DNA from: Halorientalis regularis
GTDB lineage: Archaea > Halobacteriota > Halobacteria > Halobacteriales > Haloarculaceae
Direction of reading: 5' to 3'
Assembly (NCBI RefSeq): GCF_023698535.1
Contig: NZ_JALJCL010000011.1
Location: forward strand, 1 to 64,000
Length of the DNA: 64,000 bases
The notes beneath the pieces were generated by a model. The model was not told where the DNA came from, made no database searches, and saw only the letters and a list, made by a program, of their open reading frames with translations. Numbering within the stretch: position 1 is the stretch's first letter; the number at the start of each line of letters is the position of its first letter. This document shows, in pieces, positions 1 to 64,000 of this stretch. The translations under genes were made by a program, and so were the position numbers.

Positions 1-81
1 CCGCTTTGTTGCGTCGGCTTCATCGACCTCCGCCAAGATCTGGCGGAGGTCTTCGACAGAGACGTTCTCCAGCCTCGCCAT
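1..81 (-). CDS. Transposase, IS630-type, N-terminal end (partial)
   Basis: The minus strand has an ATG at 81 followed by 27 codons open to the window edge, beginning MARLENVSVEDLRQIL. This matches, from memory, the N-terminus of haloarchaeal IS630-family helix-turn-helix/transposase proteins, which begin MARL.. VSVE(D/E)L and lead into a winged-helix region. The rest lies outside the window. A T-rich stretch around 113-124 just upstream could be the left end of the element, but only one end is visible, so no inverted repeat or target duplication can be checked. It is the only mobile-element signal in the window. Confidence 0.6.
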   Translation of the reverse strand, partial: MARLENVSVEDLRQILAEVDEADATKR

Positions 82-334
82 ACCTCTTCTCGTGGCTGGA
101 GTTCCATGAAGTTTTAGCCCTCAGTATCACTGCGTTCGGACTCGGTAAACCGCCTCACTGCGCTCGGCGGATGCTCACGCAGCCGCCAGCAGACGTGTTT
201 CCAGCGAGCCCCATTCTTTGCACCGCTGGGATCACTCTCTACCCACTGTTCGCCTCGGTGGTCGCGGCCGACTTCGATCAGTGTGTGATTTGCAAACACC
301 GCACTTAATTTACCAGGCGTTCACAGTTGAGGAT
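82..334. other. Intergenic stretch between transposase end and P450
   Basis: About 250 bases without a convincing gene. A minus-strand open frame (299-114, GTG start) covers most of it but has no promoter at a suitable distance and no recognised domain. A small inverted motif (CCGCC near 150, CGGCGG near 166) lies within sequence typical of haloarchaeal intergenic debris. The last 30 bases hold the P450 promoter. Confidence 0.4.
305..312 (+). promoter_or_regulatory. TATA box of the P450 gene
   Basis: TTAATTTA is centred 26 nt before the ATG at 335, the spacing expected for archaeal TBP-driven transcription starting at or next to the start codon. It supports the ATG at 335 over an upstream in-frame start at 218. 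Confidence 0.6.
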
Positions 335-1753
335 ATGTCATCCGACGCCGATCAGGGGGAGCGGGCGGCTGGCGAGTCGACTGGGGCGACAACATCGGCG
401 GACGCGACCGACGCGCCGCTCGCACCGTACCCGCCGAATCTCGATCCGCCGTGGTTGCACTTCACGGGGATGATGGCGGATCTGATCGACTTCGGTGAGC
501 GGGCGCTGGCGACGCGTGATGTCTGTCGCGTGCGGATGCTGGGTCGTGGCGACCAGTACGCCGTGGGGCATCCCGATCACATCAAACGTGTCCTCGTCAC
601 GGAGCGGGAGAAGTTCCGCAAATCACGGGACTTCCGCATCGCCTTCGGGGAGGGACTGTTGACGGTCGAGGGCGAGGAGTGGCGGGCACAGCGGGACGCG
701 ATGCAACCCCTGTTCACCCGGGATAGCGTGCTGGGCTACGCGGACGGCATCGTCGAGCAGGTCCAGCGACGGGTCGACCGCTGGGCGGACGGGCAGCGGC
801 TGGACCTCCAGCGGGAGTTCACCGATCTGGCACTGGACGTCCTCTTCGCGACGGTGCTGGGGCGGGAACTCGAACTGGACGGCGACCGGCGGTTGCGCGA
901 GAGTGCCGAACACCTTCACGAGTGGTTCCAGCCCACGTCGTATCTCCTGCCCGAGTGGATGCCGACGCCCGCACGCCGGCGGTTCAAGCGGGCCAAGCGG
1001 ACGCTCGAAGCGGAGGCCGAGCGCCTCCTCGACGAACGCGCCGGGGAGGCACCGGCCGATCCCGCCGAGGCCGAGGACCTGCTGTCCCTGCTGGTCGGGT
1101 TGCGCGAGGCCGGAGTCGCGGATTCGGGAATGCTGACCGACGAGCGGTTGCGCGATCAGATGGTGACCATCGTCTTCGCCGGTCACGACACCACCACGAC
1201 GACGCTGACGTTCAGCTTCTGGGCGCTGGCGAACCACCCCGAGATTCGCGAGCGGTTCCACGCCGAAATCGACGCGCTGGACGGGCCGCCGACGGTCGAC
1301 GACCTGGACGACCTGCCGGTCACGGAACGGGTCGTGACCGAGACGTTGCGGCTGTATCCGCCGGTGTACCAACTGCCTCGTCTGACGACCGAGCCGGTCG
1401 TCTTCGACGGATATCGGGTGCCAGAAGACGAACTGGTCGGGCTGGCGATCCGACACGTCCACCGCGACCCGCGGTTCTACGACGACCCCGATACGTTCCG
1501 GCCGTCGCGGTGGGACGGCGACCTCCGATCCGAACTCCACGACTTCGCGTACGCGCCGTTCGGGGGCGGCCCACGCATCTGTATCGGTCGGCAGTTCGCG
1601 CTCTTGGAGGCGAAACTGACGCTGGCGACCATCGGACAGCAGTACGATCTGGGCTGGCTGGGCGAGAACGACGCCGACGGCGAACCACCGGTCTCGCCGG
1701 AGATGACCCTCCGGATGGAACCGGGCCAGGAGTTCCTGGTGACCGAGCGCTGA
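335..1753 (+). CDS. Cytochrome P450
   Basis: A 472-residue haem-thiolate monooxygenase, soluble, with no signal or membrane segment. All P450 landmarks are present: the I-helix AGHDTT oxygen-activation motif near residues 279-285, the K-helix ExxR (ETLR) near 336-339, and the haem loop FGGGPRICIG near 408-417, whose Cys is the iron ligand. It resembles the CYP174-like haloarchaeal P450s, whose natural substrate and redox partner are not established; no ferredoxin or reductase gene is adjacent. The ATG at 335 is chosen because the first 39 residues of the longer frame look non-coding and a TATA element sits 26 nt upstream. Its stop at 1751-1753 abuts the convergent ASCH gene. Confidence 0.93.
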   Translation: MSSDADQGERAAGESTGATTSADATDAPLAPYPPNLDPPWLHFTGMMADLIDFGERALATRDVCRVRMLGRGDQYAVGHPDHIKRVLVTEREKFRKSRDFRIAFGEGLLTVEGEEWRAQRDAMQPLFTRDSVLGYADGIVEQVQRRVDRWADGQRLDLQREFTDLALDVLFATVLGRELELDGDRRLRESAEHLHEWFQPTSYLLPEWMPTPARRRFKRAKRTLEAEAERLLDERAGEAPADPAEAEDLLSLLVGLREAGVADSGMLTDERLRDQMVTIVFAGHDTTTTTLTFSFWALANHPEIRERFHAEIDALDGPPTVDDLDDLPVTERVVTETLRLYPPVYQLPRLTTEPVVFDGYRVPEDELVGLAIRHVHRDPRFYDDPDTFRPSRWDGDLRSELHDFAYAPFGGGPRICIGRQFALLEAKLTLATIGQQYDLGWLGENDADGEPPVSPEMTLRMEPGQEFLVTER

Positions 1754-2065
1754 CTACTGTTTCTCGAAGCGGTGCATCACGATCTCGGAGTCGTCGTCCC
1801 ACTCGAAGTTGTCGTGGGCGCGCTCGAGAATCTGCTTGTAGTGATCGAGGTCGCGGGCACCTTCGGCCTGGGCGTCTTCGTCGGTCATGTCGCCCAGGGT
1901 TCGGTCGTCGACAGCGACGACCTCGAAGCTGGTATCGTCGATCTCGAAGGTGTCACCCTCCTCGGCGTACTGCTGGCCGCGGTGGATCTGGGTCACTTCG
2001 CCGTCGAGGGCTTGACTCTGCATCCGGTCGCTGGGGAGCAGCGTACTGGGTTCGAGTTCGGACAC
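1754..2065 (-). CDS. ASCH domain protein
   Basis: A 103-residue acidic protein with the ASCH fold: a beta-barrel start (GEVTQIHRGQQYAEEGDTF), a central VAVDDRTLGDMT strand-turn, and a C-terminal W-D-D...VMHRFE strand. ASCH domains are PUA-related and are thought to bind RNA or act on modified nucleosides; a few bacterial members are N4-acetylcytidine amidohydrolases. No catalytic assignment is possible here. The gene is convergent with the P450 gene with no spacer and lies 55 nt downstream of the ABC exporter operon on the same strand, so it may receive read-through. Confidence 0.75.
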   Translation of the reverse strand: MSELEPSTLLPSDRMQSQALDGEVTQIHRGQQYAEEGDTFEIDDTSFEVVAVDDRTLGDMTDEDAQAEGARDLDHYKQILERAHDNFEWDDDSEIVMHRFEKQ

Positions 2066-2120
2066 ACAGGGGAGAGGGGCTGGCGACCCAAAACGGTTCA
2101 GCTTGCGGCACCGGGTTCGA

Positions 2121-2993
2121 TCAGTCGACCAGGCCGTAGCCGCGCCGGAACAGCTCCACGTCGAGGGCGACGACGGCCAGGGTCAGCACGGAGAGGACGG
2201 CCAGGGACTCGTTGGGCGGGAGTTCGGCCGCGCCGAAGAAACCGTAGCGCACGCCGTTGACCATGTAAACCATCGGATTGAACAGCGAAACGGTGTAGGC
2301 GATGCCCTCCAGCGCGTCCAGCGAGTAGAAGACGCCGCCGAAGAAGACCAGTGGGCGGAGGATGAACTGGTTGAGGACGGTGAGGTAGTCGAAGTCACGC
2401 GCCCAGAGCCCGCCGACGACGCCGAAACTCGCAAAGAGCAGGCAGATGACGAGCATGAACGCCACCAGGTAGAGCGGGCGCGCGACGGGCACGCTGGTGA
2501 ACAGTAGGCCGATCAGCCCGATGATGATCCCGACGACGAGGCCGCGCAGTGCCGACGAGAGGATGTAGGCCAGCACCATCGAGGTGTAGGGGAGCGGCGA
2601 GGTCAGGACCTCGTGGATGTACTCGTTCCATCTGCCGTGGAAGATCGAAAAGGACGAGTTCTCGAAAGCGTTCGAGATGGCACCAAGGACGATGAGGCCG
2701 GGGAGGATGAACGCGATGTACTCGATCTCCCGGCCATCGAGGACGAACGAGTCGATCCGGCCGCCGAGGATGACGCCGAACACCGAGAAGTAGAGGACGT
2801 TCGTGATCGCCGGCGGGAGGAACGTGTTCCGGGGCCGCCGGACGAACCGCAACACCTCACGGTGAAACAGCGTCCGGAAGCCGGTCGGGAGCAGGCGGTC
2901 GAGGAGGCCGGGGCTGGCAGTCGCGGTCGTCGCCCCCTCGGTCGCGGCGTTCCCGCCGTCGCTCGCCACGCCGACCTCGTCGTCCCCGTTCAT
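2121..2993 (-). CDS. ABC-2 type transporter permease
   Basis: A 290-residue integral membrane protein of the ABC-2 (DrrB/NodJ-like) exporter family. A 35-residue Ala/Thr/Glu-rich cytoplasmic N-tail precedes an amphipathic segment (FHREVLRFVRRPRNTFLPP) and six hydrophobic helices; the last cytoplasmic loop carries the FNPMVYMVNGVRYGFFG motif typical of the family. The start overlaps the end of the upstream ATPase gene by 4 nt (ATGA), so the two are translationally coupled and form one exporter. The substrate (drug, polysaccharide or lipid) cannot be inferred. Confidence 0.9.
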   Translation of the reverse strand: MNGDDEVGVASDGGNAATEGATTATASPGLLDRLLPTGFRTLFHREVLRFVRRPRNTFLPPAITNVLYFSVFGVILGGRIDSFVLDGREIEYIAFILPGLIVLGAISNAFENSSFSIFHGRWNEYIHEVLTSPLPYTSMVLAYILSSALRGLVVGIIIGLIGLLFTSVPVARPLYLVAFMLVICLLFASFGVVGGLWARDFDYLTVLNQFILRPLVFFGGVFYSLDALEGIAYTVSLFNPMVYMVNGVRYGFFGAAELPPNESLAVLSVLTLAVVALDVELFRRGYGLVD

Positions 2994-3922
2994 GCTTCCA
3001 CCGCGCTCCCGGTGCGGGTCATGTCGACGAACACCTCTTCGAGCGACGCACGTTCGATGTCGACTTCGGTGACGGTGTAGCCCATCGCCTCCAGCTGGCG
3101 GAGCAGGTCGGGGACCACCGAACTCCCGCGGGCGGCGGTGACGACGAGGTCGCTGTCCTCGATCCGGGCGTCGTGCACGTCGGACAGATTCAGTTCGGGC
3201 GCGGTCGCGGGCGTCGAGCCCATCGAGACGGTGATGCGGTCGGTGCCCCGGTCCATCAGCTCGTCGGGGCTGGCCTCCTCGACCTTGCAGCCCTCGTCCA
3301 TGATCGCAACCCGGTCACAGAGGCGTTCGGCCTCCTCGATGTAGTGGGTGGTCAGCAGGATGGTCGTCCCGGCGTCGTTCATGCGGTTGATCACGTCCCA
3401 GAGGTCCCGGCGCAACTGCACGTCGACGCCGGCGGTCGGTTCGTCGAGGATCAACAGGTCGGGGTCGGAGACCAGCGCTCGCGCGAGCATGAACCGTCGT
3501 TTCATCCCGCCGGAGAGCCAGTCGAAGCGTGTGTCCCGTTTCTCGTAGATACCGACGGTCTTGAGTGCCTCCTCGGCCCGGCGGGTGGCTTCACCCGAGG
3601 GGATGCCGTGGTAGCCGGCCTTGTGTTCGAGGACTTCCTGGATCGGGAAGAACCGATCCACGTTGTACTCTTGGGGGGCCAGGCCGATGGCGTCGCGGGC
3701 CTGCTGGTACTCGGCCTCGACGTCGTGGCCGAACACGGCCGCCTCGCCGTCGGTGCGGTGGGCCAGGCCGACGAGGATGTTGATGAAGGTGGTCTTGCCT
3801 GCGCCGTTGGGTCCGAGGAGCCCGAAGAACTCCCCGGCCTCGACCGAGATGTCGAGTCCGTCGAGGGCCCGCACGTCGTCGTACTCCTTGACGAGATTCC
3901 GGGCTCGGATGGCCAGTGTCAT
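2990..3922 (-). CDS. ABC transporter ATP-binding protein (ABC-2 exporter)
   Basis: A 310-residue ATPase that energises the permease encoded immediately downstream. Walker A is GPNGAGKTT (37-45), the signature LSGGM is at 136-140, Walker B LLILDEPTAG at about 156-165, and the H-switch is His193 in TTHYIEEAE. The C-terminal 80 residues form the small accessory domain seen in DrrA-type exporters. First gene of a two-gene operon. A minus-strand T-rich element near 3948 gives an acceptable promoter distance. Confidence 0.93.
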   Translation of the reverse strand: MTLAIRARNLVKEYDDVRALDGLDISVEAGEFFGLLGPNGAGKTTFINILVGLAHRTDGEAAVFGHDVEAEYQQARDAIGLAPQEYNVDRFFPIQEVLEHKAGYHGIPSGEATRRAEEALKTVGIYEKRDTRFDWLSGGMKRRFMLARALVSDPDLLILDEPTAGVDVQLRRDLWDVINRMNDAGTTILLTTHYIEEAERLCDRVAIMDEGCKVEEASPDELMDRGTDRITVSMGSTPATAPELNLSDVHDARIEDSDLVVTAARGSSVVPDLLRQLEAMGYTVTEVDIERASLEEVFVDMTRTGSAVEA

Positions 3923-4248
3923 TATCCACTGTCAGCACTCCTGGGCGGGTAAGCCCCACGTTCTCGGGTCGTCGCCCGACCCCAGGATTCGCCGCCGAAC
4001 GGCAAGTAATTCGCATCGAACGCGGTTCCGAAGGCCGGAACATTGATATGACTTGGCAGATATGGAGAGACCAAGAGACCGAACCGAGTCAGCACCGGCC
4101 ACACTGCTGGGCCGTCGCGTTGCTGGCCACAAGGGGGGACGGCACCACATCGACAGCGTGCATAGTGTGCGCTGGCGGACGCGACGACGGCGTATCCGTC
4201 GACGACCAGGGGATGGTCGGGGGCTCGTGTCGGTCGGACGGTAGAACA
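3923..4248. other. Divergent intergenic region, 326 bp
   Basis: Separates the ABC exporter (minus strand) from the DUF6230-like cluster (plus strand) and should hold promoters for both. No open frame here has gene-like composition. I see no convincing TATA element at the right distance before the ATG at 4249, so that cluster may have a leadered transcript or its start may lie elsewhere. Confidence 0.4.
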
Positions 4249-4911
4249 ATGTACGATACCAAACGGCTAGCCAGCGGCGTTGGCGTGTTGCTTACGTTGT
4301 GGGCCTTGGTCGGGCTGTTGATACTGAGTACGGGGGTGGGCGTCTCGGTGCCGCTGAGCAGCACTGGGGGATTCAACGTATCGGCCGACTACCTGACAGC
4401 GTCCGAGGCGACCGTCGTGCCCGCCAAGACCAAGATCGTCACGCCATCGGTGCTGTTCGAGGTAGAGCGCAGTTACATCCGCGATCTGAACTTACAGAAG
4501 ACGCTGAACGTCAGCGACGTGCCGGGACTCACGGGACGGTTACAGATACAGATCCGGGCCGAAGAAGCGACGGCGGATGGCGTCGCGTTCAAGACCGACC
4601 GGATCACCGCCCAGACCGCGACCTGGCGGGGGTTCGTCCTCGACGAACGGACGGGGCCAAAGATCTTCGACCGGTTCAAAGCCTACGCCGGGCCGAATCC
4701 GAACCAGGCACCCAACACCAACGACCCGCTCCAGGTCGAGGGCAGCGACCCGGGTGCGATCAGGCCGAGCGACGGCGACCCGGCCTTCGAGTTGCGCGGG
4801 GCGAAGATCACGACCTCGACGCTCTCGGCGGATCGACTCCAGCTCTCGGATCTCTCCCTGCGAGTACGCTACGACTTCAACAACGACGGTGAGTTCGAAT
4901 ATGGCGCGTGA
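4249..4911 (+). CDS. Membrane-anchored exported protein, DUF6230-like
   Basis: A 220-residue protein with one N-terminal membrane segment (about residues 10-32) followed by a beta-rich exported domain that opens with GGFNVSADYLTASEATV. This opening, and repeated short amphipathic strands, resemble from memory the DUF6230 proteins of Actinobacteria. No Cys, catalytic motif or C-terminal anchor is seen. The ATG at 4249 is preferred because upstream in-frame sequence (from 3916) lacks coding character. Its last 11 nt overlap the next gene, and the three genes 4249-6609 form one overlapping cluster. Confidence 0.7.
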   Translation: MYDTKRLASGVGVLLTLWALVGLLILSTGVGVSVPLSSTGGFNVSADYLTASEATVVPAKTKIVTPSVLFEVERSYIRDLNLQKTLNVSDVPGLTGRLQIQIRAEEATADGVAFKTDRITAQTATWRGFVLDERTGPKIFDRFKAYAGPNPNQAPNTNDPLQVEGSDPGAIRPSDGDPAFELRGAKITTSTLSADRLQLSDLSLRVRYDFNNDGEFEYGA

Positions 4912-6148
4912 CGACACGACCGACGACGGGGCGGCGACCGACAGTGATCCGTCGTCCGGGCGTCCGGACGGCCCTCGCGCCCGCTTGGACCGGTGGACTG
5001 CGACCAGACCGACGCTCGGTGCGACGCTGTTGGCGCTCGGGAGTACCGTCCTCGGCTGGCGCGTCCTCGCCCAGCTGTCGACGGTCCCGATGGGGCGTAT
5101 CACGCCGGTGGGCTTCGCCGGCGCGACGGCACCGTTCGTCGGCATCGTCCTCGGGCTGTTCGTCCTCGCGAGGCCCGAGAAGGCCCGACTCGCTGGCGGT
5201 GCCGGCTTCGGGCTGGTCGGGTTCACTTTCGCCGGCCTCCTGCTCTCGGGCGTTCCGTTCGCCCACCCGGAACTGGTCTTCACCGGGTTCGTGATCGGCG
5301 GGATCGGCGCGGTGATCTGTCTGGCCTGGGACCGCGACAGTACCGTCCGCATCGAGCGGGGGCTGGTGTTCCGCGCCGGCCGTGCCGCGCTGGTCTGTGG
5401 CCTCGTGCTGGCGCTCGCCTTCACCGCCGCGCCGGCCGTCTCCGGTGACACGTTCCCCGCCCAGTCGGACACACTGGACGGGTTCGTCGTGAGTCAGTCG
5501 TCACTCGACGCCGGGATGTACAGCTACCAGACCGACTGTGACACCGACCCCGGCTTCGCCATCGGCGGCGAAGACTGTCTCGATATCACCGTCGACAGCA
5601 CGAGCCAGGAGACCATCGACCGGGTCGCGCGCCAGCAACTCGACAGCACGAGCGTCGCGGACGTGGAGATCAACGACTTCCTCATCTACGAGAACCTCTT
5701 CACCGACCTGCGTGGCGGCCGGAACGTCTACTTCGAGCTGACGGCCTCACAGGCCGTCGCGTCGAGTGAAACCGACAACGGCCGCGCCATCGACGTGTAC
5801 GTCTCGGAGTTCCGCTCGGAGAAACTGACCGCCCGGCTGGACCTGATCGAGTTCCCTGGTACGCCCGGCATCCCGGCGGACAACATCGCCTACTGGACCT
5901 GTACGCCGCACAACGACCGCGGCTTCGGGACGATCAACGACATCCGGCTCGGGCTGGACACCAACCCGCGGCTGACCAGCGGCCGCGACGTGTCGCTGCT
6001 GGCCCACCAGCTCGGTAGCTCCGAGACGGTGCTGACCGATTTCAAGCTCAAGATCGGTGCCGAACTGGGTAACAAGAGCGGCGTCCGCGAGCCCATCCCG
6101 GCCGACGACGGGCCGACCGAGCCGAGGAACCCCGACAAGTGTCTATGA
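4901..6148 (+). CDS. Multi-pass membrane protein with large exported domain, DUF6114-like N-terminal half
   Basis: A 415-residue protein in two parts. After an acidic 25-residue tail come four or five hydrophobic helices (about 30-150) with the pattern LGATLLALGSTVLGW and LGLFVLARPEKARLAGGAG, which resembles DUF6114 membrane proteins and is echoed in the next gene (LLRPERARELGVLG). A further helix at about 160-178 ends in AAPAVSGDTF and leads into a 240-residue exported beta-rich domain with LDGFVVSQSSLDAG and several Cys. That second part resembles the exported domain of the preceding gene. The start overlaps the upstream gene by 11 nt; the stop overlaps the next start by 4 nt. Confidence 0.7.
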   Translation: MARDDTTDDGAATDSDPSSGRPDGPRARLDRWTATRPTLGATLLALGSTVLGWRVLAQLSTVPMGRITPVGFAGATAPFVGIVLGLFVLARPEKARLAGGAGFGLVGFTFAGLLLSGVPFAHPELVFTGFVIGGIGAVICLAWDRDSTVRIERGLVFRAGRAALVCGLVLALAFTAAPAVSGDTFPAQSDTLDGFVVSQSSLDAGMYSYQTDCDTDPGFAIGGEDCLDITVDSTSQETIDRVARQQLDSTSVADVEINDFLIYENLFTDLRGGRNVYFELTASQAVASSETDNGRAIDVYVSEFRSEKLTARLDLIEFPGTPGIPADNIAYWTCTPHNDRGFGTINDIRLGLDTNPRLTSGRDVSLLAHQLGSSETVLTDFKLKIGAELGNKSGVREPIPADDGPTEPRNPDKCL

Positions 6149-6609
6149 CGACCGACGGGCCCGAGATCGCCGCCGGCTCCGACGGCGTTTTGACCGCCGC
6201 GGACGAGGAGGCCGACGTGGAGACGATTACGTTCGCCGAGTGGCGTCGTGCCCGCCCGTTCGCCGGTGCCGTCTTGCTCGTGGCCGGCGGGCTACTCGTC
6301 GCCTGGCCGTCGCTCCAGGTCGTGTTGAGCACCCAGCCGTACGATGCCTATCCGACCTCCAGTCTCGGGACCGTCGTCGGCGCGGGTATCGTCTTCGTCG
6401 GCGTGGCGGCGCTGTTACGACCCGAGCGGGCGCGGGAACTCGGTGTTCTGGGCCTCGTACTCGCGTCGGTCTCCTTCCTGGTCGCGTTCGGCGGCTATCT
6501 GATCGGCATGCTGATCGCGAGCGCGGGCGGGATCCTCTGTTTCGCCTGGCGACCGACCGAGGAGTACGAGCGGTTGATCCTGGACGAAGAGAGCGACAAA
6601 GAGACGTAG
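6145..6609 (+). CDS. Four-helix membrane protein, DUF6114-like
   Basis: A 154-residue protein with an acidic N-tail and four hydrophobic helices; the second loop carries RPERARELG, matching RPEKARLAG in the gene before. From memory this is the DUF6114 architecture, which in Actinobacteria is usually next to a DUF6230 gene. ATG 6145 overlaps the preceding stop as ATGA; a GTG two codons earlier (6139) is possible. Function unknown; position and topology suggest it forms a membrane complex with the two upstream products. Confidence 0.75.
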   Translation: MTTDGPEIAAGSDGVLTAADEEADVETITFAEWRRARPFAGAVLLVAGGLLVAWPSLQVVLSTQPYDAYPTSSLGTVVGAGIVFVGVAALLRPERARELGVLGLVLASVSFLVAFGGYLIGMLIASAGGILCFAWRPTEEYERLILDEESDKET

Positions 6610-6610
6610 C

Positions 6611-6964
6611 TCAGCGGCCGAGTTTCTCGCGGCTGATCTTGACGCCGCGGGGCGTGATGATGATCTGATCCTCGTCTTTCTGGACGATGTCGCCGCCGAC
6701 GCCGCGGGCGACCTGCTGGAGCTCGTCCGTAATCTGCTCCATCGTGCGGTCCTGAGTCGTGTGTCGCGTGATGTCGGCCACGACGATGTCCCCCGCGTAC
6801 ACCGCGTCCTTGATATCGATGACGTCCTGTTTCTCGCTGATCTTGGCGATGTGCATCTGCGTGTCGGCCTGTGCCTCCGGCGTCTGGACGCCGTCGAGTT
6901 CGACGTAATCGTCGGTGCGACGCGTCGACCCCGACTCACCCAGGAGTTTGTTCATGAAGCCCAT
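6611..6964 (-). CDS. sepF: SepF, cell division membrane anchor
   Basis: A 117-residue protein. SepF anchors FtsZ to the membrane in archaea that lack FtsA. It begins with the amphipathic membrane-binding helix MGFMNKLLG, followed by a short linker and the SepF core (MHIAKISEKQDVIDIKDAV, then VVADITRHT and a C-terminal IIITPRGVKISREKL strand). The longer frame upstream of 6964 is rejected because a TATA-like element at 6984-6992 (minus strand) lies about 24 nt before this ATG. No other division gene is nearby. Confidence 0.88.
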   Translation of the reverse strand: MGFMNKLLGESGSTRRTDDYVELDGVQTPEAQADTQMHIAKISEKQDVIDIKDAVYAGDIVVADITRHTTQDRTMEQITDELQQVARGVGGDIVQKDEDQIIITPRGVKISREKLGR

Positions 6965-6983
6965 ACCCGCGAAACCGGCGCGC

Positions 6984-6992
6984 AAAAGTATA
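6984..6992 (-). promoter_or_regulatory. TATA box of sepF
   Basis: TATACTTTT on the minus strand, centred about 24 nt before the ATG at 6964; consistent with a leaderless transcript and decides the start. Confidence 0.5.
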
Positions 6993-7085
6993 GGTTTTTC
7001 GTCAGACATACCTACGCGAACTAGCATTTCCGGCCGTCTGGGCCGTCAGACCGGAGAACGGACGGTTCCGGGCGTCGGTCACTCG

Positions 7086-7580
7086 TCAGACGGAAAACTC
7101 GTAGAGATCGTCTCCAACGTGGTGGATGCTGTCGACCACCTTCCCCTCGTCGCCGACCATGTCGTCGCCGTCGGTGCGGGCCCGGCCGACCGCCAGCACC
7201 TTCCCGTGGTTCTCCTCGGCGATGGCGACCAGGTCGCCCGCTTCGATGCTGGGATCGGCCTCGGTGATCCCCGGGCGCATCACGTCGGCCCCGTCGCTGA
7301 CGAACGAGATGGCGCCCGCGTCGACCGTGACGACGTTGCGCTCGGGCGGGTACTCGTTCGCGCCACGGACCGTCAGGAACCGCTCCTGCTCGCCGCGCTC
7401 GTCCTCGATGTAGACGACCGCGGGTTCGCCATCGACCAGCACGAGATCGTAGTCGGTCCCCTCCAGTTCGACCTTCTCGTGGGTGTCGGCGTCCATGGTG
7501 ACGCCGAGTTTCGCCTCCAGCGCGGACTCCAGTTCGTCCACCGCGTCGGCACGGAGGTGGTGCCGTGATTTCACCTGCAT
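7086..7580 (-). CDS. PUA-domain RNA-binding protein
   Basis: A 164-residue protein. The N-terminal 80 residues (MQVKSRHHLRADAVDELE... VYIEDE) form a pre-PUA domain; the C-terminal half is a PUA domain (VVTVDAGAISFVSDGADVMRPGI... IEAGDLVAI...KVLAVGRA). This two-domain layout is the archaeal MCT-1/DENR-like or translation-associated PUA family; an rRNA or tRNA target is likely but unproven. The ATG at 7580 is chosen because a TATA-like TTTATGC lies 26 nt upstream at about 7603-7609 and the upstream frame is non-coding in character. Confidence 0.85.
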   Translation of the reverse strand: MQVKSRHHLRADAVDELESALEAKLGVTMDADTHEKVELEGTDYDLVLVDGEPAVVYIEDERGEQERFLTVRGANEYPPERNVVTVDAGAISFVSDGADVMRPGITEADPSIEAGDLVAIAEENHGKVLAVGRARTDGDDMVGDEGKVVDSIHHVGDDLYEFSV

Positions 7581-7633
7581 ACCCCCCACGTCGCCCGCTC
7601 GCCGCATAAATCGCCCGCTCTCCGGCCCGCGGT

Positions 7634-7647
7634 TATCATGCATGATA
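7634..7647. promoter_or_regulatory. 14-bp perfect palindrome, candidate operator
   Basis: TATCATGCATGATA is a perfect 14-bp inverted repeat in the divergent region between the PUA gene and the DUF7511-type unit, ending 14 nt before the TATA element at 7662. A dimeric regulator could bind there. Confidence 0.4.
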
Positions 7648-7661
7648 TTGGGTAGCAAAGG

Positions 7662-7670
7662 CTTTTATTT
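7662..7670 (+). promoter_or_regulatory. TATA box of the micro-ORF/DUF7511 unit
   Basis: CTTTTATTT preceded by a purine-rich BRE-like GCAAAGG. It is centred 28 nt before the ATG at 7694, placing transcription start at that codon rather than at the DUF7511-type gene 98 nt further on. Confidence 0.55.
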
Positions 7671-7693
7671 GTGATCGAGCTAGCTAAAATTGG

Positions 7694-7795
7694 ATGGCAC
7701 GCTGGTCGCAATCGAGTCACGTCGGACGAGCACAGAGCGTCGAGGCGGATGGATCGTCGACCAGTAGCTGTGTCACCGAGGTGAGCCAGGAATGA
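7694..7795 (+). CDS. Putative leaderless 33-residue small protein
   Basis: An ATG at 7694 opens a 33-codon frame (MARWSQSSHVGRAQSV... to SQE) whose TGA overlaps the next gene's ATG as ATGA at 7792-7795. A TATA element 28 nt upstream places the transcript start on this ATG, so the frame would be translated first and would couple translation of the downstream gene. No similarity is recognised; it may be a leader peptide rather than a stable protein. Confidence 0.4.
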   Translation: MARWSQSSHVGRAQSVEADGSSTSSCVTEVSQE

Positions 7796-7992
7796 GTGTC
7801 GTCGATAGAGCCGCACAAACCGACGAGGGCCAGTTCGACCAACTACCGGAGTTCGAGTTGGAGTGTATGTACGACGACTGGGACGAGCCGACGGAGGTGA
7901 CGATTTTCTCGACCGCCGACGAGGACAGTCTCTACACGGCCTGGCTCACAGCGGACCGGGACCACGCCGTGTCGCTCGCTGACCTGCGGTAG
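7792..7992 (+). CDS. Small acidic haloarchaeal protein, DUF7511-type
   Basis: A 66-residue protein with core ELECMYDDWDEPTEVTIF and end TAWLTADRDHAVSLADLR. This resembles, from memory, the DUF7511 family found widely in haloarchaea, of unknown function. No zinc site or membrane segment. Its ATG overlaps the stop of the upstream 33-codon frame, pointing to translational coupling on one transcript. Confidence 0.75.
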   Translation: MSVVDRAAQTDEGQFDQLPEFELECMYDDWDEPTEVTIFSTADEDSLYTAWLTADRDHAVSLADLR

Positions 7993-8055
7993 GCGATTCG
8001 CGACTCGTTCTCCCACTCGAAAAGGGCTAAGTACTCGCCGGCCGAACGGCCGTAC

Positions 8056-8358
8056 ATGTGGGGTTCCCGGCGGAACCGGGACGGCGCGCAGGTCACCTGC
8101 ATCGCCTGCGGTGACTCGGTCGCCCGGAGCGACGCACGCGAGTACGACAAACACGGCGACCGCTGGAACCGCGAGGACAAGGAGTTCGAGTTCTTCTGTA
8201 AACACTGTTATCGCGACCTCTGTCACCAGCCACGCGACGGGCTGGAGTCACTGCTCGTCGAGAGCCGAGCCGGCCACAGCGACCGCGAGGAGTTCATCGC
8301 GACCTTTTACGACCTGCTGGCCGACCACGGTGACTCCCCCGAAGGCCGTGAGTCATAG
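8056..8358 (+). CDS. Small zinc-finger protein, DUF7562-like
   Basis: A 100-residue protein with two Cys pairs, CIACG (about 15-19) and CKHC (about 48-51), forming a likely zinc ribbon around a charged spacer (REYDKHGDRWNRED). The C-terminal half is helical (EEFIATFYDLLADHG). From memory it matches haloarchaeal DUF7562; such proteins are thought to bind nucleic acid or protein partners, with no proven role. A TATA-like stretch (GGGCTAAGTA near 8025-8034) at about 27 nt supports the ATG at 8056. Confidence 0.75.
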   Translation: MWGSRRNRDGAQVTCIACGDSVARSDAREYDKHGDRWNREDKEFEFFCKHCYRDLCHQPRDGLESLLVESRAGHSDREEFIATFYDLLADHGDSPEGRES

Positions 8359-8405
8359 CGACGGGCGTCGACACGACTAACTACCGGGTTCCCCTACCGG
8401 GCCCC

Positions 8406-9710
8406 ATGAGCGACCAAGCAGAGGCCGGAACTGCGGAAGGCCAGGGCCCCGTCGAGATCGACGAGGAGCTGGCCCGCCACCTCGCCAACAAGCGCGAGGA
8501 GTTGTTCGAGAAGTTCGATATCCGCGACGACTTCCCGCCAGCCGTCCGCCAGGAGGCCGAGGAACTGACCGACGACGTGCAAAGCGAGGTCGAGGCCGAA
8601 CTCGACGACCGACAGGACCTCCGGGAGATGACCACCTGGACGACCGACCCCATCGACGCCCAGGACTTCGACGACGCCATCTCCATCGACGTGCGTGACG
8701 ACGAGATCGTCCTCTGGGTCCACATCGCCGACGTGACCCACTACGTCAACCCCGAGACCGAGATGTGGTCGGAGGCTTTGAAGCGGGCCAACACCGTCTA
8801 TCTGCCCGCCTACACGATCCACATGCTCCCGCCGGTGCTGGCCGAAACCGTCTGTTCGCTGGTCCCCCACGAGGACCGCCTGGCCCACACCGTCGAGATG
8901 CACCTCGATCCCGAGACGCTCTCCTACGAGACCATCGACATCTACAAGTCCGTCATCCGCAGTGACGCCCGGCTGACCTACGCCCAGGCCGAGTCCCTGC
9001 TCGACGATCCCGAGAGCGCCGACGACCTGCTGGAAGACCCGGAGGTCGATCTCGCCACCAAGTGCGAACAGGTGTGGGATCTGGCCGACCGGCTCCACGA
9101 ACAGCGCAAAGAGGACGGCTCGCTCGTCCTCAACCCCCGGCGGGACCGCGCCCACACCATCATCGAGGAGTGTATGCTCAAGGCCAACAAGGCCGTCACG
9201 CACACCCTCCAGTGGGACCGCGGTCTCGAAGCGATGTACCGTGTCCACCCCCAGCCAACGCCCGACCAGTGGAACGAGGCGCTGCAGGAGATCCAGGACC
9301 TGGACGGCGTCTCCGTGTCGGCCAGCCACGAGGACCCCCGCAAGGCCGTCAACGAGACCCTCGAAGAGGCACCCGAGCGCCAGCTCAACCAGATCCAGCG
9401 GGCGGTGATGAAGGTCATGCCCCGCGCGAAGTACATGAGCGACCCCTTCGGCGGCCACCACGCGCTGAACTTCGAGATCTACGGCCACTTCACCAGCCCA
9501 ATCCGCCGCCTCTCGGACCTGGTGAACCACTGGATCGTCTACACCGACGAGGTGCCCGCCGACCTCGGGGACCTCTGTTCGCACGCCTCGGACAAGCAGA
9601 AAGACGCCGAACAGTGCGAACGCGAGTACCGCCAGTTCCTCGAGGAAGTCGGGCTCGACCCCGCGGCGGTCAACAACCGCGGACTGGAAGTCGTGGACGG
9701 GGACGACTAA
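8406..9710 (+). CDS. RNB-family 3'-5' exoribonuclease (RNase R-like)
   Basis: A 434-residue protein consisting mainly of the RNB catalytic domain. The metal-binding cluster is DPIDAQDFDDAI (81-92; D81, D87, D89, D90), and the RNA-binding motif HFTSPIRR lies near 361-368. It lacks the cold-shock and S1 domains of bacterial RNase R, as is usual for haloarchaeal RNase R homologues, in which this short form is a genuine exonuclease. The probable role is 3'-5' RNA degradation in an organism without an exosome. The N-terminal 15 residues are acidic and low-complexity. A TATA-like ACTAACTA near 8373 fits the ATG. Confidence 0.92.
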   Translation: MSDQAEAGTAEGQGPVEIDEELARHLANKREELFEKFDIRDDFPPAVRQEAEELTDDVQSEVEAELDDRQDLREMTTWTTDPIDAQDFDDAISIDVRDDEIVLWVHIADVTHYVNPETEMWSEALKRANTVYLPAYTIHMLPPVLAETVCSLVPHEDRLAHTVEMHLDPETLSYETIDIYKSVIRSDARLTYAQAESLLDDPESADDLLEDPEVDLATKCEQVWDLADRLHEQRKEDGSLVLNPRRDRAHTIIEECMLKANKAVTHTLQWDRGLEAMYRVHPQPTPDQWNEALQEIQDLDGVSVSASHEDPRKAVNETLEEAPERQLNQIQRAVMKVMPRAKYMSDPFGGHHALNFEIYGHFTSPIRRLSDLVNHWIVYTDEVPADLGDLCSHASDKQKDAEQCEREYRQFLEEVGLDPAAVNNRGLEVVDGDD

Positions 9711-10050
9711 CCCAGCCACCCACGGGGTCGAGTGGATCCCGACAGACCTGGCCGGCGGTCACGGCGACGCCCGCGGCCGCGACCCCGACGAACACGTCGC
9801 TGTGGACGACGACGGCAATCGCACGGCTCACCGCCGGCCACACCGGGAACCCCACGGTGTCGCTCGTCATCGTCGGTCGAGACGGACCACGACGTGCGTG
9901 CCACGAGTGGTCGGGGGCCGCGACCAACCCCTCTCAGCCGAACGGGTTCGAGACGCCGCTCGGCGGGAAACGACCGGAAACCACCGGCACTAAATTATCG
10001 TTTATAGAGCCGAAAATTAATTACGTGCGGCCCCGAGTGGACAGTCTACG
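9711..10050. other. Intergenic region, 340 bp, with methyltransferase promoter
   Basis: No plus-strand gene. A minus-strand stretch (about 9870-9717) reads like the N-terminus of a membrane protein but is not a complete gene (separate entry). The last 60 bases turn AT-rich (TTATCGTTTATA near 9996-10007), the likely promoter of the methyltransferase. Confidence 0.4.
9717..9870 (-). pseudogene. Possible decayed membrane-protein gene fragment
   Basis: From an ATG at 9870 the minus strand reads MTSDTVGFPVWPAVSR followed by a single hydrophobic helix (IAVVVHSDVFVGVAAAGVAV), then charged sequence running into the antisense of the RNase R gene. The helix resembles first helices of haloarchaeal UbiA-like membrane enzymes, but only about 45 residues keep this character. 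Most likely a truncated remnant; chance cannot be excluded. Confidence 0.25.
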
Positions 10051-10905
10051 ATGGGGACGAGTAGCATGGGGGCATCGCGAATCGAGGAGTACTACACGGA
10101 GAGCCACTTCGATTACAAGCTGCTCTGGGCGCTGGAGGACAGTCACGGGCTCCACGCGGGGTACCACGACGGGCGCGACCAGTCACACGCCGAGGCCATC
10201 GAGAACATGAACCGGGAACTGGCCGACCGAGCCGGGATCGGCGGGGACGATCACGTCCTCGACTGTGGCTGTGGTGTCGGCGGGAGTAGCGTCTGGCTGG
10301 CGACCGAACGGGGGGCGACGGTCACGGGCGTCGACATCGTCCCGTTGCAACTCCGGGAGGCTCGCAAACTGGCCGCCGAGGCGGGCGTCGCGGACCGGGC
10401 CACGTTCACACGCGGGGACTTCACCGACCTGCCGCTGGCCGCCGACTCGGCCGACGTGGTCTGGGGTATCGAGGCCATCTGTCACTCAGAGGACAAGACC
10501 GAGTTTATCGAGGAGGCCGCACGGGTGCTTCGACCTGGCGGACGCCTGATCGTCGCCGACGGGTTCCGCGCGGTCGATGCGATGACGCCCGGCGAACGCG
10601 AGTCGATGACCCAGTGGCTCGACGGCTGGGCGGTGCCGAACCTGGCGACGCTCGACGGGTTCGGTACGGCCCTTTCCGGTTCCGGGTTCGACGCCGTCGA
10701 GACCGACGACGAGACCGAGCAGGTGCTGCCGTCCTCGCGGCGACTCTACTGGGCCAGCCGACTCCTCCAGCCGTTCGGCCGCGTCGCGAGCGCGGTCGGC
10801 CTGCGAAACGAGACCCAAGAGGACAATCGGCGGGCCGCCCGCTACCAGTACGAAACGCTCACGGACGGACTGTGGCAGTACGGGATCGTCTCGGCAGAAC
10901 GGTAG
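10051..10905 (+). CDS. SAM-dependent methyltransferase, sterol/tocopherol C-methyltransferase-like
   Basis: A 284-residue class I methyltransferase. SAM motif I is VLDCGCGVGG (about 69-78), followed by GVDIVPLQ, then GDFTDLPLAADSADVVWGIEAICH and the post-motif LRPGGRLIVADGF. The N-terminal EEYYTESHFDYKLLW and long C-terminal region resemble gamma-tocopherol and sterol C24 methyltransferases, so a lipid, quinone or terpenoid acceptor is plausible. No biosynthetic neighbour confirms it. Two ATGs (10051 and 10066) are possible; the first is given. Confidence 0.82.
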   Translation: MGTSSMGASRIEEYYTESHFDYKLLWALEDSHGLHAGYHDGRDQSHAEAIENMNRELADRAGIGGDDHVLDCGCGVGGSSVWLATERGATVTGVDIVPLQLREARKLAAEAGVADRATFTRGDFTDLPLAADSADVVWGIEAICHSEDKTEFIEEAARVLRPGGRLIVADGFRAVDAMTPGERESMTQWLDGWAVPNLATLDGFGTALSGSGFDAVETDDETEQVLPSSRRLYWASRLLQPFGRVASAVGLRNETQEDNRRAARYQYETLTDGLWQYGIVSAER

Positions 10906-10909
10906 AGCC

Positions 10910-11302
10910 TCAGACGTTGTCGGGGGTCTCGGCGTCGTCTTCGACGGAGCGTTTCATCGAGTCACGTCGGCTCTTGGCGTCCCGACCCGTACACTCCTCG
11001 AGGAAGTCGTTTTTCGCGTCGACCGCGTCGGCCGCGGCGTCGGCCTTGCCCTCCGCGATGACATCTTCGGCGGGCCGTTCCACGAAGTCGACGCCCAGCT
11101 TGTCTTTCTTGCCGTCGTACTCGACGGTTCCAGCGGTGATACGATCGAAGACCGGGTTGTCCGGATCTTCGACGACGTAGAGGTCGCTGCCCTTGTACTC
11201 CTTGGTCCCCGACACCTCACCGAAGAAGTCCTCGATCTTGGCCTTCATATCCGGTACTCGCTCTTCGAGGTGCTCGCCCCGACGCATCTTATACTCCCGC
11301 AT
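10910..11302 (-). CDS. DUF5611 family protein
   Basis: A 130-residue protein matching the archaeal DUF5611 family: start MREYKMRRGEHLEE, central SDLYVVEDPDNPVFDRIT and VEYDGKKDKLGVDF strands, then a charged helical tail. The fold is small alpha/beta and the function unknown. It follows the DUF7093-like gene on the same strand after a 26-nt gap and may be co-transcribed with it. Confidence 0.8.
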   Translation of the reverse strand: MREYKMRRGEHLEERVPDMKAKIEDFFGEVSGTKEYKGSDLYVVEDPDNPVFDRITAGTVEYDGKKDKLGVDFVERPAEDVIAEGKADAAADAVDAKNDFLEECTGRDAKSRRDSMKRSVEDDAETPDNV

Positions 11303-11328
11303 GAGAGAACGTTTGGACAGGGTTCGGT

Positions 11329-12282
11329 TTACTCTTTTCGCGTCGCGTCCTCGGCCCGATGTTCGAGGCTCCCCCGGTGACAGGACGGACAGAAGTCGCC
11401 TGCACGCAGCGAGGATTCCTCGACGAGCGTCGTGAATTCACACTCCGGGCAGTAGAACTCGCCCTCCGGGACGGTGACCGTCGCCGCCCCCGCCGGCTCG
11501 ACGTCGCTGTCGATTCGCTGGGTCAGGCTCTCGCCCGGTTCCCAGTCCTCGCCGTCGCCCTCGTCCTCCTCGGGCCAGTCCACCTCCGGTGCCGTCGCGG
11601 ACTCTTCCTCGTAGCCGTACTCGTCGGGCCACTCCTCGGTTTCCGCCTGCCCGGCCGCCGGTTCCGGGTCCTCGCTGTCCTCGACCGCCTCCGTGGCGGC
11701 CTGTTCGATCGTCTCCGGGTCGGGTTCGGACTCGGCTTCGGGGGCGCTCTCGTCCTCGGGCCACTCCCCGGGCTCGCGCTCGGGTTCCTCGTCGTTGTCG
11801 TCGAGGATGACCGCGCCGTCGTCCTCGGCCGTCGGCTCGTCCTCGACGCCCGTCTCGCCCGCGGTGGCGATGTCCGGTTCGGGCTCGGGCTCCGGCACGG
11901 ACTCGTCGTCCGTCGTCGTGTCGGCACCGTCGCCGCCCGCGTCGAGCAACTCCGCGTCGTCCTCGGCCGTGTTCATGTCCGGCCCCGGCGGGGGTGCCTG
12001 GGCGTCCGTTTCGGCCGCCTCGGGCTCGCCCGGTTCCGGTTCCGGTTCCGGTTCCGGTGCCGACGCCGCTGCCGGGTCGGCCTCGGCGTCGGGTCCGCCC
12101 TCCTCCGAGGCCGCCAGCGAGGTCACCTCCTTGTTCTCGGAGACGACCCGCCGCTTGCCACATCGCTCACAGACCTCGACTTCCTCGATGGTAATGACGA
12201 CTTCGCTACCCTGTTCCTCGCGTTCCTCCTCGACCTCCGTCCCGCTGAACTTGTGCCCGAGTAGCGAACACTTGATACCCAT
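11329..12282 (-). CDS. Haloarchaeal zinc-ribbon protein with long acidic linker, DUF7093-like
   Basis: A 317-residue protein with three parts. The N-terminus MGIKCSLLGHKF with CERCGKRR forms one metal site. About 200 residues of Glu/Pro/Asp-rich low-complexity sequence follow, including an EP repeat encoded by tandem 6-nt units near 12032-12058. The C-terminus is a zinc ribbon (FYCPEC ... FCPSCHRG). From memory this is the DUF7093 family of haloarchaea. The ATG at 12282 is preferred over a GTG two codons earlier; a TATA-like CTTAAGA (minus strand, about 12307) lies 28 nt upstream. Confidence 0.78.
   Translation of the reverse strand: MGIKCSLLGHKFSGTEVEEEREEQGSEVVITIEEVEVCERCGKRRVVSENKEVTSLAASEEGGPDAEADPAAASAPEPEPEPEPGEPEAAETDAQAPPPGPDMNTAEDDAELLDAGGDGADTTTDDESVPEPEPEPDIATAGETGVEDEPTAEDDGAVILDDNDEEPEREPGEWPEDESAPEAESEPDPETIEQAATEAVEDSEDPEPAAGQAETEEWPDEYGYEEESATAPEVDWPEEDEGDGEDWEPGESLTQRIDSDVEPAGAATVTVPEGEFYCPECEFTTLVEESSLRAGDFCPSCHRGSLEHRAEDATRKE
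12032..12058 (-). repeat. Tandem hexanucleotide repeat within the linker
   Basis: Four to five copies of GGTTCC (plus strand) encode the Glu-Pro repeat of the DUF7093-like linker. Such repeats can change length by replication slippage without breaking the frame. Confidence 0.7.
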
Positions 12283-12458
12283 TGACACGATACTGGTCGC
12301 CCGCCAATCTTAAGCCTACTGCTTGGGTGTCTGACACCTGTCACTGCCGGCGAATCACGCCAGCAGTGACCGGACCGCGAGTGACGGGCCGCTGGCACGC
12401 CTGTACTGGACCACGGGCGTCTCGAAGTCTTAAGACCCACCCGGCCGAACGGTGTCCT

Positions 12459-12752
12459 ATGAGAGCCAAGCGGGAGTACCGCGACCGTGACGAGACGCAG
12501 GTCGCGATACTCGACGCTCTCGCGGACCGCCGCGACGACGGGATGACGGTGTTCGAACTCCGGTCTCGGGTGGACGCGGACATCGACGAACTGGAGACGG
12601 CCCTCGCGGATCTCAAATCCGACGGCCTGATCGAAGCCACCGAGGAGGACGAACGCACCGTCATCCTCCCCGAGGACCACGCTATCGGCCGGTACGACCC
12701 CGACGACGAGCCCTCCCTGCTGGACCGGATCCGGTCCTGGCTCGGACGCTGA
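12459..12752 (+). CDS. Winged-helix protein, DUF6432-like
   Basis: A 97-residue protein starting MRAKREYRDRDETQVAIL, with a winged helix-turn-helix (ILDALADRRDDGMTVFELRSRVD, then LETALADLKSDGLIE) and a short C-tail LLDRIRSWLGR. From memory this is DUF6432, a haloarchaeal small DNA-binding-like family; targets are unknown. A TATA-like CTTAAGA at about 12428-12434, 28 nt before the ATG, fixes the start and suggests a leaderless transcript. Confidence 0.8.
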   Translation: MRAKREYRDRDETQVAILDALADRRDDGMTVFELRSRVDADIDELETALADLKSDGLIEATEEDERTVILPEDHAIGRYDPDDEPSLLDRIRSWLGR

Positions 12753-12795
12753 CGAATCCGGCAATTTAACGCCGCCGAACGCCCATCATCTCACA

Positions 12796-13884
12796 ATGAC
12801 CGTTCTCAAGGCTGTCCACGAGGCCCACGGTGCGACCTTCCGCGAGCAGGGAGGTCGCCGCGTCGTCGATCACTACGGCCGTTCCGAGCGAACCCACGCT
12901 GCTGTCCGCCGCGTCGTCGGGTTCTGCGAGTTCGGCTACGGCGTCATCACCGTCACCGGCGACGACCGCGTCGAGTTCGTCGACAACGCCGTCTCCAACC
13001 GCGTCCCGTCGACCGACGGCCAGGGCGTCTACGCCCTCCTGCTCGACCCCCAGGGCAAGATTACGACCGACATGTACGTCTACAACGCGGGCGAGCGCCT
13101 GCTCGTGTTCACGCCGCCGGCCCGCGCCGAGCCCATCGCCGAGGACTGGGCCGGGAAGACCTTCATCCAGGACGTGGAAGTCGAGGTCGCCACCGACGAC
13201 TTCGCCACGTTCGGCGTCCACGGCCCCAAGGCCACCGAGAAGATCGCCAGCGTTCTCAACGGTGCAGCCTCGCCCGACGGGGGCCTCGGGTTCGTCCGTG
13301 GCTCGATGGCCGACACCGGCGTCACCGTCATCCGTGACGACGGCCTCGCCGGGGAAGAAGGGTACACCGTCGTCTGCACCGCCGACGCCGCCGAAGACGT
13401 CTTCGACACCCTGGAGAACCGCGGCATGAACGCCGCGCCCTTCGGTTACCGCACCTGGGAGTCGCTGACGCTGGAGGCCGGCACGCCACTGTTCGACACC
13501 GAACTCGAGGGCGAGATCCCCAACGTCGTCGGCGTCCGCAACGCACTGGACTTCGAGAAGGGCTGTTACGTCGGCCAGGAAGTCGTCTCCCGCGTCGAGA
13601 ACCGCGGCCAGCCCAGCCGTCGCCTCGTCGGCCTCACCGCCGAGGCCGTCCCCGAGTCCGGCGCGGCGGTCTTTGCCGGCGACAGCGCGGTCGGCGAAGT
13701 CACTCGCGCCGTCGACAGTCCGACCCGCGAGGGACCCATCGCACTCGCGCTGATCGACTACGACACCGCGGGCGACCTCACAGTCAGAATCGACGGCGAG
13801 GAACGGACCGCCTCCGTCGTCGACCTGCCTTTCGTCGAGGGGTCCGACGAGTCCGCCCGGCTCCCGACCTACCCCGACGCCTGA
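12796..13884 (+). CDS. YgfZ/GcvT-family folate-binding protein
   Basis: A 362-residue protein of the aminomethyltransferase fold. The YgfZ signature KGCYVGQEV lies near 255-263, with the key Cys near 257; YgfZ uses it with bound folate to help build or repair iron-sulfur clusters, whereas true GcvT lacks it. Domain order is a GcvT-like N-domain (1-230), signature, then a barrel C-domain (LVGLTAEAVPESGAAVF). Haloarchaeal copies are often annotated as aminomethyltransferase; the motif favours YgfZ. A TATA-like ATTTAAC (about 12764) sits 28 nt upstream. Confidence 0.88.
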   Translation: MTVLKAVHEAHGATFREQGGRRVVDHYGRSERTHAAVRRVVGFCEFGYGVITVTGDDRVEFVDNAVSNRVPSTDGQGVYALLLDPQGKITTDMYVYNAGERLLVFTPPARAEPIAEDWAGKTFIQDVEVEVATDDFATFGVHGPKATEKIASVLNGAASPDGGLGFVRGSMADTGVTVIRDDGLAGEEGYTVVCTADAAEDVFDTLENRGMNAAPFGYRTWESLTLEAGTPLFDTELEGEIPNVVGVRNALDFEKGCYVGQEVVSRVENRGQPSRRLVGLTAEAVPESGAAVFAGDSAVGEVTRAVDSPTREGPIALALIDYDTAGDLTVRIDGEERTASVVDLPFVEGSDESARLPTYPDA

Positions 13885-13949
13885 CGAACCGGTCGGCACA
13901 GCGACACGGCGCTGGAGCGTACTTGCCGGGTGATAGTAAACGTCTACCA

Positions 13950-14331
13950 ATGGCTGGTCGTACCGAGGGTCGCGGTGCCGTCGACGACTTCCGCGAGATC
14001 GTCGACGTGGCCGGTGTACACGCTTGATCCGGACGGCTCCCTCACGTTCGTCAACGCCACGCTGTGTGCCGAGTCGGGCTACACTCGCTCGTCGCTGATC
14101 GGGACCCACGTCTCGGAGATCCTGCCCGAGCACGACGTGAACCGGTGTCAGCGGGCCATCCGGGACCCGCTGGAGACCGGCGGACGGACCCGCGAAGTCA
14201 CCGTCACGGTCGAGACGCAGGACGGCGAGTGGCTGACCGCGACGCTGGTCCCCTCCTCGCTCCCGCTTTCCAGCGGGTTCCGCGGGACTGTCGGCGTCGT
14301 CCGCGACCTCGAACCCGGGCGTCCCGGCTAG
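13950..14331 (+). pseudogene. PAS-domain protein, frameshifted
   Basis: The ATG at 13950 opens MAGRTEGRGAVDDFREIV but stops at 14025-14027 after 25 codons. The PAS domain continues in the next frame (VYTLDPDGSLTFVNATLC, then GYTRSSLIGTHVSEILPEHD, ending at 14331). The switch lies around 14010-14018, where DDFREIVDVAG in one frame should lead into VYTLDPDG in the other; one inserted base or two deleted bases explains it. The intact product would be about 125 residues, a lone PAS sensor domain without kinase. A real mutation or a sequencing error are both possible. The 3' end overlaps the convergent reductase gene by the shared CTAG. Confidence 0.7.
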
Positions 14332-15410
14332 CGCGAGAGAAGTGCCCGCAGTTGCTCGGTCGAAAAGAGCGTCGTCGGCCGATCCATGTGGACGGCGATC
14401 TCCCCCGAGAGCGCCCGCATACCGGCACGCTGGATCGGTTCCGGCACCGAGTAACCCGCCCGGACCAGCTTCCCCAGCCGGATCTCGGTCCGCAGGTCCG
14501 CCCGCCAGGCGTCCTCGTAGTCGCCCAGCGTCCCCGGATCGGTGGGGTCGATCTCCCGGGCGGCGTGGTCGGCCGCCGTCATGCCGTAGAGGATGCCACC
14601 GCCGGTGAACGGCTTGGTCTGGGCGGCCGCGTCGCCCAGCAGGAAGCTCCGCCGGCCCGTCACTCGCGGCGGCGGGCCGATGGGGATGAGGCCCGAACAC
14701 CGGCGGTCGGTCTCGACGCCGTAGGCGTCGGTGAATTCCTCGAACCGTGCCCGCACGTCGGCCCCCGGTGGCGTCGCCAGCCCGTACTCGACGCCGGCCT
14801 CGCCGCGGGGGATGCGCCACGCGAAGAACTCGGGGACGGTGAGGTGGACGTCGACGAAGTCGTCGTGGTCGGGGTCGTCGGTGAACCCCAGCACGCCGTG
14901 GAGTAACTCCTCGGGATCGGGGAGGTCCAGTTCCGAGCGTACGCGGGACTTCGGACCGTCCGCGCCCGCGACCATCCGCGCCTCGTAGGTGTCGGTGTCG
15001 TTCGGCCCGCGCGCCCGAACCCGCACGGCGTTTCGCCCCTCGGTTACGTCGACGACCGTGTGTTCTTCCCGGAGGTCCGCGCCGGCGTCCCGCGCCGCTT
15101 CGGCCAGCGTCCGGTCCAGTCCCACCCGGTCGATCACGTTCGAGACGACCTCCTCCTTGTAGAAGGGGTGGCCCTCGCTGTCCGGGCCGCCCGTGTGAAA
15201 GCGTGCGCCGTACACCTCGTTCTGGAGGAGGTCGTCGCGAGCGCCCGGCGGGGTGTAGTCCCAGATGTCCGTACTGACGTGGCCCGAGCAGGCCAGCGGT
15301 TCGCCGACCCGCCCCTGCTCGAAGACGAGGACGTCGGCCCCATCTGCGGCGGCCCGGCGCGCGAACCGCGAGCCCGCCGGTCCGGCCCCCACCACCACGA
15401 AATCGTACAT
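14328..15410 (-). CDS. Geranylgeranyl reductase family flavoprotein
   Basis: A 360-residue FAD-dependent oxidoreductase. The N-terminal dinucleotide-binding motif is VVVGAGPAGSRFARRA (5-20), followed by CSGHVS, AGADGPKSRVR and LLGDAAAQTKPFTGGGI, the FAD pyrophosphate-binding motif of the GGR/ChlP family. Members saturate isoprenoid chains of archaeal membrane lipids or carotenoids and quinones; several paralogues occur per genome, so the exact substrate is uncertain. The ATG at 15410 starts directly with the Rossmann strand; the longer upstream frame lacks protein character. Confidence 0.88.
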   Translation of the reverse strand: MYDFVVVGAGPAGSRFARRAAADGADVLVFEQGRVGEPLACSGHVSTDIWDYTPPGARDDLLQNEVYGARFHTGGPDSEGHPFYKEEVVSNVIDRVGLDRTLAEAARDAGADLREEHTVVDVTEGRNAVRVRARGPNDTDTYEARMVAGADGPKSRVRSELDLPDPEELLHGVLGFTDDPDHDDFVDVHLTVPEFFAWRIPRGEAGVEYGLATPPGADVRARFEEFTDAYGVETDRRCSGLIPIGPPPRVTGRRSFLLGDAAAQTKPFTGGGILYGMTAADHAAREIDPTDPGTLGDYEDAWRADLRTEIRLGKLVRAGYSVPEPIQRAGMRALSGEIAVHMDRPTTLFSTEQLRALLSR

Positions 15411-15570
15411 ATCTATTCGATGCCCGGCGACGCCCATATACCTTCTCGGTCGCGTCCGAGGCTTTATGTCGGGAAACGGAGCCAGCCCTGGCCATGGCCT
15501 GACGTTCGCCGTGGCACGGTCTGCCGTCGCGCGACCGCCCGTGTCACGACGTGCCGCGGTCGCCTGTTCG

Positions 15571-17154
15571 CTACCGACCGTCGGTGACAGCCGTGTCGAC
15601 GTTGCCGAAGACGAAGCGGGTACCCTGGTCGTACTCGCCATCCAGCGTGACGGTCCAGCCGTGGGATTCGGCCATCGTCCGGACGATGGAGAGCCCCAGG
15701 CCCGTGCCGTCGCCGCTGGTCGTGTAGCCGTACTCGAAGACGTCGTCTGCGTGTTCGTCGGGGATGCCGGGGCCGTTGTCGGCGACGTAGAAGCCGTCGG
15801 TAGTGACTCCGACCTCGACGGTCATGTCGTCCGAGCCGTGGTCCACGCTGTTCCGGACGAGGTTCTCGAAGATCGTCAGAAGCTTCGAGCGGTCGGCCTG
15901 GAGCGTGCGGTCGTCGGCGACGGTTAGCGTGGCACCGTCGGTGTCGACGTTCGCCCAGGCGTCGCGGGCCGTCTCTTCGAGGTCGACGGCCCCGGTCTCG
16001 TCGACGGTCTTGCCCTCGCGGGCGAGCGTGAGGATGTCCTCCACGATGTCTTCCATCCGGTCCAGCGAGCCCTGCGTCGAGGTGATCCGCCCCTCGGCGC
16101 GGTCGCGGTGTTCGGGCGTCACGTCCCACTCCTCGAGTTCGAGGGCGAGTGCCTCCGTCTGGCCACTGGCGACCGTGATCGGGTTGCGCAGGTCGTGGGA
16201 GATCGTCGTCGCGACCTGATCGAGACGTTCGTTCTGCTTCTGGAGTTGCCAGCGCGACTGTTCGAGATCCGTCACGTCGCGAAACAGGATCGCGTACCAG
16301 CCGACTGCCCCCGACCGACCGCGGGTGATCGGCGTCGTCGTGACCGAGTAGTGGTGTTCGGTCCCGCCACGAGCGAGCGTGATGCGGTCGGTCGTCCCCG
16401 CTTTGCCGCCTGCCGGCAGGTCGATTCGGTCGGCGAGCGACGGGAAGGCCGCGGCGAAGGGTGCCCCCTTCTTTTCGGGGAGGGCCGGCCAGGTGTCCAG
16501 CGCCGCGGCGTTGTAGTCGACGAGACGGCGGTCGCCGTCCAGCACGAGGACCGGGTCCGTGAGGTGTTCGACGACGGCGTTGCGCGCGACGGGCAACACG
16601 TCGAGCAGGTCGAACCGGAAGAGTCCGAACGTGGAGAAGACGACGTAGGGCAACGCGCCGAACGTGGCGTGGTGCAATCCGTCGGCCGGCAGGAGACCAG
16701 CCTGTCCCAGCAGTTCCGCGACGCCGATGGACAGCCCGCCGAGCAGGATCAACAGGACCTGGGTACCCGATCCAGTACCCGTCGCCAGCAGATAGTTCGT
16801 CAGGACGAACCAGGTGTAGCCGATCAGTCCCAGCAACACGGTGAGGATGACCACCAGGCCGACCCCGTGTTCGATGACGACGTATGGGAAGGGATCGGTC
16901 ACGAGGACGAGGTCGGTCCACAGCAGGTCCGTGACTCCGAGGGAGTTCAGCGGTGCGAGCACGAGCAGGCTCCCCATCACCCCCACCAGCGTGGCCTGGA
17001 CGCTCCGTCGCTCGTGGAACTCCCGACCGGTGTAGACCGAGACGAAGACGATGTAGGTCGCGAACGACGCGAAGAGCAACAGTGCCTCCACGATAGCGAC
17101 GACCCGCTGGAGCTCGGGATCGCGAAGCAAGAGGTGCAGGAAGGTGCTGGCCAT
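15571..17154 (-). CDS. Membrane sensor histidine kinase, 5' end interrupted by a stop codon
   Basis: A 527-residue kinase as read from ATG 17154: remaining membrane helices of a 7TM sensor (1-200), a PAS domain (ARNAVVEHLTDPVLVLDG to RDVTDLEQ), HisKA with phospho-acceptor His near 318 in ISHDLRNP, and an HATPase domain (NLVRNSVDHG, DNGPGIP, GTGLGLSIV). The codon immediately before this ATG is TGA, in the same frame as 50 further codons upstream that encode helix 1 and half of helix 2. Comparison with the adjacent intact paralogue (17392-19146) shows that the gene originally began near 17307. The product read here lacks one and a half helices and may not sense normally. Confidence 0.85.
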   Translation of the reverse strand: MASTFLHLLLRDPELQRVVAIVEALLLFASFATYIVFVSVYTGREFHERRSVQATLVGVMGSLLVLAPLNSLGVTDLLWTDLVLVTDPFPYVVIEHGVGLVVILTVLLGLIGYTWFVLTNYLLATGTGSGTQVLLILLGGLSIGVAELLGQAGLLPADGLHHATFGALPYVVFSTFGLFRFDLLDVLPVARNAVVEHLTDPVLVLDGDRRLVDYNAAALDTWPALPEKKGAPFAAAFPSLADRIDLPAGGKAGTTDRITLARGGTEHHYSVTTTPITRGRSGAVGWYAILFRDVTDLEQSRWQLQKQNERLDQVATTISHDLRNPITVASGQTEALALELEEWDVTPEHRDRAEGRITSTQGSLDRMEDIVEDILTLAREGKTVDETGAVDLEETARDAWANVDTDGATLTVADDRTLQADRSKLLTIFENLVRNSVDHGSDDMTVEVGVTTDGFYVADNGPGIPDEHADDVFEYGYTTSGDGTGLGLSIVRTMAESHGWTVTLDGEYDQGTRFVFGNVDTAVTDGR

Positions 17155-17307
17155 TCACAGCCCACCGATACCGAGGACGCCGACGAACCACTTGGCACCG
17201 CGGCGCTCCCACCGGTTCGAGTAGATCCAGTACAGCAACGACAAACCCGTGACAAGCGTCACTATCGGCCAGGCGAGATACGCGAGCCACACCACCGGCG
17301 GTCCCAC
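17155..17307 (-). pseudogene. Severed N-terminal part of the histidine kinase gene
   Basis: Starting at a GTG at 17307 the minus strand reads MGPPVVWLAYLAWPIV ... NRWERRGAKWFVGVLGIGGL and then TGA. It aligns with the first 51 residues of the neighbouring kinase (YWVYTRQWDRDGARWFLLML) without gaps apart from two residues at the start. The next codon is the ATG at 17154. The TGA therefore replaces one sense codon inside membrane helix 2. A T-rich element near 17327-17335 would suit a leaderless start at 17307. Confidence 0.7.
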
Positions 17308-17391
17308 AGTATCCGAACGTCGGTGATCCGCTACATGAAACCTCGACCGATATCGGTGCGTGACAACGCGGCCCACGGCCGGGTTCGCGTC

Positions 17392-19146
17392 TCAGTCGCT
17401 CGGTTCCGCCATCGCTGGCTCGCTCCACCGCTCACCGTCGAACCCGGCGAAGACGAGCCGGGTCCCCCGGTCGTAGTCGCGGTCGAGCGTGACGGTCCAG
17501 CCGTGGGATTCGGCCATCGTCTTGACGATGGAAAGTCCCAGCCCTGTCCCACCGTCACTGGTCGTGTAGCCGTACTCGAAGACGCTGTCGGCGTGTTTCG
17601 GGGCGATGCCGGGACCGTCGTCGGCGACGTAGAACCCGTCGACAGTCGGGCCGACTTCGACGGTCACGTCGTCCGGTCCGTGGTCGAGTGCGTTGCGGAA
17701 GCAATTCTCGAAGATCGTCAGGAGCTTCGAGCGGTCGGCCTGAAGCCGACGGTCGTCGGCGACGGACAGGGTGGCGTCGTGGGTGTCGACGTTGGCCCAG
17801 GCGTCGCGGGCGGTGGCTTCCAGCGCGACGGGTTCGGTCTCGTCGACGGTTTTGCCCTCGCGGGCGAGCGTGAGGACGTCGTCGATGATGTCTTCCATCC
17901 GGTCGGTGGCGTCCTCGACGCTCTCGACTTCCTCGTGGAGTTGCTCGCGCTCCGGGGCCTCGATATCGAGCGCGTCGATGCGGGTCTCGATCAGTTCGAG
18001 GCGACCCGTCGTCACGTTGATCGGGTTCCGGAGGTCGTGGGAGATCGTCGAGGCCACCTGATCGAGGCGTTCGTTCTGTTTCTGGAGTTGCCAGCGGGAC
18101 TGTTCGAGTTCCGTGATGTCCCGCAGGAGAATCGAGTACCAGCCGGTCTCTTCCCGGCTGCTCTTCGAGACGGCCGAGACGGTGACCGAGTAGTGACGCT
18201 CCTGCCCGTCGTAGGTCAGGGAGAGTTGCTCGGTCGTGTCCTCGTCCCCGGGCGGGACGGTGACGGTCTCGGACAGCGCCGGACAGACCCGCTCGAAGGC
18301 CGCCGGCACCTCGTCGCTGATCCCGGGCCAGACGTGCGTGGCCGCCTCGTTGAAGTCGACGACACGCTGGCGGTCGTCGACGACCAGCACGGGGTCCCTC
18401 AGATCCTCGATGACGGTATTTCGCGCCACCGGCCTCACGTCGAGCAGACCGAAGCGGAACAGCGAGACGGCCGTCAGCAGGTAGAACGGGAGCAGGCCAA
18501 ACGCCGCGTGACTGAACCGGAGCGGGAAGACGGACGTGTACTGACTGATGGCGTCCAGGGTCATGATCGACAGCGCACCGATGATGAACAGCGTCAGTTG
18601 CACGCTAGACCGGCGACGCGTGGCCAGCAGATGATTCACCATCAGATAGATCCCGTACGCCGCCGGCACCTGAATGAGGACGATAATCGCCGCGAACACC
18701 GGCCCGCGCTCGACCACGAGGTAGGGGAACGGCTCGGCTACCATCTCGAAATTTGCGAACAGGAGCTGATGGCTCCCGCTCGTCGGTGCCAGTACCAGAT
18801 ACACCACGACCGCCGCACCGAACAGGCCCTGGACGGCCCGCTTCCGGTGGAGGTCGTTCCCGGTGTACGTCGAGACGAACACGACGAACGCCCCGACGGT
18901 CAGGATGGCGGAGAACGCTCCGACGACGTAGCTGACCCGGCTGAAAAGCGGACCGACCGGGAGCAAAAAGACGAGCACCGCTGCCGTCAAGAGCAGCCCA
19001 GTCCCGAGCATGAGCAGGAACCACCGGGCACCGTCGCGATCCCACTGCCGAGTGTACACCCAGTAGCCGACGACCGTCTGGGTCACCACGGTCGCTACCA
19101 GGACCCCGACGTAGATCGCCCACAACCCGACCCGACTCTCCGCCAT
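17392..19146 (-). CDS. Sensor histidine kinase with 7TM N-terminal domain and PAS
   Basis: A 584-residue intact kinase: seven hydrophobic helices (about 1-215), PAS domain (ARNTVIEDLRDPVLVVDD to RDITELEQ), HisKA with His near 366 in ISHDLRNP, and HATPase (NCFRNALDHG, DDGPGIAPKHAD, GGTGLGLSIV). It is a close tandem paralogue of the downstream kinase; the identity is highest from the PAS end (LEQSRWQLQKQNERLDQVA) through the C-terminus, also at DNA level, indicating a recent duplication or gene conversion. No receiver gene is adjacent, as is common for haloarchaeal kinases. A TATA-like element on the minus strand near 19168-19177 supports the start. Confidence 0.92.
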   Translation of the reverse strand: MAESRVGLWAIYVGVLVATVVTQTVVGYWVYTRQWDRDGARWFLLMLGTGLLLTAAVLVFLLPVGPLFSRVSYVVGAFSAILTVGAFVVFVSTYTGNDLHRKRAVQGLFGAAVVVYLVLAPTSGSHQLLFANFEMVAEPFPYLVVERGPVFAAIIVLIQVPAAYGIYLMVNHLLATRRRSSVQLTLFIIGALSIMTLDAISQYTSVFPLRFSHAAFGLLPFYLLTAVSLFRFGLLDVRPVARNTVIEDLRDPVLVVDDRQRVVDFNEAATHVWPGISDEVPAAFERVCPALSETVTVPPGDEDTTEQLSLTYDGQERHYSVTVSAVSKSSREETGWYSILLRDITELEQSRWQLQKQNERLDQVASTISHDLRNPINVTTGRLELIETRIDALDIEAPEREQLHEEVESVEDATDRMEDIIDDVLTLAREGKTVDETEPVALEATARDAWANVDTHDATLSVADDRRLQADRSKLLTIFENCFRNALDHGPDDVTVEVGPTVDGFYVADDGPGIAPKHADSVFEYGYTTSDGGTGLGLSIVKTMAESHGWTVTLDRDYDRGTRLVFAGFDGERWSEPAMAEPSD

Positions 19147-19280
19147 GGGACACCTTCAGGACTGTACTATTTCAAGTGTTGTCCCGGTTCTCAGCGCTGA
19201 AAGACGCCGGTCGACTCCGCCCTGCTCGCGGGTCGTTCCGCCCCGCTCGCGTGTTCGACGGACTCCCTTCGGTCGTCCGT

Positions 19281-22274
19281 CTAATCGTCCCCAGCCCCAG
19301 TCGCCTCCGCGTCGCCCTCGGCCACCGCCGGTTCCCGGTCGCTTCGGGGCCCCTCCAGATCGACCGCGGGCAACAGATCACGCAGGTATCGCCCGGTGTG
19401 GGACGCCTCGGTACGGGCGACCTGCTCGGGCGTTCCCGTGGCGACGACTTCGCCGCCGTTCTCGCCGCCCTCCGGTCCGAGGTCGACGATGTGGTCGGCG
19501 TTCTTGACGAGGTCGAGTTCGTGCTCGATCACGACCACGGTGTTGCCGTCGTCGGTCAACCGGTGGAGTACGTCGATCAAGCGCCGCTCGTCCTCGGGGT
19601 GGAGGCCCGTCGTGGGTTCGTCCAGCAGGTACAGCGTCTCGCCGCTGTCTTTCTTCCCGAGTTCCTCCGCGAGTTTCACGCGCTGGGCCTCCCCACCGGA
19701 GAGCGTCGTCGACGGCTGGCCCAGCCGCATGTAGCCCAGCCCCACGTCCTTCAGGAGTTTCAGCCGCCGGCGGATCTGCGGGTGGCTCTCGAAGAAGTCG
19801 TAGGCCTCGGCGACGCTCATCTCCAGCACGTCGGCGATGGTCTCGCCCTTGTAGGTGACGTCCAGCGTCTCGTCGTTGTAGCGGGCCCCGCCACACTCCT
19901 CGCAGGGCACCTGCACGTCGCTGAGGAAGTTCATGTCGATCTTGACGGTCCCCTGCCCGCCACACTCCTCACACCGGCCGCCCTTGACGTTGAAGGAGAA
20001 CCGCCCCTTCTCGTAGCCGCGCTGTTTCGCGAGTTTCGTGTCGGCGAACAGCTCCCGGATGTGATCGAAGACGTTGGTGTACGTCGCCGGGTTCGAGCGC
20101 GGGGTCCGCCCGATGGGCGACTGGTCGATCAGCCGGACGGTCTCGATCCGGTCCAGCCCCTCGATGTCGTCGTGGTCGCCGGGATCGACGGACGTGTTGT
20201 CGTTCATCCGGCGAGCCAGTCCCTTGTAGAGCACGTCGTGCATCAGCGTGGACTTGCCCGACCCCGAAACGCCCGTGATGGCCGTGAAACAGCCGACGGG
20301 CAGGTCGACGTCCACGTCGTCGAGGTTGTGCTGGCGCGCGCCACGGATGGTGACGTGGCCGTCCGGATCCCGCCGCTCCCCCGGAACGTCGATGAACCGG
20401 TCGCCAGCGAGGTAGTCGCCGGTGATCGAGTCCTCGCACTCCTTGACGTCCTCGACGGAGCCGTTAACGACCACCTCGCCGCCCTGCTTGCCCGGGCCAG
20501 GCCCCATGTCGATGATGTTGTCGGCCCGCCGCATCGTCTCCATGTCGTGTTCGACGACCAGCAGGGTGTTGCCCAGATCACGGAGTTCTTCGAGCGTGTT
20601 CAGCAGGCGGTCGTTGTCCCGCTGGTGGAGGCCGATGGAGGGCTCGTCGAGCACGTACAGCACGCCGACGAGGCCGGAGCCGATCTGGGTGGCCAGCCGG
20701 ATGCGCTGGCTCTCGCCGCCCGACAGGGTCGAGGCCTCCCGGTCCAGCGTCAGGTACTCCAGCCCGACCTCGCACATGAATCCGAGGCGGGCGCGGATCT
20801 CCTTGAGGATCTCCTCGGCGATCTTGGTGTCACGCTCGTCCAGCCCGGCTTCCATCCCCTCGAAGTGATCGAGAGCGTCGCCGATGGACATGCGGTTGAT
20901 TTCGGTGATGCTCGTGTCGGCCACCAGCACCGCGCGGGACTCGGCCTTCAGCCGGGTCCCCTCACAGGCCGGGCAGGTGGTGACGGCCATGTACTCCTCG
21001 ATGTGCTCGCGGGCGCGGTCGCTGTCGGTCTCCACGTGGCGACGCTCCAGGTTGTTGATGACGCCCTCGAACCGCTCGGTCTTCTCGCGGGTGCCGTTCT
21101 TGGTCGTCCACTCGAAGTGCACGAGGTCGTCGGTGCCGTAGAGGAACTGCCGCTGGATCGACTCGTCGAGGTCTTCGAAGGGCGTGTCCAGGTCGACCCC
21201 GAAGTGTTCGGCCACGTTGTCCAGCTGGCGCGAGTAGTAGGTCCGGTTGTAGCTCCAGGGCTCGAAGACGTTCTTCAGGGGCTTTTCGGGGTCCTGGATC
21301 ACCAGATCCTCGCTGACCTCCTTGGTCGAGCCGATCCCCTCACACTCCGGACACGCGCCGTGGGGCGAGTTGAACGAGAAGCTCCGGGTCTCGATCTCGG
21401 AGATATCGATGCCACAGTGCGTGCACGCCAGGTCTTCGGAGAACTCGACGACGAGGCGGTCCTCGGCGACGTCCTCGCCGTCTTCGTCGGCGTCTGCCAG
21501 ATCGCCCGTCGAGCGGGCCGACGCCCCGCCGAGTTCGGCGTCCTCGGGCGGGTCCGGCAGGATCACCTTCAGAACCCCCTCGCCCTTTTCGAGGGCGGTC
21601 TCGACGGAGTCGGTGATCCGCGAGCGGGCCTCCTCGCTGACCTTCACGCGGTCGACCACCACGTCGATTGTGTGGTCGTAGTTCTCGTCCAGGTCCGGGC
21701 GATCCATCGTCAGGTCGAAGCGCTCGCCGTCGACCTCGACGCGGGCGTACCCCTCGCTGACGAGGTCGTCGAACAGATCCTCGAAGGCCCCCTTCTGGTC
21801 GCGGACGACGGGGGCGGCGACCTTCGCGCGGGTGCCCGCCGGGAGATCCAGGATCCGGGAGACCATGTTCTGGGCGCTCTGCTCGCCCACTTCGCGCCCA
21901 CACTCCGGGCAGTGCGGCGTGCCGACGCGAGCGTAGAGGAGGCGCAGGTAGTCGTGGAGTTCGGTGACGGTGCCGACCGTCGAGCGCGGGTTGTTGGCGG
22001 CGTTTTTCTGGTCGATGGAGATGGCGGGCGAGAGCCCCTCGACGTTCTCGACCTGTGGTTTGTCCATCTGGCCCAGGAAGTTGCGGGCGTAGGCGGACAG
22101 GGACTCGATGTAGCGCCGCTGACCCTCGGCGTAGACGGTCTCGAAGGCGAGCGAGGACTTCCCCGACCCCGACAGCCCCGTCACGACCGTCAACTCCTCG
22201 CGTGGAATCGTCACGTCGACGTCCTTGAGGTTGTGTTCCTCGGCCCCGCGGACCTCGATGTGCTCTCTGGTCAT
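19281..22274 (-). CDS. uvrA: Excinuclease ABC subunit A
   Basis: A 997-residue damage-recognition ATPase of nucleotide excision repair, acting with UvrB and UvrC. There are two ABC modules: the first Walker A GLSGSGKSS at 33-41 and the second GVSGSGKST near 668-676, with signatures LSGGESQRI and LSGGEAQRV. Zinc modules are CTHCG...CPEC and CEECGGQGT...CEEC; an extra HCPECG pair precedes them. An acidic insert near 250-265 (DADEDGEDVAEDR) and an acidic C-tail are haloarchaeal adaptations. UvrB and UvrC are not in this window. Confidence 0.97.
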   Translation of the reverse strand: MTREHIEVRGAEEHNLKDVDVTIPREELTVVTGLSGSGKSSLAFETVYAEGQRRYIESLSAYARNFLGQMDKPQVENVEGLSPAISIDQKNAANNPRSTVGTVTELHDYLRLLYARVGTPHCPECGREVGEQSAQNMVSRILDLPAGTRAKVAAPVVRDQKGAFEDLFDDLVSEGYARVEVDGERFDLTMDRPDLDENYDHTIDVVVDRVKVSEEARSRITDSVETALEKGEGVLKVILPDPPEDAELGGASARSTGDLADADEDGEDVAEDRLVVEFSEDLACTHCGIDISEIETRSFSFNSPHGACPECEGIGSTKEVSEDLVIQDPEKPLKNVFEPWSYNRTYYSRQLDNVAEHFGVDLDTPFEDLDESIQRQFLYGTDDLVHFEWTTKNGTREKTERFEGVINNLERRHVETDSDRAREHIEEYMAVTTCPACEGTRLKAESRAVLVADTSITEINRMSIGDALDHFEGMEAGLDERDTKIAEEILKEIRARLGFMCEVGLEYLTLDREASTLSGGESQRIRLATQIGSGLVGVLYVLDEPSIGLHQRDNDRLLNTLEELRDLGNTLLVVEHDMETMRRADNIIDMGPGPGKQGGEVVVNGSVEDVKECEDSITGDYLAGDRFIDVPGERRDPDGHVTIRGARQHNLDDVDVDLPVGCFTAITGVSGSGKSTLMHDVLYKGLARRMNDNTSVDPGDHDDIEGLDRIETVRLIDQSPIGRTPRSNPATYTNVFDHIRELFADTKLAKQRGYEKGRFSFNVKGGRCEECGGQGTVKIDMNFLSDVQVPCEECGGARYNDETLDVTYKGETIADVLEMSVAEAYDFFESHPQIRRRLKLLKDVGLGYMRLGQPSTTLSGGEAQRVKLAEELGKKDSGETLYLLDEPTTGLHPEDERRLIDVLHRLTDDGNTVVVIEHELDLVKNADHIVDLGPEGGENGGEVVATGTPEQVARTEASHTGRYLRDLLPAVDLEGPRSDREPAVAEGDAEATGAGDD

Positions 22275-22378
22275 TGTACGCGGTCAAGGTCCGGTCCAGT
22301 GAAACCTTGTCGGTTCCCGCCAGGGTGCCAGGGGGATTCGAGGAAAAGGCTCATGCAGTCGCGATTTGACGGCACGGT

Positions 22379-22960
22379 ATGGCGACCGCGAGCGAGTACG
22401 ACATCGAGGGGCTCGATCTCACCGACGACAGCTACACCGTCGAACAGAGCCTGATCCGCAACAAGTACAAGTCGATGGATTCTGGCGGTAGCGTCGTCCT
22501 CCGTGGCAAGCAGAAGCTGTTCAAGCTCAAGGAGAAGTTCCCGTTCGTCGACGACCAGGGCGAGGACGTCTTCGAGGTCGAGGCCACCGGGATGCTCGAC
22601 GTGGCCGGCAACTACGTCCTGCGTGACTCCCGGACGGACGAGGACCTCGTCGTGCTGGACAACGACTTCTCGATCTTCCAGGACACCTGGACCGTTCGGG
22701 ACGCCGACGACGGGCACGAACTCGCCCGCATCGACTCCCGGGGTGCCGTGGTCACCCTCATGCGAAACCTCCTCCCGCTCGGTTGGCTGATCCCCCACAA
22801 GTACGAGATCACCGACGCGAACGGAATGCACGTCGGCACCATCGAGGGCCAGTTATCCGTCCGCGACCGCTACGAGATCACCATCGACGACGCGAGCCCG
22901 GTCCCGAAAGAACCCATCGTCGCTGCCGCGATGGTGATCGACGCGATCCAGGGGAACTGA
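22379..22960 (+). CDS. LURP-one-related (Tubby-like) protein
   Basis: A 193-residue protein with the LURP-one/Tubby C-terminal-like beta-barrel: SYTVEQSLIRNKYK, DDQGEDVFEVEATGMLD, VLRDSR, LARIDSRG and DRYEITID mark the successive strands that surround a central helix. The family is related to phospholipid scramblases and some members bind phosphoinositides; the archaeal role is unknown. The hydrophobic run LLPLGWLIPH is part of the fold rather than a membrane helix. Confidence 0.85.
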   Translation: MATASEYDIEGLDLTDDSYTVEQSLIRNKYKSMDSGGSVVLRGKQKLFKLKEKFPFVDDQGEDVFEVEATGMLDVAGNYVLRDSRTDEDLVVLDNDFSIFQDTWTVRDADDGHELARIDSRGAVVTLMRNLLPLGWLIPHKYEITDANGMHVGTIEGQLSVRDRYEITIDDASPVPKEPIVAAAMVIDAIQGN

Positions 22961-23121
22961 CGCCGTTCCGTCGTTATCGCTCGTGGAAATCGGGATCGGC
23001 TGGTAGTGGCCGTCTCTCCTGAAATATCATCGGTGAAAATACATTCTCACTGCCTGTAGCACCCTTTCCGTGCGCGAACGGTTCCCCTGCTTTATTGCAC
23101 GCGCTCTCGTTTTCAGTAGTA
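22961..23121. other. Intergenic region with MinD-like gene promoter
   Basis: A 161-bp gap with no gene. A TATA-like CTTTATTG (about 23089-23096) lies 28-30 nt before the ATG at 23122. Confidence 0.45.
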
Positions 23122-24069
23122 ATGCCAGCGACAGTCTATGCAGTTGCCGGCGGCAAGGGCGGTGTCGGCAAGACGACCACGGCGGCGAACCTCGCGGCGA
23201 CGTTGCGGGCGACGGGTCGGGAGGTCGTCCTCGTGGACGCTGACCTGGCGATGTCGAACCTCCAGGGAATCGTCGGTATCGACCACGAACCGACGTTGCA
23301 CGACGTGCTTGCCGGGAAGGCCGACCTCGAAGACGCCATCGTCGGCGAGTCGGCCGACGCACTCGACGCGGCCGGCAGACTCGACGTGTTACCCGGTGCG
23401 AGCGAACTCGACGCCTTCGCGGCCGCCGATCCCAGCGGGATCACGGAGGTCGTCGACGTACTGGCCGGTCGGTACGACGCCGTCGTCCTCGACACCGCCA
23501 GCGGCGTCTCCCGGGAGAGCGCCATCCCCATCGAGGCGGCCGACGAGACCATCGTGATGACCACGCCGGACCGCGCCGCGGTGCTGGACGCGAAGAAGAC
23601 CGCCGAGTTCGTCCGCGGACTCGATTGCTCGGTCGCCGGCCTCGTCGTCTCCCGGACCTGCCAGGGACTGACCGACGAGGAGATCGTCGACATCGTCGAA
23701 ACCGACCATCTCGCGACGATTCCCGACCTCGACGTACCCGGTGCCGACCCGCTGATGCCCTACCGCACCCTGGTCGTCCGGTTGCTCATCGGTCACGACG
23801 TTGCGACCGACCCCGCCGCAGTGCTGGACATCGAACCCGGACAGACACCCCGGATCACGAGCACGCTCGAACCGACGCCCGAGAAATCGGCGACGAGCGT
23901 CGAAGTGAGTACCCCGGCGGCCGCGTCCGGGTCTGGCGACGCGCCCAGTGAGACGCCTGCCACCGCCAACGGCGACGAGTCGGCCGCTGCCGAAGCGTCG
24001 ACCGACGACACCGAGGACGAGGAACGCGAGGGCCGCCTCGGTCGGTTCGTCGACGCGATCGGTCGGTAA
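23122..24069 (+). CDS. MinD/ParA-like P-loop ATPase
   Basis: A 315-residue deviant-Walker ATPase. The motif GGKGGVGKTTT spans 10-20 with signature Lys12 and catalytic Lys17, followed by VLVDADLAMSNL and VLDTASG. The last 80 residues are an acidic low-complexity tail ending in a short amphipathic helix (GRLGRFVDAIG), which could act as a membrane-targeting helix as in MinD. Haloarchaea encode several MinD paralogues, at least one of which positions archaella and chemoreceptors; this copy's role is undetermined. The ATG at 23122 is set by the promoter spacing. Confidence 0.88.
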   Translation: MPATVYAVAGGKGGVGKTTTAANLAATLRATGREVVLVDADLAMSNLQGIVGIDHEPTLHDVLAGKADLEDAIVGESADALDAAGRLDVLPGASELDAFAAADPSGITEVVDVLAGRYDAVVLDTASGVSRESAIPIEAADETIVMTTPDRAAVLDAKKTAEFVRGLDCSVAGLVVSRTCQGLTDEEIVDIVETDHLATIPDLDVPGADPLMPYRTLVVRLLIGHDVATDPAAVLDIEPGQTPRITSTLEPTPEKSATSVEVSTPAAASGSGDAPSETPATANGDESAAAEASTDDTEDEEREGRLGRFVDAIGR

Positions 24070-24075
24070 CCGTTC

Positions 24076-24726
24076 CTATTCTCCGCTGACTGCGCCGATT
24101 ACCGCCTGGCCACACAGGCTCCCGCCGACGCCACAGAACAGGCCATAACAGAGGAGGGACACCAGCGTTCCGGCGCGGGACGGCTGGTAGAGGATGTTGT
24201 CGACCTGCAGGGAGAACGCGAAGGTGCCGGCCAGCGCGATCAGGACGTACCCCGTGGCGATGGCCATCCCGGTCGCGAGTGTGGCCCCCATACTCCGCCG
24301 GATCGGGACCCGGAAGAACGTAAACAGCGCGCTCGCGACGGTGAGCACGACGGCCGGATAGAACCGCAAGAGCAGTGTGTGCTCGACCATCGGCAGGTAG
24401 TTCATCGTCAGCGGGATGCCGTCGGGCAGTGCCGTCGTCAGGCCGGTCACGACGACGTTGTGCGCGTTGTAAAACAGGAAGCCGGCCCGGACCGGCAGGT
24501 TCCCCTCGGGCAGCGACAGCGACCCCGCGACTGCCACCGCGAACAACCCGAGGTACCCGAGTACGAACGCCCCCAGACCGGTGGTGAAGGCTGGAAACCA
24601 GGGAAACGTCTCGAACCAGAACTCGACGCGCACGTCCAGCGGTAGCTCCTCCCGGTCGACGCCAGCCTCCCCAACTGGCACGGCGACCCGTTCCTCCTCC
24701 GTGGCCCTCGGTTCTTTGACCGTCAC
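24076..24726 (-). CDS. Haloarchaeal multi-pass membrane protein, unknown function
   Basis: A 216-residue protein with a 30-residue charged N-tail (MTVKEPRATEEERVAVPV) and about five hydrophobic helices. The second extracellular segment contains FLFYNAHNVVV and MVEHTLLLRFYP, features of a conserved haloarchaeal membrane family that I recognise but cannot name with certainty. No transport or enzyme motif is visible. It is convergent with the MinD-like gene, with 6 nt between stops. Confidence 0.75.
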   Translation of the reverse strand: MTVKEPRATEEERVAVPVGEAGVDREELPLDVRVEFWFETFPWFPAFTTGLGAFVLGYLGLFAVAVAGSLSLPEGNLPVRAGFLFYNAHNVVVTGLTTALPDGIPLTMNYLPMVEHTLLLRFYPAVVLTVASALFTFFRVPIRRSMGATLATGMAIATGYVLIALAGTFAFSLQVDNILYQPSRAGTLVSLLCYGLFCGVGGSLCGQAVIGAVSGE

Positions 24727-24767
24727 ATTGTCTCACATTCACGCAATCGGAAAAAAGCGTTCCGCCG

Positions 24768-25505
24768 TCAGACGCGTTCCGGCAACCACCCGCCCGACAC
24801 CTCGACGTTCGCGCCGCTGCAGTAGTCGCTGTCCGGTGCGAGGAAAAAGAGCGTCGGCTGGATCAGGTCCTCGAAGGCGGCGGGCCGGCCCCGCGGAAGG
24901 TCCTCGGGGAACTCGTCGGAGTTCTCGACGACGTACGGCGAGACCGCGTTTACGGTGATCCCGTCGTCGGCCGTGTCGGCCGCCAGCATCCGCGTGAACA
25001 TCAACACGCCCGTCTTCGCCACGAAGTAGGGGAAGTTCTTCGGGCTCACCAGCGCCCGCTCGGCGCTGGCGTACCCGATGTTGACGATTCGCCCCGCCCC
25101 CGCCTCGCGCATCCCCGGCAGGGCCCGCTTCGAACAGAGATAGGTTCCGTTGAGGTTCGTCTCGATGACGGTGTTCCACGTCTCGAAGTCCATCTCCGCC
25201 CAGTGGACCGGCGCGAACGCGCCGACGTTGTTCACCAGCACGTCCACCGCCCCTATCCGCTCCTCGACCGCCGAAAAGAGCGCGTCCACCTCCGCCGGAT
25301 CGGTCACGTCGGCCTGGACCGTGGTCGCGGCGACGCCCTCCTCGCGGGCGCGCTCGGCGACTTCCTCGGCGGCCGCGTCGCTCGTCCGGTAGTGAACCGC
25401 CACGTCGGCCCCGCAGGCCGCGATGGCGAGCAACAGTTCCTGCCCGACGCCTTTGGCGCTCCCCGTCACCAGTGCCGTCCGCCCCGAGAGATCGGGTGTG
25501 AGCAT
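24768..25505 (-). CDS. Short-chain dehydrogenase/reductase
   Basis: A 245-residue SDR. The NAD(P)-binding motif is TGSAKGVGQE (14-23), followed by ADVTDPAEVD and VNNVGAF; the catalytic Tyr-x-x-x-Lys is YFVAK near 158-162. The cofactor-binding turn suggests NADP. The usual C-terminal CSGANVEVSGGW motif is intact. Substrate unknown. It stands alone between a membrane protein gene and the RND operon, all on the minus strand. Confidence 0.9.
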   Translation of the reverse strand: MLTPDLSGRTALVTGSAKGVGQELLLAIAACGADVAVHYRTSDAAAEEVAERAREEGVAATTVQADVTDPAEVDALFSAVEERIGAVDVLVNNVGAFAPVHWAEMDFETWNTVIETNLNGTYLCSKRALPGMREAGAGRIVNIGYASAERALVSPKNFPYFVAKTGVLMFTRMLAADTADDGITVNAVSPYVVENSDEFPEDLPRGRPAAFEDLIQPTLFFLAPDSDYCSGANVEVSGGWLPERV

Positions 25506-25556
25506 ACCCCCAATAGGGCTGCCGGGCGCTTAATCCGCCCGCCCCGCGGCCGCCAG

Positions 25557-28298
25557 TCAGTCCTCGGCGGTCGAGTCTGCGTCGGCCGTCGTCTCCACTT
25601 CGGCGTCGTCGTCGCTCGCCGCGTCCGCGTCGCCGTCGGCGGTGGTCGCGTCACCGTTCGCGCCGGCCGTCGCGCCGCCGTTGGCCGTGGCGTCGGTCCC
25701 GTCGTCCGTCGAGCCGATCCCCAGCAGGGATTCGGTCAGCGACGTGTCCTCGGTCGATGCGGCCGCGTCGGGGTTGGGCGTCCCGGTGGCGGGCTCGGGA
25801 CCGAGGTCCGGCGAGGGGCCGCCCCCACCCGTGGTCGCCGTCGCGCCCTCGTCGTAGCCGACGAAGCCGTCCCACAGCACCAGCGCCGCCGGGAGGACGA
25901 AGATCGAGGTGAGGAACGAGTAGAAGATGCTCACTGCGGTCAGAATACCGAACTGACCGATGGCCGGGAACAGCGCCAGTGCGAGCACGCCGATACCGAA
26001 GACGGTGGTGAGCATGCTCGACAGGAGCGCACCGCCGGTCCCCCGGACTGTCCGGTCCAGGGCCCTCGTGAGGTCGTGTTCCCGGCGCTCGTCGGCGAAC
26101 CGGTGGGTCACGTGGACCGAGTAGTCGATCCCGAGCCCGATGGTGATCGCCAGCATCGTCGCCGTGATGGCGTTGAACGGAATCCGGGCGAACCGCATCG
26201 TCGCCGCGACCAGCGCCACCGTCGTGATGATCGGGATGACGTTCGCGATACCCAGGGTCGCCCGTCCCTCGAGGATGTAGTAGACCAGCAACAGGAACAG
26301 GGTCGCCCCGAGCAGGGCCAGCGCCAGGCTCTCGATGGCCGACATGAAGATCACGTCCGAAACCGCCTGGAAGACGACCGTCTGGCCGGTCGCGACGGCG
26401 TGGAACCGGAAGCCGTCGGCCATCTCGCGGGCGTCGGCGGTGATCTCGGCCTGTTCCGCGCCGGACTCGACCGTGTAGACGACGCGGGTCGCCCGGCGGT
26501 CCTCGGTCATGTAGTTCAGCGCCTGTCCGCGGGCCGGCGAGGACAGCAAGGCGTCGTACACGTCACCGAGGTTCTGGTCGGGTATCCCGTTGTCGTTGCG
26601 GTCGTTGCGGTCGACCAGCTGGGCGAACGACTCGTTGCGCTGGGCGCGGTCCTGGATCACCGTGACGATGCTCGTCGAGTCGGCGTGGCGGCCGCCGTCC
26701 GTCAGGACGGTGTCGGGTGGGTCGTCGCCGGCCCTGTGGATACTCTCCAATGCTGTGGGTTTCTCTAACTGCCCCTCGACGTACATCGTCACCGAGTCCG
26801 ACTGGGTGGAGTCGAACTTGTCCTCGAGGAAGTTCGTCGTCTCCGTGACCGTGTACTCGTGGGGGCGGAACGGCTCGGGCAACTCCATCACCCAGTCGGG
26901 GTTGTCCTCGGGTGGGAGGAAGTCCTCCTGGGCGAAGGAGGTGGAGACGCCGGTGGCGTAGTAGCCTGCCCCGGCGGTCCCGAGCAAGATCAGGATCAGG
27001 AAGATGGCGGGCGCGCGGTCGGCGATGACGACGCCGATCCGGAGGACGCCACTGAGGGCCGACCCTTCCGAGCCCATCGGGGTCTGACTGAACGTCGGGA
27101 TCGGGTACTTCTCGCGTTTCCGGTCCAGCCACACCTTCGCCGCCGGGAGAAAGATCCCGAAGATCAGGAAGGTGAAGACGATCCCGATGCTCGCGACGAC
27201 CCCGAAGTCACGGACCGGGCCGAGGTCGCTGATCAGGTTCGCGGCGAAGCCGATGACCGTCGTCCCCGTGACGATGAAGAAGGCCACGATCAACTGGTCG
27301 GTCGTGACCCGCATCGACTCCTCGATGGAGTAGTCGTGGGCTCGCTCCTCCCGGTAACGGTTGATCGCGTGGATCCCGAAGTCGATCCCGACCGCCAGCA
27401 ACAGTGGCGGGACCGCGATCAGCATCTGGCTGAACGGGATCCCGGCCAGCCCCATGAACCCGAACGTCCAGACGATCCCCATTATCAGTGCGATCACGCC
27501 CAGCAGCAGGTCCATCAGGTCGCGGTACGCGATGATCAGGAAGAACGTGATGAAGACCACCGCGGCCGGCACGACGATCAACAGCGAGTCGAGGATGACG
27601 TTCGAGAACTCGCTCGCCAGCACGCCCGACCCGAACACCTGGATCGACCCCTCGACGGTCGACACGACGAAGATCGACTGCTCCTGGATCGGCGTCAGGG
27701 GGCTGGTGCCGCCCTGACCCGACCCCGACGAGAGGCCGGCTGGGACCTCGTGGCTCACCGAGCCGATGGTCGCCGTCGCGGTCGCGGACTTGGGGTTGAA
27801 GTCGTTGCTCAGGAGGCCGGAAAACTGCGGACTCCGCTCGGCCGCCTGCGCGACCGCCCGGTCGATCTCACCGGCGGTCGCGCCCTCGACGGCGTCGATC
27901 TGTTCCTCTAGCGTCGTCGCCGTCGGATCGAGCTGTGTGGCGACGATGCGGGCCGCCCCGCCGGTCGAGATCACGCGCAAGGAGTCCCGTTCCTTGAGTC
28001 GCTCCTGGGCGCGCAACATGCTCAGCAGTGACTCCCTGTCGAGGACGTTCCGGTTGTACTGGATGAGCGACGTACTCCCGGTGTCGGCGGCGAACGTGGG
28101 GGAGAACTTCTTGTTGACCTGCGTGAAGGCCTCCTCGGCCGGGAGGCCGGTGGTGAACTGCGAGGTCCCGGCAGAGGTCCCGACGCTACCCAGCCCCATC
28201 GCGAACACGGCGGTCACGAGGAGGAACGCGAGGATGATCCGGCCGGGCCGTTCGACGATTGTCTCGTCGATCCGGTCGATGACGCGCTGGTGATCCAT
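25557..28298 (-). CDS. RND-superfamily (MMPL/HAE3-type) transporter
   Basis: A 913-residue export protein with the duplicated RND layout: a helix, a large exported loop (60-250), five helices, then the same pattern again (loop about 430-620). Helix-loop motifs include GIDFGIHAINRYREER and GLGIDYSVHVTHRFADERR, which carry the Asp residues of the proton relay. The C-terminal 110 residues are an acidic, Ala/Thr-rich cytoplasmic tail. It probably exports lipids, hopanoid-like compounds or drugs. It begins 1 nt after the stop of the CARDB protein gene and is the second gene of a TetR-controlled operon. Confidence 0.92.
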   Translation of the reverse strand: MDHQRVIDRIDETIVERPGRIILAFLLVTAVFAMGLGSVGTSAGTSQFTTGLPAEEAFTQVNKKFSPTFAADTGSTSLIQYNRNVLDRESLLSMLRAQERLKERDSLRVISTGGAARIVATQLDPTATTLEEQIDAVEGATAGEIDRAVAQAAERSPQFSGLLSNDFNPKSATATATIGSVSHEVPAGLSSGSGQGGTSPLTPIQEQSIFVVSTVEGSIQVFGSGVLASEFSNVILDSLLIVVPAAVVFITFFLIIAYRDLMDLLLGVIALIMGIVWTFGFMGLAGIPFSQMLIAVPPLLLAVGIDFGIHAINRYREERAHDYSIEESMRVTTDQLIVAFFIVTGTTVIGFAANLISDLGPVRDFGVVASIGIVFTFLIFGIFLPAAKVWLDRKREKYPIPTFSQTPMGSEGSALSGVLRIGVVIADRAPAIFLILILLGTAGAGYYATGVSTSFAQEDFLPPEDNPDWVMELPEPFRPHEYTVTETTNFLEDKFDSTQSDSVTMYVEGQLEKPTALESIHRAGDDPPDTVLTDGGRHADSTSIVTVIQDRAQRNESFAQLVDRNDRNDNGIPDQNLGDVYDALLSSPARGQALNYMTEDRRATRVVYTVESGAEQAEITADAREMADGFRFHAVATGQTVVFQAVSDVIFMSAIESLALALLGATLFLLLVYYILEGRATLGIANVIPIITTVALVAATMRFARIPFNAITATMLAITIGLGIDYSVHVTHRFADERREHDLTRALDRTVRGTGGALLSSMLTTVFGIGVLALALFPAIGQFGILTAVSIFYSFLTSIFVLPAALVLWDGFVGYDEGATATTGGGGPSPDLGPEPATGTPNPDAAASTEDTSLTESLLGIGSTDDGTDATANGGATAGANGDATTADGDADAASDDDAEVETTADADSTAED

Positions 28299-28299
28299 G

Positions 28300-29892
28300 T
28301 TAGCGGAAGCGCATGTAACCGCCGATAGCGACGACGAGGACGACGCCGACGCCGACGAGTGTCAGCGGGAAGCCGCCGCCGCCACCGCTCCGCTCGTTCA
28401 CGTCGATGGGGACGCGGTAGCGGTCCGAGAGCAGCGTGTCACCGTCCGTGTCGTCGTACTCGAAGTCCAGCGAGAGGGGGTACTGCTTGGGCAGTGCGCC
28501 GCTGGCCCCGACGTTGAAGCTGATCGTCGTCGACTCGCCCGAGCCGAGTTCGTCGATGTACGCCTCCGAGTCGGAGACGCTGATCGGGCTGTCCGCGAAT
28601 ACCTTCGCCGAGATGGCCGACAGCGTCTCGTTTGCCGTGTTGGTGACCTCGACGCCGATGGTCGTCGAGCCGCCGTTCTCGACCGAGCCGTTGACGATAC
28701 TGACGGCGAAGGCGTCGGAGCCGGGGGCCACGTCCACGCGGGTCGGCAGGTCGTCGCTCGTGCGTGCGTCGCCCTCGTTGTCGCGGTACTCGGCGACGAA
28801 GACGAACTGCTTGGGCCCGCTCGTGGCGGCGTCGCTCGCCTCGATATCGAGGTCGAACTCCGCCGACTGGCCGGGTCCGAGCGTCCCGACGGAGTACTCC
28901 CGGTCGGTGGGGGTGAGGTTCTGGAGCTGGTTGGTCAGTCTGACGACCACGTCGTCGGCGACCAGATCGCCGTCGTTGCGGATCGTCCCCGAGAGCGTGC
29001 CGTCCTCACCGACGCGGAGCGAGGACTCGACGTTCGACAGCTCGAAGTCCGTCTCGGGCAGGGGGACGACACCCATCGAGAGCCCGTCGGACTGGTGGGC
29101 CACGCCGTCGCTGTCGTCGTAGCTGGCGGTCGCGCGGAAGGCGTAGCGCTGCTGTTCGGCGTCGGACGAAGCCCGGACCTGATACTCGATGGTCTTCCGT
29201 TCGCCGGGTGCCCACTCGCCGGCGTAGCGGGTCGCCGAACTCGACTGGCCGAACGTGAGGTCGCCGTTCAGCGATTCGAGCGTGACGCTCGTGTCACTGG
29301 CCGTCTCCGTCCCGGTGTTCTCCATCGTCACGCCGACCGTGCCGCTGGAGCCGACCTGCACGTCGGACTCGGTGTCGACGATCTCGAACCGGGCGCTGTC
29401 CTCGATCCGGAGGGTGACCTGGAACGTATCGGTCTCCGTTTTCTCGTTGTAGGTCCGCAGGCCCGAGTCGGACTGGGTAATCTTCGAGTAGTACTCGTAG
29501 TCGACCTTCGCCGTCAGGGTGTAGGTCCCTGGCTCGGCGTCTTCGGCGACGGCGATGTCGAACGGCACTTCGGTCGAGGCCTCGCCGGGTAACTGGCCGA
29601 CGGTCTGCTGGTTGGTCTCGATGGACACCGGTGCCTTCCCGGACTGCAGATCGACCGTCATCCCGCGAGCGTTGGTGACCTGGGCCTCCAGTCCGCTGGC
29701 CGAGCCGTAGTCGACCTCCCCCTGATTGTTGATCTGCAGGGAGAGCGTCGTGTCTTCCCCGGCGACGACGGCGTTGTCCCCGATGGACGCCGACAGCTCC
29801 GGATTGCCCGACACGACGAATCCGCCAAGCGCCGGCATCGGTACCAGAAACAGTGCGACGACTCCGAGAACCGCGAGTTGTGTTCCTCTCAT
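28300..29892 (-). CDS. Exported CARDB/COG1361-type S-layer-like protein
   Basis: A 530-residue protein with an N-terminal Sec signal (about 1-24, AVLGVVALFLVPMPALG), four or more Ig-like CARDB/NEW3 domains (for example LQINNQGEVDYG, VTMENTGTETASD, GTIRNDGDLVADD, VEVTNTANETL), and a C-terminal Gly-rich spacer with one membrane helix (about 508-527) and a short basic tail. It is thus anchored outside the cell. COG1361 genes next to RND exporters are a recurrent archaeal pairing, and the product may be a periplasmic-side adaptor. First gene of the operon; two operator palindromes lie immediately upstream. Confidence 0.88.
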   Translation of the reverse strand: MRGTQLAVLGVVALFLVPMPALGGFVVSGNPELSASIGDNAVVAGEDTTLSLQINNQGEVDYGSASGLEAQVTNARGMTVDLQSGKAPVSIETNQQTVGQLPGEASTEVPFDIAVAEDAEPGTYTLTAKVDYEYYSKITQSDSGLRTYNEKTETDTFQVTLRIEDSARFEIVDTESDVQVGSSGTVGVTMENTGTETASDTSVTLESLNGDLTFGQSSSATRYAGEWAPGERKTIEYQVRASSDAEQQRYAFRATASYDDSDGVAHQSDGLSMGVVPLPETDFELSNVESSLRVGEDGTLSGTIRNDGDLVADDVVVRLTNQLQNLTPTDREYSVGTLGPGQSAEFDLDIEASDAATSGPKQFVFVAEYRDNEGDARTSDDLPTRVDVAPGSDAFAVSIVNGSVENGGSTTIGVEVTNTANETLSAISAKVFADSPISVSDSEAYIDELGSGESTTISFNVGASGALPKQYPLSLDFEYDDTDGDTLLSDRYRVPIDVNERSGGGGGFPLTLVGVGVVLVVAIGGYMRFR

Positions 29893-29895
29893 GCT

Positions 29896-29913
29896 TGATT
29901 GAACGTTCAGTCA
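29896..29913. promoter_or_regulatory. TetR operator 1
   Basis: TGATTGAACGTTCAGTCA, a near-perfect 18-bp palindrome starting 4 nt upstream of the CARDB gene ATG on the minus strand, in the position of its transcription start. Confidence 0.75.
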
Positions 29914-29924
29914 GTTCGCGTACT

Positions 29925-29942
29925 TGATTGAACGTTCATTCA
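29925..29942. promoter_or_regulatory. TetR operator 2
   Basis: TGATTGAACGTTCATTCA, the second copy of the same 18-bp palindrome, 29 bp from the first and covering the upstream promoter area of the RND operon. Confidence 0.75.
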
Positions 29943-30011
29943 ACACAAGTATCTTTCCATTCGGTACCAGGTCCGTCGCTCGATGGGAAGAGTCGAAAGG
30001 CTATTAGTCGG

Positions 30012-30029
30012 TGATTGAATATTCAGTCA
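30012..30029. promoter_or_regulatory. TetR operator 3 (autoregulation)
   Basis: TGATTGAATATTCAGTCA, the third copy, ending 3 nt before the ATG of the TetR gene. It lies between a TATA-like CTATTAG (about 30001) and the start codon, where bound repressor would block transcription. Confidence 0.75.
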
Positions 30030-30032
30030 ACA

Positions 30033-30644
30033 ATGCCGAAGCGGACGGACCTGTTCGAGTCGGATCCCGACGACACGCGCGAGGCCATCATGAAGGCCAC
30101 GTACGATGCACTCTCGAAACACGGCTACGCGGATCTGACGATTCAGCGTATCGGCGACGAGTTCGACAAGAGCAAGTCGCTGTTGTATCACCACTACGAT
30201 AGCAAGGACGCGCTCCTGGTCGACTTTCTGGGGTTCATGCTCGAACGGATGGAAGGGACGATTCCGCTCGAAGAGGCGGCCGCCGCCGACGACCGTCTGC
30301 GGGTCGGATTCGACCACGTGTTCGCCGAGATTCTCGACGGGGACCGCGAGCAGTTCAACCGGGCGATGACTGAACTGCGCGCCCAGTCCGCTCACGACGA
30401 CTCCTTCCGCGAGCAGTTCACCAGAAACGACCGGTACTTCGAGTCCAGAGTCCAGGACATCATCGAAGAAGGCATCCAGCAGGGCATCTTCCGGGAGGTC
30501 GACGCCGAACAGGTCGCGTCGATGCTCGTCACCATCATCCAGGGCGCGACCTTTCAAGCGACGACCAGCACCGAGCCCGACCTCGACGCGGTCCGTACCG
30601 AACTGGACGCGTACATCGAGTCCAGACTTCTCGACGACGACTGA
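30033..30644 (+). CDS. TetR/AcrR family transcriptional regulator
   Basis: A 203-residue repressor. The N-terminal helix-turn-helix is DTREAIMKATYDALSKHGYA, then DLTIQRIGDEFDKSKSLLYH, HYDSKDALL; the rest is the helical ligand-binding and dimerisation domain. It is divergent from the CARDB/RND operon. Three identical-type palindromes in the shared 140-bp region make repression of both directions, relieved by an exported ligand, the natural model. The ATG at 30033 is chosen over a TTG at 30015 because the promoter spacing and the operator position fit only this start. Confidence 0.9.
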   Translation: MPKRTDLFESDPDDTREAIMKATYDALSKHGYADLTIQRIGDEFDKSKSLLYHHYDSKDALLVDFLGFMLERMEGTIPLEEAAAADDRLRVGFDHVFAEILDGDREQFNRAMTELRAQSAHDDSFREQFTRNDRYFESRVQDIIEEGIQQGIFREVDAEQVASMLVTIIQGATFQATTSTEPDLDAVRTELDAYIESRLLDDD

Positions 30645-30671
30645 GTCACCGCAACCGCACACCGCCGCCCC

Positions 30672-31088
30672 TTACTCCCGTCGCTCCCGCCCGGCCCGGT
30701 CCTTCCAGGTCCGTTCCTGTGCTCGCTCGGCGGCGTGGCGCTGCCCGTCCGCAACCGCCTCGCGAGCCTCCTGCTCGAAGGCCTCGATCTCGTCGAGAAA
30801 CCCCTCCTGGAAGCTCTCCAGCACGTCGTAGGACCACCGGTCATCGTCGATGACGCCGTGGGGGAGATACCGGTCCCGCACCGCGTCGGCCAACTCGTCG
30901 TAGCCACACTCCCGCAACAGGGGTTCGGCCTCCGCGAGGTGGTCCATCGCGTGGCCCGTATTGTGGTGAAACTCGACCAGATGCCCGTGTGCCCGGTGGA
31001 GCCACTCCAGCCCGAGTTCGACCTGGTGTAACGCCGCCCGTTCGTCCTCGGTCAGGTCCGCCGGTGTCGTCGATCCGTCCGATACCAT
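30672..31088 (-). CDS. Conserved haloarchaeal helical protein, unknown function
   Basis: A 138-residue protein, predicted almost all helical and rich in His and Glu. HRAHGHLVEFHHNTGHAMDH is followed by LLRECGYDELADAVRDRYLP and a charged C-terminal helix. The spaced His residues could bind metal, but no known ferritin or hemerythrin pattern is complete. It is convergent with the TetR gene and divergent from the LVIVD gene. A TATA-like element (minus strand, about 31111) at about 25 nt supports ATG 31088. Confidence 0.7.
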   Translation of the reverse strand: MVSDGSTTPADLTEDERAALHQVELGLEWLHRAHGHLVEFHHNTGHAMDHLAEAEPLLRECGYDELADAVRDRYLPHGVIDDDRWSYDVLESFQEGFLDEIEAFEQEAREAVADGQRHAAERAQERTWKDRAGRERRE

Positions 31089-31175
31089 GTGCTACGATAC
31101 CACGTCACAACTATTGAACCTGTCGCGGCGGGTGGCCACCACAACCCATAGGTGTCGGTGCCCCGAGGGTCGAAC

Positions 31176-32561
31176 ATGCGCCGCCGCCAGTTTCTCGCCG
31201 CGACGGCCGGCATCGGACTGACGCCGGTCGCCGCTGGTCGTTCTCGCCCGCAATCGTCCTCCTCGTCCGCACCGCTCGGGACGCTCGAACTCCCGGGTCT
31301 GGCCGAAACCGTCGTCGGCGACGACGGCACCACGGCTTTCGCGGCCGTCTCTGACGGGTTCGCGACCGTCGACCTCTCGGACCCGACCGCCCCGGTCCTG
31401 CTGGCCGAACGCCGCGACATCCTCGCCGGCCGCGCTGACGGCCCCCTGCGCAACGTCTGGGACGTAAAATGCGACGGCGACACGCTCGCCGTCGTCGGCC
31501 CGGCCAACCCACGTCGGGACGCCATCGAGGCCGCCGTCTTCTACGACGTGAGCGACCCCGCCGACCCCGAGCGACTGGGCGTCCACGAGACGCCGTATCC
31601 GATCCACAACTGCGACATCGACGACGGCGTGGCCTCCCTCACCGCAAACAGCGCCGGCAGCGTCGGCCTCGCGACGGTGTCGGTCGGGTCCGATCCCGAA
31701 CGACTGGGCGGTTGGGCGCTCACCGACCACGACCAGCGGTGGGCCGACGTGCGCTACTCGCTCGCGAACCTCCACGACGTGTACGTCCAGGACGGCCTTG
31801 CCTACCTGGCTCACTGGGACGCCGGCACCTGGATCGTCGACGTGAGCGACCCGGCGACCCCCTCGCTGGTCTCCCGGGTCCGCGGCCGGCCGGTCGAGGA
31901 ACTCCGGGAGTACGGGCGCAACGGTGCCCGACGAGAGGGGCTCCGCCGGCCCGGCAACGACCACTACGTCGCCGTGAACGAGAGCGGCGACCTGCTCGGC
32001 ATCGGGATCGAGGCGTGGTTCCAGCCCGGCCCCGGTGGCATCGTCCTCTACGATGTGTCCGACGTGGCGAACCCCCGACGCCTCACCCGGATCGACCCGC
32101 CGCCGATCCCCGAGGAGGAGAGCGCCGGCTACTCGAACGGCGTCTGGACGACCGCCCACAACTTCACGTTCGCCGGCGACCGACTCTACACGTCCTGGTA
32201 CCAGGGCGGCGTCAAGGTCTTCGACGTGAGCGACCCCGCGAACCCAACCGAGATCGCCGCCTGGCGCGACACCGACGACGCCTGCTTCTGGACCGCGTGC
32301 CCGGCGGGCGACGCCGTCGTCGCCCCCAGCGTCGACCAGCCGCCCGGGGTCGACATCACCGAACGGCTCTACACGCTCCCCGACCCTGGCTCCGGCCTGA
32401 CGCCCGCGGACGGGGGCGGAACACCGACCGACGGTGCGACCGACACGGTGTCGAGGGCCGCCACCACGACCGACGCCAGCGGCCCCGGATTCGGGGTGCT
32501 GGCGGGGCTGGCCGGACTCGGACTGGGTGCGTGGCGTGCGACCCGAGACCGAACGGAGTGA
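31176..32561 (+). CDS. Exported LVIVD-repeat protein with Tat signal and PGF-CTERM-like tail
   Basis: A 461-residue protein. The N-terminus MRRRQFLAATAGIGLTP is a twin-arginine signal. The body is a beta-propeller of LVIVD-type repeats (FATVDLSDPTAPVLL, FYDVSDPADPERL, WIVDVSDPATPSLV, LYDVSDVANPRRL, VFDVSDPANPTEI). The end has a Thr-rich spacer, then GPGFGVLAGLAGLGLG and a basic tail, the PGF-CTERM layout recognised by archaeosortase ArtA. It probably sits on the cell surface. The start is placed at 31176 because a TATA-like CCATAGG (about 31146) fits and the signal begins there. Confidence 0.88.
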   Translation: MRRRQFLAATAGIGLTPVAAGRSRPQSSSSSAPLGTLELPGLAETVVGDDGTTAFAAVSDGFATVDLSDPTAPVLLAERRDILAGRADGPLRNVWDVKCDGDTLAVVGPANPRRDAIEAAVFYDVSDPADPERLGVHETPYPIHNCDIDDGVASLTANSAGSVGLATVSVGSDPERLGGWALTDHDQRWADVRYSLANLHDVYVQDGLAYLAHWDAGTWIVDVSDPATPSLVSRVRGRPVEELREYGRNGARREGLRRPGNDHYVAVNESGDLLGIGIEAWFQPGPGGIVLYDVSDVANPRRLTRIDPPPIPEEESAGYSNGVWTTAHNFTFAGDRLYTSWYQGGVKVFDVSDPANPTEIAAWRDTDDACFWTACPAGDAVVAPSVDQPPGVDITERLYTLPDPGSGLTPADGGGTPTDGATDTVSRAATTTDASGPGFGVLAGLAGLGLGAWRATRDRTE

Positions 32562-32633
32562 GGGCTCGGGGCCGGACGAGCGACGAGTGAAACGAGCCCA
32601 GAGCCACGCGCTGGAACGACCACCGACGGGCCC

Positions 32634-34040
32634 TCAAAGCGCGTTCTCGACCGCGCCGGCAACGTTCCGGGCTTTCTCGGCCAGGTCCTCGGGCACGTCC
32701 CCCGATTCGACGGCGGCGTCGAGTTCGTCGTCGTCGACGCGCTCGACCCGGCCGTCGCCGTGTTTCACCACGTCGACGTGCAGGTCGACGTAGCGCACGG
32801 TATCGGGGAACACCTCCACGGGCGTGCAGACGTTGACGTAGGTGCCTTTCCGGCGGTCCTCGGCGTCCCGGTAGACCGTCGCGTACCACCAGCGCCCCTC
32901 CTTGAACTTCGTCACCGCCACGTCACCGGCCTCGATGGGTTCGTCGATGGCGTCGAGGGTCCCGCCGGGCGAGAGTTCCCGCGAGACCGTCACGGTCCCG
33001 TCGGGGTCGGACGCGGCCACGTCGCCACGGCCGAGGCTGATGTAGCGGCCGTCGGGCTTGCCGTGGCCGATCTCGACCGAATCGCCCTCTCGCGGGCCGA
33101 ACTGCCGGGTCACGACGCCGAAGGGGAAGTCAAGCCCGTCGCCGTCCCCGCCGTCCGTCGAGCCACAGATGGCCTCCGCGAAGTCGACGGCGGCGCTCGC
33201 GCGGTCGTCGCCGGCCTTGATGCGGTGGTGGCCGGGCATCGTCGGCACCACGTCGCGCCGGCGTTCGTCCAGCGCGAAGCGGGACTCGCGCCCGAACCAT
33301 ATCCACCGTGTCGCCGACCCGTCCCAGCGCCGTCCGACCGTCTCCCCGGGATCGGGGGCGTCGGCCAGCGCCTTCTCTAGCGATTCGGCGCGGTCGTTGT
33401 GGGCCTGCAGGGCGTCGGCGAGCGCGTCGAATTCCGCGTCGTCGGACAGGTGCCCCCAGCGGACGCCCCAGCCGTCCCGGGGGTCCGCCGCGATGAGGTC
33501 CACGATGTCCGCCGGGCCGCTGCCGCGGGTGGTCGACCCGCCCCGCACCAGTTCGGCCAGCGCGCCCGCGAACCCGAGTTCCGTGTCGAGGACGGCCCTG
33601 TTCGAACCCCAGGGCGGGGCGGGTTCCCGTACCTGCACGCGAACCCGGTCGTCGGCCTCCACGCGGTCGTCGGTGCGGTCGTAGGGCAGGAACCCCTCCA
33701 CACCGTCGTCGAGGCGGACGACCGCACCGCTACCCAGCGTCTCTGTCACCCGGCCGTCGAACACAGCGTCCTGCGGCGCTGGGTCGGTCCAGACGAGGGT
33801 GTCCCGTCCCACGTCGGCGAGCAGATCCGCCAGCGTCGCCACCGCCTCGGGGTCGCCGGCGACGCCGACGCCCTGTCGGTCGCTCGTCGGTTCGACGCTC
33901 GCGTCGGCGTGAACCGGCGGGAACGAGCGCTCGAAGCGGTCGGCGATGGCGTCGGAGGCCTGGACCACCGACAGGTCCTCGCGGTCGGCGACCGTCTCGG
34001 TCAGGGCCGTGCTGTAGATGCCACGAACGCGGACGTTCAT
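32634..34040 (-). CDS. FAU-1-like RNA-binding protein with DUF402 domain
   Basis: A 468-residue protein related to archaeal FAU-1 (an AU-rich RNA-binding, RNase E/G-like protein). Domains: N-terminal alpha/beta region (1-90), an S1-like barrel (FDGRVTETLGSGAVVRLDD...VRVQV, about 92-145), a linker, and a C-terminal DUF402 domain (KEGRWWYATVYRD...YVDLHVDVVKHGDG). DUF402 folds are phosphatase-like in some bacteria. The probable role is rRNA or mRNA processing. It overlaps the upstream gene by 4 nt and forms a two-gene operon with it. Confidence 0.85.
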   Translation of the reverse strand: MNVRVRGIYSTALTETVADREDLSVVQASDAIADRFERSFPPVHADASVEPTSDRQGVGVAGDPEAVATLADLLADVGRDTLVWTDPAPQDAVFDGRVTETLGSGAVVRLDDGVEGFLPYDRTDDRVEADDRVRVQVREPAPPWGSNRAVLDTELGFAGALAELVRGGSTTRGSGPADIVDLIAADPRDGWGVRWGHLSDDAEFDALADALQAHNDRAESLEKALADAPDPGETVGRRWDGSATRWIWFGRESRFALDERRRDVVPTMPGHHRIKAGDDRASAAVDFAEAICGSTDGGDGDGLDFPFGVVTRQFGPREGDSVEIGHGKPDGRYISLGRGDVAASDPDGTVTVSRELSPGGTLDAIDEPIEAGDVAVTKFKEGRWWYATVYRDAEDRRKGTYVNVCTPVEVFPDTVRYVDLHVDVVKHGDGRVERVDDDELDAAVESGDVPEDLAEKARNVAGAVENAL

Positions 34041-34411
34041 AGCGACTCGGGATCGGTGCTGAACCGCACCCGGTCGTGGACGGTCGGTCCCAGGGTCAAC
34101 TCGACGGTCTCGTCGGTGAGGACGCGGCCGCCCTCGACGTAGACGCCCCAGCCGTCGAACTTCAGATAGCCCCGCAGGTCGGCGGCGTGGGTGTAGAGGT
34201 CGACGTACTCCACGTCGTGTTCGACGATGTCGCTGGCGCTGTGGGCGATGTCCATGTCCGAGTGAACGGTGTCGACTCCGTCGAAGAAGTCCTCGATGGC
34301 CTCGGCCGTCTCGGCCGTCGCCTCGACGACGCGCTCGGAGGTTGCGTCGATCTCGTCCGTCGACAGGCCGGCCTCGCGGAGCGCCCGCTGTGTCCGCTGG
34401 TCGAAGTGCAT
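34037..34411 (-). CDS. Conserved haloarchaeal protein, DUF7532-like
   Basis: A 124-residue acidic protein (start MHFDQRTQRALREAGLS; end LTLGPTVHDRVRFS). A helical N-half is followed by a small beta domain (YLKFDGWGVYVEGGRVL). From memory it matches DUF7532. The 4-nt overlap with the FAU-1-like gene suggests coupled translation and a shared RNA-related role (inference). Its TATA-like CTTTAGG (minus strand, 34436-34442) overlaps the 3' end of the Sec61-beta gene. Confidence 0.72.
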   Translation of the reverse strand: MHFDQRTQRALREAGLSTDEIDATSERVVEATAETAEAIEDFFDGVDTVHSDMDIAHSASDIVEHDVEYVDLYTHAADLRGYLKFDGWGVYVEGGRVLTDETVELTLGPTVHDRVRFSTDPESL

Positions 34412-34436
34412 GCCCGGCCGTTAGCGGGCCGGGGTC

Positions 34437-34595
34437 CTAAAGAATCAGGTTCAGGATCTGCACGAAGATGCCGAAGAAGGCGCCGAAGGCGACGACAGTC
34501 TTCGGGTCGATTCGGATCGCGTTGTTGTCCTCGGCGTCGAAGTACCGGACCAGCCCGGCACTCGACATCAGCCCCCCGCCGTCGTTACTGCTCAT
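34437..34595 (-). CDS. Preprotein translocase subunit Sec61-beta (SecG)
   Basis: A 52-residue tail-anchored subunit of the SecYEG channel. It shows the archaeal signature [18 protein letters not shown], then [11 protein letters not shown] and a single C-terminal membrane helix ([16 protein letters not shown]). Start ATG at 34595: upstream in-frame residues are not conserved, and a T-rich element (minus strand, 34622-34630) lies about 30 nt upstream. Confidence 0.93.
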
Positions 34596-34705
34596 ACCCG
34601 ACAGTGACCGGTCCCCGAGGGTAAGCTTTTCGCCTCGATCCGATCGTATGAACCACCTCAATTGACCGGCTACTTAAATTGGTTCAGATACGGCAGAGAA
34701 CGCTC

Positions 34706-34740
34706 ACCCCCTGACATACGTCATTGTGTGTCACTGGGGG
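34706..34740 (+). promoter_or_regulatory. Hairpin in the 5' leader of the hydrolase gene
   Basis: CCCCC (34707-34711) pairs with GGGGG (34736-34740), and TGACA (34712-34716) with TGTCA (34729-34733), leaving a 2-nt bulge. The TATA-like ACTTAAATT at 34670-34678 puts transcription start near 34703, so the transcript has a leader of about 43 nt, unlike the leaderless neighbours. The G-run next to the ATG would be sequestered. Confidence 0.45.
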
Positions 34741-34745
34741 AAGCG

Positions 34746-35690
34746 ATGACAGACGAGACCACTCACCAGGACGAACAGGATCGGGACTCGGGATTGAATC
34801 GGCGGAGCGTGCTGAAGGCCACGTCGGTGGCGGCGGTCGGGACGGTGGGACTCGGTGCGGCCAGCGGGACGGCCACGGCCGAGGCGGCCGAGGCGGAGTT
34901 CCTCGGGAACTGCCTGGCCGACCTGCCACAAGCACCCGACGACGCACCCATCGTCGACCTGGCCGGCGACGGTCTGGAGACACGCGGGGCGATGCCGTCG
35001 GGCGACGACGAAGTGCTGTTTTACATCCACGGCTGGCTCGAAGACGCCTCGGGCGGCGGCGAGAACCAGGGACAGGCGCTGGCGGACGCACTCGCCGCGA
35101 ACGGGTACGGCGCGCCGGTCGTCTCGGTCCTCTGGGACTCGAACACGCTCGACTGGTGGGGCGGCAAAGACGCCGCCGAAGCCGCCGGCGCGGAGTTCGC
35201 CGGCTGGCTCGACGGTTACATGGCCGACAACCCCGACACCAGGGTTCGGGTCGTCGGCCACTCGCTGGGCGGGCGCGCCGCCTACGCGATGCTCGACGCA
35301 CTGGACGGCTCGGTCACGTCGGTATCGGCCATCGGTGCGGCGAACGATCCCGAGACCGTCTGTGCGGACGGCCGGTTCGGCGACGGCATCGCGGGGTCGG
35401 CCGACGCGGTGTACAACTTCCACTCGAAGAACGACGACATCGTCTGTAGCGCCTACAAGTTGCTGGAGATGACCGAGGGCGTCGGCTGTGTCGGTGCCGA
35501 GTGTGACGGTGGCTGGTTCGACGACGGGTCGACGCCGGACACGTACGCCGACGTGGAGGTCACCGACGCCGTGTTGAATCACTGCGACTACTTTCGGCCC
35601 GACAGGGGCTGTGTCCCACAGATCGTCGATCGATTCGACGACGGTGGAGCCGACGCGGAGAGCGACGACGAAGACGACGGCTGGTGGTAA
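34746..35690 (+). CDS. Tat-exported alpha/beta hydrolase (lipase/esterase-like)
   Basis: A 314-residue protein with a twin-arginine signal (LNRRSVLKATSVAAVGTVGL, about 18-37, ending near ATAEA). The mature domain is an alpha/beta hydrolase: oxyanion strand VLFYIHGWLED and nucleophile elbow GHSLGGR with Ser near 174; Asp and His candidates follow (FHSKNDDIV, LNHCDYF). Four or more Cys may form disulfides outside the cell. An acidic tail (ADAESDDEDDGWW) ends the protein. Resembles haloarchaeal secreted lipases or esterases; substrate not determinable. Confidence 0.86.
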   Translation: MTDETTHQDEQDRDSGLNRRSVLKATSVAAVGTVGLGAASGTATAEAAEAEFLGNCLADLPQAPDDAPIVDLAGDGLETRGAMPSGDDEVLFYIHGWLEDASGGGENQGQALADALAANGYGAPVVSVLWDSNTLDWWGGKDAAEAAGAEFAGWLDGYMADNPDTRVRVVGHSLGGRAAYAMLDALDGSVTSVSAIGAANDPETVCADGRFGDGIAGSADAVYNFHSKNDDIVCSAYKLLEMTEGVGCVGAECDGGWFDDGSTPDTYADVEVTDAVLNHCDYFRPDRGCVPQIVDRFDDGGADAESDDEDDGWW

Positions 35691-35718
35691 GCGGGTGACC
35701 GGCCGTCTGAAGAACCAT

Positions 35719-36420
35719 TCACCGTATCTCGGCGAGCGTGTCCCGAAACTCACCTATCGCGCGGTCCGACACCGCCGCGTCGACGAGTTCGCTCTCGATC
35801 CGGCGGAGGTGTTTGCCGACCGCACTGGCCGAACAGTCCAGATCGGCCGCGATGTCGTCGTAGGTCGCCTCGCGTGGCGACTCGTAGTACCCCTTCTCGA
35901 CGGCGACCAGCAACACCTCCCGCTGGCGCTCGGTGAGGCCGGCGAAGCGCCGGTCGGTCCCCGGGTCGTAGTCGCCGATGCGTTCGATGGTCACGTCGAC
36001 CTCCTCGCGCGTCGCCGCGATCTGTTCCTGCAGCTGCTCTTTCGCGCCGATCACGGACACCCGGAGACTCGAGATCGACGGGTCGACGAACTCCAGCGGG
36101 AAATCGAGGTGGGTCGCATAGGAGTCGTGGAGTTCGAGCAGGTTCCTGATGAGGTCGCTGGGGTGGTAGTGGACCTGGAGCATCACGTGATCGCCGGCGT
36201 CGGCCACCTGGTAGTCGATCACCTTGTCGCCCGCGTGGGCGAAACTCTCGTCGATCTGATCGCGGGTCGCTTCCGCCTCGTACAGCATCACCGCCGTCCC
36301 GTCGGTCAACAGGCTCTGTTCCTGTATCGACCGGAGGACGACCCCACACTCCCGGAACACCACCTCCCCGGGGTCGAAGTACCCCCGCTCCGGCGTCAGC
36401 GCGTACGTGACGTATCTCAC
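35719..36420 (-). CDS. Bat-like helix-turn-helix regulator
   Basis: A 234-residue regulator of the haloarchaeal bacterio-opsin-activator-like class: an N-terminal small-ligand or GAF-like region (VRYVTYALTPERGYFDPGEVVF) and a C-terminal HTH_10 domain (LTERQREVLLVAVEKGYYESPRE split by ATYDDIAADLDCSASAVGKH, LRRIE). The GTG start at 36420 is chosen over a longer frame to 36576: it matches the start of the paralogue upstream, and a TATA-like CTATTGAG (minus strand, about 36446) lies 26 nt before it. Targets unknown. Confidence 0.85.
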   Translation of the reverse strand: MRYVTYALTPERGYFDPGEVVFRECGVVLRSIQEQSLLTDGTAVMLYEAEATRDQIDESFAHAGDKVIDYQVADAGDHVMLQVHYHPSDLIRNLLELHDSYATHLDFPLEFVDPSISSLRVSVIGAKEQLQEQIAATREEVDVTIERIGDYDPGTDRRFAGLTERQREVLLVAVEKGYYESPREATYDDIAADLDCSASAVGKHLRRIESELVDAAVSDRAIGEFRDTLAEIR

Positions 36421-36793
36421 AGTTCCTGTACCGTGAACCGTCTCAATAGTGATTGTCACCGTTTCGAGGCTCAATACGTCTCCGGCCAGTGATCGACCCG
36501 ATGTAAAAAAAGTTCGCGCAGAAAGATAAATTAAATACAAATACGAGTTGATACAATGTTGCGGTGTGACTGTCACACGGGCGTCCGCCCGTGATGCGGG
36601 GTGACCTGACGACCGGTGTTCCGAATCCCCTATCGGCTCGTCGGTGCGACCCCGCGAGCGAGCGCGCCCGTTCGTGCGACCGGTTCCGCGGTGCGATCAC
36701 GGGACCTGCCGCGGTGTCGGGTGCTGACACCACGTCGCGTCTGTTCCCCACGCAGGCGTCCCGACTCTCACTTTTCGGGCGCGACCGTGCCGA
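36421..36793. other. Intergenic region of 373 bp between two paralogous regulators
   Basis: No gene. The stretch 36500-36560 is strikingly AT-rich for this genome. At 36564-36578 there is a perfect 15-bp palindrome (GTGTGAC-T-GTCACAC), directly followed at 36578-36591 by a perfect hairpin (CGGGCG-TC-CGCCCG). These could be an operator or the terminator of the upstream regulator gene; the remaining 200 bases show nothing recognisable. Confidence 0.5.
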
Positions 36794-37486
36794 TCAGTTC
36801 GCGCCGTCGGCGTCCGCCCCGACCCCGGTTTCGGGGACGACGCCCGTCAGGAGCTCGCTCTCGATGCGCCGGAGGTGCTGGCCCACGGCACCGGCCGAAC
36901 AGTCCAGACCGGCGGCGATGTCTTCGTAGGTCACCTTCCGGGGCACGTCGTAGTAGCCCTTCTCGACGGCGGTCCGTAACACCTCGCGCTGGCGCTCGGT
37001 GAGCGTCCCGAACTCGCGGCTGGCGGCCGGTTCGTAACTGCTCACCTGCTCGATGGTCACGTCGATTGCCTCGCGGGTCGCCGTGATCTGGTCCTGCAGT
37101 TCCGATTCGGGCCCCAAAAGCGAGATTCGCAGGCTCGACGTGTCCGTGCGGACGAACTCCAGAGGATACTCCAGATGGGTCGCGTGTGAGCGGTGGATAT
37201 CGAAGAGACTCCTGATAGCATCGCTCGGATAGTAGTGGACCTGGAGTCGCCGCGTCCCCTCCCCACCGGCGGTGTCGTAGCCGATCACTTTCTCCCCGGC
37301 CTGGGACATGCTCTCGTGGATGTCCGCCTCGTCGGCCGAGACCTCGTAGAGCGCCACGAACGACCCGTCGGTGAGGATGCTGATGTCTTCGATGGTGCGG
37401 AGAATCACCCCGTGATCCCTGAAGACCTCTTCCCCAGGATCGAAGTACCCCCGATTCGGCGTGATGACGTAGGACGCGAACCGCAT
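36794..37486 (-). CDS. Bat-like helix-turn-helix regulator, paralogue
   Basis: A 230-residue protein with the same layout as its neighbour at 35719-36420: MRFASYVITPNRGYFDPGEE, ligand domain with LQVHYYPSDAIRSLF, then the HTH_10 domain (LTERQREVLRTAVEKGYYDV and YEDIAAGLDCSAGAVGQHLR). The two genes are tandem on the minus strand and clearly duplicated. ATG 37486 is preferred to a GTG three codons earlier because the conserved MRFASY begins there. Confidence 0.87.
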   Translation of the reverse strand: MRFASYVITPNRGYFDPGEEVFRDHGVILRTIEDISILTDGSFVALYEVSADEADIHESMSQAGEKVIGYDTAGGEGTRRLQVHYYPSDAIRSLFDIHRSHATHLEYPLEFVRTDTSSLRISLLGPESELQDQITATREAIDVTIEQVSSYEPAASREFGTLTERQREVLRTAVEKGYYDVPRKVTYEDIAAGLDCSAGAVGQHLRRIESELLTGVVPETGVGADADGAN

Positions 37487-37632
37487 ACGCGCCACTTTCG
37501 TGACCCGGCGAATAAATGTTCTGTCGTGTCAGTCGCGGCCACTGGCGCAGTCCGGTGGCTCTCTCCCGATCTGGGTCGCCTCGGCAGTGAAAACGCTTAT
37601 CGGGAACCGTGGGCTACAACCGTCGTAGATCT

Positions 37633-37899
37633 ATGACAGTCACGCTCAAGGACTTCTACGCGGACTGGTGCGGTCCGTGTAAGACCCAGGATCCCATCCT
37701 GGAGGAGCTGGAGACGGAGTGGGAAAGCGTCGAGTTCGAGAAGGTAAACGTCGACGAGGAGCAGGACGTGGCCAACGAGTACCAGGTCCGGTCCCTGCCC
37801 ACGCTCATCGTCGAGAACGACGACGGTATCGTCGACCGGTTCGTGGGCGTCACGCAGGCCGACGACATCGAGGACGCCCTCGAGAAAGCCGGCGCATAA
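37633..37899 (+). CDS. Thioredoxin
   Basis: An 88-residue thioredoxin with redox site WCGPC at 12-16, cis-Pro loop RSLPTLIVE, and a typical acidic surface. It is shorter than E. coli thioredoxin because the first strand is trimmed, common in haloarchaea. The reductase is not in the window. A TATA-like CGCTTATC near 37592-37599 precedes the ATG. Confidence 0.93.
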   Translation: MTVTLKDFYADWCGPCKTQDPILEELETEWESVEFEKVNVDEEQDVANEYQVRSLPTLIVENDDGIVDRFVGVTQADDIEDALEKAGA

Positions 37900-37931
37900 A
37901 CCGACGACGATCCGATTTTCCGGGTCCCCGC

Positions 37932-38453
37932 CTAGAGGACCTGTCGCTGACAGGTGCCACAGAGGTTCTCCTCTTTCACGTCGACCTCCCGAACCGTCGG
38001 CGAGAAGTTCATCACACAGCGTTTGTTGTCGCAGTGTTCCAGGCCGAGCGTGTGGCCGATCTCGTGGACGACCTCCTTGCGCACGCGATCCGAGAAGATG
38101 TCCTCCGCGGAGCGATTCGAGAAGCCGCCGTCCGAGGAGGTCTGGAGCCGGTAGGTGGAGATGACGCTGCCGTTCCCGTCGAGATAGGCGAGCCCGAAGA
38201 CGTAGTTGCGCCGCCGATAGAACAGGTCTTTCGGGGTGATGGCGATGTTTTTCTCTCCCGAGCCGACGTGGCTGGCGAGTTCGATGAACTCCTCTGCGCG
38301 GAACTGGTCCCGATTGGCGTCGTAGGACCCGTCAGGCACCGGCTGGGCGTCGTGGACCGTGACCTCGCAGTCGTAGACGGTCCGCAATCCGGCGGAGGCT
38401 TCCCGCTTGACCGGGGCGTCCACCTCGCCGACCGGCACGATGTCGACGTGCAT
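37932..38453 (-). CDS. amzA: Archaemetzincin family zinc metalloprotease
   Basis: A 173-residue protein with the archaemetzincin zinc site HEIGHTLGLEHC near 126-137 and the following structural-zinc Cys set (CDNKRCVMNFS, CGTC). The first part (VDIVPVGEV... VYDCEVTVHDAQPVP) is characteristic of the archaeal AmzA. Proteolytic activity is weak or unproven in this family. ATG at 38453 is chosen: a TATA-like GTTTATG on the minus strand at about 38478-38484 is 28 nt upstream. Confidence 0.9.
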   Translation of the reverse strand: MHVDIVPVGEVDAPVKREASAGLRTVYDCEVTVHDAQPVPDGSYDANRDQFRAEEFIELASHVGSGEKNIAITPKDLFYRRRNYVFGLAYLDGNGSVISTYRLQTSSDGGFSNRSAEDIFSDRVRKEVVHEIGHTLGLEHCDNKRCVMNFSPTVREVDVKEENLCGTCQRQVL

Positions 38454-38492
38454 GCCAACGTATATGACCGGGCTGCCCATAAACATCCCGCC
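38454..38492. promoter_or_regulatory. Compact divergent promoter, 39 bp
   Basis: Two opposed TATA-like elements, GTATATG (plus strand, about 38459-38465) and GTTTATG (minus strand, about 38478-38484), serve the UPF0146 gene and archaemetzincin gene respectively. Each lies inside the other's start region, so the two promoters overlap. Confidence 0.5.
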
Positions 38493-38900
38493 GTGTCCGA
38501 CGCTCGTCACGCCGCCCTCGTCGACAGGTTGGCCACCGACGACACCCTCGTGGAGGTGGGAATCGGCAACCGCCCTGCCGTCGCCGCCGCGCTCGCCGAC
38601 CGGGGCTGTACCGTGACCGCCACCGACGTATCCGACCGCGAGGTGCCCGCGAGCGTCGCGTTCGTCCGCGACGACGTGACCGACCCCGACCCCGCCGTCT
38701 ACGCCGACGCCGACACGATTTACGCGCTGAACCTGCCGCCGGAACTCCATCGGCCGGTTCGCGATGTGGCCCGCGAGGCCGACGCGGACCTCCTGTTCAC
38801 CACGCTGGGCGGCGATCCACCGCTGGTGTCGGTGACCCGCGAGCCCCTCCACGGGACCGGCGAGACGCTGTTTCTCGCCGAGGGCAGTCGGTCCGGATAA
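38493..38900 (+). CDS. UPF0146 family protein
   Basis: A 135-residue protein with a methyltransferase-like Rossmann fold: [34 protein letters not shown], then FVRDDVTDP and [14 protein letters not shown]. This is the archaeal UPF0146 family; activity unknown, though the shape suggests SAM or nucleotide binding. The start is a GTG at 38493, consistent with a leaderless transcript from the TATA-like element at 38459. Divergent from archaemetzincin. Confidence 0.85.
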
Positions 38901-38983
38901 CCGTGTGGTGTGATGGCACACGACGCCCCTCGCGGTTCGACAGGTCAGAAGCGGTTTTCAAGGCGGCCCCTCTTGGGACGGGT

Positions 38984-39850
38984 ATGCAGGTAGACGCGGT
39001 CGTGCTCGACATCGACGGGGTACTCGTCGACGTCGCCGACTCCTACCGCCGAGCCATCGTCGAGTCTATCGAACACGTCTACGGGGACACGGTCGACCGG
39101 GCGGCCATCCAGCAGTTCAAGGACGCCGGAGGCTTCAACAACGACTGGGAACTCACCTACGCGGCGGCGCTGTACGTGCTGGCCACGCAGTACGGGCTGG
39201 ACCGAGACATCGAATCGTTCACCGACATGATCGCCGCGACCGGCGGCGGCCTCGACGCCGCCGAGACGGTCGTCGTCAACGCCGTCGGCCCGGCCGAGCG
39301 CGAGCGCATCTACGACGCCTGGGACACGGACCGCTTGCGCGAGGTCTTCCAGCAACTCTACCTCGGGAGCGACCTGTACCGCGACCTCGAAGGCGGCGAA
39401 CCGGACATGGACACCGAGGGGTCCATCAACGACGAACCGAAGCTCGTCGACCCCGAAGCACTCGCCCGCCTCCAGCGCAACTTCGACGTGGGCGTACTGA
39501 CTGGCCGGCCCGCCGCCGAGGCCGACATCGCGCTGGACCGCGTGGGGCTGGACGTGCCCGAGGACCACCGCTTCACGATGGACGACTGGGACGAAGGGAA
39601 ACCACACCCACGCGCGCTGACGACGCTGGCCGAGCGGTTCGGGGCCGACGCCGTCGCCTTCGCCGGCGACACCCTCGACGACGTGCGCACCGCCGGCAAC
39701 GCGGCCGAGGCCGACCCCGACCGGACCTACTACGGCGTGGGCGTCCTCACCGGCGGGTTGACCGGCGAGTCCGGCCGCGAGAAGTACGAACGCGCGGGGG
39801 CGGACCTGGTGATCGACTCGATCAACGACCTGCCCGGCAAGCTCGACTGA
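38984..39850 (+). CDS. HAD-superfamily hydrolase, TIGR01548-type
   Basis: A 288-residue phosphatase-like protein. HAD motif I is [12 protein letters not shown] (6-17, Asp9 and Asp11), motif [10 protein letters not shown], motif III Lys in EGKPHPR, motif [11 protein letters not shown] large helical cap lies between motifs I and II. This matches the TIGR01548 family, which in some species is fused to histidinol-phosphate aminotransferase; a histidine-pathway role is a guess. The TATA-like GTTTTCAA at about 38954 supports ATG 38984. Confidence 0.85.
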
Positions 39851-39908
39851 CGGCGGCAACGTCGGCCGCTCGCGCAACGCTTTTCGGGGTATCGCCGTAC
39901 CTACGAGT

Positions 39909-40577
39909 ATGCAAATCGCACTGCTGGGCGGCACTGGTGACATCGGTGAGGGACTGGCGCTTCGCTTCGCCTACGACACCGACCACGACGTGTTGATCGG
40001 CTCCCGCGAGGCGAGCCGCGCCGAGACCAAGGCCCGGGAGTACGAGACCGAACTCGACAGCCGCGGCCGCACCGTCGACGTGGCTGGCCACGACAACGCC
40101 GCCGCCGCCGCGGCTGCCGACGTGGTCGTCCTCGCGGTCCCGGCCTACCACCTCTCCGACACCGTCGAGGCCATCGAAGACGCCATCGACGAGGACACCG
40201 TCCTCGTCACCCCCGCCGTCGGGATGAAACGCGACGAGGACGGCTTCCACTACAACCGCCCCGGCGCGGGTAGCGTGACCGCGCTGGCCGCCGAGGCCGC
40301 CCCCGAGGACGTGCCCGTCGTCGGCGCGTACCACAACCTGCCGGCGGCCCGGCTGGCCAACCTCGACGCCGATCTCGGCATCGACACGGCCATCGTCGGC
40401 GACGACGCCGACGCCGTCGACACCGTGACCCGCCTGACCGAGGCGATCGAGGGCCTGCGCCCCGTCGACGCCGGCCCGCTGGCCAACGCCGCCGAGATCG
40501 AGGCGATCACGCCGCTCCTGATCAACGTCGCCAAGAACAACGACGGGATGCACGACCTGGGCGTGCGGTTCGAGTAG
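39909..40577 (+). CDS. npdG: NADPH-dependent F420 reductase (F420:NADP oxidoreductase)
   Basis: A 222-residue enzyme transferring hydride between coenzyme F420 and NADP. Rossmann motif LLGGTGDIGEG (5-15), the NADP-binding IGSREASRAETKA, then VVLAVPAYHL, YHNLPAARLAN and the C-terminal ANAAEIEAITPLLINVAKNN, all as in archaeal NpdG/Fno. Soluble. Not in an operon with F420 biosynthesis genes. Confidence 0.92.
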   Translation: MQIALLGGTGDIGEGLALRFAYDTDHDVLIGSREASRAETKAREYETELDSRGRTVDVAGHDNAAAAAAADVVVLAVPAYHLSDTVEAIEDAIDEDTVLVTPAVGMKRDEDGFHYNRPGAGSVTALAAEAAPEDVPVVGAYHNLPAARLANLDADLGIDTAIVGDDADAVDTVTRLTEAIEGLRPVDAGPLANAAEIEAITPLLINVAKNNDGMHDLGVRFE

Positions 40578-40594
40578 GGCCCGGCGACCCGTTT

Positions 40595-41368
40595 TCACAG
40601 CGACAGTTCCACTGCTTCGAGTCCTCGCGCGTCGAGATACCGCTCGATGTGGGGGTGGCGTTCGCCGATCTCCTCGGGCTGGTGGGCGTCCGAGCCGACC
40701 GTGATCGGGATCCCGTACTCGGCCAGCACGTCGAGGAAGGCGGGCGACGGGTGGAACTCGCCGTACTCGTCGAGCGCGCGGCCGGCGTTGAGTTCCGGGA
40801 TGGTCCGGGAGTCGGCGAAGGCCTCGGCGACCCGCCGGTAGTCGGCCTCGGTCGCGAGGTCACGGAGCGCGGGGTTGCGCTCCACGAGGTCGACGTGGGC
40901 CGCCACGTCGAACAGTTCCGAGTCGATCAGGGCCACGAGGTAGTCGAAGTAGCGGTCGACGGCGGCCTGCCGGTCGCGCTCGGTCTGCTCGGCGAAGTAG
41001 GGTTCGACGTGGACGTTGACGCCGTCGAGGTAGTGGACGCTGCCGATGGTGTACTGGAAGTCGGCCTCGTCGAGAAACGCCCGGATCGCGTCTTCTTCCT
41101 CGGGGTGGTAGTCCATCTCGACGCCGTCGTAGATTTCGATCTCGGACTCCTCGCGGAGTCGCTGGATCGCCTCCCGACGGCGCTCGTAGGTCTCGTCGAG
41201 GTTGAACCCGAGCAGGTGTTTCTGCTCGGCGATCTCCTCGCGGTCCGAGACGTTGCAGTGGTCGGCGATCCCCACGCCCGCGAGCCCGGCCTCGGCGGCC
41301 GCCCGAACCATCTGGAACAGGAAGCGCCCGTCGGAGTACGTCGAGTGGACGTGATAGTCCCGGTCCAT
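40595..41368 (-). CDS. PHP-domain phosphoesterase
   Basis: A 257-residue metal-dependent hydrolase of the PHP superfamily. Metal ligands: HVHSTYSDG (His6, His8), IADHCN (Asp, His), Glu in GVEMDYH, SVHYLDG, AAHVDLV, and SDAHQPEE near the end. Size and motif order resemble histidinol-phosphatase HisK, which fits the HAD gene nearby, but other PHP phosphatases look alike. Single gene, convergent with npdG. Confidence 0.87.
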   Translation of the reverse strand: MDRDYHVHSTYSDGRFLFQMVRAAAEAGLAGVGIADHCNVSDREEIAEQKHLLGFNLDETYERRREAIQRLREESEIEIYDGVEMDYHPEEEDAIRAFLDEADFQYTIGSVHYLDGVNVHVEPYFAEQTERDRQAAVDRYFDYLVALIDSELFDVAAHVDLVERNPALRDLATEADYRRVAEAFADSRTIPELNAGRALDEYGEFHPSPAFLDVLAEYGIPITVGSDAHQPEEIGERHPHIERYLDARGLEAVELSL

Positions 41369-41512
41369 CTGACGTGTGTGCTACCGGTTCCCGCTGCATA
41401 ACCCCCCGTTGCGTTTCAGCGTTCGATGTAGGCCGGGTTCCTGCCGGTTGGGTTCGCGACCCGCATGATCGAGACCACCAATCCTTTTTGACAGGTCCGC
41501 GAACGGTCGCCC

Positions 41513-42595
41513 GTGAACGCGCTCGAACTGTGGACTCGGCTGGGGGCGGGCCTCGCGTTGATCCTCGCGAACGGCTTTTTCGTCGCCATCGAGTTCGCCC
41601 TGACCCGTGTCCGCCAGTACCCCGAAGCGGAGTTCGACAAGCCCGGGCTGCGCCGCGCTTGGGAGATGACCGACGACCTGGAGATCTACCTGACCAGCTG
41701 TCAGGTCGGGATCACCGCCTCATCCATCGCGGTCGGGATCGTCGCCGAACCGGCGCTGGCGGCCATCTTCGAGCCGTACATCGCGAACACCGCGCTGGCC
41801 TCCATCGGTGCCGGCGGGATCATCGCCTTCCTGATCATCAACCTCGTCCACCTGACCCACGGGGAACAGACGCCGACGTACCTCGGGGTCGAACGGACGA
41901 AGTTCGTCACTCGCTGGGGCGCGACGCCACTGTACTGGTTCGCCTGGCTCATCTCGCCGATCATCAAGATCGGCGACGCCATCGCCAAGTGGACCCTCAA
42001 ACTCTTCGGCGTCGAGATGACCGGTGCCTGGCTCGAAGCCGAAGAGGACATCATCGAGTCCCGCGCGGACCTGCGCAACCGACTGGACTACCTGCTCGAA
42101 CAGGGCGACCTCTCGGAGGAACGCCGCGAGGAGATCCGCAACGCCCTCCGGGTCGGCGAGGAACCCATCAGCGAAGTCATGACGCCGGTCGATGACGTCG
42201 TCTTCCTCTCGACGGAGGCGTCCGTCGCGGAGAACCTGGACCGGATCGGCTCCAGTCCCCACACGCGCTTCCCGCTGATCGGCGACGCGCCCGAGGACTT
42301 CCTGGGCATCGTCTACGTCCCCTCCGTGATCGACCGGATCGAGGATCTCCAGGCCGGCGATACCTCCTTCGAGGAGGTCGCCGCCCCGCCGATGACGATG
42401 GCCCCAGAGACGATCATCAGCGACGCCGTCGACCAGTTCCAGGCCGAGAGCCAGGAACTCGCCCTGATCCTCTCGGAGGGTGAGGTCGTCGGCCTGCTCA
42501 CCGCAACCGACGCGCTGGAAGCCGTCATGGGCGACATCGAGGACCCACTCGACGAGAACGTCGACCTCTCGGCGGAACGGCGGCGACTGGACTAG
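41513..42595 (+). CDS. CNNM/CBS-domain membrane protein (CorC/HlyC-like, possible Mg2+ transporter)
   Basis: A 360-residue protein. The CNNM (DUF21) membrane domain occupies 1-185 with three or four helices and the conserved LTSCQVGITASSIAVGIVAEP and LVHLTHGEQTPTYLG segments; a CBS pair follows (ISEVMTPVDDVVFLSTE to about 345). The C-terminal transporter-associated domain of bacterial CorC is absent. Family members export Mg2+ or sense it. The GTG start at 41513 is supported by a TATA-like CTTTTTGA (about 41484-41491). Confidence 0.88.
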   Translation: MNALELWTRLGAGLALILANGFFVAIEFALTRVRQYPEAEFDKPGLRRAWEMTDDLEIYLTSCQVGITASSIAVGIVAEPALAAIFEPYIANTALASIGAGGIIAFLIINLVHLTHGEQTPTYLGVERTKFVTRWGATPLYWFAWLISPIIKIGDAIAKWTLKLFGVEMTGAWLEAEEDIIESRADLRNRLDYLLEQGDLSEERREEIRNALRVGEEPISEVMTPVDDVVFLSTEASVAENLDRIGSSPHTRFPLIGDAPEDFLGIVYVPSVIDRIEDLQAGDTSFEEVAAPPMTMAPETIISDAVDQFQAESQELALILSEGEVVGLLTATDALEAVMGDIEDPLDENVDLSAERRRLD

Positions 42596-42837
42596 TCCAG
42601 CCGGGTTCCGTCACGGGGGCAGAACTCGTACTCGTCGGCGTCGGTCCGGAACCCACACTGTGGACACTCCCGGACGCGTTCGCCCTCGTCGTCCGCCCCG
42701 TCGCCCCGGAACAGGAAGGGGACGAAGGGGAGAAACAGGAAGAACACGAACGACTCGAAGTACCACCAGAGTGCGACACTGACGAGGAGACTCACCGCGA
42801 CGCCGAGCGCCGCCGTCACCGTCCGCGACCCGACCAT
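42592..42837 (-). CDS. Zinc-ribbon membrane protein
   Basis: An 81-residue protein with one or two N-terminal hydrophobic helices (AALGVAVSLLVSVALWW and FESFVFFLFLPFVPFLF) and a C-terminal zinc ribbon CPQCGFRTDADEYEFCPRDG. Unknown function; this layout is common in haloarchaea. Its stop shares CTAG with the stop of the convergent CNNM gene. Confidence 0.8.
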   Translation of the reverse strand: MVGSRTVTAALGVAVSLLVSVALWWYFESFVFFLFLPFVPFLFRGDGADDEGERVRECPQCGFRTDADEYEFCPRDGTRLD

Positions 42838-42966
42838 GGTCGGCCCTACGCGCGTCACGGTCAAAAAGTGGCGGTGACGACGGTCGATCCCGAGCCTGCC
42901 CGCTCCAGCGTGTCTCCGTTCGAACTCGTCCCAACTAATACGTGATTCTAGCCGACACCTCCGACC

Positions 42967-43374
42967 GTGACCCTGTGCGAGCGCGTCTGGGACGATCTGG
43001 TGGGGCGGTACGGAGCCGACATCCGTGCGGTGATCCGGTACCATCCGATAGAGTACGAAGAACGGATGCGCGACGACGTTCGGGCGCAGTACACCGACAG
43101 CGACGTGCAGTCGTTCGTCGACGAAGCGATCGTCAACCAGCTGAGTCTGGAGTCGAAAGTCGACGCGGTCGACCTCGGCCCGTTCCACGGCCTCGTCCGA
43201 ATCTTCGACGACGCGTGGGTCCTCGTCTGGCCGGACAGTCTCGACGAGAAGTCGGGCTTTCTCGTCACGCTCCAGCGCGAGAACTCGTCCGTCGGCATCG
43301 ACGCCATGGAGGATATCGACGCGCATCTCTCCGAGGAGATCGAACCACGGATTCCGGCCGTTCAGTCGGTATAG
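42967..43374 (+). CDS. Conserved haloarchaeal protein, DUF7522-like
   Basis: A 135-residue acidic protein (GTG start, LCERVWDDLVGRYGADIRAV, YHPIEYEERMRDDVRAQYT, then a beta half VRIFDDAWVLVWPD). From memory this is the DUF7522 family; function unknown. The GTG at 42967 is supported by a TATA-like CTAATACG at about 42933-42940. The last 13 nt overlap the convergent RLI gene. Confidence 0.75.
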   Translation: MTLCERVWDDLVGRYGADIRAVIRYHPIEYEERMRDDVRAQYTDSDVQSFVDEAIVNQLSLESKVDAVDLGPFHGLVRIFDDAWVLVWPDSLDEKSGFLVTLQRENSSVGIDAMEDIDAHLSEEIEPRIPAVQSV

Positions 43375-45191
43375 TAGTACTCGCCGTCCTTCTTTTGCTG
43401 GCGGTCGAGTTGACTGCCCGGCTTGTTGACCCGCGGACGTGAGGTCCGTTCGTCGCGCCGGAAGGTCACGTCGAGGTTGGCGAGGAACTCGTTCATCCCC
43501 TCGCGCATCCCCTTGGGCGCGGAGGCGTGGCCGTGCTGGGCGGGTTCGCCGTCGAAGACGAGCAGGCGGTCCGCCAGCAGGTCGATCATGTAGATGTCGT
43601 GGTCGATGACCAGCGCCGTGGCGTCGTGAATCTCGGTGTACCGGCGGATGGCGTCGGTCGCCAGCACGCGCTGTTCCACGTCCAGGTGGGCCGAGGGCTC
43701 GTCCAGCAGGTAGAGATCGGCGTCTTTCGAGAGACAGGCCGCGATGGCGACTCGCTGGCGCTCCCCGCCCGAGAGGTCGGTGAGGTTCTGCTCCATCACC
43801 CGTTCGAGCTGGAGCGGCTGGGCGATCTCGGTCTTCCAGTAGGAGGACCCGAAGTCGTCGGTGATCGACCGGAGGAACGCGTCGACCCGCATGTGCTGGT
43901 CGATCTCGATGTACTGGGGCTTGTAGGAGATGTCCAGTTCCGCGTCGACTTCGCCCGTGTCGGGGTCGAGGCGGCCGGCGAGCAACTGGGCGAACGTCGA
44001 CTTCCCGATCCCGTTGGGACCGACGACGCCCAGGACCTCGCCCTCGTGGATCTGGCCGGCCTCGGCTTCGAGACTGAACTCGCCGTCGCCGTAGGACTTG
44101 GTGAGTTCGGGGTACTCGGCGACCACCTGGCCGCTGGTGACGGTCCGGGGCGCGTGTTCCTCGAACTCGATGGCGTCCTGCCGGATGCGCATGTTCTCGT
44201 TCTCCAGGTAGCCCGAGAGGTACTCGTTGATCCCGTTGCGGACCGACTTCGGCGGCGTGATGATACCGAACGCCCCGGGGCTCCCGTAGGCGAGGTGGAT
44301 GTTGTCCGCGAGCAAATCGAGGATCGCGAGGTCGTGTTCGACGACGAGCATCGAGCGGTCCTCCTCCTCGGCGAGTTCCCGGATAATCCGGGCCGCGGTC
44401 ACGCGCTGGCCGATGTCCAGATACGGCGTGATCTCGTCGAGGAAGTAGAAGTCGGCCTCGCGCGCCAGCGTGGCGGTCATGGCCACGCGCTGGAGTTCCC
44501 CGCCCGAGATGGAGTCGATGTCCTGATCGAGAACGGCCTCGATACCGAACCGTTCGACGAGGTCGTCGAGCGCCCCGCGCTCGTCGGTCCGCTCGAGCAG
44601 CTCGCGGGTCTTCCCGTCGAACTGGTCGGGGATCTGGTCGACGTACTGGGGCTTGCGGGCGACGGTCACGTCGTCGTCACGGAGGTCTTCGAGGTAATTC
44701 TGGAGTCCGGTGCCCCGGTACTCGTCGAGGATGGTGTCCCAGTCGGGCTCCTGGTTGAACTCGCCGAGGTTGGGCCGCATCTCGCCGGCGAGAATGTGGA
44801 TGGCCGTGGTCTTCCCGATGCCGTTCGGGCCCAGAATGCCGGTGACTTGTCCTTCCTCGGGGGCGGGCAGGCCGTAGAGGGCGAAGGCGTTCTCGCCGTA
44901 GCGGTGGACGGGCTCGTCGTCGAGTTCCTGTGGCAGGTTGATGATCTCGATGGCGTCGAAGGGGCACTTCTCGACGCAGATGCCACAGGACTCGCCCAGA
45001 CAGAGTTCTTCGCTGATCGAGATCTGGTCCGGGCCGCCTTCGTAGAGGTCGTCGTCCTCGTGGCGTTCGTCGCGGGTGACGATACACTCCTCGCCGGTCC
45101 GGTTCGGTGGGCAGAAGTTCGCACACTCGTAGTTACACCGGTCGGGCTGGCACCTGTCGAGGTCGACGACGGCGATACTGTCTTCGGCCAT
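43362..45191 (-). CDS. Ribosome recycling ATPase RLI/ABCE1
   Basis: A 609-residue ABC protein that splits ribosomes after termination. Two [4Fe-4S] ferredoxin motifs at the N-terminus (CQPDRCNYECANFCP; CLGESCGICVEKCP) are followed by NBD1 with GPNGIGKTT (about 120-128) and LSGG-type signature ISGGELQRV, a hinge, then NBD2 with GPNGIGKST (about 390) and LSGGERQRV. All conserved elements of archaeal ABCE1 are present. It starts 1 nt after the stop of the EMC6-like gene, so the two form an operon. Confidence 0.97.
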   Translation of the reverse strand: MAEDSIAVVDLDRCQPDRCNYECANFCPPNRTGEECIVTRDERHEDDDLYEGGPDQISISEELCLGESCGICVEKCPFDAIEIINLPQELDDEPVHRYGENAFALYGLPAPEEGQVTGILGPNGIGKTTAIHILAGEMRPNLGEFNQEPDWDTILDEYRGTGLQNYLEDLRDDDVTVARKPQYVDQIPDQFDGKTRELLERTDERGALDDLVERFGIEAVLDQDIDSISGGELQRVAMTATLAREADFYFLDEITPYLDIGQRVTAARIIRELAEEEDRSMLVVEHDLAILDLLADNIHLAYGSPGAFGIITPPKSVRNGINEYLSGYLENENMRIRQDAIEFEEHAPRTVTSGQVVAEYPELTKSYGDGEFSLEAEAGQIHEGEVLGVVGPNGIGKSTFAQLLAGRLDPDTGEVDAELDISYKPQYIEIDQHMRVDAFLRSITDDFGSSYWKTEIAQPLQLERVMEQNLTDLSGGERQRVAIAACLSKDADLYLLDEPSAHLDVEQRVLATDAIRRYTEIHDATALVIDHDIYMIDLLADRLLVFDGEPAQHGHASAPKGMREGMNEFLANLDVTFRRDERTSRPRVNKPGSQLDRQQKKDGEYYYTD

Positions 45192-45192
45192 G

Positions 45193-45519
45193 TTAGAAGG
45201 GGAGTGATGTGTTCGCGGTTAGCAGGACGGCCCAGGAGACGAACCAGAGCGCGAAGGTCATGAAGCCGACGTAGAGGTAGTCCTTCGCGCCGAAGTCGTT
45301 GACGTCGATGCCCAGCAGTTTCAGGATCGGGAACTGGACGAGGACCGCCCCGAGGACGACCAGCAGCGCGGTGTCGTTGGTCGCGGCCACGGTGGGATCC
45401 ATCCCGGCAGTCACTGCCGCGGAGGCGACGGCTGCCCCGATTCCCGCGATGGAGGCAAGCGTCGTCACTTTCAGCCCACGGATGTGGGCTGCCCGCCGTT
45501 CGGCCGTGTCCGTTGCCAT
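45193..45519 (-). CDS. EMC6-like membrane protein
   Basis: A 108-residue protein with three hydrophobic helices (VTTLASIAGIGAAVASAAV, ALLVVLGAVLVQFPILKLLG, LYVGFMTFALWFVSWAVLL) and the short conserved DVNDFGAKDYLYVG loop. It belongs to the archaeal EMC6-like family, related to the eukaryotic ER membrane complex subunit that helps insert membrane proteins. ATG 45519 chosen over a longer start at 45546. Immediately upstream of RLI. Confidence 0.82.
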   Translation of the reverse strand: MATDTAERRAAHIRGLKVTTLASIAGIGAAVASAAVTAGMDPTVAATNDTALLVVLGAVLVQFPILKLLGIDVNDFGAKDYLYVGFMTFALWFVSWAVLLTANTSLPF

Positions 45520-45707
45520 ACCAACGTCTCCGCCATCGGGCCCCAAAAACCGTTCGTTGTCGTGTCGCTTTCCCCGGGCGGTCCCGGTCGGCGTCGCGGT
45601 TCGGCGCGCACCGACACATGCCGAACGGCCGCGATGGGGCTGGATTCGGACTGTTCGGTCAGTCTGTGCATCAATCTTTATGCACCAGGCGCGCCACCGT
45701 CTACGCG
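45520..45707. other. Divergent intergenic region, 188 bp
   Basis: Holds promoters for the EMC6-RLI operon and the HTH gene. The plus-strand TATA-like CTTTATGC at 45676-45683 is 28 nt before ATG 45708. Nothing else recognised. Confidence 0.45.
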
Positions 45708-45986
45708 ATGGCAGAATCCGATGGGGAGACTATCGCGGACCTTCCGCCGAGTGCGAAGCTCGTGTACAAGGTGCTGGAGTACAACGGGCCGCTCACCCAG
45801 AAGGGGATCGTCGAAGAGTCCATGTTGTCCGCCCGTACTGTCCGGTACGCCCTGGAACGGCTCGAAGAGGTGGGGGCCGTCGACGAGGACGTCTACTTCG
45901 CCGACGCCCGGCAGAACCTCTACGAGATCGTCGATGACGCCGAGGAACAGCCCTCCGAAAGTACTGAATCGGCCGTCTCCGACTGA
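45708..45986 (+). CDS. Winged-helix transcriptional regulator (MarR/ArsR-like)
   Basis: A 92-residue protein that is little more than a winged helix: PPSAKLVYKVLEYNGPLTQK, IVEESMLSARTVRYALERLE, then EVGAVDEDVYFADARQ. The acidic C-tail has no ligand domain. Small stand-alone HTH proteins of this kind are abundant in haloarchaea. Leaderless start supported by the TATA element at 45676. Confidence 0.85.
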   Translation: MAESDGETIADLPPSAKLVYKVLEYNGPLTQKGIVEESMLSARTVRYALERLEEVGAVDEDVYFADARQNLYEIVDDAEEQPSESTESAVSD

Positions 45987-46367
45987 CCAATCCGCCGGTT
46001 GCGCCGCCGACGGCACCGCCGGTAGCTGCGTACCGGGCACGACCGAGTGCACGTTTGATGCCTCCCATATCAGTACAGACGAGGAGCTAGCGGATACCAC
46101 TCGCGGCCCCACTGTTTTCGGTCTCAGGTGGCCTGTGGCAACCATCTGCTCAGGGGCGCAAGCACCCGTTCGTACGGTATGCGGGAGCCTTTGCTCCCGC
46201 ACTACTCGGCGCAAAAACGTCTCCAGAGATCTGCGATCTCTGACGGGCGGTTCGAGAGACGCCGTCGGCGTCTCTCGTCAGCTCGGTAGTCCAGCGGACT
46301 AACGGCGACTCGCGGGCGCATGGCTCCCGCGAACGTGGGCGAAAACCGCCGGTCCGACGACCTCACG
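45987..46367. other. Gene-free region, 381 bp, ending in a hairpin series
   Basis: Between two convergent genes. The first 190 bases show no reading frame on the plus strand; a minus-strand frame from 46068 (MGGIKRALGRARYAATG) has a Gly/Ala-rich start but soon runs into the antisense of the HTH gene. The second half carries five hairpins (separate entry). Confidence 0.5.
46180..46332. repeat. Five consecutive hairpins
   Basis: Stems at 46180-46188/46193-46201 (TGCGGGAGC, loop CTTT), 46225-46231/46235-46241 (AGAGATC, loop TGC), 46253-46264/46266-46277 (CGAGAGACGCCG, 1-nt centre), 46288-46292/46296-46300 (AGTCC, loop AGC), and 46310-46316/46326-46332 (TCGCGGG, loop 9 nt), separated by 23, 11, 10 and 9 nt. 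All stems are perfect. On the minus strand the series runs into a T5 stretch (46213-46217), so part of it could terminate the PIN-KH ATPase transcript. Confidence 0.7.
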
Positions 46368-48242
46368 CTACGATGGGATGACCTGAATCGTCTTCCCGCG
46401 GTCGATCGCCTGCTCCAGTTCCTCGGCGATGGCGCTCCCCCGCGAGACCTGGATCTCCCCGCCCCGCGAGACCGTGGCGGTGAACAGGTATTCCCCGTCG
46501 GCCTGGACCTCGACGGTCTCGCCGGCGTGCCCCTCCATCGGGACGATCACGTGCCGGGAGGTCACTTCGGGCGTGACGATCTGGCCCGGCTGGCCGCCAC
46601 CGCTGTCGCCACCGCCGCCACTGCCAGTACCGCCCGACGCGCCGCCGGGTTTCTCCGAGAGCGTCCGCACGTCGATGTCGATCCCCAGCCGGTTCTCGAT
46701 GTCGGAGATGCGACCGCCGCCCTTGCCGATGACCTGTGAGATGTCGTCGTCCTCGACCCAGACGACGGCGGTGTTGGGTCCCTTGAGGTCGACCTCGACG
46801 TGGCCGTGGGCGACGGAGCGAATCTCCCGTTCGACCTCCTGTTTGGCGATGCGGTCGACACCGGAGTCCTGCCCGCCGCCCTCGCTGTCCTCGCCGATCG
46901 GGACGGTGACGACCTGCCGGTTGAAGGTGTAGATCTCGTACTCGGGCTGGCCCGTCTCGAAGTCCCGGATCATGATGACCGGGCGCGCGAGGTCTTCCTC
47001 CATCAGTCCCTCCGGCACCTTGACCTCCGTCGTCACGTCGTAGACCTTCTCGACGCGGCCCTCCTCGATGTAGACGACGGTGTCGACGACCTGGGGGATC
47101 ATCCCCAGTTCCACGCGGCCGACCAGCCGCTGGAGCGAGTCGATCGCGCGGGTCGCGTGGACGACGCCGATCATCCCGACGCCCGCGAGGCGCATGTCGG
47201 CGAACACCTCGAAGTCGTCGGTCTTGCGCACCTCGTCGTAGATGGTGTAGTCCGGCCGGACCATCAGCAGGGAGTCGGCGGTCTTGGCCATCTCGTCGCC
47301 CAGTTCCGTGTACTGGGTGATGTTCGGGCCGACCTGCAGGTCCCGCGGTTTCTCCATGGTTTTGACGGCGAAGTCGGCGTCGGCGAGGAACTCGGCGACC
47401 GCTTGTGCGAACGTGGACTTCCCGGCCCCGGGCGCGCCGGAGATCAGGACGCCGCGCTGGTGGTCGGTGAGCCGCTCGCGGAGTTCGTCGGCGAACTCGT
47501 AGTCGTCCAGCTCCGTCTTGACGATGGGTCGGACCGCGGTGATCTCGTGGCCGTCCGCGAAGGGCGGGCTGGCGATGGCGATCCGCATGTCCCGGAACTG
47601 GACGATGGTCATGCCGGGTTCGGAGAGTTCGATGAACCCGTCCGGGCTGGCGCGGGCGCTGTTCTCGATCTCCTGGGCCCACTCCTTGAGTTGCGCTTCG
47701 GTCGAGGGCTCGTCGCGGATCTCCTCGTAGTGCATCTCGCCGAGTTCGCCCCGCTTGGCCATCGGCGGGACGCCGGTCTTCAGGTGGAGACTCATCGTCG
47801 TCTCGTCGAGGAACTGCTCGATGGTGAGGGTCTCGACGGCGGTCTCCTCGACGATGGGTTCGACGTACTCGACGGTGATCCCTTTCGCCGTGGCCACCTC
47901 GCTCTGGACGATGTCGGAGGTGAACAGGGTCGCACCGTGCTCGGCGGCGGTGTCGCGGATGATGGCGTCGATTTCGCCCTCGCCGGCGTCGTCGATTTCG
48001 TCCGCGTCCGGGCGCTGGCCGACGTATTCGAGGTCGATCTCGCCGTCGTCGGCCAGATCCGCGAGCGCCTGGAGTTCGGTCAGTCCGTCCCAGCCGCTGT
48101 CCCGCCCCTCGTTGGCCTGTGACTCCAGTTCGCCGACGACGGCTTCCGGCACGTAGATCGTCGCGCCGGCGAAATCACCGGCTTCGACGTGGTCGGACAC
48201 GCGGCCGTCGATGACGACGCTGGTGTCCGGTACAACGTTCAT
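46368..48242 (-). CDS. PIN-KH ATPase (VapC/PilT-like archaeal ATPase)
   Basis: A 624-residue protein: an N-terminal PIN nuclease-like domain (VVPDTSVVIDGRVSDHVEAG, Asp residues at about 5, 11 and later DAIIRDTA and FTSDIVQS), a PilT/VirB11-like ATPase core with Walker A GAPGAGKST (about 282-290) and VRPDYTIYDEVR, then a KH domain (VIGKGGGRISDIENRLGI, near 500) after a variable linker. A Gly/Ser-rich spacer of about 30 residues leads to a C-terminal beta domain. The family is universal in archaea and probably acts in RNA quality control or ribosome processing. ATG 48242 chosen. Confidence 0.92.
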   Translation of the reverse strand: MNVVPDTSVVIDGRVSDHVEAGDFAGATIYVPEAVVGELESQANEGRDSGWDGLTELQALADLADDGEIDLEYVGQRPDADEIDDAGEGEIDAIIRDTAAEHGATLFTSDIVQSEVATAKGITVEYVEPIVEETAVETLTIEQFLDETTMSLHLKTGVPPMAKRGELGEMHYEEIRDEPSTEAQLKEWAQEIENSARASPDGFIELSEPGMTIVQFRDMRIAIASPPFADGHEITAVRPIVKTELDDYEFADELRERLTDHQRGVLISGAPGAGKSTFAQAVAEFLADADFAVKTMEKPRDLQVGPNITQYTELGDEMAKTADSLLMVRPDYTIYDEVRKTDDFEVFADMRLAGVGMIGVVHATRAIDSLQRLVGRVELGMIPQVVDTVVYIEEGRVEKVYDVTTEVKVPEGLMEEDLARPVIMIRDFETGQPEYEIYTFNRQVVTVPIGEDSEGGGQDSGVDRIAKQEVEREIRSVAHGHVEVDLKGPNTAVVWVEDDDISQVIGKGGGRISDIENRLGIDIDVRTLSEKPGGASGGTGSGGGGDSGGGQPGQIVTPEVTSRHVIVPMEGHAGETVEVQADGEYLFTATVSRGGEIQVSRGSAIAEELEQAIDRGKTIQVIPS

Positions 48243-48303
48243 ACCCACAGTAGGAGCCGCTCGCCTCATAAGGGTCGTGATGCTGTCGGCCGAGCGGGGC
48301 GGC

Positions 48304-49311
48304 CTAGATCGCCTCGATCTCGAAGTCGGCGGCGTAGTAGTCCAGCGCGAGGACGACGACCGCGCCGACGACTGAGACTCCGAGGAAAGTGATCGCCACG
48401 TCGACCGTGAAGCCGACCTCCCCCCGGACCGTCGCGACGGGTGCCCGGAGCGCCCCCACGACGAGCGCGACGAGGAATGCGAGCGTCACCTCCCGGCTCC
48501 GGTTCAGGGCGTACCGGACCGCCCGCGAGATGGTGAACAACCCGACCAGCCCGCCGGCGACGAACGTCACGACGATGGTTCCGGGACCAGTGACCGCTTC
48601 GACCGAGCCGCCCGTGACCAGCCCGGCCAGCCCGTCGACGAACTCCGAGAGTGTCTCGGACAGCCTGGCGTGTTGCCCGAGGATGACGAGAATCAACGAC
48701 CCCGAGAGGCCGGGGAGAATCATCGCGCTCACGGCCACCGTCCCGGCCACGAAGACCAGCGGGAGGCCCCCGCCGAACAGTTCCTCTGCCTGGCCGGACA
48801 TCAGGAAGGCCAGCAGGAAGCCCGCGACGGCGGCGACACCGGCGCTCACGGTCCGGATCGAGATGGCACGCAGGAGGACGACCGCGGAGGCCGCGATCAG
48901 CCCGAAAAAAAAGCCGTAGAGGACGACCGGTGCGCTCTCGTTGAGGACCGTCACGATCCGGGTGACGATAATCACGGCCGTGAGGATACCGGTCAGCAGG
49001 ATGAGCAGGAACCAGCCGTCCACGTCGTCGAAGATGGCCTCGGCCCGGCGGACGGAGATCCCCCCGTCGAGGGGAGTGAGCGCCTTCAGAAATCCCAGCA
49101 CCGCCCGCGGCGTGACGGCGGTGATGGCGGTGATGAGCCGCTCGTAGATCCCGACGATCAGCGCGATGGTCCCGCCAGAAACCCCCGGAACGGCGTCGGC
49201 ACTCCCCATGAACATCCCGATCAGGTACGTCGACGCCCACTCTCTGAGCGGCGGCACCGACGCCCCGAGCGTCGGGGTCTCGTCGGTCGTGTGGTCCGGC
49301 GATGACGGCAT
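48304..49311 (-). CDS. DUF368 membrane protein (polyprenyl-phosphate transporter type)
   Basis: A 335-residue protein with about eight helices. The signature GSADAVPGVSGGTIALIVGIYE and the second repeat LPGLSGSLILVILGQH define the DUF368 family. Bacterial members flip undecaprenyl phosphate back across the membrane, so an archaeal role in dolichyl-phosphate recycling for glycosylation is likely but inferred. Upstream ends meet an M20 peptidase gene in the opposite direction. Confidence 0.88.
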   Translation of the reverse strand: MPSSPDHTTDETPTLGASVPPLREWASTYLIGMFMGSADAVPGVSGGTIALIVGIYERLITAITAVTPRAVLGFLKALTPLDGGISVRRAEAIFDDVDGWFLLILLTGILTAVIIVTRIVTVLNESAPVVLYGFFFGLIAASAVVLLRAISIRTVSAGVAAVAGFLLAFLMSGQAEELFGGGLPLVFVAGTVAVSAMILPGLSGSLILVILGQHARLSETLSEFVDGLAGLVTGGSVEAVTGPGTIVVTFVAGGLVGLFTISRAVRYALNRSREVTLAFLVALVVGALRAPVATVRGEVGFTVDVAITFLGVSVVGAVVVLALDYYAADFEIEAI

Positions 49312-49408
49312 TCACTTCGAGTTCCACGAACAGCATCTTGTCTCTTGGGAAACGGGTCGGGCCGGCCCTGCCGTGGGCTTTTGTCGCCCCCGCCCGCAAC
49401 CGACGGGC

Positions 49409-50500
49409 ATGGACGCCATCGAACTGACCCGGGAACTGGTGGCCATCCCGAGCCACGACTCCGAAGCCGCCGTCGGCGACTCCATCGCGGACTGGCTCCG
49501 CGATCACACCGACGCCGAGGTTCGTCGGGACGACGCCGGCGCGGACGAGAACCGAGGGGGGAACGTGTTCGCCCGGAAGGGATCGGGCGATACCACGCTC
49601 GCACTGGTCGGCCACCACGACGTGGTGCCGCCGGACGACTCGCAGGTCACCGACTCGGGCGAGTACGTGATCGAGGAACGCGATGGCCGCATCTACGGCC
49701 GCGGCACCGCCGACATGAAGGGGGCGCTCGCGGCCGCGATGGTCGCCTTCGCCGAGGCAGAGCCAGCCTGCGAACTCGTCTTCGCCTCTTTCGTCGGCGA
49801 GGAGGTCGGCGGCGTCGGTGCCCGTCGCGCCATCGAGAACGGCTTCGCCCCCGACTACGCCGTCGTCACGGAGGGGTCGACCGGATATTCGGCCCCCCAG
49901 ACCACGGACGTGGCGGTCGCGCACAAGGGCCGGCGCGGGAGTACGATCACGGCCCGCGGCGAGGCCGCACACGCCAGCGAGGTCGAGCAGGGCGAGAACG
50001 CCATCTACCGCGCCACCGATGCCGTGGGGGTCGTCCGGGACCTCGATTTCCCGTCGACGGAGGTCCTGGGCCACTCGGTGGCCGGTTCGGTCGCGGTCAC
50101 CGAGATCGAGGGCGGGTCGGCGATGAACGTGCTCCCCGAGTGCTGTGAACTCACTGTGGACGAGCGAACCGTCCCGGGCGAGCGCGCGCCGCTGGAGCGG
50201 GTCGAGGATATCGCGGGCGTCGAGTGGACCGTCGACCAGGACCTGCCGCCGATGGCCTGCGGTGATCCGGAGCTCGCCGACGCCGTCCTCGACGCGGCCG
50301 ACGACGCGCAGGAGAACACGCCCGAACACGTCGTCAAGCCCCACGCGACGGACGCGGGATGGTTGTCCGACGCAGGGACCGACTGCGTGATCTGTGGCAT
50401 CGCCGAACCCGGCGAGGCCCACACGGCCGACGAGAGCGCGTCGCTCGCGGTGATCGAACGCTGTGAGCGGATCTACCGGAGACTGGCGGACTCGTTCTAG
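49409..50500 (+). CDS. M20-family metallopeptidase
   Basis: A 363-residue di-zinc amidohydrolase or peptidase related to ArgE/DapE/CPG2. Metal and catalytic motifs: VGHHDVVPP (first His ligand), GRGTADMKGALAAA (bridging Asp), Glu pair in FASFVGEEVGG, and the dimerisation domain with EAAHASEVEQGENAIYRA. Substrate class (acetyl-amino acid, succinyl-diaminopimelate or peptide) cannot be told; no lysine or arginine operon nearby. ATG 49409 starts the protein with DAIELTRELVAIPSHD as typical. Stop shares CTAG with the CheC gene. Confidence 0.9.
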   Translation: MDAIELTRELVAIPSHDSEAAVGDSIADWLRDHTDAEVRRDDAGADENRGGNVFARKGSGDTTLALVGHHDVVPPDDSQVTDSGEYVIEERDGRIYGRGTADMKGALAAAMVAFAEAEPACELVFASFVGEEVGGVGARRAIENGFAPDYAVVTEGSTGYSAPQTTDVAVAHKGRRGSTITARGEAAHASEVEQGENAIYRATDAVGVVRDLDFPSTEVLGHSVAGSVAVTEIEGGSAMNVLPECCELTVDERTVPGERAPLERVEDIAGVEWTVDQDLPPMACGDPELADAVLDAADDAQENTPEHVVKPHATDAGWLSDAGTDCVICGIAEPGEAHTADESASLAVIERCERIYRRLADSF

Positions 50501-52011
50501 AACAGATCGCTCGGGTCCGCGTCGGTCTGGTCTTTCCGGTCGACCGCCAGCGCCTCCAGCGCCGCGCCGAGGTCGGCCTCGTCGGGCAGGGCGTGGATCT
50601 CGCAGGTGAACGCCACGTCGTCGGTCTGGAGCGTCGACTCGATGGTGAAGGCGTGGGTCTGGAACGGCCCCAGTCGCTCGGTGATGAGTTCCACGAAGGC
50701 CATGTTCATGTCGCCGACGTACTCGGGTGGGGTGTGTTCGACCCCGGTTTCGAGGACGTTGGCCCAGCCGTCGATGAAGCCACTGGTCATGATGTTCCCT
50801 AACTCCTCGATGGCGCTCTCGTGCATGCCGGTGAACCCGTCCTCGTCGGGATCGACGGGCATCATCTCCTCGGCGATGTTCTCGGCGGATGCCTCGTCGA
50901 AGAGGATGACCAGCGAGCCGCTGGGCGTGCCGTCGAACTCGACGGTCGTGCCGACGTAGTCGCCGTCCTCCAGCTGGGCGGCGATGTCGTCGATGGGGGT
51001 GAAGGTGATCCCGGCGATTTCCGTGCTGGTCTCGATGCCTGCCATCTGGGTCACGCGCTCGGCCGCCGCCTCGGTGCCCTCCTTGGTCAGGTCGCTGAAC
51101 ACCGACAGCTTCTCCAAGGGGATCTCGTCGGCTCCCTCGGCCCCGTCCTCGAACCCGAAGAGCTCGTCCTCGTCGCCGGGGTCGAACGCGTCGGGGCTGT
51201 CGCTCGCCGCGTCGTCGGTGGCGAAGCTGCCGGCGTCGTCGCTCGCGCCGAACGCGCCCTCGGCGCTTCCACCGAAGGGGTCGTCCGCCGACGCGTCGGC
51301 ACCCTCGCCGTCGTCCGCCTCGTCCGCGGCCGCCGGTTCGGGCGTCGCGGTGTCTGCGTCCGCGCTGGCCGATTCGTCGTCCCCGCCCGGGACGATCAGT
51401 TCGTCGGGTTCGGTGTCGGCGTCCTGCCCCCCGATCTCGTCGCCCTCGGCTTCGGAGAACACGGGGTCGAGCGCCGAGCGGTCGGGTGCGAGGTAGATAT
51501 CGATGCGGCCTTCGCCCGACCGCCAGGTGATCGAACTCTGGAAGACGAGCGTGCTGTCGGTTTCGGGGCCGGTGGGGTCGAGCTGGAGCGCGTCGGCGTC
51601 CGGGTCGTCGAGGTACGTCGGTGCGGTCATCGAGAGCCCGGCACCGAGGTGGTCGCCCCAGTCGGTCGTGAACGACCCCATCATGATGTTGGCCATCTCC
51701 TTGAGCCCCGCGGAGGCCATCGAATCGTCGGCCTCGCCGGGGACCAGCGCCTCGACGACGGCCTCCGTCGCCGGCTGGTCGAACAGCAGGAGGGCCGTCC
51801 CGGAGAGTTTCCCCTCGATGTCGAAGCGCACGACCTCGTAGCCGCCGCTGTCGATCCGCTCGATGACGTCCTCGTGGTTCACTAGCAGGATCTTCGTCGT
51901 CCCGATGGCGGTACTGGCCGCCGTCATGTCGGTGAGCGCACCGTTGGCTCGCTCCGTGCCGTCACGGGTGAGCAGATTCAGTTCCTCCAAGGCGTCGATG
52001 TCGATTTTCAT
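50497..52011 (-). CDS. Double-domain CheC phosphatase
   Basis: A 504-residue protein with two CheC domains and a long acidic linker (about 190-300, rich in Asp/Glu/Ala/Ser). Each domain has the phosphatase helix pattern: first LKEMANIMMGSFTTDWGDHL, second AIEELGNIMTSGFIDGWANV (E-x2-N signature). Single-domain CheC removes phosphate from CheY in chemotaxis; fused double CheC proteins occur in haloarchaea. No other che gene is present, so it is an orphan. Start MKIDIDALEELNLLT. Confidence 0.9.
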   Translation of the reverse strand: MKIDIDALEELNLLTRDGTERANGALTDMTAASTAIGTTKILLVNHEDVIERIDSGGYEVVRFDIEGKLSGTALLLFDQPATEAVVEALVPGEADDSMASAGLKEMANIMMGSFTTDWGDHLGAGLSMTAPTYLDDPDADALQLDPTGPETDSTLVFQSSITWRSGEGRIDIYLAPDRSALDPVFSEAEGDEIGGQDADTEPDELIVPGGDDESASADADTATPEPAAADEADDGEGADASADDPFGGSAEGAFGASDDAGSFATDDAASDSPDAFDPGDEDELFGFEDGAEGADEIPLEKLSVFSDLTKEGTEAAAERVTQMAGIETSTEIAGITFTPIDDIAAQLEDGDYVGTTVEFDGTPSGSLVILFDEASAENIAEEMMPVDPDEDGFTGMHESAIEELGNIMTSGFIDGWANVLETGVEHTPPEYVGDMNMAFVELITERLGPFQTHAFTIESTLQTDDVAFTCEIHALPDEADLGAALEALAVDRKDQTDADPSDLF

Positions 52012-52179
52012 CGTTGTCCCCAGCGGCCGGGTCCCGCCGACACTCCATCGACCGGGCCTGTCACTCTATCTCACGAACCGTCTTGAATAACTGTTACGCC
52101 GCGATTATCAAGTCTGGAACTGGCGTGGGGTGCCTGCCGGGGAACCAATCCTTTTGCCGCGTCGGCCGAAGGTCCGCGC

Positions 52180-53682
52180 ATGGCAACGGATCAGGCCGAG
52201 CATCCGGACGCGTACGAGTCCCTCACGGCGCACGTCCGCCGGATGACCAACGTCGGTAACGCCGCCGGGGTCCTCAACTGGGATCAGCAGGTGATGATGC
52301 CCGAGGGCGGCACGCCCGCCCGCTCACAGCAGACAGCCGCGCTGTCGGCGCTCCACCACGAACTGCTCACCGACGACGAGCTGGCCGACTATCTGGAGAC
52401 GCTGGACGGCAAGGACCTGGACGGCGACCGGGCCGCCGTCGTCCGCGAGGTCCGCCGCGAACACGAGCGCGCGACTCGCGTCGACGGCGATCTGGTCGAG
52501 GAGATCTCCGAGACCACGTCCAACGCCCTCCCGACGTGGGAGCAGGCGAAGGCCGAAGACGACTGGGACGAGTTCGCCCCCACCCTCGAACGGATCGTCG
52601 AGTTGAAACGCGAGTACGCCACCCAGATCGACCCCGACCGCGACCCCTACGAGGTCCTCTTCGAGGAGTACGAACCCTACCTCGGGATCGACACGGCCGA
52701 GCGCATCCTCGAACGCCTTCGCGAGGAACTGGTGCCGCTGATCGACGACATCGAGGCCAGCGACGCAGACCTCGCCGATCCCTTCGAAGGCACCTATCCC
52801 GAAGCGGACCAGGAGGAACTCGTCCGGGCGGCACTGGACACCCTCGGATACGACTGGGACCGCGGCCGACTCGACACCGCAGCCCACCCGTTCTCGATGG
52901 GGACGCAGTTCGACGCCCGCGTGACGACGCGGTTCAAGCCCGACGATCCGCTGGACGCCCTGGGCTCGACCATCCACGAGTTCGGCCACGCCACCTACAC
53001 GCTCGGACTCCCCCAGGACGAGTACGGGACGCCGCTGGGGCAGTCCCGTGACCTCTCGGTCCACGAGTCACAGTCCCGGCTCTGGGAGAACCACGTGGGC
53101 CGCTCCCGGCCGTTCTGGGACCTGTTCGGGCCGACGGTGAACGACCACCTCGGGACCGACGTGTCGCCCCGCGACCTGTACGAGGCGGCCAACCAGATCT
53201 ACCCGGACAACCGCATCCGGGTCGAGGCGGACGAACTCACCTACCACCTCCACATCATCCTCCGGTTCGAGATCGAACGCGACCTCGTCCGCGGGGACCT
53301 CGAAGTCGACGAGATCCCGCAGGTCTGGAACGACAAGATGGACGAGTACCTCGGGGTTCGGCCCGACACCGACGCCGAGGGCTGTCTGCAGGACATCCAC
53401 TGGACCCACGGCAACTTCGGCTACTTCCCCACCTACTCGCTGGGGAGCGTACTGGCCGCCCAGCTGTTCGCGGCGGCCGAGGACGACCTCGGAAATCTGG
53501 ACGAAGACATCCGGAACGGGGAGTTCGACGATCTCCACGACTGGCTCACCGAGCACGTCCACCGACACGGCTGTCGGTACACGACCGACGACCTGATCGA
53601 GGAAGCCACCGGCGAGGCCCTCACGGCGGATTACTTCGTCGACTACGCTCGCGGAAAGTTCGGCGACCTCTACGGCCTGTAG
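52180..53682 (+). CDS. Carboxypeptidase M32 (Taq-type)
   Basis: A 500-residue zinc carboxypeptidase. The family start YESLTAHVRRMTNVGNAAGVLNWDQ(Q) is complete, the zinc site is HEFGH at about 266-270 with a downstream Glu (VHESQSRLWENHVG), and DILHWT-like segments (QDIHWTHGNFGYFPTYSLG) close the site. Cytoplasmic. It removes C-terminal residues broadly except Pro. A TATA-like CCTTTTGC at about 52149-52156 supports ATG 52180. Confidence 0.95.
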   Translation: MATDQAEHPDAYESLTAHVRRMTNVGNAAGVLNWDQQVMMPEGGTPARSQQTAALSALHHELLTDDELADYLETLDGKDLDGDRAAVVREVRREHERATRVDGDLVEEISETTSNALPTWEQAKAEDDWDEFAPTLERIVELKREYATQIDPDRDPYEVLFEEYEPYLGIDTAERILERLREELVPLIDDIEASDADLADPFEGTYPEADQEELVRAALDTLGYDWDRGRLDTAAHPFSMGTQFDARVTTRFKPDDPLDALGSTIHEFGHATYTLGLPQDEYGTPLGQSRDLSVHESQSRLWENHVGRSRPFWDLFGPTVNDHLGTDVSPRDLYEAANQIYPDNRIRVEADELTYHLHIILRFEIERDLVRGDLEVDEIPQVWNDKMDEYLGVRPDTDAEGCLQDIHWTHGNFGYFPTYSLGSVLAAQLFAAAEDDLGNLDEDIRNGEFDDLHDWLTEHVHRHGCRYTTDDLIEEATGEALTADYFVDYARGKFGDLYGL

Positions 53683-53738
53683 TTCGCCGAACGCCGGTTC
53701 GACCGCACGCTTAACCGCCCCGCCCGCCAAACCCGGAT

Positions 53739-54575
53739 ATGAGCGACCTCAATCTCGACCCCACGCAACTCGACCGGTACTCCCGGCACATCATCATGGA
53801 CGACGTTGGGCCCGAGGGCCAGAAGGCGCTGCTGGACGCCGACGTACTCGTGCTCGGGGCCGGCGGCCTGGGCTCGCCGATCATCCAGTATCTGGCGGCC
53901 GCGGGCGTCGGCCGGCTGGGAATCGCCGACGACGACGTGGTCGAACGCTCCAACCTCCAGCGCCAGATCATTCACGCCGACGCCGACGTGGGCCGGCCGA
54001 AAGTCGAGAGCGCCGCCGAGTTCGTCGCCGACCTCAACCCCGACGTGACCGTCGACGCCCACGAAACCCGCGTGACGGCCGAGAACGTCGACGAGTTGAT
54101 CGCCGACTACGACTTCGTCGTCGACGGCAGCGACAACTTCGAGACGCGTTTCCTCGTCAACGACGCCTGCACGCTCGCGGGTGTCCCCTTCACCCACGGC
54201 GCGATCTACCGCTTCGAGGGCCAGATCACTTCCTTCACCGAGGGTCGGCCCTGCTACCGATGTCTGTTCCCCGAAGCGCCGCCGGCCGGCGAGATTCCCG
54301 ACTGCTCGGAGGCCGGGGTGCTGGGCGTCCTCCCCGGAACCGTGGGCTGTATCCAGGCCACCGAGACCGTCAAGTGGATTCTCCAGGACGCCGGCCTCGC
54401 CCCCGACGCCGACACCCTCGACGGCCGGATGATATTCTACGACGCCATGGACATGACCTTCGAGGAGATTCCGGTCCAGCACAACCCCGACTGCCCGGTC
54501 TGTGGCGACGACCCCGCCATCTCCTCCGTGCAGGACGTGGAGTACGTCGAAACCTGCGCCATCGGCGCGGACTGA
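53739..54575 (+). CDS. ubaA: SAMP-activating enzyme E1 (ThiF/MoeB/UbaA family)
   Basis: A 278-residue adenylyltransferase. ATP site VLGAGGLGSPIIQYLAAAGVG (about 40), Arg in RSNLQRQ, zinc pairs CYRC (about 170) and CPVC (about 253), and a candidate catalytic Cys in IPDCSEAGVLG (about 188). In haloarchaea the single E1 of this family activates the ubiquitin-like SAMPs for protein conjugation and for tRNA thiolation and molybdopterin synthesis. The match in length and motifs to UbaA is good. A TATA-like GCTTAACC at about 53709-53716 supports the start. Confidence 0.88.
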   Translation: MSDLNLDPTQLDRYSRHIIMDDVGPEGQKALLDADVLVLGAGGLGSPIIQYLAAAGVGRLGIADDDVVERSNLQRQIIHADADVGRPKVESAAEFVADLNPDVTVDAHETRVTAENVDELIADYDFVVDGSDNFETRFLVNDACTLAGVPFTHGAIYRFEGQITSFTEGRPCYRCLFPEAPPAGEIPDCSEAGVLGVLPGTVGCIQATETVKWILQDAGLAPDADTLDGRMIFYDAMDMTFEEIPVQHNPDCPVCGDDPAISSVQDVEYVETCAIGAD

Positions 54576-54693
54576 GCCAGCAACCCGGGTCGCTGGACCC
54601 CCTCTCGCCGCCTGGTTTTCATTTTCTATAATTGGGCGCGTATATTTATGATGGATTTTCTCCAACCTGTAGGCAGTCAGGTGGCTTCCATCG

Positions 54694-55062
54694 ATGTCGA
54701 TCTCATCACCCGAAACTGAACTGCCGGCGTTCGGTCTCGAAAAGCCAGGCTACGTCGAGTCGGTGTTCGCACTGGTGTTCGTCTGGGGTTTCGGCGACGC
54801 CGTCTCGACGCTGATCGCGCTGGCCTTCACCGGCGACATCGGGATGGAGGCCAACCCCTTCGTGCGGCAGTTGCTCGCCCACCACCCCTTGCTCATGCTC
54901 GCGATGAAGGCCGCCGTCGCGCTGATCGTCGGCGTCACGCTGTTGACCTACCGCGACACCATCGAACGAGTGCCGCTGTGGCGCTCCTGGATCCTCACCG
55001 TCACGGGCCTCGGTACCCTCATCGTCGTCACGAACGTCTACGTCGGGCTGTCGGCCATCTGA
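54694..55062 (+). CDS. DUF5658-like membrane protein
   Basis: A 122-residue protein with three hydrophobic helices (about 22-44, 70-92, 99-118) and the conserved GFGDAVSTLIALAF ... GMEANPFVRQLL motif of the DUF5658 family. Such small membrane proteins are of unknown function. The last 25 nt overlap the convergent JAMM protease gene. Confidence 0.78.
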   Translation: MSISSPETELPAFGLEKPGYVESVFALVFVWGFGDAVSTLIALAFTGDIGMEANPFVRQLLAHHPLLMLAMKAAVALIVGVTLLTYRDTIERVPLWRSWILTVTGLGTLIVVTNVYVGLSAI

Positions 55063-55478
55063 ACCGCTATCACTTCCTGCTCGAAGCCCTCGCCCGTCCA
55101 GCGCCACGACCCGACGAACGGTTCCGCGCCGCCCAGCGCGACGATCACGTACGAGTAGCCCGTCCAGGTCGCCTCCCGCTCGTCCGTCGGACTCGGTGCC
55201 GGCGGCCCCGCCGGATGCGAGTGGACGAACCCGACCACCTCCCGCCCCGCGTCCTCGATGGCCTGCATGTGCGCCAGCTGTTCCGCCGGATCGAGTTCGT
55301 AGGTCGTCCGCGGCTCCTCGGCGACGTTTGCCACCCGCCGGTAGCGGTCGGCGTGGCTGCGCTCACACTCCCCATCGCCGCCGCGAGCGCCCCCGAGCAC
55401 CCCACAGCACTCCTCGGGGGCACACTCCCGAGCGTGAGCGATGCTCCCGTCGTACACCTCGCGGGTCAGTGCGAGCAT
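55038..55478 (-). CDS. JAMM/MPN+ metalloprotease (desampylase-type)
   Basis: A 146-residue protein with the JAMM zinc motif: a Glu in ECAPEECCGVLGG, then HSHPAGPPAPSPTDERE with two His and one Asp ligand. This length and motif match the haloarchaeal HvJAMM1 desampylase that cleaves SAMP isopeptide bonds. The SAMP E1 gene lies 0.5 kb away on the opposite strand. It begins 1 nt after the stop of the cobalamin-binding gene and is co-transcribed with it, which does not fit a SAMP theme, so the pairing may be only genomic. Confidence 0.85.
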   Translation of the reverse strand: MLALTREVYDGSIAHARECAPEECCGVLGGARGGDGECERSHADRYRRVANVAEEPRTTYELDPAEQLAHMQAIEDAGREVVGFVHSHPAGPPAPSPTDEREATWTGYSYVIVALGGAEPFVGSWRWTGEGFEQEVIAVQMADSPT

Positions 55479-55479
55479 C

Positions 55480-56394
55480 TCAGGCCAGCGCGCCCGGGAA
55501 CGGCCGGACGACCGAACTCGGCGGCACGTCGAACAGATCCGGATGCACGCACGCCGCCAGGTGTTCGAGTGTGTCGACCAGCCGCGGCCCGGGCCGGTTC
55601 ACGTAGTGGTGCCCGTCCATCGCGAAGACTCGCCCGTTCCGAACCGCAGTCAGGTCCACCCACCCGTCACGGTCGAGCAGGTCGTCGCGGTTCCGCTCGG
55701 TCTGGTCCAGCTCGAACCCGCAGGGCGCGGCCACCAGCACCTCGGGATCGTACTCCCGAACCGCGTCGAACTCCCGGGGCTCGGACCGCGCGCCCGGGTC
55801 GGCCATGCCGTACGCGCCGCCCGCCAGTTCGACCATCTCGGGGATCCAGTGGCCCGCGACCATCACCGGATCGAGCCAGTCCAGTACCGCCACGCGCGGA
55901 CGCTCGTCGGCGGCCGCCACCGTCCGCTCGACCGCCGTGACTCGCTCGCGCAGGTCCGCCACGAGGTCCGCGGCGCGTTCGCTCGTCCCCGTCGCGTCCC
56001 CGATCCGGCGGATGTCAGCGAACACGTCGTCCAGACTGTGTGGGTCGGTCGTGAGGACGGCGGCGTCCAGATCGAGCCGTTCGACGGCCTCCCGGACCAG
56101 CACCTCGTCGACGGCACACACGTCACAGATGCCCTGTGAGACGATCAGGTCGGGGTCCAGTCGCTCCAGGGTATCGAGGTCGATCTCGTAGACGCCGTCG
56201 CCACTCGCCTCGGCGTCGGCGACCTGCTGGTTTATCTCCCCACCGCTCGCCTCGGGATCGACCCGCGACCGGTTGACGGCGGGTACGTCGGCGGCGGCTG
56301 GCGGGTAGTCACACTCGTGGGAGACGCCGACGGGCTCCAGCCCCAGGGCATAGACGATCTCCGTCGCCGAGGGGAGCAGCGAGACGATGCGCAT
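55480..56394 (-). CDS. Cobalamin-binding BtuF-like protein
   Basis: A 304-residue periplasmic-binding-fold protein starting MRIVSLLPSATEIVYALG, with DLIVSQGICDVCAVD and YVNRPGPRLVDTL segments characteristic of the cobalamin-binding ABC substrate proteins. There is no signal peptide or lipobox, so it is probably cytoplasmic and not the transport component; several archaea have such soluble copies near cobamide genes. No BtuCD is in the window. First gene of a two-gene operon with the JAMM protease; TATA-like element (minus strand, about 56417-56426). Confidence 0.87.
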   Translation of the reverse strand: MRIVSLLPSATEIVYALGLEPVGVSHECDYPPAAADVPAVNRSRVDPEASGGEINQQVADAEASGDGVYEIDLDTLERLDPDLIVSQGICDVCAVDEVLVREAVERLDLDAAVLTTDPHSLDDVFADIRRIGDATGTSERAADLVADLRERVTAVERTVAAADERPRVAVLDWLDPVMVAGHWIPEMVELAGGAYGMADPGARSEPREFDAVREYDPEVLVAAPCGFELDQTERNRDDLLDRDGWVDLTAVRNGRVFAMDGHHYVNRPGPRLVDTLEHLAACVHPDLFDVPPSSVVRPFPGALA

Positions 56395-56424
56395 GGGTTG
56401 GCTACGGCCCCCATCCTCAAAAAA

Positions 56425-57027
56425 TTAGAGATCCCGGGGTTTGTCGATGGGTTCGTCGGTCTCGTCGGCGTGGCCGATCACCCACTCCAGCGGGACCAGT
56501 TTCGTTCGCTTGCCCACGTCGAGACGGATCTTGTCCGGTTCGTTCTCGCGGTGCTGGTGTTCGATGGGCGGCGCTTCCGCGACGATCCCCTCGGTCGTGT
56601 AACCGTAGACCGTGCTGTCCGGCCCGCCCTCGTGGTAGAGCAGGTGGTCGCCTTCGACGTACCACGAGGACCTGGCCACCGCTTCCTCGGTGGCCTGTTC
56701 GGACATGGTGTCCCGATCCGACGGGTCGACCAGCAACGCCGCCTCCCCGACGTTCGGTGGCTCGCCGCCGCGACGCGCGGGCTGTTCCTCGACGACGGCG
56801 AACCCGACCACCTCCGCAACGTCGCGTTCGTCGGCCCACTCGGTCAGTGCCGCCGACACCGCGTCGGTCGTCAGCTCCGAGCGCGAGTCGACGGCCAGCG
56901 TCGACCGCTCGACGACCCGGTCTCCGCCCGCGGTCTCGTACTCGACGACGAGCCGAAAGGTAACCTGTTCGCCACGCGAAACGACTCCGACCTCGAACTC
57001 ACTCCCGGCTATTGAAACCTTGCCCAT
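56425..57027 (-). CDS. Conserved haloarchaeal protein, unknown function
   Basis: A 200-residue acidic protein (MGKVSIAGSEFEVGVV; end HADETDEPIDKPRDL) without membrane segments, zinc pairs or known motif. The middle has YHEGGPDSTVYGYTTEG and IEHQHRENEPDKIRLDVG, which look like a beta-sandwich with a histidine patch. I do not recognise the family with certainty. A possible TATA-like element is near 57050 on the minus strand. Confidence 0.65.
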   Translation of the reverse strand: MGKVSIAGSEFEVGVVSRGEQVTFRLVVEYETAGGDRVVERSTLAVDSRSELTTDAVSAALTEWADERDVAEVVGFAVVEEQPARRGGEPPNVGEAALLVDPSDRDTMSEQATEEAVARSSWYVEGDHLLYHEGGPDSTVYGYTTEGIVAEAPPIEHQHRENEPDKIRLDVGKRTKLVPLEWVIGHADETDEPIDKPRDL

Positions 57028-57131
57028 ACGCGTTCACTCTGCCTCTCCACAAGATTCCGCGTTCTGGTTAATATGGTTCCGGATTGTATCACATCCACGA
57101 AGCTAAATGCCCGGCAGGGCAAGTCCCGCTG

Positions 57132-57734
57132 ATGACGGCGACCGAATCCGGGACCTTTCGGGTCTACGGGAGCGACCGTGACGAGGGGGAGTTGAGCTTC
57201 GTCGAGCAGGGCACCGAACAGCCCACCTACGTCCGCACCGGCGGGTACGACGCCTCCCTGGCCGAGGCCGTCGCCGACCTTCGCCCGGGCCACCTCGTCG
57301 AGGCCACGCTCGACTGGAGCCAGGAACCGGCCGCCATCACCGACCTGGCCGTCCTGCACCGCACGCTGCTGTTCGTCGCCGACGACACGCCCGACATCTT
57401 CGAGCGTGCCAAGGAGGCATTCCAGCAGGCTCGCACCGAGGAGATGCCGATCTATCCCACGCAGACGTTCGACACCGACGGCGAACCCAACGGCGTCCTC
57501 TACGTCGTCGCCAGACAGGCCGGCGAACGCGACCTGTTCGCCGAGTTCTGTGACGGCCGCAAGACCATCGAGCCGATGCTCGGGAAGGTCGAGGCCGGCG
57601 GCGTCGAACCGCCATACGAGGTGTTCTGCATCCGTCCCGCGACCGAACCCTTCTTCGTGATCTACATCGCGCTGGACGCCGGCGGCCTGCTCGCCGAGAC
57701 GCTCCACGACGAGTACGACCCCGAACACCCCTGA
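57132..57734 (+). CDS. Conserved haloarchaeal protein, DUF6663-like
   Basis: A 200-residue protein starting MTATESGTFRVYGSD, with AEAVADLRPGHLVEATLDWS, HRTLLFVADDTPDIFERAKE, and a C-terminal FFVIYIALDAGG strand. From memory it is DUF6663 of haloarchaea; function unknown. ATG 57132 is set by the TATA-like GCTAAATG at about 57101-57108, 28 nt upstream; the longer frame from 57084 is rejected for lack of support. Confidence 0.78.
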   Translation: MTATESGTFRVYGSDRDEGELSFVEQGTEQPTYVRTGGYDASLAEAVADLRPGHLVEATLDWSQEPAAITDLAVLHRTLLFVADDTPDIFERAKEAFQQARTEEMPIYPTQTFDTDGEPNGVLYVVARQAGERDLFAEFCDGRKTIEPMLGKVEAGGVEPPYEVFCIRPATEPFFVIYIALDAGGLLAETLHDEYDPEHP

Positions 57735-57776
57735 CCGCGCCCCAAGAGCCAAGCCCCGTTCGGCGCTAGGTGGGCT

Positions 57777-58133
57777 ATGTCCACGCCCGAGGATATCTAC
57801 GAGCGCATCGAGAACCGCCTCGTGAGCCACGGCATCTACGTGACCGACTTCGACCGGGGCGACCCCCTCGAAATCACCTACGAGACCGTCCACGCCGACA
57901 GCGATGCGGACGCAGTTCCAGACCGGGACATCGGCCGCCTCTGTAACGTCCTCCGGGACTTCCGCGAGGAGGGCTGGGAGCCCGTCGACCTCCGGGCGAC
58001 CGTCACCGACCTCGACGGCGAGCGACTGGGCTCGTGGGAAGCCGAGGCTGCGTGGTTCCGCCAGCTGGGTCGCGACGAGATCACCGAGACCGAGTTCTCA
58101 CAGCGGGTACTGGAGACCGTCGACACGGCCTGA
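57777..58133 (+). CDS. Small acidic haloarchaeal protein, unknown function
   Basis: A 118-residue protein (MSTPEDIYERIENRLVSHG; then VTDFDRGDPLEITYETVHAD and a helical IGRLCNVLRDFREEG). No motif recognised. It lies in a run of plus-strand genes (57132-58629) with gaps of 42 and 64 nt, possibly one operon. Confidence 0.65.
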   Translation: MSTPEDIYERIENRLVSHGIYVTDFDRGDPLEITYETVHADSDADAVPDRDIGRLCNVLRDFREEGWEPVDLRATVTDLDGERLGSWEAEAAWFRQLGRDEITETEFSQRVLETVDTA

Positions 58134-58197
58134 GCGGACCGGCCCGCTCCCGACTCCACCGAAAGGAGTAACTGCCGGGCGCTCGCCTCCTTCGGGC

Positions 58198-58629
58198 ATG
58201 AACGTCCCCGTCGTCTGGGAGAACCGCGTGCGCTTCGAGGAGACCGACATGCAGGACGTCGTCTTCTACGCCAACTACGTCACGTTCCAGGACGAGACCT
58301 TCTCGGCCTTTCTCCGCGAGATCGGCTACAGCTACGAGGACGTGGCGTCGGCCGGCTGGGATATGCACGTCGTCAACGTCGACATGGATTACCGCGGGCA
58401 GGCCACCTTCGCGGACGAACTGGTCCACGGCTACCGGATCGAGCGCATCGGCGAGTCGAGCATGACCGGCGAGTACGTCGCCCGCCGAGCCGACGACGGC
58501 GAACTGCTCGCGGAGGGCACGGTTACCCACGTCGCCATCGACAGCGAGACCGGGGAGCCGACTCGGATTCCCGATAGCTTCCGGTCGGCCGTCGCCGACT
58601 TCCAGGACACGCCGCCGGAAGAAAGCTAA
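58198..58629 (+). CDS. Acyl-CoA thioesterase (4HBT family)
   Basis: A 143-residue hotdog-fold thioesterase: VRFEETDMQDVVFYANYVTF has the YbgC/FcbC-like catalytic Asp region (ETDMQDVVFYANY), then DMDYRGQATFADEL and a beta-rich C-half. It hydrolyses acyl-CoA; chain length unknown. The ATG at 58198 follows a short GC-rich spacer. Its stop region overlaps by 4 nt the convergent gene at 58626. Confidence 0.85.
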   Translation: MNVPVVWENRVRFEETDMQDVVFYANYVTFQDETFSAFLREIGYSYEDVASAGWDMHVVNVDMDYRGQATFADELVHGYRIERIGESSMTGEYVARRADDGELLAEGTVTHVAIDSETGEPTRIPDSFRSAVADFQDTPPEES

Positions 58630-59249
58630 CACACCGGTTTCGGGTCGATTCCCATTCCCTCCAGCGTCGCCACGTAGTCGTCGTACGCCGCCGCGATGGC
58701 CGCCTCGGCCGCCGTCGCGGCCCGTTCCCACGCCTCGTCGGACTCGCAGATCTCCTCGAGCAGCGCCAGCCCCGCGTCCCGCCGGTCCTCGGCCGCGTTT
58801 CGGACCTCCCGGATCAGGTCAGCCCGTCGTTCGTCGGCCTCGTTGACGAAGAAGTTGACCGCCTGCAACAGAATGCGATCTAGCACCAGCGAAGCCCCGA
58901 CGAGGCCCGCCGCCGCTCGCTCGCCGTCGCCGTCCTGCCCGCCGACGCCCGTTTCGATGCCACTTTGGTCGGGCACCGCGTCCAGGTCCGCGTCGAGGCG
59001 GTCGGCGTGGTCGCCCGCGGTGTCGGCCGCCGTCTCGAACGCCGCGGCGACCCGTTCCTCGTCGGCTTCCTCGCTCCATCGCCGGAACGCGTCGGCGTGG
59101 AACAGTTCGGTGGCGGCCAGCACGCCCAGCACGGTGTCGGTGTCGAGGTCGGCCCCGGTCGCGGCCAGCAGGGCCTTGTCCGAACCGAGGCGTTCGAGGG
59201 CGGTCCGTTTGGTCTCCCGCACCCGGTCGAGAAACTGCTGTCCGTCCAT
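58626..59249 (-). CDS. Rubrerythrin-like helical protein
   Basis: A 207-residue protein with four long helices and an acidic linker (VGGQDGDGERAAAG). From memory it resembles haloarchaeal proteins annotated as rubrerythrin family; however, the regularly spaced ExxH di-iron pairs are not complete in the sequence I see, so iron binding is doubtful. A TATA-like GCTAAG on the minus strand near 59271-59276 supports ATG 59249. Confidence 0.65.
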   Translation of the reverse strand: MDGQQFLDRVRETKRTALERLGSDKALLAATGADLDTDTVLGVLAATELFHADAFRRWSEEADEERVAAAFETAADTAGDHADRLDADLDAVPDQSGIETGVGGQDGDGERAAAGLVGASLVLDRILLQAVNFFVNEADERRADLIREVRNAAEDRRDAGLALLEEICESDEAWERAATAAEAAIAAAYDDYVATLEGMGIDPKPVC

Positions 59250-59354
59250 ACCATCGCCTTGAGCAGCCGGCGGCTTAGCTTCCGGGGCCCGTCACGGCCA
59301 CTCGCCGGCCCCGGTCCCGGGTCGTTTATTCCCGGCGGCGGCCTACCCACCGGC

Positions 59355-60533
59355 ATGAGCGACTACCCGGAACCCGACGTGGCGGTCGAGTCGCGGTCGC
59401 CGGAGTGGCTGGCCGACCGACTGACCGCGGGCGACCCCGTGCGCCTGCTCGACGTGCGCAACCGCGACGAGTTCGAGGACTGGCAGATTACGGGTCCGTC
59501 GGTCGAGGCCACGCTGATCCCGTACATGCAGTGGCTCCAGGCCGAGGTACAGGACAGCGTCGCCGACCGCGCCGACGAGATCGACGGCGAGGGCCCGATC
59601 ACCGTCGTCTGTGGCAAGGGCGAAGCGAGCGCCTACGTCGCCGGCCTGCTCACCGAGGCCGGGATCGAGGCCCACAACCTCGCCGAGGGGATGCAGGGCT
59701 GGGCTCGCGTCGCCCGCACGGTCGAACTCCCCTGTGACGCCGCGACCGTCGTCCAGTTCCAGCGGCCCGCGAGCGGCTGTCTCTCCTCCCTGCTCGTCGC
59801 CGGCGACGAGGCCGCCGTGATCGACCCGCTCCGGGCGTTCACCGACCGCTACGTCGTGGCGGCCGCCCAGCGGGACGCCGAGATCACGACCGTCGTGGAC
59901 ACGCACGTCCACGCCGACCACGTCAGCGGCCTCCGGGAACTGGCCGAGAAGACTGGGGCGACGCCCGTATTGCCCCGCCTGAGCGTCCAGCGTGGCGTCG
60001 AGTTCGACGTCGAGACGATCATCGACGGCGAGGAACGCGCGGTCGGTGACGCGACGCTCCGGGCGGTCCACCTGCCCGGCCACACGACCGGGATGACCGC
60101 GTTCACCGTCGGCAACGTGCTCCTGTCGGGGGACAGCATCTTCCTCGAATCGGTCGCTCGCCCGGACCTCCAGCGGGGCGAGGGCGGCGCGGAGGCGCTG
60201 GCCGCACAGCTGTACGAGTCCCTGACCGAACGGTTGGCCGACTTCGACGGCGACACGCTCGTCGCGCCGGGCCACTACAGCGAGGGGACCGACCCCGACG
60301 CGGACGGCGCGTTCGCCGCCAGGCTCGGGGACCTGCGTGAGTCCCTCCCAGTCTTCGAGATGGACCGGACGGCGTTCACCGCCCGGATCATGCGGGACAT
60401 CCCGCCCCAACCCGACAACTTCGAGCGGATCGTGGCGGCAAATCTCGGGCTGGCGGAGTTGGACGACGGCGCGGCCTTCGAGGTCGAACTCGGGCCGAAC
60501 AACTGCGCCGCGACCCCGTCGCTGGGCGAGTGA
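59355..60533 (+). CDS. Rhodanese-MBL fold protein (persulfide dioxygenase-like)
   Basis: A 392-residue protein with an N-terminal rhodanese domain (LLDVRNRDEFEDWQI...VVCGKGEASAYVAGLL; Cys near 83 as sulfur acceptor) and a C-terminal metallo-beta-lactamase domain (VDTHVHADHVSG, VHLPGHTTGM, LLSGDSIF, VAPGHYSEG). This is the inverse order of typical ETHE1-rhodanese fusions but a common haloarchaeal layout. It probably oxidises persulfides in sulfide detoxification. A T-rich run at 60558-60569 follows the gene. Confidence 0.87.
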   Translation: MSDYPEPDVAVESRSPEWLADRLTAGDPVRLLDVRNRDEFEDWQITGPSVEATLIPYMQWLQAEVQDSVADRADEIDGEGPITVVCGKGEASAYVAGLLTEAGIEAHNLAEGMQGWARVARTVELPCDAATVVQFQRPASGCLSSLLVAGDEAAVIDPLRAFTDRYVVAAAQRDAEITTVVDTHVHADHVSGLRELAEKTGATPVLPRLSVQRGVEFDVETIIDGEERAVGDATLRAVHLPGHTTGMTAFTVGNVLLSGDSIFLESVARPDLQRGEGGAEALAAQLYESLTERLADFDGDTLVAPGHYSEGTDPDADGAFAARLGDLRESLPVFEMDRTAFTARIMRDIPPQPDNFERIVAANLGLAELDDGAAFEVELGPNNCAATPSLGE

Positions 60534-60557
60534 GTGTTACGCACAGGACCGAAACGA

Positions 60558-60569
60558 TTGTTTTTGTTT
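60558..60569 (+). terminator. T-rich transcription terminator
   Basis: TTGTTTTTGTTT about 25 nt after the stop of the rhodanese-MBL gene; oligo-T tracts terminate archaeal RNA polymerase without a hairpin. Confidence 0.5.
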
Positions 60570-60671
60570 CCAGCTAGTGCTGAAAAACACTTCTCAGCTA
60601 ACTGTGGAAACCCGAAACTCCGCACTGCTAATTCTGGTAGGTTTATCACGGTGGAGCCAATCGTTCGGGCC

Positions 60672-61445
60672 ATGCGACTGGAAGACAAGACGGTGTTCAT
60701 CACCGGTGCCGGGTCCGGTATCGGGCAGGCCACCTCCCTGCGCTGTGCGGAGGAGGGGGCGTACGTGATCGCGACGGACGTCGACGAGGAGAGCGCCGAG
60801 GAGACCGCCGCGAAGGTCGAGGATCTCGACACCGGCGGGGCCGAAGCCCACCGCGTCGACGTGACCCAGGCCGACGAGTTCCACGCGGCCGTCGAGGCCG
60901 TCCACGAGGACCACGGGCTGGACGTGATGGTCAACAACGCCGGGACGGGCCACCCGCCCGCCGTCACGGAGGACATCAACGAGTCGATGCGTGACTTCGT
61001 GATCGACGTGAACCTCAAGGGGGTCTGGAACGGCTGTCACGCTGCCCTCCCGCTGATGAAAGAACAGGGCCACGGCGCTATCGTCAACGTCGGCTCGCTG
61101 GCCTCCGTGTTCGGCCTGCCGCGCAACGCCGCCTACTCGATGACGAAGGGCGCGGTCCTGAACTTCACGCGCGCCGTCGCCGCCGAGGCCGGCCGCGACG
61201 GCGTCCGGGCCAACACGGTCTGTCCCGGGTTCACGGACACGCCGCTGGTCGAACAGATGCTGGCCACCTCGGACGACCCCGAGGCCGCCCGCGAGAAGAT
61301 GGAGGACGGCTACCCGCTGGGTCGACTCGGCGAACCCGAGGAGATCGCCGACGCCATTCTCTTCCTGGCCTCCGACGAGGCTTCCTGGATCACCGGCGAG
61401 GGCCTGCTCGTCGACGGCGGCTACCGCGCCTCCGGCGGCGGATAA
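60672..61445 (+). CDS. Short-chain dehydrogenase/reductase
   Basis: A 257-residue SDR: TGAGSGIG (11-18), ATDVDEESAEETAA (Asp favouring NAD), NNAGTG, catalytic Ser in VNVGSLAS, and YSMTK (Tyr near 157, Lys 161). Conserved end GEGLLVDGGY. Substrate unknown. TATA-like GTTTATCA at about 60640-60647, 28 nt upstream of the ATG. Convergent with the MFS gene with no gap between stops. Confidence 0.92.
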   Translation: MRLEDKTVFITGAGSGIGQATSLRCAEEGAYVIATDVDEESAEETAAKVEDLDTGGAEAHRVDVTQADEFHAAVEAVHEDHGLDVMVNNAGTGHPPAVTEDINESMRDFVIDVNLKGVWNGCHAALPLMKEQGHGAIVNVGSLASVFGLPRNAAYSMTKGAVLNFTRAVAAEAGRDGVRANTVCPGFTDTPLVEQMLATSDDPEAAREKMEDGYPLGRLGEPEEIADAILFLASDEASWITGEGLLVDGGYRASGGG

Positions 61446-62795
61446 CTACTCGTTCGGGTCGAACTCCTCGCCGAATACGAGAAACACACCGGTCCCGACC
61501 AGGCCGATGGCCGTCGCCACGCCGAAGGCCAGTTCCGGCGAGGCGGCGTCGTAGAGGTACCCGCCGACCAGCGCGCTCGGGATGGTGAGCGTGTTCCGCA
61601 GGAGGTAGTACGCACCCGTGACACGGCCACCGGCGTCCTGCTCGGCCGGACCGACGATCAGCGCCTTGTGGGCGGGCAGGCCGGCGAACCTGAGCCCCGA
61701 GAACGCAAAGAGCAGGCCCACGACCAGCGGGTCGGCGGGTGCGTTGATCAGCAGGATCGGGAAGATCGCGTAGACCGAAAAGCCGAGCGCGACGACGGGT
61801 TTGAGTCCCACCCGATCCGCGATTCTCGCCATCGGGACCATCGACGCCAGCGCGACGACCATCTCGACCGCCAGCAGGACGCCGAACAGCGCGTCCGGCG
61901 AGAGATAGCCCACCAGCGGGAGCGTGGCGTCCACCGCCAGAAACTCCGTGACGACGATGACGAAGAAGACGTACACCATGCCGTTGGCAAAGCGCACGAG
62001 TGTGTCCCCCGCCAGCAGGGGCGGGAGCGCGGGGGGCATGGATCGGAGGTCCGCCCTGATCGCCGACAGTCCCGCGAAGGACTTGCCGAGACTGTCGCCG
62101 CCGGCGTCGTAGAGGACGTGCTGGGCGACCGTCGCGACCAGCCCGAACGCAGCGGCCACCAGGAGGACCGCCCGGAAGCCCAGGTCGAACCCGTAGACGG
62201 CGATCAGGGCGGCCGCGAGCAGGGGGCCGACGAGGAAGGCCAGCCGACGGACGGTTTCGGTACTCGCGAAGCCCGTCGCCAGCCGCTCGGGCGGGACGGC
62301 CTGTTTCACCACCGCGAAGGTCGCGCCCAGCCCGAACGACTTCCAGGCCTGCGCGAGAAAGAGCCCGAGGAAGATGCCCACGGGGAGCACGACCGCCTCG
62401 ACGGTCACGAGCGGGAGGACGGAGGGGTCGACGGTGACGGTGCCGACGAGGGGCGCGGCCAGCCACACCAGAAAGCCCACCGTCGAGGCCAGCCCGAACG
62501 CCGTCAGCGCCAGCCGCGAGCCGATCCGGTCGGAGACGGCCCCGCCGGGATAGGGATAGACCGCACTGACGAGGTTGCCGACGGTGCCGAACAGCCCGAT
62601 CGCCAGTCCGCCCGCGCCCAGCAGGCTCATGTAGCGGGGCACGTACCGGCCGGTCATCTGGAAGCCGAGGCTAAAGGCGAACATCGCCACCGAGAGGACC
62701 AGCACGTCCCGTTCCAGCGCGAAGAAGGCCCGGAGCGTCCCCAGCACGCTCTCCCCGTCGTCTTCGACCCGTCCCCCCTCCGTGGCGTCGGCCAT
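61446..62795 (-). CDS. MFS transporter
   Basis: A 449-residue major facilitator with about 12 helices. An acidic N-tail of about 35 residues precedes helix 1; loop 2-3 carries YPYPGGAVSDRIGSRLALTAFG, matching the MFS GxxxDRxGRR signature. No drug- or sugar-specific motif. A TATA-like element on the minus strand (ATTTAAC, about 62819) lies 27 nt before the ATG. Confidence 0.9.
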   Translation of the reverse strand: MADATEGGRVEDDGESVLGTLRAFFALERDVLVLSVAMFAFSLGFQMTGRYVPRYMSLLGAGGLAIGLFGTVGNLVSAVYPYPGGAVSDRIGSRLALTAFGLASTVGFLVWLAAPLVGTVTVDPSVLPLVTVEAVVLPVGIFLGLFLAQAWKSFGLGATFAVVKQAVPPERLATGFASTETVRRLAFLVGPLLAAALIAVYGFDLGFRAVLLVAAAFGLVATVAQHVLYDAGGDSLGKSFAGLSAIRADLRSMPPALPPLLAGDTLVRFANGMVYVFFVIVVTEFLAVDATLPLVGYLSPDALFGVLLAVEMVVALASMVPMARIADRVGLKPVVALGFSVYAIFPILLINAPADPLVVGLLFAFSGLRFAGLPAHKALIVGPAEQDAGGRVTGAYYLLRNTLTIPSALVGGYLYDAASPELAFGVATAIGLVGTGVFLVFGEEFDPNE

Positions 62796-62916
62796 ACTAT
62801 CACTTGGCAGCTAGCCGAGTTAAATCGCGGTTCCGACGGCTCCTGTGTGTAACGTTCCCAAACAAAACGAGCGTTTGGCAGTCGATGGCGGCGGAATCGA
62901 ATTCAGCGGACGCCGA

Positions 62917-64000
62917 TCAGGCGCGTCGCCGCAGGACGAGGACGGCCAGCAGGGCGGCCACGACGGCGGCGACGGGTGTGAACCCGGGACCGATGCCGCT
63001 GGAGGTCGTCGTCTCGTCCTCGGTCGTCTCGACTTCGGTGGCGGTGTCTTCCGGCGTGCCCTCGTCGGGGCTGAACCCTTCGACGGTCGCGCTATCCGAG
63101 AGGTCGCCCGACTCGACGCGGATCGCGTTGACGCCGGACCTCTCGATGCTGAACGTGAGCTCGCCGTTGGCGTTGGTCTCGCCGACGGTCTCACCGTCGA
63201 CGGTGACCGTCGCTCCCTCGACGACGGTCCCGTACTCGTTTTCCACGTCGACGGTGACGTTCTCGCCGACGATGATCTGTGAGTTCGAGACGGTCAGGGT
63301 GATGGCCTCTTCACGCTGGATGGTGGCGCTCAGCGTCGTCCGTTCCTCGCCGACGTCCAGTTGCTCCGTCACCGTCTCGTACCTTTCCTTCGTGATCTCG
63401 ACCTCGAAGTTGGTGTTGACGGGGACGCTGGTGGTCGCCTCGCCGTCGGCGAGCGTCTGTGAAGTATCACCGAGCTTGGGGATGGAGACGGTCGCGCCCT
63501 CGACCGGCCGGGCGGGGTCGAAGTGGTCGTCCGTCACGTCGAAGGTCACGAGCACGGATCCCGTCTCGATGCGGGTCGAGACCGACGTGTTCCCGGTCAC
63601 CTCGACGGTGGTCCCGTTGGTGAAGTACCGCTCTTTGAGGGCGCGGAGCGTGTACTCGCCCTGTTCGATGGCGTCGGTCTGGTAGATGCCGTTGGCGTTC
63701 GTCCGGGTGTTGACGACGGTTTCGCCGTCGTGGAACAACTGGACGACGGCCTTGTTGACCGGCACGCCGCTCCGGTCGAGGACCCTGACGGTCGCAAAGC
63801 CCTTCTCGGCGACGGTGATCGTCACCGACTCCTGGCCGGCGTTGTCGACCTCGTAGGGCGTGTTCCGGACGTAGTCGTCGCTCTGGACGGAGATATCCAC
63901 GTCCGCGCCCCGTGGCACGTCGATCAGCGCCTGGCCGTTCGAGACGGTCGTCGCCGTCCGGTTGCCACCGTCCCAGGTCGCGGTCAACTCAGCACCGCCG
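62917..64000 (-). CDS. PGF-CTERM surface protein with carboxypeptidase-regulatory-like repeats, C-terminal part
   Basis: The frame runs off the right edge, so the N-terminus is outside the window; 360 residues are visible. Repeated beta-sandwich domains (FATVRVLDRSGVPVNKAVVQ, VTDDHFDPARPVEGATVSIP, VTVDVENEYGTVVEGATVTV) are each Ig or CarboxypepD_reg-like. The end is a Thr/Glu-rich stalk (TEVETTEDETTTS), then GIGPGFTPVAAVVAALLAV and RRRA, the PGF-CTERM signal for archaeosortase. Probably a cell-surface glycoprotein with repeated domains. An internal TTG at 63987 is not its start. Confidence 0.88.
   Translation of the reverse strand, partial: GGAELTATWDGGNRTATTVSNGQALIDVPRGADVDISVQSDDYVRNTPYEVDNAGQESVTITVAEKGFATVRVLDRSGVPVNKAVVQLFHDGETVVNTRTNANGIYQTDAIEQGEYTLRALKERYFTNGTTVEVTGNTSVSTRIETGSVLVTFDVTDDHFDPARPVEGATVSIPKLGDTSQTLADGEATTSVPVNTNFEVEITKERYETVTEQLDVGEERTTLSATIQREEAITLTVSNSQIIVGENVTVDVENEYGTVVEGATVTVDGETVGETNANGELTFSIERSGVNAIRVESGDLSDSATVEGFSPDEGTPEDTATEVETTEDETTTSSGIGPGFTPVAAVVAALLAVLVLRRRA

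Follow-up and report, generated by a model that had tools for sequence, protein, structure and literature searches.

A Halorientalis gene trio resembling two tandem DUF6230–DUF6114 pairs with fused inner genes

The trio and its protein families

Three overlapping plus-strand genes, here called P1, P2 and P3, lie near the start of the window, which is the whole 64,000-nucleotide stretch of Halorientalis regularis DNA that was analyzed. Their features are as follows.

4249..4911, plus strand: P1, 220 aa, exported DUF6230-family protein (Pfam, 20.8 bits; haloarchaeal profile, 154 bits)
4249-4347, plus strand: predicted signal peptide of P1 (about residues 1-33), leaving a mature N-terminus in register with the Geobacillus proteins P21/P16 discussed below
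4901..4911, plus strand: P1/P2 overlap, 11 nt
4901..6148, plus strand: P2, 415 aa, fusion of a DUF6114 membrane domain, a fifth helix and a diverged exported DUF6230 domain
4988..5329, plus strand: DUF6114 domain of P2, residues 30-143 (Pfam, hhalign and independent profile)
5171..5188, plus strand: RPEKAR of P2, residues 91-96, in a predicted cytoplasmic loop of the DUF6114 domain
5384..5440, plus strand: fifth transmembrane helix of P2, residues 162-180 (hydropathy; aligns to the DUF6230 N-terminus)
5441..6145, plus strand: exported C-terminal domain of P2, about 235 residues, diverged DUF6230 (hhalign)
6145..6148, plus strand: P2/P3 overlap, ATGA, 4 nt
6145..6609, plus strand: P3, 154 aa, DUF6114-family membrane protein (domain 6232-6552; Pfam)
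6418..6435, plus strand: RPERAR of P3, residues 92-97, at the place equivalent to RPEKAR of P2

The first-pass annotation had described three plus-strand genes overlapping by 11 and 4 nt, and the coordinates above confirm it. Orthologs uphold the start of P1 at 4249, all seven trio-bearing Halorientalis relatives share the 11-nt overlap, and the P2/P3 overlap in relatives is either 1 or 4 nt. P1, P2 and P3 are all under selection: dN/dS against relatives is about 0.06–0.33, and these values, together with the conserved gene order, indicate that the trio is not a product of chance. The closest named loci to the window (contig C2) belong to H. persicus, H. pallida and a Halorientalis MAG.

P1 matches the Pfam family DUF6230 (PF19741) with 20.8 bits (E 4.9e-4), under the gathering cut-off of 27.5, and P3 matches DUF6114 (PF19609) with 78.4 bits (E 7.5e-22), over the cut-off of 27.9. 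Alignments were made of 25 haloarchaeal P1-like proteins and 27 haloarchaeal DUF6114 domains. Membership does not depend on the weak Pfam scores, because profiles that excluded the clade in question still recovered each protein: P1 reaches 154 bits against a haloarchaeal DUF6230 profile from which its orthologs were left out, P3 reaches 116 bits against a DUF6114 profile built without the trio's own clade, and the N-terminal part of P2 reaches 43 bits against a DUF6114 profile excluding its clade. Pfam DUF6230 is matched at E ≤ 0.01 by 21 of the 25 P1-like relatives (best 1.8e-14), and members of P1's homolog set score 51–56 bits on PF19741. Judged by these profiles, P1 is a diverged member of DUF6230 and P3 a member of DUF6114. 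No match was obtained for P1–P3 in NCBIfam, for P1 or P2 singly in a sequence search of the PDB, or in a peptide pattern scan. A profile search of the PDB gave a single match too weak to use (LolA 8v1k, E 0.028, best segment i-E 0.62), and AlphaFold models of P1 and P2, made from alignments of four close orthologs, had a pLDDT of about 30 and were unusable.

P1 had been annotated at first as an exported protein anchored by its N-terminus. Export stands, whereas the anchor probably does not, since homology with the Edman-sequenced P21/P16 points to likely removal of the signal peptide near residue 33. The description of P3 as a four-helix protein agrees with the DUF6114 family pattern, whereas simple hydropathy gives three clear peaks. 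Near the end of P1 (window 4873-4896) lies a DxDxDG-type loop, YDFNNDGEFEYG, a possible calcium site, and many Halorientalis DUF6230 proteins in the alignment end in YDxDNDGxxEYG.

The fused gene and the tandem arrangement

The N-terminal part of P2 scores 18.3 bits against Pfam DUF6114 (E 0.0038), under the cut-off, and aligns to the same family by hhalign with a probability of 98.6 (P 1.4e-15); by profile comparison it is a diverged DUF6114 relative. The C-terminal part has no direct Pfam match to DUF6230. When compared by hhalign with the helix included, it matches the DUF6230 profile over its length (probability 86, P 5e-6); with the helix removed, the score is 33.1, against 20.3 for the best of 100 column shuffles and 13.4 on reversal. 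The fifth helix (162-180) is the counterpart of the DUF6230 N-terminal helix in the profile alignment. Four cysteines occur in the exported domain (C213, C226, C334 and C414), and C334 is invariant in six relatives.

A bridging relative is present in another haloarchaeal family (genome G177, family f5), where a DUF6230 gene is followed by a gene for a 663-aa DUF6114–DUF6230 fusion and then by a DUF6114 gene. The DUF6230 domain of this fusion matches the DUF6230 profile with P 4.5e-9 and the C-terminal part of P2 with P 1.2e-7. The same trio order is found in three further genomes of the same genus (G467, G492 and G509). In the DUF6230 tree, the fused C-terminal domains of Halorientalis, G006 and G177 cluster (94/99), at a point where long branches meet. 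The profile match of the P2 C-terminal part, the bridging relative, the same order elsewhere and the tree together lead to a reading of the trio as two tandem pairs whose inner genes are fused, an architecture that is well supported. The expectation that gene order would be kept in relatives is thus borne out in Halorientalis and in another family.

P2 had been described as a multi-helix membrane domain joined to a 240-residue exported domain. That outline holds, with its parts corrected to a DUF6114 domain (about 30–143), a fifth helix and about 235 exported residues. The further suggestion that P2 fuses both family parts is sustained by the alignment of its C-terminal part to DUF6230, which is strong for the G177 relative. 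The motif RPE(K/R)AR, noted earlier as shared by P2 and P3, does recur at the same place of the DUF6114 domain; only its proline is invariant among the 27 aligned domains, and, by this alignment, the repeat is no more than the corresponding loop seen in two DUF6114 domains.

The pair in haloarchaea and actinobacteria

DUF6114 and DUF6230 are held by exactly the same 20 of 194 Halobacteria genomes, and Halorientalis has 5–8 copies of DUF6114. The mirror-tree correlation of the paired domains is weak (r 0.39, a value reached in 11 of 1000 permutations). A second array of both families is found in the window's genome (contig C6, locus L032), flanked by genes that we take to be rps7-like and EF-2-like, and an array of this type is also present in f5 genomes. 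Like the trio, it consists of tandem pairs of the same families; unlike the trio, it is unfused, one of its DUF6230 proteins carries five PKD domains (L032:7044-9023), and its DUF6114 tails have F[IV]W motifs. Some predicted cytoplasmic tails of DUF6114 proteins repeat F[IV]W[GQ] (L032:9085-9768, L035:8915-9520 and L037:9660-10415), which looks from its sequence like a motif binding a cytoplasmic partner, and the DUF6114 type next to these ends in NEDVQFSWQG[DE]Q.

At many loci, a third exported protein with conserved cysteines follows DUF6114, and in G607 it is fused to DUF6114 (hhalign probability 98.6). A relationship of this third protein to DUF6230 was considered and rejected, its similarity showing nothing specific beyond the N-terminal helix. 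Two such proteins (L133:1877-3358 and L041:5303-7180) have C-terminal ends made of long Thr/Asp-rich repeats (DDTTDTV) that perhaps form stalks through the S-layer. Other forms occur as well. A solo DUF6230 gene, with a thyX-like gene as its neighbor, carries a frameshift in the window's genome (L122:6235-6795, G000 contig C11) and is intact in G005 and G006 (L123, L124). A 668-aa protein (L078:7579-9585) consists of repeated membrane units and a C-terminal DUF6114, of which Pfam recognizes the DUF6114 part only; apparent single membrane units are encoded by separate genes near DUF6230 in G147 and G011 (L082:7915-8442 and L087:5234-5773).

Actinobacterial loci were found with a DUF6230 probe sequence and were then checked by Pfam and by our own profiles. 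DUF6230 precedes DUF6114 in all four loci found, which include those of Embleya sp. NBC_00888, Streptomyces sp. BHT-5-2 and Nonomuraea gerenzanensis. As in the window and in haloarchaeal relatives, the DUF6230 gene lies directly upstream of the DUF6114 gene on the same strand. The trio therefore shares both families (PF19741 and PF19609) and their order with the actinobacterial pair, and the likeness proposed in the first-pass annotation holds for an archaeon, the HMM matches falling in the proposed order with P1 and the P2 N-terminal part under the Pfam cut-offs and P3 above. An exported domain may follow or be fused to actinobacterial DUF6114, as in P2; in two of the four loci (Streptomyces sp. 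BHT-5-2 and Embleya), DUF6114 is continued in the same protein by a helix and a different exported domain. In the window, by contrast, the pair is doubled and the exported domain fused in P2 is itself a DUF6230 relative.

Because DUF6114 is fused to different exported families, in haloarchaea and in actinobacteria, it resembles a hub in the membrane that serves exported partners. These fusions, together with the identical sets of genomes and the gene order common to archaea and actinobacteria, argue that DUF6230 and DUF6114 work together. In the literature collection searched, no paper dealt with DUF6114 and a single one mentioned DUF6230 in passing; the pair is known but uncharacterised.

Possible functions at the cell surface

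In the preferred reading, P1 forms one module with the N-terminal part of P2, and the C-terminal part of P2 forms another with P3; the two are joined in P2, where the first pair's DUF6114 gene has fused to the second pair's DUF6230 gene. Such a fusion is topologically allowed because the C-terminus of DUF6114 and the N-terminus of DUF6230 are both predicted to be cytoplasmic. The exported, beta-rich DUF6230 domain would lie on the outer face, with its four-helix DUF6114 partner holding it at the membrane, and in P2 it would be tied covalently to DUF6114. A putative surface complex of P1, P2 and P3 is plausible. At the cell surface, the DUF6230 domain would bind or pass hydrophobic molecules (long-chain alkanes or other lipids), which is its most likely role by analogy with P21/P16 and the actinomycete 'cholesterol esterase' proteins. 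The combined reading, two tandem fused DUF6230–DUF6114 modules tethered to the membrane and handling hydrophobic molecules at the surface, is preferred here with a confidence somewhat short of even.

The functional part of this reading comes from Geobacillus thermoleovorans, in which P21 and P16 are alkane-induced proteins obtained from the membrane fraction and Edman-sequenced at their N-termini (Kato et al., 2009; PMC2676291). P21 corresponds to GK2770 and P16 to GK3040 (UniProt accessions A0A098L0L6 and A0A098L147); GK2770 carries the number just before that of a new alkane monooxygenase gene, GK2771, and both belong to a single alkane gene cluster (2024; PMC10867098). The same source presents a predicted P21 model as a beta-barrel with an N-terminal helix and cites a predicted beta-barrel model for P16 too. 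The N-terminus of P21, AFPLSGVGGFTISADLI, is identical to the haloarchaeal DUF6230 mature N-terminus at 12 of 17 positions, and that of P16, VPISGVGEFXVTFDKL, at 10 of 16, both in register and neither score reached in 1000 shuffles. The sequences matched are paralogs of P1, with P21 fitting the main haloarchaeal subtype and P16 the FDEL subtype. P21/P16 and the haloarchaeal proteins are also alike in size (about 200 aa) and in being membrane-associated despite removal of the signal peptide. Conversely, P21/P16 are bacterial, and two internal P21 peptides do not match DUF6230 significantly, their scores being reached by 722 and 130 of 1000 shuffles. The link thus rests on the N-terminal motif and on size, since the internal peptides are without significant match; the motif lies next to the signal peptide, and its conservation may have another cause. 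P21/P16 are accordingly described here as probable relatives of DUF6230 by sequence. Experimental literature therefore exists on probable relatives of the family, which bears on the earlier labeling of the complex as undescribed.

Since probable relatives of the exported part are made during growth on hydrocarbons, the trio may act on oily or fatty compounds at the surface. A Halorientalis species is cited as a known hydrocarbon degrader (Kumar, 2020, cited in PMC10867098), and R2lox is alkane-induced in Halorientalis hydrocarbonoclasticus according to work cited there. R2lox-like matches at E ≤ 1e-13 occur in 19 of the 20 DUF6230-bearing genomes and in 39 of the 174 others, a comparison confounded by phylogeny and in which ordinary R2 is separated by E-value only. 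The Geobacillus plasmid with an R2lox gene has no annotated DUF6230 or DUF6114 gene, and wax synthases show no clear association (5 of 194 genomes match, three Halorientalis matches being weak). A broader proposal is that DUF6230–DUF6114 is a cross-domain, two-part surface system for the uptake or tolerance of long-chain hydrocarbons or lipids, multiplied and fused in Halorientalis, with the trio as its covalently linked double form; this is offered as a speculative extension, distinctly less probable than the reading of the trio itself. The resemblance to Geobacillus proteins induced by alkanes offers a specific, testable role for DUF6230/DUF6114. For the question of how haloarchaea and monoderm bacteria bring long-chain hydrocarbons to and across the envelope, the trio and its paralogs are candidate genes, from a genus with a hydrocarbon degrader among its members.

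Adhesion is the main rival reading, owing to the DUF6230 forms that carry PKD or PA14 domains. DUF6114 would then be a platform holding DUF6230 bases for stalks or binding domains that cross the S-layer, and the trio would be a compact, stalkless version. The five PKD domains on one DUF6230 protein of the window's genome, two PA14 domains inserted in a DUF6230 protein of G006 (L039:5188-6852) and the Thr/Asp-rich ends of third exported partners can be read this way, and the PKD- and PA14-bearing copies fit adhesion as well as they fit the handling of hydrophobic molecules. However, P1, P2 and P3 have no stalk or binding domain, such domains are absent from most haloarchaeal copies and from all four actinobacterial copies, and the probable Geobacillus relatives are alkane-induced, so surface display is considered possible but unlikely.

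Alternatively, DUF6230 could be a secreted lipid esterase of the actinomycete cholesterol esterase family, whose members we assume to be DUF6230 proteins, kept at the membrane by DUF6114. Haloarchaeal membrane lipids are ethers, which counts against such an activity. No catalytic motif was identified, and the only invariant columns of the haloarchaeal P1-like alignment are M1, G41, F42 and P66, none of which is a Ser, His or Asp. Cholesterol esterases of actinomycetes have been described as a family (Xiang, 2007, as cited in PMC4098958), and the cholesterol esterase of S. lavendulae resembles P21/P16 at the N-terminus, yet the conclusion of Kato et al. was that neither P21 nor P16 is an esterase (PMC2676291). 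An esterase is thus improbable, and the handling of hydrophobic molecules remains the preferred reading.

Two neighbors upstream of the trio are of interest.

335..1753, plus strand: cytochrome P450 (Pfam, 5.2e-77)
2121..3922, minus strand: divergent ABC-2 permease and DrrA-like ATPase (Pfam; tblastn)

The P450 gene adjoins the trio in L034, L036, L044/L047 (same genome), L045 and L046 and was not found in L038 by tblastn. No proven alkane gene lies beside a DUF6230 gene among those studied, which counts against the hydrophobic-molecule reading. That the trio is an accessory of the DrrA-like ABC-2 exporter is very improbable: their divergent adjacency is kept in Halorientalis, but other DUF6230/DUF6114 copies were not seen beside such an exporter, and H. 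persicus (L045) keeps an intact trio beside an interrupted permease gene, so that the exporter is not needed and was rejected as an obligate partner. The interruption, of about 2.7 kb (L045:4369-7922), holds an integrase-like gene, and permease residues 121-127 recur as a short repeat at its junction. Downstream, a SepF cell division gene (window 6611-7027) converges on P3 with a 1-nt gap; it lies just downstream of the trio in relatives as well, and its position is regarded as incidental.
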